Positions 1-33,270 of a stretch of 33,270 nucleotides of DNA are shown in pieces. Origin of the DNA: Oscillospiraceae bacterium (GTDB taxonomy: Bacteria; Bacillota; Clostridia; Monoglobales; WRAG01); contig WRAG01000025.1 of NCBI GenBank assembly GCA_009780345.1, forward strand, positions 1 to 33,270. The letters are read 5' to 3'. Each line of letters opens with the position of its first letter. Position 1 is the first letter of the stretch. The translations under genes and the position numbers were made by a program. Under the pieces are notes generated by a model. It was given only the letters and a program-made list of their open reading frames with translations. It made no database searches and had not been told where the DNA came from.

Positions 1-187
1 CCATCGAAATCTTGATTTCGCTAATGGTTCGTCCTTGAGGACTTCCCAAGAATTCAAGGCAGATGTTTTGCCGCAGAATGATTGGCTGAAGTCTACCGCA
101 AGGGTGTCAACACACCCTTGTCGTTCTGCGCTGACAAGCGCAAAACCCGCCGCCGCAGCGGCAAATTGGTCTAAGGCGCAACGCGCC
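1..187. repeat. Hairpin-rich gene-free stretch after fabD (array 1, cut by window edge)
   Basis: This stretch holds no convincing gene. Inverted repeats seen: GAAATC/GATTTC near 6-19, GTCC/GGAC near 31-42, CAAGGGTGT/ACACCCTTG at 99-120 (loop CAAC), TGCGCT/AGCGCA at 127-142, a GCCGC-type hairpin near 150-163, and TAAGGCGC/GCGCCTTA at 172-190 (loop AAC). The last hairpin holds the fabD stop codon. The module at 99-150 has the same layout as 8957-9008: an ACAAGGG-type hairpin, then TCG(T/C)TCTGCG, a second hairpin, then GCAAAACSCC. The hairpin arms differ between the two places but stay complementary. The stretch at 146-210 likewise matches the layout of 4547-4616. Confidence 0.7.
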
Positions 188-1114
188 TTACGCCCACGCC
201 CGCAGGGCGCAAAACGTATCCACATTTTCGATATTCATAATTCGAACATCGGGATTAATTTTCTTCACAAATCCCGAAAGCGCCTTACCGGGACCGATTT
301 CGACGAATGTATCAACTCCGTCTTTAAGCATCTTCCGCACGCTGTCCTCGAACAGCACCGACGACGACACTTGTTTCACCAAAATTTCCTTAATGTCGTC
401 TTTCGAACCCACATAATCCGCCGTAACGTTTGATATAAGCGGGATTTGCATATCTGACACAGTAATGCCGTCCAATTTTTCACGCAACTTCTCGCCCGCT
501 CCGGTTAGCATACTGCAATGGAACGGTGCGCTTACCGGCAACAACATCGCCCGCCTCGCACCTTTTTCTTTCGCAATCTCACAAGCATACTCCACCGCCG
601 CGACCTCGCCCGATACGGTGATTTGCCCGGGGCAGTTGAAGTTCGCGGGCTCTACAATGCCTTTCGCGCTTGCAACGGCACAAACTTCCCGCACATCGTC
701 GGCAGATAAATTCAAAATCGCCGCCATGGTTCCGACACCAAGCGGAACTTCCGATTGCATAAGCCGTCCGCGCTCTTTAACAAGTTTCACGGCGTCGGTG
801 AAGTCAATCGAGCCGCTGGCGACGTGCGCGGTATACTCGCCAAGGCTTAATCCCGCGACAACGTCCGCTTTGATTCCCGCGTCCATTACTAGCCGCAACA
901 CAGCGGTTGACATGGTCAAAATTGCCGGTTGCGTGTTTTCGGTAATCATCAAAGTGTCCGAATCGCCGTCGAATATCATACTTTTTATATCGAATCCAAG
1001 CGCCGCGCTCGCCTCGTCATAGGTTTTGTCGGCGATTGGATATTTCTCGCATAAATCTTTGCCCATGCCGATTGCCTGCGCGCCTTGCCCGGCGAATAGG
1101 AAAGCTGTTTTCAT
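188..1114 (-). CDS. fabD: Malonyl-CoA:ACP transacylase (FabD)
   Basis: FabD moves the malonyl group from malonyl-CoA to acyl carrier protein, giving the extender unit for type II fatty-acid synthesis in the cytoplasm. The 308-residue length is normal for the family. Seen: GQGAQ at residues 9-13, the nucleophile motif GLSLGE with Ser90 (Leu replaces the usual His before the Ser), and the catalytic His199 in SAPFHCSM. The ATG at 1114 has a GAGGTGA ribosome site that overlaps the stop codon of the upstream uroporphyrinogen-decarboxylase-like gene (6-bp gap), so the two are probably translated together. The last residues (ALRAWA) and the TAA stop are encoded by hairpin repeat DNA rather than by typical FabD sequence, so the native C-terminus may have been replaced. 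Confidence 0.96.
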   Translation of the reverse strand: MKTAFLFAGQGAQAIGMGKDLCEKYPIADKTYDEASAALGFDIKSMIFDGDSDTLMITENTQPAILTMSTAVLRLVMDAGIKADVVAGLSLGEYTAHVASGSIDFTDAVKLVKERGRLMQSEVPLGVGTMAAILNLSADDVREVCAVASAKGIVEPANFNCPGQITVSGEVAAVEYACEIAKEKGARRAMLLPVSAPFHCSMLTGAGEKLREKLDGITVSDMQIPLISNVTADYVGSKDDIKEILVKQVSSSVLFEDSVRKMLKDGVDTFVEIGPGKALSGFVKKINPDVRIMNIENVDTFCALRAWA

Positions 1115-1120
1115 TTATAT

Positions 1121-2227
1121 TCACCTCGTCAAATTTTGCATTTTATCGCAATAATACTGTACATTTTCCCAAATCGCGTCAGGAGAAATTCGATGGTCGG
1201 GACACGGAATGTAGCCGCCTAGTTCAATTAAAGGCTTTAACCGTTCGATTTCAGCGTCAATTGCTTTGTAGTCCTTCGCGAATTCCAGTTTATTCATTCC
1301 TCCGACACCGCGCACATCTTTTCCGTATTTTTCACGCCATGGCTTTATCGAGGCGTTCCACGTGCCAACTTCAATAGGAAACATAGTGTTTACGCCGTTG
1401 TTTAACCATGTTGGGATCAGACTGTCAATTACTCCGTCGCAATCTACCGACACTATGTTTATACCGTTATTGCGCAGAAGCTGTGTTATTTTTTTATAAT
1501 GCGGTCCTGTCAATTCATCAAACACTGACGGAATCACAAGCGGCCCGTTTTTAAAGCAAATATCTTCCCAAAAGTGTCCGTAATCAAATTTGATACCTGT
1601 TTCTAATATTCGCTTTACGGTTTCATAAGCCAAATTCCCCATCGTGTCTATGATTTCACGAAAAAGCTCTTCATCGTCAGCATAAAGGTATGCAAGCCCC
1701 TTGACGCCCATCAAATTTCTCGCGTTTCCCATAAGGCTTCCGCAGTATAGCCCGACGGGGACAGCGGCGTTTTCAAGTTCACGCAAACGTTCAAAATCAA
1801 TTCGTTCCTCGCCGTATTGAAGCTTTGGCAAATATAATTCTTCCCACGATTTTCGGTCGGTAAGCGTATGCCCCACTTCTGACGAGATGCAAGCAATTCC
1901 CTCTTTCACGATAACGATAATTCCTGCCTCGTTTTTCATTTTTATTTGACCATTATCATATTTCTCCAAAATTTCAGGCTCAAACTCGGGACTTAGCCCG
2001 AAATTTGCCCAGTAACCGGGATTCCAGTTAAAGTCAAATCCCAACTTTTTCATTATGGATTTATCAGCGGCGTTTCCGTCCAGATAATCATGCCATTCTT
2101 CTTTGGTGACATGACCCTCGCTATGCCACTTTTCTAAAGTTTCATGCCAATATCCGAACGACACCACCGGAATTTTGTCATATTTTTCATAATTAAATAT
2201 CGCTTTTATTCTCTCTTTATGTGTCAT
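1121..2227 (-). CDS. Uroporphyrinogen decarboxylase-family protein (URO-D/MtaA-like)
   Basis: A 368-residue protein of the URO-D superfamily, a TIM-barrel family that includes haem-pathway decarboxylases and corrinoid or coenzyme M methyltransferases (MtaA type). It starts MTHKERIKAIFNYEKYDKIP, a typical opening for the uncharacterised clostridial members, and ends with GGYIPCPDHRISPDAIWENV, also characteristic of them. HFWEDICFKNG near the middle and VDCDG follow the usual layout. No other haem gene is present, so a methyltransferase or unknown role is more likely than haem synthesis; this is inference. The ATG at 2227 has GAGGAG nine bases upstream and sits 24 bp after the stalk-protein gene. 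It lies inside the fatty-acid operon, between fabK and fabD, which is an unusual place for it. Confidence 0.85.
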   Translation of the reverse strand: MTHKERIKAIFNYEKYDKIPVVSFGYWHETLEKWHSEGHVTKEEWHDYLDGNAADKSIMKKLGFDFNWNPGYWANFGLSPEFEPEILEKYDNGQIKMKNEAGIIVIVKEGIACISSEVGHTLTDRKSWEELYLPKLQYGEERIDFERLRELENAAVPVGLYCGSLMGNARNLMGVKGLAYLYADDEELFREIIDTMGNLAYETVKRILETGIKFDYGHFWEDICFKNGPLVIPSVFDELTGPHYKKITQLLRNNGINIVSVDCDGVIDSLIPTWLNNGVNTMFPIEVGTWNASIKPWREKYGKDVRGVGGMNKLEFAKDYKAIDAEIERLKPLIELGGYIPCPDHRISPDAIWENVQYYCDKMQNLTR

Positions 2228-2251
2228 ATTCGGCGACTCCTCAATTATATC

Positions 2252-3217
2252 CTAATAATCCGTATTTATCAATATAGATCCTGTTTCCGCGTCCCAATCA
2301 ACGTTAAAATTTAATGCGCGTCCTAAATTGCGAAGCATAAAGTAATGATTACCGTTAATATAATACACAGGCGCCATGAAATGAACCCAATCACCATCGA
2401 CGAAAACTCTTGTCTGCGAAAGTATAGCCGTTGTATTTCCTGTGCTTGTATTTACCATTTCGCCGCCAACGGATTCATATGCTTGACTAGTGTTTAACAA
2501 AATTGCGCTCCTTGCGCCATCCCACTCAACATTAAATTCTGCCGACGTGCCGTTTAAGACATATGCAATATCGCGAAGCTTGAAAAAATTCCATCCTCTG
2601 ATGTGATACGCTTGAAACGCTGCAAGTTCGCCGTTTACAAATATAGGCGCCGCGGTTGGTTCGGCGATAACTTCGGTTCCGTATAACAGCAGTGTGGTTT
2701 GAAATTCCCTATCCGCAACAGAAACAGGCATTTCAAAAACAATAGTTCGCTCGTCAGACGCAGTCATCATTCCAATATCCAATGACATTTCAATATTAAT
2801 TACGTCCCAATTTTCATAAAGCGAATAAAGTGATAACACTTCCACTCTGCCAATGTTATGCATTGCAATTAAAGCAAAAACCAAAAAATTATCTTCAAAA
2901 AAAGATTCATCAAATCTCGGGTTAAGAAAAATTTCCGTTTCTATGGGTTTTAATGGGCGGTTACCTTGTCCGTCGAATCTTCTGCTCATGCTTATGTATT
3001 CCATGTTGGATTCATAAAAATCCGCCAATTCTTCAACCGACGTAAATTTAAAAACGCCATCATGTTCCCTATCAAGAAACAATCTGCCAAAATAGGTGGT
3101 TTCCTGCACAAGCCAGCTCAAATCCACTCTTGTCGATTCCGCCGTTTCTGCCGATACATATAAAACATTCGGAATAATCAATAAAATCGATAACATCAAC
3201 GCAATTGCTCTTTTCAC
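2252..3217 (-). CDS. Secreted stalk-domain (copper amine oxidase N-terminal-like) protein
   Basis: A predicted exported protein of 321 residues. I place the start at a GTG (3217-3215) that overlaps the fabK stop in a GTGA. It has AGGAG eight bases upstream and gives a clean signal peptide beginning VKRAIALMLSILLIIPNVL. An in-frame ATG at 3247 lies inside fabK and gives a poor leader. The C-terminal half has two stalk-type units: one with the pattern WNFFKLRDIAYVLNG followed by FNVEWDGARSAILL, the other HYFMLRNLGRALNFNVDWDA. This is the domain found at the N-terminus of copper amine oxidase and in many clostridial surface proteins; there is no oxidase catalytic domain. The N-terminal 190 residues are not recognised. 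Translational coupling to fabK puts a surface protein inside the fatty-acid operon. Confidence 0.82.
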   Translation of the reverse strand: MKRAIALMLSILLIIPNVLYVSAETAESTRVDLSWLVQETTYFGRLFLDREHDGVFKFTSVEELADFYESNMEYISMSRRFDGQGNRPLKPIETEIFLNPRFDESFFEDNFLVFALIAMHNIGRVEVLSLYSLYENWDVINIEMSLDIGMMTASDERTIVFEMPVSVADREFQTTLLLYGTEVIAEPTAAPIFVNGELAAFQAYHIRGWNFFKLRDIAYVLNGTSAEFNVEWDGARSAILLNTSQAYESVGGEMVNTSTGNTTAILSQTRVFVDGDWVHFMAPVYYINGNHYFMLRNLGRALNFNVDWDAETGSILINTDY

Positions 3218-4110
3218 GCCATCATCTCCTGTATAATTTCCGCACACGGCTTGATTTCCTTCACCAACCCAGCGATTTGCCCCGCCATAAGCGAGCCCAT
3301 TGCCGCGTCACCGTCAATGACCGATTTTTGCAAGCTTCCCGCGCCGAATTTTTCAAATTCTTCAACAGGAATGTTCTCTTTTTCCATTTTGTCGAGTTCT
3401 TTTGTCAATTTATTTTTAATCTGCCGAACCGGATGCCCCGTATATCGACCGCACACAACAGCGTCACGGTCTTTCGCCGCAATCACCGCCGCTTTGTAAT
3501 TCTCGTGCGCGATACACTCGTTTGAGCAAATAAACCGCGTTCCAACCTGCACGCCGTCAGCTCCAAGGGCGAACGCCGCCTTAACGCCGCGGCTATCGGC
3601 GATTCCGCCTGCCGCAATTACAGGAATTGAAACAACGTCGGCAACTTGCGGAATCAAAACGAACGTCGTAAGCTCGCCGATATGTCCGCCTGCCTCGGTT
3701 CCCTCCGCAATCACCGCGTCGGCGCCAACGCTTTCCATGCGTTTCGCAAGGGCGACGCTGGGCACGACAGGAATCACTTTCGTGCCGCCGGATTTCAACT
3801 TTTCAATATATTTCCCGGGATTTCCCGCGCCGGTAGTGATTACCGCCACTTTTTCATCGAATATCACTTCCATCACTTCGTCTACAAACGGCGATAACAG
3901 CATCACATTAACGCCGAACGGCTTGTCTGTAAGCGTTCGCGCCAGTTTGATTTGTTCGCGCACCCAATCGGCGGGTGCGTTCCCCGCGGCGATTAAGCCA
4001 AGTCCGCCGCCGTTTGACACAGCCGCGGCAAGTTCGGCGGTTGCGACCCACGCCATTCCGCCTTGTATGATAGGATATTTGATTTGCAGTAATTCGCATA
4101 GTTTGTTCAT
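3214..4110 (-). CDS. fabK: Enoyl-ACP reductase II (FabK), FMN-dependent
   Basis: FabK performs the last step of each fatty-acid elongation round, reducing enoyl-ACP with NAD(P)H and FMN. It replaces the triclosan-sensitive FabI in many Bacillota. The 298-residue protein belongs to the nitronate monooxygenase/FabK barrel family. Seen: IIQGGMAWVATAELAAAVSN at the N-terminus, the flavin-site glycine motif GTEAGGHIG, and IPVIAAGGIADSRG followed by GADGVQVGTRF (phosphate binding). The close neighbours fabD and fabH favour FabK over a nitronate monooxygenase. The ATG at 4110 has an AAGGAGA site. A 555-bp hairpin array separates it from fabH; acpP, commonly found at this point in clostridial fab operons, is absent. 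Confidence 0.94.
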   Translation of the reverse strand: MNKLCELLQIKYPIIQGGMAWVATAELAAAVSNGGGLGLIAAGNAPADWVREQIKLARTLTDKPFGVNVMLLSPFVDEVMEVIFDEKVAVITTGAGNPGKYIEKLKSGGTKVIPVVPSVALAKRMESVGADAVIAEGTEAGGHIGELTTFVLIPQVADVVSIPVIAAGGIADSRGVKAAFALGADGVQVGTRFICSNECIAHENYKAAVIAAKDRDAVVCGRYTGHPVRQIKNKLTKELDKMEKENIPVEEFEKFGAGSLQKSVIDGDAAMGSLMAGQIAGLVKEIKPCAEIIQEMMA

Positions 4111-4665
4111 GAAATTTCTCCTTTTGATAGGGCTTTGCCCTAAAACCTTTTTCGGGACTGTTCCGAGGGCGTTTCAGAGACCGTCTCTGAGGGCGTGTGT
4201 CCTGCCGGACGGGCATTAAGGGCTCTGCCCTTAATAATCCCGGTCGTCTATGGACACAAACGCCAAAGGGCGGCGATTTGCGCCAAAGCCGGCGACGAAA
4301 AAGGCATTAGTTAGCGAACCGCATTCGCGGAAAGACTAGCGAGATAAGCCGCCGCGCTCGTTCAAGAGCGCCCCGCGCCTAAAAGCGCGAGATGTGACTT
4401 GGGCAGGGGTGAGTTGTTAACACTCACCACCGCGCCACGTGCGCTTGGTTTTTAAGCGTGTTCGTGAGCGCGGCGCTTTTGATCAAACTTTTGGCGCGCA
4501 AAAGTTTGCTGGACTGTTAAGGACTGGTCCTTAACAAAGTAAACGCCCGCCGCCACAGCGGCAAAAATGGTTTTTAGGGCAACGCCCTAAAAGCCTGCGC
4601 CCGCAGGGCGCACATATGCGCTTGTCAGCGCAAGACAACCCCGCTTCCGCGGAGGGTTATTAGGG
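4111..4665. repeat. Gene-free hairpin array 2 between fabH and fabK
   Basis: This is 555 bp with no credible gene; the few short open frames have no family resemblance. It is a string of stem-loops with loops of about 2-5 nt: AGGGC/GCCCT at about 4128-4141, CGGGACTGTTCCG near 4153, CAGAGACCGTCTCTG near 4173, GTCCTGCCGGAC near 4198, TTAAGGGCTCTGCCCTTAA near 4217, GAGTGTTAACACTC-type near 4412, AACTTTTGGCGCGCAAAAGTT near 4489, GTTAAGGACTGGTCCTTAAC near 4518, TTTTAGGGCAACGCCCTAAAA near 4571, CCGCTTCCGCGG near 4641, and a perfect 12-bp stem at 4655-4681. Its left part (4128-4346) has the same order of modules as 8605-8800. Both operon blocks that flank it are on the minus strand, so it would be transcribed after fabH. 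Confidence 0.85.
4243..4346. repeat. Dispersed structured module, copy A
   Basis: The copy begins with GTCGTC (4243-4248), which pairs with GGCGAC (4291-4296) using one G-U. A variable interior is enclosed. An A-rich linker follows, then a conserved block at 4307-4346 whose core is CCGCATTCGCGGAAAGA, with TTAGCGAA before it and CTAGCGAGATAA after it. The same block occurs at 8761-8800 and 12233-12272. The strand of any RNA is not known. Confidence 0.75.
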
Positions 4666-4681
4666 CTACGCCCTAATAACC
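4655..4681 (-). terminator. Perfect 12-bp hairpin holding the fabH stop codon
   Basis: The stem is GGTTATTAGGGC/GCCCTAATAACC with a 3-nt loop. The TAG stop of fabH (4668-4666) lies at the loop. There is no U-run after it on the minus strand, so it is not a standard intrinsic terminator; it may slow decay or end transcription as the first hairpin of the array. Confidence 0.5.
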
Positions 4682-5649
4682 GCACTACCCCATGTAAGTC
4701 CGCCGCCAAAGCCCACAAGCGCGAATAAATCGCCCTCTTTAAGCCTGCCTTCCTCCATCGCCTCACAAAGCGCGATTGGAATTGACGCCGCTGACATATT
4801 ACCATACTTATGTAAGTTTGTAAAGACTTTATTTTTATCACATTTCAATCGCTTAACCGCGCCGTCAATAATTCGGATATTCGCCTGGTGCGGAACGATA
4901 AGGTCAACATCATCTATCGTTTTCCCCGCCATGCCCATAATAGTGTCCAACTCGTCCGCCATAACTCGTACCGCAAATTTAAACACTTCCGAACCGTCCA
5001 TCCAAACGGTTCGCGGATTTCCGTGCGGTCGGCGAGATTTGTCGTCATCTTCGCGAATTCCGCCGATTGTCAAAACATTTCCGCTTGCGCCGTCGGCGCC
5101 CAAGTGGGTTGCGAGAATTCCTGTTTCTTCTGTTGTAGCAGTCAAAACCGACGCGCCCGCACCGTCGCCGAACAGCACGCAAGTATCTCTATCTTTAAAT
5201 TCCGTCACTTTTGACAAACATTCCGCGCCGATAACAAGCGCATTTTTGTAAGCGCCCGATTTGATAAACTGATTCGCGACCGTAAGCGCGTAAATAAACC
5301 CCGAACACGCGGCGTTTATGTCGAAACATACCGCTTTGTTAGCACCGATCAAATTTTGCACCAAACACGCGGTATTCGGCGTAAGCATATCCGCCGTAAC
5401 CGTCGCGACGATAATCAATTCAACCTCGCTCGCCGCAATATTAGCTTGAGCAAGTGCGGCAACCGCCGCTTTCGCCGCAATATCAGACGTATATGTGTTC
5501 TCGTCGGCGAATCGCCTCTCTTTTATTCCCGTCCGTGTGGTAATCCACTCGTCCGACGTGTCAACAATTTTCTCCAAATCTGCGTTCGTACATATCTTTT
5601 CGGGAACGTATTTCCCCATTCCCGATAATTTAGCGTAAATTTCAGGCAT
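4666..5649 (-). CDS. fabH: 3-oxoacyl-ACP synthase III (FabH)
   Basis: FabH starts fatty-acid synthesis by condensing an acyl-CoA primer with malonyl-ACP. I choose the ATG at 5649: it has AAGGAGG about nine bases upstream and gives 327 residues (MPEIYAKLSGMGKYVPEK), the family's usual length. An in-frame start at 5688 would lie within plsX. The gene overlaps the plsX stop by 8 nt. The catalytic triad is present: Cys115 in NAACSGF, His254 in VPHQAN and Asn284 in KYGNMSAAS, and the C-terminal GFGGGLTWGS is intact. The last three or four residues and the stop codon are encoded in a perfect hairpin that begins the downstream repeat array. Confidence 0.96.
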   Translation of the reverse strand: MPEIYAKLSGMGKYVPEKICTNADLEKIVDTSDEWITTRTGIKERRFADENTYTSDIAAKAAVAALAQANIAASEVELIIVATVTADMLTPNTACLVQNLIGANKAVCFDINAACSGFIYALTVANQFIKSGAYKNALVIGAECLSKVTEFKDRDTCVLFGDGAGASVLTATTEETGILATHLGADGASGNVLTIGGIREDDDKSRRPHGNPRTVWMDGSEVFKFAVRVMADELDTIMGMAGKTIDDVDLIVPHQANIRIIDGAVKRLKCDKNKVFTNLHKYGNMSAASIPIALCEAMEEGRLKEGDLFALVGFGGGLTWGSAVIRA

Positions 5650-6652
5650 CAGCGCTCTCCTCCTTATCAGCCGCAACTTTCGTTGCAATTTCCTCGATTA
5701 TCCCCGATTTAGTATAATTCACCGCCTGCCGAATCGCGTGATAAAACGCGTTGGCGTCTGAACTGCCGTGCGCCTTGATAACAGGCTTTCTAAGCCCCAA
5801 AAGCGGCGCTCCGCCGTATTCGGTATAGTCCATGCTTTTCTTAAACTCCATAAATTTTCGTTTAACCAGCAACGCCGCAAGCTTGGTGAAAATATTGCTT
5901 TTAAATACCGCTCTTATCTTGCCGAAAAGCACGTGGGCGAGTCCTTCGGTCAGTTTCAGAATAATATTTCCCGTAAATCCGTCGCACACCACGACGTCCG
6001 CGACGCCGGCAGGAATATCTCGGGCTTCAATATTGCCGATATAGTTCAAATCGGTCTTTTTAAGCAGTTTGTTCGTCGCGACGGCAACGTCGCTTCCCTT
6101 TTCGTCCTCGGTTCCGATATTTACAAGCCCGACTTTCGGCGCGTCCAACCTATAAAGCTTGTTCATATAAACGCTTCCCATAACCGCGAATTGATGCAGA
6201 AATTGTGGCGTGCAATCCGAGTTCGCGCCAACGTCGAGCAGCAACATAAATGCGTCCTTGGTCGGCATAAGCGTTCCAAGCGCCGCGCGGCGCACGTTTC
6301 GGATACGTTTCACAATTAAAGTCGAGCCGGTCACAAGCGCGCCGGTATTCCCCGCCGAAACAAGCGCGTCCCCCTCGCCAATGGACAGCATATTCATGGC
6401 GACGACCATCGACGAATCTTTCTTGTTTTTAATCACGTCAATCGGGTTGTCGTCCATTGCGATCACTTCGCTCGCGTGAACAATCGACACTTTATCGTTT
6501 GAATAGCCTTTTTCCTTTATATAAGCGGCGATTTTGCTCTCGTCGCCCACTAAGGATACGGCGACATTAAAATCCGTCGCCGCACGAAAAGCTCCGTCTA
6601 CGACGGCACTCGGCGCGTTATCACCGCCCATTGCGTCAATAATTATCCTCAT
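5642..6652 (-). CDS. plsX: Phosphate acyltransferase (PlsX)
   Basis: PlsX makes acyl-phosphate from acyl-ACP and phosphate, the substrate that PlsY uses for the first acylation of glycerol-3-phosphate. It acts at the cytoplasmic face of the membrane. Seen: the N-terminal IIDAMGGDNAP, SAGNTGALV near residue 100, and GANSDCTPQFL near 142. The 336-residue length is normal. The ATG overlaps the pgsA stop as ATGA, and its own end overlaps fabH, so rimO-pgsA-plsX-fabH is a coupled unit. The plsX-fabH order is the common one in Bacillota; fapR, often next to it, is not here. Confidence 0.96.
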   Translation of the reverse strand: MRIIIDAMGGDNAPSAVVDGAFRAATDFNVAVSLVGDESKIAAYIKEKGYSNDKVSIVHASEVIAMDDNPIDVIKNKKDSSMVVAMNMLSIGEGDALVSAGNTGALVTGSTLIVKRIRNVRRAALGTLMPTKDAFMLLLDVGANSDCTPQFLHQFAVMGSVYMNKLYRLDAPKVGLVNIGTEDEKGSDVAVATNKLLKKTDLNYIGNIEARDIPAGVADVVVCDGFTGNIILKLTEGLAHVLFGKIRAVFKSNIFTKLAALLVKRKFMEFKKSMDYTEYGGAPLLGLRKPVIKAHGSSDANAFYHAIRQAVNYTKSGIIEEIATKVAADKEESADA

Positions 6653-7221
6653 TTATTTCCACCCATCTTCAACAAAGCACGATTTTTCCATACATAATCA
6701 ATCCCAGAAATCACGGTAACCGCCGTCATGATCCAAATCAACCAATTTAATATTCTTGTCGTAAGAATCACATGGTTGTAGGTTATAATGATGCCGCGTA
6801 GCTCTGAATTGATGAAAAACGCTATAATCACGGAAATTTGCAATACCGTTTTAAGTTTGCCCCAAAGGTTCGCGGCGATAATTTTGTCCTCAGACACGGC
6901 GACAAGCCGAAGTCCTGTAACCACAAACTCCCGCGATATAACGATTATGGCAATGATTCCGCTTAAATATCCAAAGTCCGCAAGGGCAATAAACACCGCC
7001 GTCACCAACAATTTGTCCGCAAGCGGATCCATAAATTTTCCGAATGTTGTAATAAGATTTTTCTTCCTCGCGATATATCCGTCAAGCCAATCGGTCACCG
7101 CGGCAAGCAAAAACACCGCCAACGCCGCCAAGTTGCTCCATTCCCAGCTTGAATACATCAGCCACAAAATGATCGGAATCAGCAAAACCCGAAATATTGT
7201 TAATTTGTTGGGTGTGTTCAT
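6649..7221 (-). CDS. pgsA: CDP-diacylglycerol-glycerol-3-phosphate 3-phosphatidyltransferase (PgsA)
   Basis: PgsA is an integral membrane enzyme that makes phosphatidylglycerol phosphate, the committed step to phosphatidylglycerol and cardiolipin. The CDP-alcohol phosphotransferase signature DG-x2-AR-x8-G-x3-D-x3-D is complete: DGYIARKKNLITTFG is followed by KFMDPLADK at about residues 47-70. Several hydrophobic segments fit a six-helix protein of 190 residues. The gene lies 2 bp after rimO, and its GGAGG site is within the end of rimO. It shares membrane-lipid synthesis with plsX and fabH, which it overlaps or leads into. Confidence 0.94.
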   Translation of the reverse strand: MNTPNKLTIFRVLLIPIILWLMYSSWEWSNLAALAVFLLAAVTDWLDGYIARKKNLITTFGKFMDPLADKLLVTAVFIALADFGYLSGIIAIIVISREFVVTGLRLVAVSEDKIIAANLWGKLKTVLQISVIIAFFINSELRGIIITYNHVILTTRILNWLIWIMTAVTVISGIDYVWKNRALLKMGGNK

Positions 7222-7223
7222 TA

Positions 7224-8552
7224 TTAGTCCTCCGCTTGCCCGAATAAATCATATTCCATGTAGTCTGTTATTTTTACTTTAACAAAATCGCCTTCGTCCG
7301 GCTTCTTGTCTGACGCGAAAAACACTTTTCCGTCAATATCAATACTGTCAGCATACGTTCTACCATAAAATTGCTTAATAATCGTGTCATAGCCCTCGAC
7401 CAGCACCGAATATGTTTTGCCCACTTTTTTGCTGTTAATTTCCTCCGAAATATCGGTTTGCGCAAGCATAATCATATCCTGCCGCGCCAGTTTTACATCT
7501 TCTTCGATTTGTCCGTCAAACTCGGCGGCGGGCGTTCCCTCCTCCTGCGAGTATGTAAAAGCTCCAAGTCGATCGAACTTATGCTCCTTGACAAATTCCA
7601 AAAGTTCGGCGCATTGTTCGTCCGTTTCGCCGGGAAAGCCGACAATCACGGTTGTTCGTATTGAAATATCCGGAATCCGTGCCCGCAACTTCTCAATCAA
7701 CGCAGTGACTTGCGCCTTGTTTGCGCGGCGATTCATTTTTCGCAAAATTTCGTCGTTCGCGTGCTGAATCGGAATATCTAAATAGTTGCAAATTTGATCA
7801 TTCGCCGCGATAACTTCGATTAGTTTGTCGGTGATAAGCTCGGGATAGCAATAATGCAACCGTATCCACTTAACGCCGTCAATTTCGCAAAGTTTCTCAA
7901 GCAATTCCGCCAACTTCGGCTCGCCATAGATGTCTTTTCCATACGACGTTGTATCCTGCGCGATTAAAATCAACTCGCGCACACCGTCAGCCGCCATGGT
8001 TTCAGCCTCGCGCACAATATCCTCTATTTTGCGGCTTGTATACCTCCCGCGGATTGACGGAATCACGCAATATGTGCAATGATTGTCACACCCCTCGGCA
8101 ATCTTCAAATACGCCGTATATGCAGGAGTTGTGCGAATTCGCGGCAGGGCGTCTTGGTTGATTATCTGCTCGTCGCAGTTCACTTTGTTCGCTATATTAC
8201 TATGCAGAGAATGAGCGATTATGTCCGCGATTTTATCGTACTGCCCCGTCCCGACAACCGCGTCAACTTCGGGAATATTATCAATCACTTCCTGCTTATA
8301 CCTCTGCGCCATACAGCCGGAAACGATGAGGATTTGGCAATTCCCCGACTTCTTATACTCCGCCATTTCGAGGATTGACGCGATACTCTCCTCTTTCGCC
8401 GATTCGATAAAGCAGCAGGTGTTGACGATAATAACGTTCGCGTCCTCTTCGTCCTCAACCAAATCAAAGTTCGCCAAATTAAGCAGACCCAACATCTGCT
8501 CGGCGTCCACCAAATTTTTACTGCAACCTAAACTTACAACCGCTACTTTCAA
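7224..8552 (-). CDS. rimO: Ribosomal protein S12 methylthiotransferase (RimO)
   Basis: RimO is a radical-SAM enzyme that adds a methylthio group to an aspartate of ribosomal protein S12. Three domains are visible. The N-terminal methylthiotransferase domain has cluster cysteines Cys10, Cys46 and Cys80. The radical-SAM core has Cys155, Cys159 and Cys162 (GCDNHCTYC). The C-terminal TRAM domain has VLVEGYD and ends FGQAED. VSLGCSKNLVDAEQML at the start marks RimO rather than MiaB. The start codon is TTG (8552-8550) with GAGGA six bases upstream. The gene follows a 499-bp hairpin array, so it may have its own promoter; I could not place one confidently. Confidence 0.95.
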   Translation of the reverse strand: MKVAVVSLGCSKNLVDAEQMLGLLNLANFDLVEDEEDANVIIVNTCCFIESAKEESIASILEMAEYKKSGNCQILIVSGCMAQRYKQEVIDNIPEVDAVVGTGQYDKIADIIAHSLHSNIANKVNCDEQIINQDALPRIRTTPAYTAYLKIAEGCDNHCTYCVIPSIRGRYTSRKIEDIVREAETMAADGVRELILIAQDTTSYGKDIYGEPKLAELLEKLCEIDGVKWIRLHYCYPELITDKLIEVIAANDQICNYLDIPIQHANDEILRKMNRRANKAQVTALIEKLRARIPDISIRTTVIVGFPGETDEQCAELLEFVKEHKFDRLGAFTYSQEEGTPAAEFDGQIEEDVKLARQDMIMLAQTDISEEINSKKVGKTYSVLVEGYDTIIKQFYGRTYADSIDIDGKVFFASDKKPDEGDFVKVKITDYMEYDLFGQAED

Positions 8553-9051
8553 TTAAGTTCCTCATTTCGTCGATGTTTTGCGCCTACGGGCGCGGGTTTT
8601 TAGGACTTCGCCCTAAAAACCATTTTTTCGGGTCCGTCCCGAGGGCGTGTGTCCTGCCGGACGGGCGGTAAGGACTCTGCCCTTACCAATCCCGGTCGCC
8701 TGGCGATCACAAACGCAAAAGTCGCGATTTGTGACGCAAGCGGCGACGATAAAAACATTAATTAGCGAACCGCATTCGCGGAAAGACTAGCAAGATATAA
8801 CACTGCTTTCAATCGAGCATGCGGCTTTTGCCGCCGTAGATACTTGACGGATACGCAAGTTGTTTGCACTATTTTAGCGGCGTGTTTACGATAGCGCCAT
8901 AGCGCGTGTATGCCGCAAGTTTTACTAAATTTTTTGTGAAAAAATTTTCGGGGATTGACAAGGGCTAAGATTAGCCCTTGTCGCTCTGCGGCAGCTGCCG
9001 CAAAACGCCCCAGAGCCTCGCTCTGACAAAAGGATTTTAGACAACGCCCTA
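8553..9051. repeat. Gene-free hairpin array 3 between recX and rimO
   Basis: This is 499 bp without a credible gene. Hairpins seen: TTTTTAGGACTTCGCCCTAAAAA near 8605, CGGGTCCGTCCCG near 8629, GTCCTGCCGGAC near 8652, GGTAAGGACTCTGCCCTTACC near 8667, TCACAAA/TTTGTGA at 8707-8734, AAGGGCTAA-type at 8957-8982 (perfect 12-bp arms, loop GA), GCGGCAGCTGCCGC at 8989-9002 and CAGAGCCTCGCTCTG at 9011-9025. The order of modules from 8605 to 8800 follows 4128-4346, although many arm sequences differ. The right end meets the recX stop codon. Confidence 0.85.
8695..8800. repeat. Dispersed structured module, copy B
   Basis: GTCGCC (8695-8700) pairs perfectly with GGCGAC (8742-8747). Inside it a second stem, TCACAAA/TTTGTGA (8707-8713 with 8728-8734), forms. 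The conserved block at 8761-8800 has the same CCGCATTCGCGGAAAGA core as copies A and C and ends CTAGCAAGATATAA. Confidence 0.75.
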
Positions 9052-9507
9052 CTAAATCCCCAACTCCCTCACCGCCAAGTTTATAACGTCAAACGTATAT
9101 CCCCGCCGCGCGAGGTGCGCCTTTAACTTTTCAACATCCTTATAACTCTCGAACGTCTTCGCGCGCGTATAAACTTCAATATAATTCAAAACCGCGGCGA
9201 ATTCGTCAACTTCGCTCGCCTCAATCGCGCGATTTATAACGTTTCGGTCAACTCCCTTTTCCTCAAGCTCCATTGATATTTGAAACAACCCTTTTTGCTT
9301 CAAATTTATGCTGTCTTGGATATAAAGCGTCGCGTAATTTAAATCGTCAAGCAACTTTTTCTGACAAAGTTCGAACAAAACATCGTTGACAATTTCTTCA
9401 TCGTCACATTTTTCCATAAGCTTGTCCGACATTTCTTTGACGGTACGCATTTTATGCGCCAAAACATTAATCGCGCGTTTTAGCACTTTGTCACGTTTTG
9501 TATTCAT
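9052..9507 (-). CDS. recX: RecA regulator RecX
   Basis: RecX binds RecA filaments and limits recombination and the SOS response. The 151-residue, lysine/glutamate-rich, all-helical sequence shows the RecX pattern of three-helix repeats: LAHKMRTVKEMSDKLMEKC, then ELCQKKLLDDLNYATLYIQD, then ISMELEEKGVDRNVINRAI, and LKAHLARRGYTFDVINLAV at the end. I choose the ATG at 9507, because GGAGG lies 8 nt upstream; an in-frame TTG at 9513 is too close to that site. The gene lies 73 bp after recA, the classical recA-recX arrangement. Its TAG stop lies in the first hairpin of the downstream array. Confidence 0.9.
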   Translation of the reverse strand: MNTKRDKVLKRAINVLAHKMRTVKEMSDKLMEKCDDEEIVNDVLFELCQKKLLDDLNYATLYIQDSINLKQKGLFQISMELEEKGVDRNVINRAIEASEVDEFAAVLNYIEVYTRAKTFESYKDVEKLKAHLARRGYTFDVINLAVRELGI

Positions 9508-9580
9508 TTGCAAAACCTCCGTGCCGCGCGGCGCAATGTTTGCATATATTACGACGCGGGGAAAGGTGCAGGCTTGCCTG

Positions 9581-10627
9581 CTATTTCTTCTTAACAGGTT
9601 TCACTTGCGCCAAAACTTGATCCTCGAACGATTTATGTTCCACAATTCCGGCGGCTTCGCGGATTTTCGATTCAATTTCCTCGCGAATTTCGGGATTTTC
9701 TTTTAAGAAGTTCTTAGACGCGTCTCTGCCTTGTCCAAGTTTCACATCGCCGTAAGAATACCACGCGCCGCCTTTTTGAACGATTTCATATTGCACGCCG
9801 ATGTCAAGCAAATTTCCCTCGCGAGAAATTCCCTCGCCGTACATAATATCAAATTCCGCCTCTTTAAACGGCGGCGCAACCTTGTTTTTCACAACTTTCG
9901 CCTTCGTGCGCGAACCGACAAGACCGCCGTCGCCTTTAAGGGCTTCCTGCTTACGAATATCAAGACGAACGGACGAATAGAACTTCAAAGCGCGTCCGCC
10001 TGTTGTGGTTTCGGGGTTGCCGTATACAACGCCAATTTTTTCACGCAACTGATTGATAAAAATCGCGGTAGTGTTGGATTTATGCAAAACACCGGTAAGT
10101 TTACGCAAAGCCTGCGACATAAGCCGCGCTTGAAGCCCCACAGTCGCGTCGCCCATCGCGCCCTCGATTTCCACTCGCGGCACAAGCGCCGCAACCGAAT
10201 CGACAACAATTACGTCAATCGCGCCCGAACGTACAAGCTGCTCAGTGATTTCAAGCGCTTGCTCGCCAGTATCCGGTTGCGCGACGATCAAATCGTCGAT
10301 TTTAACGCCCAACGCTTCGGCGTAAACCGGGTCAAGGGCGTGCTCGGCGTCAACAAACGCAACTTCGCCGCCCATTTTCTGCGCCTCCGCGATAATATGT
10401 AATGCAACCGTAGTTTTCCCCGACGATTCGGGTCCGTATATCTCGATAATCCGCCCGCGCGGAACTCCGCCTATTCCAAGCGCGATGTCAAGCGCCATAC
10501 AGCCTGTCGGTATGGCTTCAACATTCATATGCACTCGCTCGCCAAGGCGCATAACCGCGCCCGAGCCGAAATTCTTCTCTATCTCCTTAAAAACCGTTTC
10601 CAACGCTTTTTGTTTTCCTTCATTCAT
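9581..10627 (-). CDS. recA: Recombinase A (RecA)
   Basis: RecA forms ATP-dependent filaments on single-stranded DNA for homologous recombination and triggers SOS by stimulating LexA self-cleavage. Seen: [20 protein letters not shown] at the start, Walker A GPESSGKT at residues 65-72, the Walker B strand [10 protein letters not shown], and the DNA-binding loop regions ([30 protein letters not shown]). The C-terminus is short and basic (VKPVKKK). The ATG at 10627, with GGGAG ten bases upstream, gives 348 residues, the family length; the longer in-frame start at 10678 is not supported. A candidate SOS operator lies about 80 bp upstream. Confidence 0.98.
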
Positions 10628-10704
10628 AATAAATTCACTCCCTATTTTTTTGGGACGCCGCCGAATTGATTTTGACACGGTTTGTCACATCCCCTGGTAT
10701 ATTA

Positions 10705-10716
10705 GAACACATCTTC
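10705..10716 (-). promoter_or_regulatory. Candidate LexA (SOS) box upstream of recA
   Basis: On the minus strand the 12-mer reads GAAGATGTGTTC, which matches the Bacillota SOS consensus GAAC-RNRY-GTTC at 11 of 12 positions. It lies about 80 bp before the recA start, in the cinA-recA gap, where recA would have its own promoter. AT-rich -10-like sequences (TATAGT, TAATAT) flank it, but no clear -35 could be fixed. Confidence 0.5.
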
Positions 10717-10740
10717 CCACTATATATTGTTTATAGTAAC

Positions 10741-11988
10741 CTATAATTTTTGATTAGTCAAGAGTTTTTTTCGCACCATATCCAACGCATACATTGCAGT
10801 CCGCTCGCGTATCACTTCCCGCTCTCCCGCAAGGCGCAATTCCATATGTTCCGTCGCGCCGTCCGCGCCGCAAATTCCGATATACACAAGTCCAACCGGC
10901 TTTTCTTCCGTCCCGCCGTCCGGCCCTGCAATTCCCGTAACGCCAACGCCAATATCCGCGCCCGCCAACTTGCGGACGCCGGTTGCCATTGCGATCGCTA
11001 CTTCTTTCGACACCGCGCCGAATTTTTCTAATGTTTCCCGCGGAACATCGAGCAATTTCTCTTTCTGCGCATTCGAATAAGTCACAACGCCGCCGTCAAA
11101 CACCTCCGACGCGCCGGCAATCGCGGTCAACTTCGCCGCAACCAGTCCACCCGTACACGATTCGGCGAAACTCACCTTTAATTTGCGAGATTTCAGCAAA
11201 TCCACAACCGCCGCCTGCAAACTGTAATTCTCTCCCTCACCATAAACCATATTGCCCAATATATCGCAAACCTTTAAACGAAGCGGCTCTAACAATCGCT
11301 CCGCCTCATCGGAATCTTTCGCTTTTGTGGTCAGTCGCAACGTAACTTCCCCCATTTTCGCATACATCGCGATAGTCTGGTTCTCGGAGTTCATAATTTC
11401 TCCCAACTTTTCTTCTAAATCCGACTCGCCGATCCCGAATACCCGCAAAGTTTTGGAAAATATAATCTCGCCCGTCTTTTTCGCAAGATAATCGTACACA
11501 TGTTCGTTAAACATGCCTTTCATCTCAAATGGCGGTCCCGGAAGCATGATGTAAATTTTTTCGTTGCACTCCAATATCGCGCCCGGCGCGGTGCCGTGAT
11601 TGTTTTTAAGAATGATACAACCTCGCGGCATTTCCGCCTGTTTAACGTTATTTTGCGCCATACATCTGCCCATTCGAGCGAACCGCTGTTCAATCAGCCG
11701 CAAACTTTCCTCGTCCAAAACGCAATCAAGCCCGCAAAACTCGGCAATAATCTGTTTCGTCAAATCATCCGCCGTCGGGCCAAGTCCGCCTGTGGTAATC
11801 ACTACGTCCGCGCGGCCTGACGCTATGGAAAGCGCCTGCTTCAAACGATCGGGATTATCTCCGACAACTGTTTGGAAATAGCTCGAAACGCCAACCTCGC
11901 TCAATTTTTGCGATAAAAATTGCGCATTCGTATTTGCGATTTGCCCGAGTAAAAGCTCCGTTCCTACCGCGATAATCTCTGCTGTCAT
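10741..11988 (-). CDS. cinA: CinA-family protein with NMN amidohydrolase-like C-terminal domain
   Basis: A 415-residue two-domain protein. The N-terminal MoCF-type domain (about residues 3-170) has VGTELLLGQIANTNAQFLS and TTGGLGPTADDLTK. The C-terminal CinA/PncC domain (about 255-410) has the nucleophile motif SFAESCTGGLVAAKL at about 273-287 and GVTGIAGPDGGTEEKPVG. Known members with both domains hydrolyse ADP-ribose and/or deamidate nicotinamide mononucleotide in NAD recycling; in streptococci the gene is induced with recA during competence. Here it directly precedes recA (113 bp). The ATG at 11988 has a GGAGG site. Confidence 0.93.
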   Translation of the reverse strand: MTAEIIAVGTELLLGQIANTNAQFLSQKLSEVGVSSYFQTVVGDNPDRLKQALSIASGRADVVITTGGLGPTADDLTKQIIAEFCGLDCVLDEESLRLIEQRFARMGRCMAQNNVKQAEMPRGCIILKNNHGTAPGAILECNEKIYIMLPGPPFEMKGMFNEHVYDYLAKKTGEIIFSKTLRVFGIGESDLEEKLGEIMNSENQTIAMYAKMGEVTLRLTTKAKDSDEAERLLEPLRLKVCDILGNMVYGEGENYSLQAAVVDLLKSRKLKVSFAESCTGGLVAAKLTAIAGASEVFDGGVVTYSNAQKEKLLDVPRETLEKFGAVSKEVAIAMATGVRKLAGADIGVGVTGIAGPDGGTEEKPVGLVYIGICGADGATEHMELRLAGEREVIRERTAMYALDMVRKKLLTNQKL

Positions 11989-12295
11989 ATATTAATTACC
12001 TCCGTTGTAATTTATGGCTTTGCCCTAAAACCCTTTTTGCCGCTGAGGCGGCGAGCTTAAAACTTTATTAGGGTATGCCCTAGGGCATAAGACCGTCAAG
12101 GGCATTATCGAATACCCTTAACAAACCCCGAAAAACTTTTGACGGCAAAAGTTTTATCAAAACCGTCGCCACTATGCCGCCGACCCACGCACAAACCGCG
12201 CGGGTACCCCGTCTGGCATGAGGGCGACAAAAGTTAGCAAGCCGCATTCGCGGAAAGATTAGTGAGATATAACGCCGCGCCTAAATCTGTCATAC
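11989..12295. repeat. Gene-free hairpin array 4 between thiI and cinA
   Basis: This is 307 bp with no gene. It starts with the cinA ribosome site and then a GGCTTTGCCC motif related to those beginning arrays 2 and 3. Hairpins: GCCGCTGAGGCGGC near 12049, AGGGTATGCCCT near 12070, AACTTTTGACGGCAAAAGTT near 12135, and a nested stem GTCGCC/GGCGAC with ATGCC/GGCAT inside it (12165-12228). The CCGCATTCGCGG block follows at 12242-12253. Confidence 0.8.
12165..12272. repeat. Dispersed structured module, copy C
   Basis: GTCGCC (12165-12170) pairs with GGCGAC (12223-12228), with an inner stem ATGCC/GGCAT (12174-12178 with 12215-12219). The conserved block at 12233-12272 differs from copies A and B at only a few positions, for example AGATTAGTGAG for AGACTAGCGAG. 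Confidence 0.75.
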
Positions 12296-13486
12296 CTACT
12301 CCCCTACCTTAATAATCTCCGCGTCCTCAACCGCTTTCGCAATCATTTCCTCAATATCCGTCAAATTCGCCTCCGCTTTATGTAGAGATTCCAACTGCGG
12401 CTTCGTTTTAGGGTGCTTCGGCACAAAAACAGTACAGCAATCCTCATACGGCAATATTGACGTCTCAAACGTGCCGATTTTTTTCGCGACCTGCACGATT
12501 TCTTCCTTATCCATACCTATCACGGGACGGAACACGGGCAAACTCACCGCGTTATCGGTCACAACAAGGCTTTCCATCGTTTGGCTCGCAACCTGCCCGA
12601 TACTTTCACCTGTAATAAGCGCGTGCGAATACGTGTTTCGCGCGATTTGCTCGGCAATTCTCATCATAATCCGCCGCATAATGAGCGTCAACAACTCCTG
12701 CGGACAATGCTTGTTAATCGCCAGTTGAATATCGGTAAACGGCACAACGTATAGGTTAATCCGCCCGCAATACTCGCTCATTATCTTCGCAAGCGCGATT
12801 ACTTTATCCTTCGCCCGCTCGCTTGTGTAAGGATAGCTGTAAAAATGCACCGCGTTTACCACCACGCCGCGCTTTGCAATCATATATCCCGCAACAGGAC
12901 TGTCGATTCCGCCGGACAGAAGCAACGTCGCTTTTCCGTTCGTCCCCGTCGGCATACCGCCCGCGCCGGCGAATCGCTCGGTGTAAACGTAGGCGCTCCC
13001 GCGGATTTCAACATTCACCGTAATATCGGGATTATGAACGTCAACCGTCAGTTCAGGAATGTTCTCCAAAATATAGCCGCCGATTTCCGCGCTGATTTGC
13101 GGCGATTTAAGCGGGAAATGCTTGTCCTCACGGCGTGTTTCCACCTTGAACGTTTTATGCCGAAGCATCATCTTGCGCACACATTCCACCGCGATTTTCC
13201 CGATTTCGTCAAGCGTATCTTTTGTTTCCGGAAGCTTGTCCACCTTTGACGCAACCGAAACGGCACTCATGCCGAAAACCTTTCGTATTCGCTCGCTTGC
13301 CTCGTCAATATCGAACGTGTCCGATTTCGGTTCAACGTAAATGGTAGACTGCGCACGACTCAGCGAGTATTCGCCAAGGTCTTTCAACTTTCCTCGAATA
13401 TTCGACATAAGCTTATCCTCAAACTGCCGTTTATTGTTGCCTTTAAGCGCAAGCTCGCCGTACTTCGCTAAAATAATTTTATTCAT
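12296..13486 (-). CDS. thiI: tRNA 4-thiouridine sulfurtransferase (ThiI), without rhodanese domain
   Basis: ThiI activates uridine-8 of tRNA with ATP and inserts sulfur from a cysteine desulfurase; in some species it also supplies sulfur for thiamine. The 396-residue protein has a ferredoxin-like/THUMP N-terminal part (about 1-165) and a PP-loop ATPase with SGGIDS at 191-196. It ends after the AANH domain, so the rhodanese domain of the E. coli protein is absent, as in Bacillus ThiI. The adjacent desulfurase gene, 99 bp upstream, matches the Bacillus nifZ-thiI pair and is the likely sulfur donor. The ATG at 13486 has AGGAGGA upstream. Confidence 0.95.
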   Translation of the reverse strand: MNKIILAKYGELALKGNNKRQFEDKLMSNIRGKLKDLGEYSLSRAQSTIYVEPKSDTFDIDEASERIRKVFGMSAVSVASKVDKLPETKDTLDEIGKIAVECVRKMMLRHKTFKVETRREDKHFPLKSPQISAEIGGYILENIPELTVDVHNPDITVNVEIRGSAYVYTERFAGAGGMPTGTNGKATLLLSGGIDSPVAGYMIAKRGVVVNAVHFYSYPYTSERAKDKVIALAKIMSEYCGRINLYVVPFTDIQLAINKHCPQELLTLIMRRIMMRIAEQIARNTYSHALITGESIGQVASQTMESLVVTDNAVSLPVFRPVIGMDKEEIVQVAKKIGTFETSILPYEDCCTVFVPKHPKTKPQLESLHKAEANLTDIEEMIAKAVEDAEIIKVGE

Positions 13487-13501
13487 TTGTTCTCCTCCTG
13501 A

Positions 13502-13604
13502 TTTGCGTCAAATTGCGTGAGATTTCGTCGAAAACGTGAGTGAGCGTGTATACAAGATACCCGCCCGAACGTTTTCGGCGGAAGATTACACAATTTCACG
13601 CAAA
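13502..13604. repeat. Full-length imperfect palindrome, family 2 copy 1
   Basis: A 103-bp element. Its left arm (TTTGCGTCAAATTGCGTGAG...) is the imperfect complement of its right arm (...ATTTCACGCAAA), with inner pairs AAAACG/CGTTTT and GTAT/ATAC. It lies between iscS and thiI, and the last codons and stop of iscS lie in its right arm. A second copy is at 17486-17608. Confidence 0.8.
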
Positions 13605-14731
13605 TTTTGTACTATCTCCCGTAATTTATCCAATACATAGTTAATTTCATTTTCGGTTATAAACTCCGACAAGCTGAATCGAATACTTCCATCAATCAAG
13701 TTGTCGGGAACGCTCATTGATTGCAGCACATAACTTCTGTGCCCCTTTTTATGACTGGAACACGCCGAACCGCTTGACACGAAAATCCCATCCATCTCCA
13801 ACGAGTGGAGCAAAACCTCGGATTTAAGTCTGTCGAACGACACATTCAACACGTGCGGCGCGCAATTTTCGCTTGGCGTATTAATCCGCACGTCGGGAAT
13901 GGTTGAAACGATTCCCTCCCGCAATTTATCGCGCAATTTCGCCATTGTCGCCGACACTTCCGCCATATTTGCGTGCGCAATATGCGCCGCAAGTCCGAAC
14001 CCCGCGATTCCGGGAACATTTTCGGTTCCGGGGCGAATATTCTTCTGCTGACCGCCGCCGAATATTGTGGGCGCAATTTTTGTGCCCTGCTTTACATAAA
14101 GCGCGCCCACCCCTTTAGGTCCGTGGATTTTATGTGAACTTAAACTCACCATATCCGCATGAACATTTTTCGGAATGATCGGAATTTTGCAATACGACTG
14201 TATCGCGTCAACGTGGTATACCGTTTTCGGATTCTTCGACTTAATGATCCGCCCGATTTCCTCCAAATTCTGAATCACGCCAACCTCGTTGTTAACGTGC
14301 ATTATGCTTACCAAAACGGTTTCGTCGGTTATCAAACTTTCGAGTTGCGCTAAATCCATTATACCGTCTTTGTCAACCTCCAAAAGGTCAATATCATACC
14401 ACTCGCTTTGAATATTGTCCGCCGCTTGAAGCGTCGCGGGGTGTTCAATTGCCGATGTGATAATATGACTTCCACGGTTTGCGTTGCACGCGCCGAAAAG
14501 GGCAAGGTTGTTCGCCTCGGTTCCGCCGGAAGTAAAATATATCTCACCAGGCGCGCATTTTAGCGTGTTTGCAATCCGCTCTGCGCTTTGTTCAATCAGC
14601 CGCGCGGCTTCAACCCCCATTTTATGGAGGGACGAAGGATTGCCGTAAGTTTTACTCATCACGTTATAAACTTCGTCGCAAACCGCCGGAAATGGTATTG
14701 TTGTCGCGCTGTTATCCAAATAAATATGCAA
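13586..14731 (-). CDS. Cysteine desulfurase (IscS/NifS family)
   Basis: A PLP enzyme that takes sulfur from cysteine as a protein-bound persulfide, probably for ThiI here. Seen: the N-terminal YLDNSATT, His97 in AIEHPA, Asp175 in YHVDAIQ, the PLP lysine Lys201 in SLSSHKIHGPKG, and the persulfide cysteine Cys324 in SSGSACSS. The 381-residue length is normal. Because the partner is thiI rather than iscU, it is likely the nifZ type of Bacillus; the exact subfamily cannot be settled from sequence alone. The start is TTG (14731-14729) preceded by AGGGAG. The C-terminal residues (LREIV) and the TAA stop lie in a palindromic repeat, so the tail may not be native. Confidence 0.93.
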   Translation of the reverse strand: MHIYLDNSATTIPFPAVCDEVYNVMSKTYGNPSSLHKMGVEAARLIEQSAERIANTLKCAPGEIYFTSGGTEANNLALFGACNANRGSHIITSAIEHPATLQAADNIQSEWYDIDLLEVDKDGIMDLAQLESLITDETVLVSIMHVNNEVGVIQNLEEIGRIIKSKNPKTVYHVDAIQSYCKIPIIPKNVHADMVSLSSHKIHGPKGVGALYVKQGTKIAPTIFGGGQQKNIRPGTENVPGIAGFGLAAHIAHANMAEVSATMAKLRDKLREGIVSTIPDVRINTPSENCAPHVLNVSFDRLKSEVLLHSLEMDGIFVSSGSACSSHKKGHRSYVLQSMSVPDNLIDGSIRFSLSEFITENEINYVLDKLREIVQNLREIV

Positions 14732-14814
14732 ATTTTTCTCCCTCCCTAGGTTAGTGTACTATAATTATGAAACTTTTGCAATACTATCTTCAGTATATAT
14801 TATGAATTTATGAC

Positions 14815-14843
14815 TTGAAATGTCCCTGTAAATATGTTATGAT
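14815..14843 (+). promoter_or_regulatory. Sigma-A-type promoter of mutS2
   Basis: TTGAAA (14815-14820), a 17-bp spacer, then TATGAT (14838-14843); both boxes match the consensus at 5 of 6. The palindromic repeat begins at the very next base, so transcription would start inside it. Confidence 0.7.
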
Positions 14844-14951
14844 TTTTGTAGGGGTGGCATTCTGCCGCCCGCTTTAAACGGAATAATGTTTGCGGCTACC
14901 CTGCAAAAGCAGGATAATGCTTGCGGGCGGCAAAATGCCGCCCCTACAAAA
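14844..14951. repeat. MITE/REP-like palindrome forming the mutS2 leader
   Basis: A 108-bp element with 29-bp terminal inverted repeats at 14844-14872 and 14923-14951, two mismatches between them (TTTTGTAGGGG and GCCGCCCGC are shared). An inner hairpin CCTGC-AAAA-GCAGG lies at 14900-14913. It fills exactly the space between the -10 box and the ribosome-binding site of mutS2. The GTAGGGGCGGC ends resemble short non-coding repeats seen widely in bacterial genomes. Confidence 0.8.
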
Positions 14952-14962
14952 GAGGAGCTACC

Positions 14963-17335
14963 ATGAACGACAAATCCTTGCGAGTACTCGAATATAACAA
15001 AATTATCGAAACGCTGTCCGAATACGCGGTGAACGATATTGCGCGTGAACGGATTTTGGCAATCAAGCCTGTCTCGGATTTTGACACGGTAAATTCCATG
15101 CAAAACGAAACGGACGAGGCGCTTGTTTGTGTGCTTAAATACGGCTCGCCCGATATTGCGCGGGTTAAAGAGGTTTCGCCGGCGTTAAAGCGGATTGATG
15201 TGGGCGGCGCGCTTTCCGCGGCGGAACTTTTGAATATCGCCAAAGTTCTAAAAACCGCGCGGGTTTTGAAAAAATATATTATAAGCGACGATGGTACTCT
15301 CTCTTCATATTTCAATATGCTAACCCCCGATAAAACGGTGGAAACGCAAATTACAACCGCAATTCTGTCGGAAGAAGAAATTGCCGACAACGCAAGCGTC
15401 GAACTTGCCTCAATCCGCCGCAAAATGAAATCCGCGGAGGCGAAAATTCGCAGTAGCCTAAACAGTCTTACCCAATCGGCGAAATATCAAAAGTACCTGC
15501 AAGACGCAATCGTTACAATGCGCAACAACCGCTATGTCGTCCCCGTTAAAGCGGAATATCGCAACGAAATTACAGGAATCGTTCATGACGTGTCAAGCAG
15601 CGGAAGCACTTTATTTGTCGAGCCGCAGCAGGTGGTTAACGCCAACAACGAAATTCACGAGTTGTCCGTAAAAGAGCAGGTTGAAATTGAGCGGATTTTG
15701 TTCGAGTTATCCTCTTACGTTGGTGAAATATCTGACTTAGTATCTGCAAATTTTGAAAATATTATCAATATTGACTTTATTTTCGCAAAAGCGAAGCTTG
15801 CCCGCGCAATGGACGCCGTTCGTCCGAATTTGAATAACGACGGCAAGCTTGATATCAAACAAGGCAGGCATCCTCTGCTTGACAAGGCGAAAGTTGTTCC
15901 TATCAACGTATATTTAGGCGATGAATTCGACACTCTTGTGGTAACCGGGCCGAACACCGGCGGAAAAACTGTGGTGCTTAAAACCGTCGGGCTGTTTTGC
16001 CTTATGAACCAGTCGGGATTGCATATCCCAGCGCATGATAGCAGTGTTATGTGCGTTTTCGACAATATTTTCGCCGACATCGGCGACGAGCAAAGTATCG
16101 AGCAAAGCCTTTCCACGTTTTCGTCGCATATGAAAAATATCGTTGATATTGTTGAAAACGTGACGCCGAATTCGCTTGTTTTATTCGACGAACTTGGGGC
16201 GGGAACCGATCCGACAGAGGGCGCCGCGCTTGCGACGGCGATACTTGACTATATCAAAAATTTCGGCGCGAAAACGGTGGCGACAACGCATTACAGCGAG
16301 CTTAAAATGTTCGCAATCACTACGCCGCGCGTCGAAAACGCGTCCTGCGAATTTAACGTGGAAACCCTATCGCCGACGTACCGCTTGTTAATCGGCGTTC
16401 CGGGCAAGTCCAACGCGTTTTCAATTTCGCACAAGCTTGGGCTATCCGACCATATTATCGCCAACGCGAAAGAACTGCTTACAACCGACAACGTAAAATT
16501 TGAGGATGTTTTGCAAAATATCGAGCAAAACCGCCAAACTTCCGAAACCGAACGGGCGGAGGCGGAAGCGCTGCGCGCGGAAATCGAGCGATTGAAGCAA
16601 TCTCATCAAAATGAGGTTGAAAAATTGGAAAAAGAAAAAGAACGAATCCTTGAACGCGCGAAAGCCGAAGCGGCGGAGATTATCGAAGACGCGAAAGAGG
16701 AAACGAACGAGCTTATCAAGCAACTGCGTGACGCGCAAGAGGCGCAGGACAAGGCGGAGATCAAACGCGCGATGGAAGAGGTTAAGCGGGAGTTGAATCT
16801 CAAACATAAACGTGTCGCGGCGAAAAGTTCCTCGCCGCCGAAGAAACGCAAGTCGAATATCGACGTAAATACGCTGAAACCGGGCACGTCTGTGTTGATT
16901 ATAGATTTAGAGCAGAAAGGAAACGTGCTTTCGGTCAACAAACGCGAGAAAACCGCGGTTATACAAGTCGGAATTATGAAAGTTACCGCGAAAGTTGACA
17001 ATTTGGAGATTATTGAGGAGCAAGTAGAGCACACCTACACGCCCGAGGCGCGCCGCCCGGGCTTGCAAGGGGTGAACGCCCCTCGCGGACGCGCGGTGAA
17101 CGAACTTGACTTGCGGGGATATTCGTTGGACGAGGCTTTATTGGAGTGTGACAGATTTTTGGACGAAAGCATGATGTCGGGATTGACACAGATTAGCATT
17201 ATTCACGGTAAAGGCACGGGAGTTTTGCGCGCTGGAATTCACGATATGCTAAAATCGCACAGGCAGGTAAAATCCTATCGTTTAGGCAAATTCGGCGAGG
17301 GAGAAAGCGGCGTGACGATCATTGAATTAAAGTAA
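14963..17335 (+). CDS. mutS2: Endonuclease MutS2 (MutS-family ATPase with Smr domain)
   Basis: MutS2 suppresses recombination, and in Bacillus it also acts on collided ribosomes; it is not the mismatch-repair MutS. The chosen ATG at 14963 has AGAGGAG five bases upstream and gives 790 residues, the usual length; the in-frame extension to 14921 lies within a repeat. Order: helical core and clamp (about 1-290), ATPase with Walker A GPNTGGKT at 329-336 and the Walker B region LFDELGAGTDPTEGAALA, a long charged coiled coil (about 515-620), a lysine-rich linker (KSSSPPKKRKS), and the C-terminal Smr nuclease domain (about 715-790) with LDLRGYSLDEAL and IIHGKGTGVLR. The acidic/histidine features of an active Smr domain appear intact. 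It diverges from iscS. Confidence 0.96.
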   Translation: MNDKSLRVLEYNKIIETLSEYAVNDIARERILAIKPVSDFDTVNSMQNETDEALVCVLKYGSPDIARVKEVSPALKRIDVGGALSAAELLNIAKVLKTARVLKKYIISDDGTLSSYFNMLTPDKTVETQITTAILSEEEIADNASVELASIRRKMKSAEAKIRSSLNSLTQSAKYQKYLQDAIVTMRNNRYVVPVKAEYRNEITGIVHDVSSSGSTLFVEPQQVVNANNEIHELSVKEQVEIERILFELSSYVGEISDLVSANFENIINIDFIFAKAKLARAMDAVRPNLNNDGKLDIKQGRHPLLDKAKVVPINVYLGDEFDTLVVTGPNTGGKTVVLKTVGLFCLMNQSGLHIPAHDSSVMCVFDNIFADIGDEQSIEQSLSTFSSHMKNIVDIVENVTPNSLVLFDELGAGTDPTEGAALATAILDYIKNFGAKTVATTHYSELKMFAITTPRVENASCEFNVETLSPTYRLLIGVPGKSNAFSISHKLGLSDHIIANAKELLTTDNVKFEDVLQNIEQNRQTSETERAEAEALRAEIERLKQSHQNEVEKLEKEKERILERAKAEAAEIIEDAKEETNELIKQLRDAQEAQDKAEIKRAMEEVKRELNLKHKRVAAKSSSPPKKRKSNIDVNTLKPGTSVLIIDLEQKGNVLSVNKREKTAVIQVGIMKVTAKVDNLEIIEEQVEHTYTPEARRPGLQGVNAPRGRAVNELDLRGYSLDEALLECDRFLDESMMSGLTQISIIHGKGTGVLRAGIHDMLKSHRQVKSYRLGKFGEGESGVTIIELK

Positions 17336-17360
17336 TGAATACAAATTTTAGCCAAAACTA

Positions 17361-17389
17361 TTGACTAAATCGGGACAAAGGTGTATAAT
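17361..17389 (+). promoter_or_regulatory. Sigma-A-type promoter of secD-secF
   Basis: TTGACT (17361-17366), a 17-bp spacer and a perfect TATAAT (17384-17389). It lies 25 bp after the mutS2 stop and implies a leader of about 230 nt that includes the palindrome at 17486-17608. The rest of the 288-bp gap is AT-rich with nothing else recognisable. Confidence 0.75.
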
Positions 17390-17485
17390 GTCTTGATGTC
17401 AGCGAAAACTGTATGAAACTGTAAATATGGTTCCAAACAACGAATAATAATTAAACTTAAATATAAGTAAATCAAGTAAAATGGG

Positions 17486-17608
17486 TTTGTGTCAAATTGC
17501 GTAAGATTTCGTCGAAGCAAGATGCGAAAAACCGCAGGCGTACATACGGTACGTTGAGGATTTTTCGTCATCGCAGTTTCGGCGGAAGATTGCGTAATTT
17601 CACGCAAA
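17486..17608. repeat. Full-length imperfect palindrome, family 2 copy 2
   Basis: A 123-bp element with the same arms as 13502-13604 (TTTGTGTCAAATTGCGTAAG... / ...TAATTTCACGCAAA and the shared GATTTCGTCGAA and TTCGGCGGAAGATT). The interior differs but also pairs with itself (GATG-CGAAAAACC with GGATTTTTCG-TCATC, and CGTAC/GTACG). It ends just before the secD ribosome site (GAGGAGG). Confidence 0.8.
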
Positions 17609-17623
17609 CGAGGAGGAGATAGA

Positions 17624-19030
17624 ATGGGAAAGAGCATAGTCAAATTCGCCGCTATCGCGCTGATAATCTTTTTGATTTGTTGGATCGCGATTAACGGACT
17701 TGAAATTGGCAGAGATTTTTACATGCCGGGGGTTACTTCGGATCGCGGAATCGTGCCGGGGCTTGACCTTGTCGGCGGCTCGGTAATCGTTTTTGAGGCG
17801 GATGTTGAGAATCCGATGGCGGTGGAAATGGGGCCTGCTATAAGTCTTTTGCGTCAAAGACTTGACGAAAATATGGGGCTTCACGAGGCGACAATTGAGC
17901 ATCTTGAAACGTCAAACCGTCTGCGGGTTGAAATTCCGGGGATAGAGAATCCGCAAGAGGCGGCGGAACAACTTGGCGCAATGGGATTGCTTACATTCGT
18001 AAGCGGTGATGGGCGTCTTATCATGACGGGCGCGGAAGTTGTTAACGCGATAGTTAGCAATGAGCCGGTTCGTGAACACGGGCCGAGAGAACGTCACATT
18101 GTTTTTGAACTAACCGAAGCGGGACGACTGGCGTTTGCGGAAGCAACCGAGCGAATCGCCCCTATGGCAGGTCAAGGCGCGAATGAAGATTTTCCGGAAC
18201 TATTCGCGGCAATGACCGAGCAATCTGACGTATTCCCGACGAGAGTTGAAATAAGAAATCCGGAACAACCGGTGTGGTTCAATTCTATCGCGATTATACT
18301 TGATGATTATATTGTTTCTGCGCCAAGTGTAAATGCGAGATTGGATACGGCGACGCTTACTATAACAAGCGGCGGACAGGGCGGATTTTCCGAAGCGGAA
18401 GCACGCCGTCTTACAGATACAATTAATTTAGGACGCCTTGATTTCGGACTTACTGCGGTTCAGCATACTTACGTAAGCGCAACACTGGGTGAGCAAGCGC
18501 TTCCTACAAGCGTTAGAGCGGGACTTATAGGGTTATTGTTAATCTTTTTGTTTATGCTTATCGTTTATAGAATTCAAGGTGTTGTATCGGGTATAGCGTT
18601 GCTTACATTTATGGGAATATTCGGCATAATTTTGGCGGTTGGAAGAATGAATCTGACGCTTCCGGGTATCGCCGGTATCCTTTTAACCATAGGTATGGCC
18701 AACGATGCTGAAATTCTGATATTTGAGCGTATTAAAGAAGAAATGCGACTTGGTAAAACGGTGCGCGCGGCGGTTGATTCTGGATTCCGTCGAGCATTGC
18801 CTGCGATTATCGACGGCGAGGTTACAACGTTTATCATCGCATTTATATTGTTCTGGCAAGGAACGGGGCCGGTTGCCGGCTTCGGTCAAAAACTTATGCT
18901 CGGTGTTGCTATAAGTTTCTTCACCGCGGTTATCTTAACCCGAATTTTGCTTAAAGTAATGGTCGGACTTAATATAAAACATCCGCGACTTTATGGAGTT
19001 GGCAAATTGCCGAAAGGAGGCGATGCGTAA
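17624..19030 (+). CDS. secD: Protein translocase subunit SecD
   Basis: SecD works with SecF and SecYEG to pull exported proteins across the membrane using the proton motive force. The 468-residue protein has an N-terminal membrane helix (about 6-25), the motif PGLDLVGGS at 45-53, an extracytoplasmic P1 domain, and a C-terminal bundle of five helices. TIGMANDAEILIFERIKEE keeps the aspartate that matches the functional Asp of E. coli SecD transmembrane segment 4. It is shorter than E. coli SecD but normal for clostridia. The ATG has GAGGAGG upstream. It overlaps secF by one base (TAATG). Strong export capacity fits the many secreted proteins in this window. Confidence 0.95.
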   Translation: MGKSIVKFAAIALIIFLICWIAINGLEIGRDFYMPGVTSDRGIVPGLDLVGGSVIVFEADVENPMAVEMGPAISLLRQRLDENMGLHEATIEHLETSNRLRVEIPGIENPQEAAEQLGAMGLLTFVSGDGRLIMTGAEVVNAIVSNEPVREHGPRERHIVFELTEAGRLAFAEATERIAPMAGQGANEDFPELFAAMTEQSDVFPTRVEIRNPEQPVWFNSIAIILDDYIVSAPSVNARLDTATLTITSGGQGGFSEAEARRLTDTINLGRLDFGLTAVQHTYVSATLGEQALPTSVRAGLIGLLLIFLFMLIVYRIQGVVSGIALLTFMGIFGIILAVGRMNLTLPGIAGILLTIGMANDAEILIFERIKEEMRLGKTVRAAVDSGFRRALPAIIDGEVTTFIIAFILFWQGTGPVAGFGQKLMLGVAISFFTAVILTRILLKVMVGLNIKHPRLYGVGKLPKGGDA

Positions 19031-19914
19031 TGAAATCAATGTTCAACATTATGGAGAAAAAGTGGATATTTTTCGGAATTGCTATCGTGCTTTTGCTTAC
19101 AGGATTGGTATCATTTTTTATTCAAGGATTAAACCTTGACATCGAATTCGCCGGCGGAGTATTGGTTACTTATGAAGTAAATGAACAATTTGACCAAGCC
19201 GAGGCGGAAGAAATTGTTCGCGGCGTTTTAGGAGATCTTCCGTTTGGGATTCAAAGAGTTGGCGGAACGGCAATGACCATTAGATTCCCCTACTCTGAGG
19301 GAGTGAACACAAGCGAAATGGCTCGCCAGTTGGAAACGGCAATCACCGCTCGATTCGGCGATGTTACGGTTTTGAATCAAGATTATATTTCGCCGGATAT
19401 CGGGCGAGAACTTGCAATGAGGACATTGTGGATGGTTCTTATCGCGGCGCTTGTGATGTTGGTTTACATCTCAATTCGTTTCGAGTTTGTAACCGCTTGC
19501 GTATTGGTTTTATCGCTTATTTACAACCTTGGCGTGATGATGACTATTTACACGTTGTTCCAAATTCCGGTTAATATTACGTTTATCGCCGCCATTCTGA
19601 CGGTTCTCGCGTATACGTCCAACGATACTATCGTTATATTCGACCGTATACGTGAAAACATGAGAAATGCGAAGAAAGAAACATACAGCTCGGTCGCGAA
19701 TCGAAGTATTTGGCAAAGTTTGACTCGTTCTATCAATACTGCTGTTACTACTTTGTTCATACTGTGCGCGCTTATAATTCTAGGCGTTCCAAGTATACGA
19801 GAGTTCGCGTTTCCGATTGTTGTGGGTATTATAATCGGTGCGTTTTCGTCAATCTTTATCGCCGCTCCGCTGTGGGCAACATGGAAAGATGCAGGCGTTA
19901 AAGGCAAAGCGTAA
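19030..19914 (+). CDS. secF: Protein translocase subunit SecF
   Basis: The partner of SecD, 294 residues. Seen: an N-terminal membrane helix (about 13-33), the exterior motif LDIEFAGGV near 37-45, and a five-helix bundle with LTVLAYTSNDTIVIFDRIRE, which carries the conserved NDT-I--DRIRE of SecF. A strong AAAGGAGG site lies within the end of secD, and the start overlaps the secD stop. The genes are separate, unlike the fused secDF of Bacillus subtilis. A hairpin terminator follows 20 bp after the stop. Confidence 0.95.
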   Translation: MKSMFNIMEKKWIFFGIAIVLLLTGLVSFFIQGLNLDIEFAGGVLVTYEVNEQFDQAEAEEIVRGVLGDLPFGIQRVGGTAMTIRFPYSEGVNTSEMARQLETAITARFGDVTVLNQDYISPDIGRELAMRTLWMVLIAALVMLVYISIRFEFVTACVLVLSLIYNLGVMMTIYTLFQIPVNITFIAAILTVLAYTSNDTIVIFDRIRENMRNAKKETYSSVANRSIWQSLTRSINTAVTTLFILCALIILGVPSIREFAFPIVVGIIIGAFSSIFIAAPLWATWKDAGVKGKA

Positions 19915-19934
19915 TAATTAAGAAATTCAAATAG

Positions 19935-19960
19935 AAAAAAGAGCCGAAAGGCTCTTTTTT
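19935..19960. terminator. Bidirectional intrinsic terminator between secF and the stalk-protein gene
   Basis: A-run, stem GAGCC-GAAA-GGCTC (19941-19954), T-run of six. The flanking A and T tracts let it work in both directions, ending secD-secF from the left and the blaI-like operon from the right. Confidence 0.9.
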
Positions 19961-19982
19961 CTATATATGTAATCAACGTCCG

Positions 19983-21362
19983 TTAGTTAAACGGAATCGT
20001 TGCGTTTCCTACGTTTACGCTCACAATATCCTCAACAGTTACGATGTAATCGAAACGGTAGCTTAAAACCATTCTATGAATTGGGTTGAACACCAAATAT
20101 CTTATTTCCTCACGAGGCACGCCTTCAAATATTTCGGGACGACGGAGGTAAGTGATGTCAGTTCCGCCAAACTTTGCGTTGGTGCTTAACGCATTAAACG
20201 TAACTTCACTACCGTCTCTTAACAAGATGGTTATATACGGAGTGTTGCCAATTTGGTAGCTTTCAAGCACCAAAGTTGCCGCTATTGGTGAAATTGAAAT
20301 TTCTGCCAAAGTAAGCTCTTGCCCTGCAAAAGGTATTGCCAAATTCGGTTCAAACGTTACCGTGGTATCTGCAAAAGTAAAATCCCATTCCAATCCCACT
20401 AATAGTTCCGTAGTAGCTCCCACAGTCAGTCCGCCTAAAGGAGTGCCGAAAATAACTTCCATGCCCGGACCATATAAGTCATCACAAGGATAAGCTATAT
20501 TCCATAAATCAAGCGTAACAGTTCCTTCCTCGAATGGTGCTGTTGCGTGGATAAATTGCAATACCGTTATTCTATTTCCCGAACGGTCTAAAATTGTTTG
20601 TCCGCCGCCTGCCAATGATCCGATTTGATAGCCTTCGCGGAATCTGTTCGGTATAAAAGAAGCGGTAACTCGAACATCTTCCCCAAATTCATATCCACAC
20701 TCTGCAACTATTTCAAACACTACATAGATATTATATCTGTCCGCAATTGTTTGCAATACTGTCATAGTCAATCCGTTTTGTGTAGCTGTAACACCAATCG
20801 GCCTATGTGCCGCGTCGCCGAAGATGTTGATTCCGTCCGCTATTGCGCTCTCTACGCGTCGTGTGAATATTGCCGTTCTCGCGTCGTCGCACCAGTCAAC
20901 TTCAATGTCCAAAATGTCAGCTAAACGTCTTACAGGCAAAAATGTTCTGCCGTCGATTATCACGGGAACCGCGTCATAGAAGCGTAGTTCTTCGTCGTTA
21001 GCAATGATCATATCGCTATTGATATGCAATATAACGGTCGCAGATTCTCTTTCGAGAGTGATTCGTTGATCGTCTTCGTACCAATCTACTTCAAACTCAA
21101 ACGCTTCCGCTAACGCGCGAAGCGGCACCATTGTGCGTCCGTTTTCGATAAAGGGCGATGCGTCACCGTCGATTGTGTGCAGATATAATCCGTTAACGTG
21201 TACTAAAACTTCGTCGCCCGTGATAGTTGGACGTTCTGATGACCAGAAAGATTCCGGCGGCGGCCCGTAAGGCGGCAATGTAAGCGCAAGCGCTCCTATG
21301 GCGCTAACCATAATTGCCGCCACAACTCCTATGGCCAATAATTTTTTTAATATGCTTTTCAT
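19983..21362 (-). CDS. Secreted stalk-domain (copper amine oxidase N-terminal-like) protein
   Basis: An exported protein of 459 residues. The signal peptide is about residues 1-28 (MKSILKKLLAIGVVAAIMVS). Two stalk-type units follow between about 50 and 165: FIENGRTMVPLRALAEAFEF with VDWYEDDQRITL, and IIDGRTFLPVRRLADILDIE with VDWCDDARTAIF. The remaining 290 residues are beta-rich and not recognised; they include a run of NITYP-like, hydrophobic strands and no catalytic motif. It lies 30 bp after the BlaR1-like gene with an AAGGAGA site, so it is the only non-regulatory gene of that operon and the likely target of its control. The role is unknown; a wall- or envelope-stress function is inference. 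Confidence 0.85.
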   Translation of the reverse strand: MKSILKKLLAIGVVAAIMVSAIGALALTLPPYGPPPESFWSSERPTITGDEVLVHVNGLYLHTIDGDASPFIENGRTMVPLRALAEAFEFEVDWYEDDQRITLERESATVILHINSDMIIANDEELRFYDAVPVIIDGRTFLPVRRLADILDIEVDWCDDARTAIFTRRVESAIADGINIFGDAAHRPIGVTATQNGLTMTVLQTIADRYNIYVVFEIVAECGYEFGEDVRVTASFIPNRFREGYQIGSLAGGGQTILDRSGNRITVLQFIHATAPFEEGTVTLDLWNIAYPCDDLYGPGMEVIFGTPLGGLTVGATTELLVGLEWDFTFADTTVTFEPNLAIPFAGQELTLAEISISPIAATLVLESYQIGNTPYITILLRDGSEVTFNALSTNAKFGGTDITYLRRPEIFEGVPREEIRYLVFNPIHRMVLSYRFDYIVTVEDIVSVNVGNATIPFN

Positions 21363-21392
21363 TAAATATCTTCTCCTTTTTTAAAGTTTAAG

Positions 21393-22760
21393 TTAATTCC
21401 GCATTTCGTTTAATTGCTCCATAATGATGTCTTCAATGCGGCGATTTGAGACCGATGGTCTCGGGGTGTTATCGCTTGGTTCTTCGGGTGTTTCCATGAT
21501 TGTTTCGTTATTCGCCGCCGGTTCCGGTGTTTCGGTCGGAACTTCGGCGATTTCCGACGTGACCGGTTCAACGGGAACTGCATTATTCACCGTTTCGAAA
21601 GGTTCGGCAGGTGTTGCGGCGCTTATATCTTCCGTCGTCGGTGGTTCGGCAACATCGGTATCAACTTCCTCGGTGTTGCACCATTCGGTTGGTTCTGTCG
21701 GCGCTATAGGCGTATAAACTTCTTCTGCCGTTATCTCGATTTCAACTTCCGCCAAAATTTCGTCCGGAAAGGTGAAATCAATCACCGCCGCGGCAGCCGA
21801 GCCGATCATTAAAACCGTCATTGTCGCGATGATTGACAAAGCGACAATTGATTTGCGGGTTTTCTTTGTGCTGATTATATTTGTTAGCCGTCTTTTGATG
21901 TTTTTCTTGGAATTACACAAGCCGCTTGTGCAAATTAGGTTTCTTTGCACATTGCCGTGCCGCAGCATAGCCAAAATCATTTCGCCATAAAACTTGCGGT
22001 TTGACTCGTCCATGCCTTTGACGACCTTTTCGTCGCACGAAAGCTCGCATAACGCGTTGATTTGCTTGTTAAGGACATAAACGGCAGGATTAAACCAATG
22101 CGCCGCGTTTACCAGTAGGATAATGAACTTTACCAACACGTCTTTTCGCCGAAAATGCGTAAGTTCGTGCGCTAAAATCACGTCAAGTTCTTTTTCGCTG
22201 AACTTCATATCAGGCAACACGATAATCGGTTTAAAAAACCCAACCAACATTGGTGTGTCGGCGTAATTGCTGACACGTATGGGGATAGCGCATCGTATCG
22301 AAAAACATCTTCTGCTGTTTTGAAGAAGTAAGCGGCGATACTTTCGATATTTGTATACATTTACAGCGACAAAAAGGATTGCGCCGATTGCCCAAATAAC
22401 AGTCAGCAAAACCGCGAAGGTTCTGATATGTTCTGATATGCTTGACAAAAGTTGTCCGGCAAAAGACGGATCACTTGCCGCCGATATCGCTTCGGTTTGC
22501 AGAGCCGGCGAAGCGAGTTGGTTAACTGTTGTGGCAACGGGCGGCGCAACGCTTGCATTTCCGAAATGCGAACGAAAAAACTGAATCGCGTTGTTTAGCA
22601 ATCCTGCGCCGCCGATAAAGAAAAACACGGTGATAAAACTTGTGTAATAATGCCATGTTTTCGAGAACAGCCTTTGCGTAAGCGGTTTGAGGCTCAACAG
22701 AATCAGCAAAACAAAAGTTCCCGCCAATGATGTGGCAATCAGCCAAGTTAAGAAGTTCAT
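21393..22760 (-). CDS. BlaR1/MecR1-like M56 membrane metallopeptidase without penicillin-binding domain
   Basis: A 455-residue membrane sensor-protease. Membrane segments lie at about 3-24, 38-56, 112-135 and 304-326. The zinc motif HELTHFRRKD at about 198-207 (His198, Glu199, His202) and the downstream ELSCDEKV (third ligand region) mark the M56 family, which cleaves BlaI-type repressors after a signal. The penicillin-binding sensor domain of true BlaR1 is missing; in its place is an outside tail of about 130 residues rich in Pro, Glu and Thr (IAPTEPTEW..., VPTETPEPA...). The signal it senses is therefore probably not a beta-lactam bound covalently. It overlaps blaI by 4 nt (ATGA). Confidence 0.9.
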   Translation of the reverse strand: MNFLTWLIATSLAGTFVLLILLSLKPLTQRLFSKTWHYYTSFITVFFFIGGAGLLNNAIQFFRSHFGNASVAPPVATTVNQLASPALQTEAISAASDPSFAGQLLSSISEHIRTFAVLLTVIWAIGAILFVAVNVYKYRKYRRLLLQNSRRCFSIRCAIPIRVSNYADTPMLVGFFKPIIVLPDMKFSEKELDVILAHELTHFRRKDVLVKFIILLVNAAHWFNPAVYVLNKQINALCELSCDEKVVKGMDESNRKFYGEMILAMLRHGNVQRNLICTSGLCNSKKNIKRRLTNIISTKKTRKSIVALSIIATMTVLMIGSAAAAVIDFTFPDEILAEVEIEITAEEVYTPIAPTEPTEWCNTEEVDTDVAEPPTTEDISAATPAEPFETVNNAVPVEPVTSEIAEVPTETPEPAANNETIMETPEEPSDNTPRPSVSNRRIEDIIMEQLNEMRN

Positions 22761-23143
22761 TCCGTCTCACCTACCTTACTTTGGAACCATTCTTTCAGTT
22801 CTTCAATGTCCTTTTGAGTGATATTCGAGTTGTCGACTAACGCCGTCATAAAGTTTTTAATGTTTCCGCCGTGAAGCGAGTGTAGTAGATTTTGCGTTTC
22901 GTAAGCTTGGTATTCATTTTGTGCTAAGGTTACATCATAAAAATTCACCTTGCCTTTCATCGTTTTGGTTAGAAAACCTTTATCGATAAGCCTTGATAAA
23001 ATTGTCGACAACGTAGATGTCTTCCAACCTTTGCTCTCTTCGAAAATGTTCAGTAATTGCGCCACAGTCACGGGAGTAGCTAGTTCCCAAATTGACTGCA
23101 TTACCTCCATTTCGGTTTCCGAAAGCCTTCCTAGATTTTTCAT
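22757..23143 (-). CDS. BlaI/MecI-family winged-helix repressor
   Basis: A 128-residue repressor. I choose the ATG at 23143, with GGAGGTG six bases upstream; an in-frame start at 23182 would lie in the operator. The winged-helix part is about 1-70 (LSETEMEVMQSIWEL, then WKTSTLSTILSRLIDKGFLT, as in BlaI), followed by a helical dimer part. Asn97-Phe98 in NIKNFMTAL matches the Asn-Phe bond cut by BlaR1/MecR1 in the staphylococcal repressors. Two matching operators lie just upstream, so it should repress its own operon (itself, the M56 protein and the stalk protein). Confidence 0.93.
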   Translation of the reverse strand: MKNLGRLSETEMEVMQSIWELATPVTVAQLLNIFEESKGWKTSTLSTILSRLIDKGFLTKTMKGKVNFYDVTLAQNEYQAYETQNLLHSLHGGNIKNFMTALVDNSNITQKDIEELKEWFQSKVGETE

Positions 23144-23165
23144 AGAGTGCACCTCCAAAATTTTT

Positions 23166-23180
23166 GCTACATCTTGTAGC
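23166..23180. promoter_or_regulatory. BlaI-type operator 1
   Basis: The palindrome GCTACATCTTGTAGC has the TACA/TGTA half-sites known for BlaI/MecI. It lies about 22 bp before the repressor start codon, at or just after the expected transcription start. Confidence 0.82.
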
Positions 23181-23186
23181 AAGTTT

Positions 23187-23216
23187 ATTATACTACAACT
23201 TGTAGAAGTTTGTCAA
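23187..23216 (-). promoter_or_regulatory. Promoter of the BlaI-like operon
   Basis: On the minus strand: perfect TTGACA (23216-23211), an 18-bp spacer and perfect TATAAT (23192-23187). The 18-bp spacer contains operator 2, so bound repressor would block polymerase directly. Confidence 0.9.
23193..23205. promoter_or_regulatory. BlaI-type operator 2, inside the promoter spacer
   Basis: CTACAACTTGTAG is the same TACA-N3-TGTA palindrome as operator 1. The two centres are 26 bp apart, about two and a half helical turns. Confidence 0.85.
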
Positions 23217-23290
23217 CACTTTTTTTGAAATTTTTCAAAAAATTTTTTGTCGGTTCTAAAAAACGGCTTGTATCAATAGATATATAGTAT

Positions 23291-23318
23291 ATATTTCGAG
23301 AGGAATATTTCATATATT
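23291..23318 (+). promoter_or_regulatory. Candidate sigma-E-type promoter of spoIVA
   Basis: ATATTT (23291-23296), a 14-bp spacer and CATATATT (23311-23318, 6 of 8 to CATACAAT). This matches the mother-cell sigma-E pattern that controls spoIVA in Bacillus. The AT-rich context makes chance matches likely. Confidence 0.4.
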
Positions 23319-23340
23319 ATATTATTGAGGAGGACAAAAA

Positions 23341-24627
23341 ATGGAAGGCTATAACATATACAAGGATATAGCGAATCGAACGCAGGGCGATATTTACGTC
23401 GGCGTTGTCGGGCCGGTTAGGACGGGGAAAAGTACGTTTATCAAGAATTTTATGGACTTGCTTGTGCTGCCGAATATCGAAAATGAGTACAAGCGGGAGC
23501 GAGCGATGGATGAGTTGCCGCAATCCGCGGCAGGACGCATGATTATGACCACCGAGCCGAAGTTTATTCCGAACGAGGCGGTGGAAATCGCTTTAGCCGA
23601 CAACGCGAATTTCCGTATGCGGATGATTGACTGCGTAGGTTACATCGTGGACGGCGCAATGGGGCATCTTGAGGACAATTTGCCGCGCATGGTGAAAACG
23701 CCGTGGTTCGAGCATGAAATTCCGTTCACCGAAGCGGCGGAATTGGGTACAAAAAAGGTAATTACCGACCATTCGACAATCGGAATTGTGGTTACAACCG
23801 ACGGATCGGTTACCGAAATCGGGCGGGATGAATATCTTCACGCGGAGGAGCGGGTGATTGACGAACTTAAGCGCATGGGTAAGCCGTTTATGATTGTTTT
23901 GAATACTGTGAATCCTTATTCCGAGCATATCGAGAGTATGGCGATGGATTTGGAAGAAAAGTACGGAGTTTCAGTTTTGCCGCTTAATTGCCGCGATATG
24001 ACGATTAAAGATGTAAATACCGTGATGGAAACGATACTGTTCGAGTTTCCGCTTAAAGAAATCGGCATAAATATTCCAAAATGGATTGACACTTTGGAAT
24101 CGTCGCACTGGTTGCGCCGTGGGATACGCGAGGTTGTCGCGTCAACTGTAAAAGGAATTCACAAAATTAAGGAAGCGAATATTGTCGTTGGCGCGCTTGC
24201 GGAGTATGAGCATGTCGCGAAGGTGAATATGAGTGGAATCAGCTTGGGCGATGGGAAGGTAAGTATTGACGTTTCGGCGGTTGAAAATCTGTTTTACAAA
24301 ATTTTGGGCGAGCGCAGCGGATTTGAGGTTAATGACGACGAGGCGCTGATGAGACTTATGTGCGATTTGTCGCAAACGAAGCGGGAGCATGATAAAGTTG
24401 CGATTGCGTTGCAGGAAGTGGCGCAAAAGGGATATGGAATTGTGTCGCCGACCATTGACGAGCTAACATTGAGTGAGCCGGAGATTGTGAAGCAGGGGAA
24501 TAGGTTTGGGGTTAGGCTGAAAGCTTCGGCGCCGAGCATACATATGATTCGGGCGGATATTGAAACAGAGGTTTCAAAATACAAAATGAAGGGCATGTTT
24601 GCAAGTTTGCAAACATGCCCTTCATAA
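23341..24627 (+). CDS. spoIVA: Stage IV sporulation protein A (SpoIVA), 3'-truncated
   Basis: SpoIVA is an ATPase that polymerises around the forespore as the base of the spore coat. Residues 1-415 align by eye along the whole family: MEGYNIYKDIANRTQGDIYV, Walker A GPVRTGKST at 24-32, the MTTEPKFIP region, DCVGY, TPWFEHEIPF and RFGVRLKASAPSIHMI. After IHMIRADIETEV the family sequence stops, and 14 unrelated residues (KMKGMFASLQTCPS) follow, encoded by a terminator hairpin. Bacillus SpoIVA has 492 residues; this has 428. The missing C-terminal part is the one that contacts SpoVM and finishes the polymer. No remnant lies downstream in any frame. The ATG has GAGGAGG upstream. Function is doubtful unless another copy exists. 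Confidence 0.93.
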   Translation: MEGYNIYKDIANRTQGDIYVGVVGPVRTGKSTFIKNFMDLLVLPNIENEYKRERAMDELPQSAAGRMIMTTEPKFIPNEAVEIALADNANFRMRMIDCVGYIVDGAMGHLEDNLPRMVKTPWFEHEIPFTEAAELGTKKVITDHSTIGIVVTTDGSVTEIGRDEYLHAEERVIDELKRMGKPFMIVLNTVNPYSEHIESMAMDLEEKYGVSVLPLNCRDMTIKDVNTVMETILFEFPLKEIGINIPKWIDTLESSHWLRRGIREVVASTVKGIHKIKEANIVVGALAEYEHVAKVNMSGISLGDGKVSIDVSAVENLFYKILGERSGFEVNDDEALMRLMCDLSQTKREHDKVAIALQEVAQKGYGIVSPTIDELTLSEPEIVKQGNRFGVRLKASAPSIHMIRADIETEVSKYKMKGMFASLQTCPS

Positions 24628-24640
24628 TTCTTTTTATTAA
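24588..24640 (+). terminator. Intrinsic terminator inside the end of the spoIVA frame
   Basis: Perfect 17-bp arms (24588-24604 with 24607-24623, GAAGGGCATGTTTGCAA and its complement), followed by TAATTCTTTTTATT. The arms encode the last residues of the spoIVA reading frame. On the other strand a T-rich tract (TTCATTTTGTATTTT) also follows, so it may serve the convergent surface-protein gene too. Confidence 0.85.
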
Positions 24641-27117
24641 TTTGTCGAATACAGCCGAGAGTTTATTGCGATTCGTTTTTTATGTTTTAAAAGTTTTACC
24701 AATACAATAATTAAAAAGGCAAATAACGCAAAAACCAAAAGTGCTATAAGTATTCCCGAAATTGCGAAAGGCGTTGATGCCGGAGCTGACGCCACAGAAT
24801 TTAGTTCATTTACCGCTTGTTGCAGAAGAACGTATGCATTCTCGATTTCGTCCGGGGTAGAATTTGGGTTATTAAAAATATTTTCCGCATAGCTGATAGC
24901 AGCTTGCAAATTCGCCCAAGACGCCTCATCGTAGATATTTTCACGGTTTGATATTTTATTTACGTTGTTTAACGCGGCGCCTATGTAAGATATTCCGTTG
25001 CTTGCGTCGCCGAACAGGATTTCCCAACGATTTGACGCGTTATCCTCATCTAAAATTGTAAATCTGTATACGATGTTATTTTCCATTCTAAATCCGGCGG
25101 GAACCGTGTCAAATTCGATTTTTATTTCTGTAATAATTTCGTCATCGTTTAATCGCGGCGGCAAAAGTAAGAAAGGTCTGTCTGCCGGAATATTATTCGC
25201 CATGATACGAAGCGAATTATTCAGATTTGTTCGATATTTAACGGTGTAGAAAAGTCCGTCGCCGCGCGTAAATGCCGGAATTTCACCGATTTCGAATTGT
25301 AAACCCAACGACAGCCTGTTAACTATTCTGAAGCGATTTATGCTTCTGTTTATAGGGTTGCCGATATTTGTTAGGTTAAATTCAACTGCAACAGGGTCTA
25401 TGTTTTCAGCAGAAGAGTCTTCTTCGGATGCCGGTTCATTTATTGAAGCGTCTTCGGACGGCTTGTTTGATTCGTTAGAGTTGTCCGCCGCCGGTTCAAT
25501 TTCGGAGAATTCTTCGTCAACAGGAGTTTCCTCTTGCGCGCTTTCTTCCGGAGCATCTTCTTCTACAGGAGTTTCCTCTTCCGGTGTTTCTTCGGCTGGG
25601 ATTTCTTCTTCCGGTGGAACTTCTTCTTCAGGTATAGTTTCTTCTGGCGGTTCGTCATTAACATCCGGGTTTTCTTCAATATCAATGTCATTGTCATCAA
25701 GTGGTGGAGGCGGAGGCGTTACAATAGGACCGCCAACTGTGTTTCGAAGCCACACAGCTGTGAAAGTTCGCGGTTCGCTTACCGTTAGTTCGGAAACATA
25801 AGTTGAACTTAATATCGGACCTGTGCCGTTTTCCTGCCAACCCCTGAATCTATGATTTGATCGTGTTGGCACCGGCACTATCGCGCCGATTTCTTCGTTT
25901 TCTATAATAGGAACTAAAATTGTGTCTGTGTTTCCGGCAACGTTTCCGCCGTTCAGGTTGAAAGTTACATAGTGCATTATTGGTGGCGGCGGCATAATAG
26001 CTAATATGACATCGCCGTTGTTTCCATGTGTGACGTCATAGCTCCAAGTTGGAGGAATTATTGCCTTAATGTTATTTTCATTAGTTGACTGCGGGAAAGT
26101 TATTGTGATATTTCCATCATTATCATAGCTAATTTTGTAATTAACATCAACCCATGGCGGCATTTTAACAGTTGCGTGACCATATTCGTCAACTTCTACG
26201 ATTATGCTTGCAAATCCCCAAACGGCGTATACGGTTATGCTTTGGTTCGGAACTACGGTTACAGATGTTACCAACGTTGGTATTGCGTCATCTATTTTTA
26301 GTATGCTGGTTGGTTCGGTCAAACTCCAGCCGATAAATATTACGTTCGTAATTTTTCCGCCTAATTCAGCAGGTGCGTGTATTGGTTCGGTTGTGCTTAG
26401 TGGCCTATTTGCTCCTGCCACGGCAAAAACAGGATTAGGATGCGGGCCGCTTGTTCCGTTTGTCAAGTTATATATAATTGCTCCTCGATTTAAGACGTCT
26501 GCAATTCCGTTTTGGTTAGTGTCAAATCCCCAAACAGCGTATACGGTTACGTTTCCGTCGCCTATTACAGTAACTTGGGTTACAACTGACGGCACTGCGT
26601 CGCGTATCGTCAATATTCTTGCGGGTTTTGTCAAGCTCCAACCGATAAATGCCACAGCGGTTATTTCGCCGTCTAAATATGTAGGCAAGTGTGTCGGCAC
26701 TATGTCGCTTAACGGTCTGTTTGGACCTGTGGACCTTCGTTCGGGGTTCGGGTGAGGACCGCCTGTTCCGCCGTTTAAGTAATATGTTATATTTCCTTGG
26801 TGACCAAAGGCAACAATGCCTCTGTCATTACTATCATAGTTATCCGGTATGTGCGGCTCTCTTTCTCTTTCTATTATCACTACATCTTCTGTTATTGAAT
26901 CAGATATTACATCAGACTCATTTGTATCAGCTGTGTCCGTTTCAATTGTTGGTTCTTCAACTGTTGGTTCTGAACTTTCCGTATAATTTGCATGGGAAAA
27001 TTCCTCGTGCGTAATTACGTCAAGGGTTGAATCTGACATTACCGATATAGGCAACGACAATATTATAGCTATCACTATAGCCAACGATAATATTTTTTTA
27101 AGTTTAATCGTCGTCAT
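24637..27117 (-). CDS. Membrane-anchored surface protein with InlB-type repeats and FIVAR-like region
   Basis: An 826-residue cell-surface protein. Order: signal peptide (about 1-28), acidic Ser/Thr-rich stretch (30-95), two related modules of about 100 residues (108-199 and 212-302; each has Y-LNGG/NG-SGPHPNP, NRPLS, FIGWSLT-P and a final VTVYAVWGF), a linker, a classical InlB B-repeat (about 382-457: VTFNLNGGNV, FRGWQENG, TFTAVW), a Pro/Glu-rich spacer (465-575), a beta domain (577-715), a FIVAR-like helical pair (about 728-775, LQAAISYAENIFNNP), one membrane helix (784-808) and a basic tail. It has no LPXTG sorting signal, so anchoring is by the C-terminal helix. The role is probably adhesion or stalk formation. 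It converges on spoIVA with only 9 bp between stop codons. Confidence 0.85.
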   Translation of the reverse strand: MTTIKLKKILSLAIVIAIILSLPISVMSDSTLDVITHEEFSHANYTESSEPTVEEPTIETDTADTNESDVISDSITEDVVIIEREREPHIPDNYDSNDRGIVAFGHQGNITYYLNGGTGGPHPNPERRSTGPNRPLSDIVPTHLPTYLDGEITAVAFIGWSLTKPARILTIRDAVPSVVTQVTVIGDGNVTVYAVWGFDTNQNGIADVLNRGAIIYNLTNGTSGPHPNPVFAVAGANRPLSTTEPIHAPAELGGKITNVIFIGWSLTEPTSILKIDDAIPTLVTSVTVVPNQSITVYAVWGFASIIVEVDEYGHATVKMPPWVDVNYKISYDNDGNITITFPQSTNENNIKAIIPPTWSYDVTHGNNGDVILAIMPPPPIMHYVTFNLNGGNVAGNTDTILVPIIENEEIGAIVPVPTRSNHRFRGWQENGTGPILSSTYVSELTVSEPRTFTAVWLRNTVGGPIVTPPPPPLDDNDIDIEENPDVNDEPPEETIPEEEVPPEEEIPAEETPEEETPVEEDAPEESAQEETPVDEEFSEIEPAADNSNESNKPSEDASINEPASEEDSSAENIDPVAVEFNLTNIGNPINRSINRFRIVNRLSLGLQFEIGEIPAFTRGDGLFYTVKYRTNLNNSLRIMANNIPADRPFLLLPPRLNDDEIITEIKIEFDTVPAGFRMENNIVYRFTILDEDNASNRWEILFGDASNGISYIGAALNNVNKISNRENIYDEASWANLQAAISYAENIFNNPNSTPDEIENAYVLLQQAVNELNSVASAPASTPFAISGILIALLVFALFAFLIIVLVKLLKHKKRIAINSRLYSTN

Positions 27118-27157
27118 ATTCGCTCTCCAATTATAATTTTATGGTACTTTCCTTAAT

Positions 27158-27186
27158 ATAATATCACAATCATTGACAATTTGCAA
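27158..27186 (-). promoter_or_regulatory. Possible promoter of the 24637-27117 surface-protein gene
   Basis: On the minus strand: TTGCAA (27186-27181), 17 bp, TATTAT (27163-27158). The leader would be about 35 nt, with GGAGAG before the ATG. The region is very AT-rich, so this is tentative. Confidence 0.4.
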
Positions 27187-27250
27187 GAAAAATTTTAAAT
27201 TGCAAGAATTATTTATTTTTACATTTGTACTATGAATATGCTGAAAAATA

Positions 27251-27259
27251 TGATATAAT
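27251..27259 (+). promoter_or_regulatory. Extended -10 promoter of the sigma-factor gene
   Basis: TGATATAAT (27251-27259) is a perfect extended -10 box; no good -35 is seen. The leader would be about 115 nt and includes an A/T-rich stretch with AAATTTAAAAAAATTTTAAA. The rest of the 265-bp divergent gap holds nothing else recognisable. Confidence 0.45.
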
Positions 27260-27382
27260 GATTACAAAACAGTCGCTGTGAAATAATGTGGATAAAAAAA
27301 TTTAAAAAAATTTTAAAAATAATCTACACTTTTTAAGAAAGTTGCTTACTTAAAATATGAGCGAAAAGCGTGAGGTGCTTTT

Positions 27383-28588
27383 ATGACAAACAAAGAAATT
27401 GCAGTATTAGTAAAAAAAGTTCAAAAGGATAAGAAAAATTCTTTTGAAGAATTGTACCGGGGAATTTGGAACACGGTTTATTACTTCTGTTATAAAAGTC
27501 TTGGTAATGAACAGGATGCAAAGGATGCGATGCAAACTGTTTTTATGCAACTTTACAATCAAATTGATACACTTCGTGTTCCGGATGCGTTCAATAAGTT
27601 CTTACACATAATAATGCGCGCGACATGCTCTAACTTTTATAAGTTAAAAGAAGGCAAAGATACAGACGAAATTGAAGTATATGAATCTGTGCCGGAAGAG
27701 AAAGCAGAGTTTTTGCCGAGCGAAGCGTATGAGAGACAAGATGTGCGTGACGAAATTGCTAAAATGATTGAAAATTTGCCTGCGAAGCAGCGTGAGGCAA
27801 TACTGCTTTTCTACTATGATGGAATGTCGATTAAAGAAATCGCTGAAATTACAGACAGTAAATTTGACGCAGTAAATAATCGTTTGGTTACAGCGCGAAA
27901 ATCTTTGAGAGAAAGAGCTGAAATGCTTATTAAGAAAGGAGCGCTAAACTATACTATGGCTATTATACCTATTCCTATTCTTACGAGAATTTTGCGTGAG
28001 GAAGCACAACAAATTGCCACGTCGGAAATATGTGAACTTGCTTGGCAAGGGATTTGCGCTTCTTGTGGCATTGTGATTGCCGGAATCGCGGGAGCGGCTG
28101 CGGCGACCACAACTACGTCGACTACGACCGCTGCCGGAACCGCTGCTGCGTCTAGCGTGTTTACTAATGTGGCTATTTGCTTAACTTGCGCCGCTGTGGT
28201 GGCGACAGGCGGGTTTCTTGCTTATTATGTGAACGATAATTTTATAAATCCGCCGGTGATTGAGGAAGTGTATAACTATGACGTTTCTTATGAGACTGAC
28301 GAATATGATTTTGATTCTGAATATCTTATAAATCTTATAAGATCAATAAATAACAGTATCGAGTTTATGGAGTTTGTTGATGTATATGATGCTGTATTCT
28401 TGAGTGGAGCGTCGTTAGTTGGCGCGGAAGAAAAAATGCTTTTCTATATTGAAGAAACAAATCGATTTATTTATTTTGGATATGTTGAAAATGTTGACAA
28501 TGGATTTCGAGTTGTATATGAAACAACAGAGGATAGAATATCTTTTACAGATGAGCAAGTCGATGAGTGGTTTGGACGAATGCAGTAA
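27383..28588 (+). CDS. ECF-type sigma factor fused to a transmembrane and C-terminal domain
   Basis: A 401-residue protein. Residues 1-90 have sigma region 2 (FEELYRGIWNTVYYFCYKSL, EQDAKDAMQTVFMQLY) and 118-182 have region 4 (LPAKQREAILLFYYDGMSIK, EIAEITDSKFDAVNNRLVTA). Region 3 is absent, as in ECF (group 4) factors. The usual ECF protein stops near residue 185; this one goes on with a weakly hydrophobic segment (223-241), an Ala/Thr linker, a clear membrane helix (259-283) and an acidic domain of about 115 residues with no recognised family. The sigma part should be cytoplasmic and the tail probably outside, if only the second helix spans. No separate anti-sigma gene is seen. Neighbouring genes on both sides encode surface proteins, the likely targets. 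The ATG has GAGGTG upstream. Confidence 0.85.
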   Translation: MTNKEIAVLVKKVQKDKKNSFEELYRGIWNTVYYFCYKSLGNEQDAKDAMQTVFMQLYNQIDTLRVPDAFNKFLHIIMRATCSNFYKLKEGKDTDEIEVYESVPEEKAEFLPSEAYERQDVRDEIAKMIENLPAKQREAILLFYYDGMSIKEIAEITDSKFDAVNNRLVTARKSLRERAEMLIKKGALNYTMAIIPIPILTRILREEAQQIATSEICELAWQGICASCGIVIAGIAGAAAATTTTSTTTAAGTAAASSVFTNVAICLTCAAVVATGGFLAYYVNDNFINPPVIEEVYNYDVSYETDEYDFDSEYLINLIRSINNSIEFMEFVDVYDAVFLSGASLVGAEEKMLFYIEETNRFIYFGYVENVDNGFRVVYETTEDRISFTDEQVDEWFGRMQ

Positions 28589-29024
28589 AGTTAATTAAAT
28601 AAGGAACAAATTTTTGCAATAAATAAATACGTTTCATTATTTATGATAATTTATAATAAAAAGCATAAGCTATGAATAAACTATTTAATATAATGAAACG
28701 AATCAAAAAATTGTGTTTTTTAATCAAAAAAATGTTGACAAATTAAAAAAAATGTGTTAAACTATGTTGTAGGCTTTGTTAAATTGGCCATAGTGTGTCG
28801 ATTTGGCGAAATTTTAGCGTTGTTGTGATGATTTTGCAGTAGTTTTTCAGTTTGTTTGTTACGAAATATTGATCACGGCGCTTCATAATTTTATAAAAAA
28901 TTAATTAATATAATTCTAAGTAAACAAGGAGGCATGTTTATCCGAACCATGGTATTATACTCATTTTTAACAGGTGTTAAAAAACAGAAATTTAAAAAAT
29001 AAAAATTTAGGAGAGAATATTAAC
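28589..29024. other. AT-rich gap between the sigma factor and the dockerin protein
   Basis: This is 436 bp with no gene of recognisable family. It holds perfect 11-bp inverted repeats (CGTTTCATTAT at 28630-28640 and its complement at 28690-28700), a promoter at 28735-28763, and a leader of about 250 nt. Within the leader a short frame, 28934-29002, encodes 22 residues and sits directly behind AAGGAGG. I see no riboswitch signature. Confidence 0.6.
28735..28763 (+). promoter_or_regulatory. Promoter of the dockerin-protein gene
   Basis: Perfect TTGACA (28735-28740), a 17-bp spacer and TAAACT (28758-28763, 4 of 6). It implies a 5' leader of about 250 nt before the start codon at 29025. Confidence 0.55.
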
Positions 29025-32003
29025 ATGAAAAAGTTTTTAAGTATTTTAGTAGCTTTAACAATGGTACTTACAGTATTTGCCGGCGTATTTGCAGCGCCGC
29101 TTCAAGTAGTTCCGGACGGATACCACGGTATGGCCGGTCATTTCCGTGTTGTAAACGAGTCAATGGGCTTGGTAGCTATTGACGTTTTGTTCTATGGTGA
29201 CCACGCAAACCCGGGCACTACTTTCGGTAATGGATGGGCTCTTCACCTTGACGTTGACAATACTAAATTAGAGTGGGCAATGAGAGAAGGCTTTCCAGCA
29301 GGTGGTATTCATGTTGAAGGCGGACGAGTAGGCAACGTTGACAACAATGGCATACGTTCAAACATGTTGAACACTGCAGCAGCAGGTTGGGCAAACATGC
29401 CGCAACCGGATATGGTTGCACCTGGTTCTTATAGAATTGGTTTCACTATGACTTCAAATGCAACCAACTTGAATTATTACAGAAATTCATTTGGCGGCGA
29501 CACCGGTTATATCCGACACATTTATAACCCAAATACAGGCGCTATGGAATGGAAATTTTTCCCATCTGCAGATGGCGTACATTTGTTTTCAATGTACTTC
29601 TTAACTGTAGGAACATACACAGTTAACGATATTTCACAAAGCGATTTTGCTCTAAGAACATTTGGTACTGACGCGCCTAACGGAGCTTCTTTTATTAATT
29701 CTCCGCCGGCTACAATTGTAAACGACAACTTTATATGGGTAAACTTCCCTCACAGAATTACTTCAAGTGCTGGTCCGAATGGTACAATTTCTCCACTTGG
29801 AACACAATACTTTATGGCGGGAACATCTGCGACATACACAATCACAGCTAATGCTGGTTATGAAATTGACTTTATAATCGTAAACGGTCAACTTTTGAAC
29901 ATAGCTGATGATTTGACAACTTTCACTCACGTATTTACAAACATAAATGCTGACCAAACAATACATGTTGAGTTCAGAGATGAGAATGACCCACCGACAC
30001 CTCCAGAAGATTTCTGGGTAATCAACGCAACTACTACAGCTGGTGGTACAGTTTCTCCGGCAGGTAGCGTTGTAGTTGCAGACGGCGCGACTAACGTTTC
30101 TTTTGCTTTCACAGCAAACGCTAACTACGAGTTGCGTGAAGTTTATGTTAATGGCGTAGCTGTTGGTATTGCAGGTCCTCTTGCTACTTACACTTACACA
30201 TTTGCAGGTCCGATAACTGCTAACCAAACTATTTTTGGTAGATTTGCACAAATCACCGGCGGTGGAGATGATGTGTTTGTAACTCTTACTGCTACAGGTG
30301 ATGCAGGTGTTGCTACAATCAATCCTATCGGTGTTACTAGCCATTTGGTAGGGTCAACTCCGACTGTTACATTTACAATTGCTGGCGGATCTGTTCTTGA
30401 CGAAGTAATTGTTAATGGTACTAATGACGTAACTGCACAAGTTGTTTATGCAAATGGCGTTTACTCGTTCACTTTCCCTGCATTGACAGCAAATGCTACA
30501 ATTGAAATTTCTACTATACTTGATGCTCCTCCGGTAATCACTTATCCGGCAAACAACGCGGTTATGAGCGAAAATCAACCGACTATCACAGTTGACGCTC
30601 ATGCTGATGCTCAATCTGTTTGGGTGGTAATCAATACATCTGCCGGCGTTCTTGTAACAGAAGGCGCTGCAACGTACAATACTACTACAAACGAATGGGA
30701 ATTCACGCCTGCTACTGAACTTGCGGACGGCATTTATGACGTACACGCAACACAAACAATTGGCGGAAACACAAGCCCTAATAGTGATGTTGTAAGATTT
30801 ACAGTAAGAACTACTATAGATCCTCCTGCAATCGCTACACCTCTTGCAGTTGCCGGAGTTCCATACAGAACTAACAACGTAAGACAACCGATCACAGGTA
30901 CAGGTATTGTAGGTTACACTGTTTATGTTGAAATCCGTGACACAGCTAATGCTGTAGTAGCAAGCGGTCCTGTAACAGTTGCGGCTGACGGAACTTGGTC
31001 TTTCACTCCTGCTGCTGATCTTGTTACTCCGGACCCATATGTTGCTTATGTATTTAGCGCAAGAGCAAGACATGAAGATGCGACTTTGAACATCAACAGC
31101 GCATGGACGACTCAAGATAGCAGATTCTCTTTGAAAACTGCAATCGAAGATCCGGAATTCGATGATGAATTTATCGGAACAGAAAATGATCCTGCAATTG
31201 TTGACGAAGAAAGACCTACTATTACAGGTGAAGGTGAGCCTGGTGCGACTGTTACAATCAGAATCTACAACGGCGACGATAACGACGATTTCTTAGGCGA
31301 GTGGGAAGTAACTGTAGACGCTAACGGCGAATGGTCTTTCACGGTTCCGTTTGATCTTGAAGAAGACAAAACTTACAGAATTAACATTGAACAAGAAGAC
31401 GAGCATGGAAACACAAGTAACGATGTTGACACTTGGATAACACCTGATTTTAGAATCTACAGAAGAATTTCAGGTTTTGTAAATTATGATGGATTTAACA
31501 TCTTTAACCAAGTTCCAACAGCGACTGTAAGACTTTACAACGCAGCTAATGATAACTTTGTTGCTGAAACTACAGCTTCTGTATTTGTGAATAATGGTAG
31601 ATTCGAGTTTGCTAGAGTTGATTCAGCGTTGACTTACTACATCGTAATTCACAAACAAAACCACACAATCGTGACAATTGAAAATGTTCAGTTTGATCGT
31701 ACTGCTTTCCTTGCAGGCAGCGGCACTAATCCTGCGTTGATTCCAAATATCGATTATTCAGATGAGGTGGGAACAAGATTCTTATTGTTTGCAGGTAACA
31801 TGGACGCGATCAATGACAGCGAAATCAACACACTTGACTGGTCGTTGTTGGTAAATTCAATGTTCCAAACGCATGCTCAAGCTTTAGAACAAGACTTGAC
31901 TGATGACGGGCAGATTAACGTTTTGGATCAATCGTTGTTGCTTAACAACTTCTTGCAAACAGACAGAGTTGTTCAACACAGTGCTTTAACTTTATTGCCT
32001 TAA
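29025..32003 (+). CDS. Large secreted multi-domain protein with C-terminal dockerin
   Basis: A 992-residue exported protein. The ATG at 29025 has AGGAGAG upstream and gives a clean signal peptide (MKKFLSILVALTMVLTVFAG); an in-frame GTG 51 bp earlier does not. Order: an N-terminal beta module (about 35-240), three divergent InlB-type units (about 244-317, 331-408, 417-497; pattern G-ISP-G, ANAGYE, VNG, NADQTIHVEF), three bacterial Ig-like domains (about 501-595, 598-704, 722-812), a carboxypeptidase-regulatory-like fold (about 815-890), and a type I dockerin at 923-978 with two calcium-loop repeats (AGNMDAINDSEINTLDWSLL and DLTDDGQINVLDQSLLLNNF). No enzyme domain is seen. A dockerin binds cohesins, so the protein probably joins a surface complex. 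Arg is mostly AGA here, unlike in the left-hand genes. Confidence 0.88.
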   Translation: MKKFLSILVALTMVLTVFAGVFAAPLQVVPDGYHGMAGHFRVVNESMGLVAIDVLFYGDHANPGTTFGNGWALHLDVDNTKLEWAMREGFPAGGIHVEGGRVGNVDNNGIRSNMLNTAAAGWANMPQPDMVAPGSYRIGFTMTSNATNLNYYRNSFGGDTGYIRHIYNPNTGAMEWKFFPSADGVHLFSMYFLTVGTYTVNDISQSDFALRTFGTDAPNGASFINSPPATIVNDNFIWVNFPHRITSSAGPNGTISPLGTQYFMAGTSATYTITANAGYEIDFIIVNGQLLNIADDLTTFTHVFTNINADQTIHVEFRDENDPPTPPEDFWVINATTTAGGTVSPAGSVVVADGATNVSFAFTANANYELREVYVNGVAVGIAGPLATYTYTFAGPITANQTIFGRFAQITGGGDDVFVTLTATGDAGVATINPIGVTSHLVGSTPTVTFTIAGGSVLDEVIVNGTNDVTAQVVYANGVYSFTFPALTANATIEISTILDAPPVITYPANNAVMSENQPTITVDAHADAQSVWVVINTSAGVLVTEGAATYNTTTNEWEFTPATELADGIYDVHATQTIGGNTSPNSDVVRFTVRTTIDPPAIATPLAVAGVPYRTNNVRQPITGTGIVGYTVYVEIRDTANAVVASGPVTVAADGTWSFTPAADLVTPDPYVAYVFSARARHEDATLNINSAWTTQDSRFSLKTAIEDPEFDDEFIGTENDPAIVDEERPTITGEGEPGATVTIRIYNGDDNDDFLGEWEVTVDANGEWSFTVPFDLEEDKTYRINIEQEDEHGNTSNDVDTWITPDFRIYRRISGFVNYDGFNIFNQVPTATVRLYNAANDNFVAETTASVFVNNGRFEFARVDSALTYYIVIHKQNHTIVTIENVQFDRTAFLAGSGTNPALIPNIDYSDEVGTRFLLFAGNMDAINDSEINTLDWSLLVNSMFQTHAQALEQDLTDDGQINVLDQSLLLNNFLQTDRVVQHSALTLLP

Positions 32004-32040
32004 TGATTTTTGACTCTTACGAGAGAAAGGAGATATCCAA

Positions 32041-33270
32041 ATGAAAAGGATATTTACCATTCTGGTCGTAATCGCGATGCTGTCGGCACTTTTTGTGCCG
32101 GCAGCATTAGCTGATAATGGACCGGAATTTAATAATGGAACAAGAGCTTCATTTGTTATGGTTGATGAAGCTGAAGGACTTTTCAGGATTGATTTTAGGG
32201 CTTTTGGTAATCCTGGAAATGCTTTCGTATTTCATTTGGAATACGACAGCACACTTATGGAATTGGTTGCTCCTGACGGAAGCGCTATATTAGTTTCCGG
32301 CGATGCAATGCAAGCAGCAATGATGAGAGATTTTGACAACACGATAGTTGGAGATGCTCGTCATGACGATTTGGCATCTGGTTGGGCACGAGCTTCCGTT
32401 ACTGATGAGTCTCGTCCTCAATTTTTACCCGCAGCCGGTCTTGAGAGAGTAATATTGATCTTTACGACCTATCCGCAGCTTCCATCGGCGGCTAACAGGA
32501 TGATTGACTGGGGATTCTACATGTGGAATGACAACTCATTTAGAAATAACTTTGTGGCAATACCGCCGGCTGAAGGATTATTGCTATATTCGCTTTATTT
32601 CAGAAAATTAAGCGGCGTTGAATGGAATGAAATTAACGAAGACGCATTTGATTCTTACCCTGCGGGAACTGACGCTCCGTTAACAGGAGTTTCTACTATT
32701 ACTCCTATAAGCTGTATTATAAACGGCAATATTGTGGGGCAAGATGTTGAATGGGTAGGGTTTAATGTTTCACTTAGACCAAATCCTCCGGTAATTAGCA
32801 ATGTTACAGTTGGAAACGACTACAGAGCAACAGTAACCGGAACAGGCGTGCCCGGAGCGACAGTTAACGTTACAATCACGGATGATGACGGTGACGTTGT
32901 TGCAAGCGGAACCGCAACTGTTGGCGAAAATGGCAACTGGACGTTTACAACGACCGATCCATTGCCGGATGGCAGTTATACAGCAGGCGCAACTCAAACT
33001 ACTGCAGGCGGAACAAGCAATGGTTCTAACGAAGTAGACTTTGATGTCGAAAGAGCGCCACAACAACCAAATCCTCCGGTAATTAGCAATGTTACAGTTG
33101 GAAACGACTACAGAGCAACAGTAACCGGAAGAGGTGTACCGGGAGCAACAGTTAACGTTACAATCACAGATGAAGATGGTGATACTGTAACAGGAACTAC
33201 AACTGTTGATACTGATGGCAACTGGACGTTTACAACGACCAATCCATTGCCGGATGGCAGTTATACAGCA
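32041..33270 (+). CDS. Secreted protein with cohesin-like N-terminal module and tandem Ig-like repeats (incomplete)
   Basis: The frame is open from the ATG at 32041 to the window edge (410 codons, no stop). A signal peptide (MKRIFTILVVIAMLSALFVP) is followed by a module of about 220 residues related in layout to that of the preceding protein: GLFRIDFRAFGNPGNAFVFH then LEYDSTLMELV. This resembles a cohesin or carbohydrate-binding beta-sandwich, but I cannot assign it. Ig-like repeats of 96 residues begin near residue 248 (PPVISNVTVGNDYRATVTG...GNWTFTTTDPLPDGSYTA); a second one is cut by the window end. Start: GAAAGGAGA eight bases before the ATG. It lies 37 bp after the dockerin protein with no terminator between, so the two are one transcript. 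Confidence 0.85.
   Translation, partial: MKRIFTILVVIAMLSALFVPAALADNGPEFNNGTRASFVMVDEAEGLFRIDFRAFGNPGNAFVFHLEYDSTLMELVAPDGSAILVSGDAMQAAMMRDFDNTIVGDARHDDLASGWARASVTDESRPQFLPAAGLERVILIFTTYPQLPSAANRMIDWGFYMWNDNSFRNNFVAIPPAEGLLLYSLYFRKLSGVEWNEINEDAFDSYPAGTDAPLTGVSTITPISCIINGNIVGQDVEWVGFNVSLRPNPPVISNVTVGNDYRATVTGTGVPGATVNVTITDDDGDVVASGTATVGENGNWTFTTTDPLPDGSYTAGATQTTAGGTSNGSNEVDFDVERAPQQPNPPVISNVTVGNDYRATVTGRGVPGATVNVTITDEDGDTVTGTTTVDTDGNWTFTTTNPLPDGSYTA
32781..33270 (+). repeat. Tandem 288-bp Ig-domain repeat
   Basis: The unit starting at 32781 returns at 33069, a period of 288 bp (96 codons). The first 62 bases are identical, and stretches near 32925 and 33213 (GGCAACTGGACGTTTACAAC) are also identical, with a more variable middle. 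Similar DNA points to recent duplication or gene conversion; more copies may lie beyond the window. Confidence 0.9.

Follow-up and report, generated by a model that had tools for sequence, protein, structure and literature searches.

The window, the whole 33,270-nucleotide stretch of Oscillospiraceae bacterium DNA that was analysed, holds, from position 23291 onward, the 5′ part of the spore coat gene spoIVA, a hairpin and four further genes, the last of which continues on contig C3 of the same genome (a 59-contig assembly that we queried by family). The features are as follows, with a large serine recombinase abbreviated as LSR.

23291–23318, plus strand: sigma-E-like promoter match ATATT-N15-CATATATT upstream of spoIVA, from a consensus scan (weak, a consensus match only)
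23341–24572, plus strand: 5′ part of spoIVA, codons 1–411, with the ATPase and middle domains and including the attachment core (Pfam/NCBIfam matches)
24565–24572, plus strand: attL core ACAGAGGT, common to attR at C3 5217, within the shared run ACAGAGGTTTC
24573–24627, plus strand: end of the element, with the attP half-site arm AAAATACAAAATG (from 24576) and a 17-codon tail, SKYKMKGMFASLQTCPS
24586–24625, no strand: hairpin with 19-bp arms at 24586–24604 and 24607–24625
24637–27117, minus strand: cargo, 826-aa surface protein with a FIVAR domain and a C-terminal TM segment
27383–28588, plus strand: cargo, ECF-type sigma factor with a C-terminal extension
28974–32003, plus strand: cargo, 1009-aa secreted protein with Ig-like domains (dockerin-like C-terminal repeats seen by eye only)
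32041–33270, plus strand: cargo, start of an Ig-repeat/SLH protein, continuing in frame on C3
C3 1753–3291: cargo, 512-aa SLH protein
C3, directly ahead of the LSR: small ORF of 51 aa
C3 3597–5216 and 5217–5471: LSR fused to SpoIVA_C

In profile searches, the open reading frame at 23341–24627 (428 aa) matched the SpoIVA model TIGR02836 at positions 1–412 of 492 and contained the Pfam domains SpoIVA_ATPase and SpoIVA_middle, while no match to SpoIVA_C was found in it. The first-pass annotation of this DNA had described a SpoIVA frame that runs unbroken to about residue 414 and then stops at a perfect hairpin, and our data agree. The divergence from SpoIVA begins at the common core (24565–24572), approximately 20 bp ahead of the hairpin, which is strong (MFE −30.9 kcal/mol, z −7.9 against shuffles) and is likely a bidirectional terminator between 5′ spoIVA and the convergent surface gene. 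The latter ends at 24637, with 9 bp between it and the stop, as had been noted.

The same annotation considered the C-domain lost through a deletion that joined spoIVA to a foreign 3′ flank. The flank is foreign, and no C-domain was found downstream of 5′ spoIVA inside the window. However, PF20439 (SpoIVA_C) has one match in the window's genome, at C3 5241–5468 (E 1.7e-39). This match lies inside a 638-aa open frame, an LSR in which the SpoIVA C-domain makes up the final 84 codons, so that the 76 missing residues are encoded, in frame, by the end of a recombinase gene. C3 begins with exactly the 123 bases that end the window, and the Ig-repeat ORF stays in frame through the overlap; therefore, the two appear to be neighbouring contigs, for which the support is strong but not absolute, the overlap falling in a repeat. 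Joining the two spoIVA parts in silico at the common core gave a SpoIVA of 492 residues with a gapless match to TIGR02836 positions 1–492 of 492 (777 bits), compared with 627 bits for the 5′ part alone, which stops at position 412. The full-length match was obtained only after joining. A sequence search against solved structures returned no match.

Since the C-domain is intact about 13.8 kb further on, the foreign flank was brought in by site-specific insertion, not by deletion. A deletion, or a chimeric assembly join, is suggested by the absence of the C-domain when the window is taken alone, but we give either almost no weight, as the C-domain is intact in the genome and the same architecture is repeated in closed, single-contig genomes and with two recombinase clades. 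A second spoIVA copy, which had also been proposed, was not found in the window's genome. On the search for a second copy, the presence of the C-domain in the genome, the contig overlap and the closed genomes, we reject deletion, second copy and chimera. Nor does SpoIVA of the nearest relatives naturally end at this point: their spoIVA is either complete or split in a like manner.

The inserted element spans window positions 24565–33270 and C3 124–5216, and the direct repeat ACAGAGGTTTC is common to both of its junctions. attL reads ...GATATTGAA-ACAGAGGT-TTCAAAATACAAAATG and attR reads CATTTTGTGTAGGAAT-ACAGAGGT-TTCGCC..., which implies an attP in which the inverted arms CATTTTGTGT / ATACAAAATG flank the core. 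Serine integrases need such inverted attP arms around the core, and in the related genome G027 the arms are exactly inverted (CATTTTGTAT / ATACAAAATG). The LSR contains Resolvase and Recombinase domains together with a sub-threshold zinc-ribbon match, and it matches a PHROG integrase (E 7e-106). Both junctions, the common core, the inverted arms, the recombinase, the exact restoration in silico and the recurrence of the arrangement can be read directly from the DNA.

The coding sequence of a sporulation gene is interrupted here, with parts of spoIVA on both sides of the element. We propose, with a probability of roughly 0.78, that spoIVA is split by a skin-like element of about 13.8 kb that was inserted by the LSR and would be excised in the mother cell. 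In this model, the LSR would have recombined an attB in spoIVA, at codons 409–411, with an attP that forms part of the recombinase's own 3′ coding region. The element would stay chromosomal during growth and in the forespore. During sporulation, presumably under sigma-E, the LSR and a directionality factor would cut it from the mother-cell chromosome and rebuild spoIVA, and the reciprocal exchange would return the recombinase's own tail in the excised circle. The spore would keep the integrated copy.

About 22 genomes carry a split spoIVA, at two sites approximately 8 codons apart and with one LSR clade per site. The type 1 core lies at codons TEV and is occupied in the window's genome, G027, G030 and six named MAG genomes from termite gut and rumen (Oscillospiraceae, Defluviitaleaceae and Clostridia). 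All eight complete LSRs of at least 55% identity, which come from several lineages, carry SpoIVA_C as an in-frame fusion that starts at one and the same codon; LSRs below 50% identity are not fused to it. The type 2 core, ATACATAT, lies at codons IHM, about 8 codons upstream of type 1, and is occupied in 15 genomes, closed ones among them. They include genomes from the order of the window's host (G024, G025, G032, G035 and G046) and from elsewhere in the class (G076, G113, G139, G182, G241, G275, G380 and G385); the closed genome G182 is probably Ruminiclostridium cellulolyticum H10. In G063 and G065, both elements stand in tandem and spoIVA is in three pieces: the 5′ part is followed by a type-2 element with its recombinase at the end, then by 12 codons of host sequence (THMMRADITTEI / IHLIKADIETEV) and finally by a type-1 element whose recombinase is fused to the C-domain. 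In the tree, type 1, type 2 and the sigK-inserted LSRs each form one fully supported branch, the sigK group being a near sister clade of the spoIVA LSRs. G347 and G430 are ambiguous and do not enter the count: in both, the contigs carrying the two spoIVA parts (L251/L235 and L252/L253, respectively) end precisely at the type-2 core, which is what assembly of mixed occupied and empty sites might produce.

The arrangement could also mean that SpoIVA works as two pieces, the 5′ part and a separate C-domain made as the LSR-SpoIVA_C fusion or, at the other site, from an internal ATG, and that no DNA is excised. Both pieces are open; this holds for the C-domain in every case, and a start codon frequently precedes it. 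However, a precise attL and attR and a recombinase, which a split protein would not need, are present in every completely recovered element, and the 12-codon middle piece would be lost in the tandem cases. We therefore consider a two-piece SpoIVA very improbable.

A more serious alternative to developmental excision, although still an unlikely one, is that a mobile island simply knocks out spoIVA as its landing site, the loss of sporulation being tolerated or the insertion being recent and deleterious. Sporulation is often lost in gut hosts. Recent horizontal spread was seen between G027 and G030, which share 84 identical recombinase-tail bases while the host 3′ parts next to them show 38 differences in 252 bases. 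Bin G060 holds occupied and intact (unsplit, frameshifted) spoIVA alleles together, 97% identical and on contigs that end at the same base (the ends of L077 and L228), which may represent a polymorphic site or a strain mixture. Against a knock-out, the split is old in four Ruminiclostridium-like species of one genus. Their elements are collinear and have diverged alongside the host (dS 0.21–0.88 for the recombinase and 0.17–0.56 for the spoIVA 5′ part), and they are vertically inherited. Omega of the 5′ part is 0.03–0.05, and the 3′ part (84 codons, 6 kb away) shows a dN of 0 to 0.005 at a dS of 0.24–0.86, with 0 or 1 amino-acid change in the detached C-domain per species pair. Both parts of the split gene are under strong purifying selection in this genus, which would not be expected of a dead gene. 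Related LSRs also sit in sigK, dpaA and a CotJC-like gene. The window's host has Spo0A, SpoIIGA and two SASP genes, and both of its spoIVA parts remain open frames; the loss of sporulation that had been suggested is therefore not indicated. Synonymous sites of this genome are saturated against all relatives, and only the rows for G013 and G023 count in its selection test; under that saturation, pN/pS was 0.18 and 0.11 for the window's genome with each of them and 0.21 for the two as an intact control pair.

In type 1, in Ruminiclostridium-type elements and in the type-2 elements of G063 and G065, the recombinase frame reads through the core. In the excised circle, this frame would run into the sequence that now lies beside 5′ spoIVA, and the hairpin-encoded residues at the end of the window's spoIVA (SKYKMKGMFASLQTCPS) would be the recombinase's own C-terminus. 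Beside 5′ spoIVA in the four species, only that tail frame is open, and its pN/pS of 0.36 compared with 0.93 and 0.69 in the other frames is suggestive of conservation over a stretch of 34 codons. Only while integrated would the LSR end in the SpoIVA C-domain, and only after excision in its native tail, so that its activity could depend on its state. Counting against our model, the recombinase leader has a promoter that looks sigma-A-type (TTGACA-N16-TATAAT) in three of four related species, the fourth being without this leader, and we therefore reject a sporulation promoter for the recombinase. As this promoter does not look sporulation-specific, control would have to lie with the directionality factor. 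A conserved ORF of 44–60 aa near the LSR, without a family match in profile searches, is a candidate for this factor. In L241, L242 and L243, the attP half-site recurs, as CAAACAGAAGTGTAA, between the sigma-A-type promoter and the recombinase start, where self-repression is possible.

The cargo varies among the elements. That of G024 comprises 26 kb of polysaccharide synthesis genes, and that of G065 (about 89 kb) consists mainly of sugar transport and polysaccharide-degrading genes, as judged by eye from predicted proteins. The Ruminiclostridium-like elements carry AgrB, an AgrD-like peptide, a GHKL kinase and a dockerin-bearing GH53 enzyme. In L241, from a cellulosome-forming genus, the AgrD-like peptide (44 aa, reverse complement 3437–3571) is encoded after agrB within the spoIVA element. 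A common thread may be growth-phase functions that are dispensable in the mother cell. No phage structural or replication genes were recognised in the cargo examined, and the PHROG "tail" and "endolysin" matches in the window's genome sit on SLH repeats. No phage or plasmid LSR of at least 60% identity was found, the best phage LSR reaching 38%. With surface, SLH and sigma factor genes as its recognised cargo and no close phage or plasmid LSR, we reject a prophage origin for the element of the window's genome. We tentatively suggest, with the odds somewhat against us, that two LSR clades have specialised on adjacent codons of the essential spoIVA to dock growth-phase islands (surface layer, cellulosome, capsule, quorum sensing and sugar uptake), sometimes in tandem, which would be kept in the germ line (the spore) and shed in the mother cell, and that the 3′-end swap could tie recombinase activity to its own state.

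The principle of excisable elements is already known; new, judged by the open-access papers found, are the essential target spoIVA, the two convergent recombinase clades and the tandem stacking. The skin of sigK (SpoIVCA in B. subtilis; CD1231 with the RDF CD1234 in C. difficile) is likewise a serine recombinase element that splits a mother-cell sporulation gene, and its precise excision restores the frame, as joining in silico does here. The spoIVA element differs from skin in its target, in having its recombinase at the 3′ (attR) end with a frame that crosses the core and in the lack of phage genes among the cargo examined, and its excision is predicted from sequence. A similar case is gin of gerE in B. 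cereus ATCC10987 (PMC5595907), also a non-phage genomic island with serine recombinases in a sporulation gene; however, gin has three recombinases and another cargo and target, and its excision has been shown. SP-beta in spsM (PMC4191935), vfbin in spoVFB, the spoVR element and yin in yabG (PMC10747680), and an element in kamA (PMC6957869) follow the same principle in other genes and are mostly prophages, unlike the spoIVA element. The heterocyst elements of cyanobacteria (nifD, fdxN and hupL) also rebuild a gene by excision in a terminal cell type, although in another phylum, process and set of target genes. spoIVA is not among the interrupted genes named in the open-access literature (sigK, spoVFB, spoVR, spsM, gerE, kamA and yabG).

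SpoIVA, the ATPase on which the spore coat is built, belongs to the small set of coat proteins shared by all spore formers (PMC3533761). If our model holds in many Clostridia, programmed DNA loss in the mother cell would act earlier, on a sigma-E target, than skin does at sigK, and many "truncated spoIVA" annotations would not be pseudogenes. In Galperin et al. (2012), the spoIVA of Clostridium cellulolyticum H10 is given as left out of the annotation (PMC3533761), and a split gene would explain the omission. The element is likely present in Ruminiclostridium cellulolyticum H10, which, if a carrier, would make spoIVA excision testable in a species that is harmless and culturable.

Related LSRs were also observed at other genes. 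Those of L084, L085, L086 and L095 (attR side) are inserted in sigK, identified by a SigK model match for L084 and L086 and by sequence reading for L085 and L095. Others adjoin the 3′ part of dpaA (dipicolinate synthase A; L279, ~2991–3500) and of a CotJC-like manganese catalase gene (L280, ~3033–3460), probably further split sporulation genes. The 3′ part of a gene for a D-Ala-D-Ala carboxypeptidase is the site of an LSR clade from Bacilli/Mollicutes MAGs (L087, L088, L091 and L092). In the window's genome, another LSR (contig C11, 19573–21093) lies about 500 bp from a SASP gene (21614–21814).
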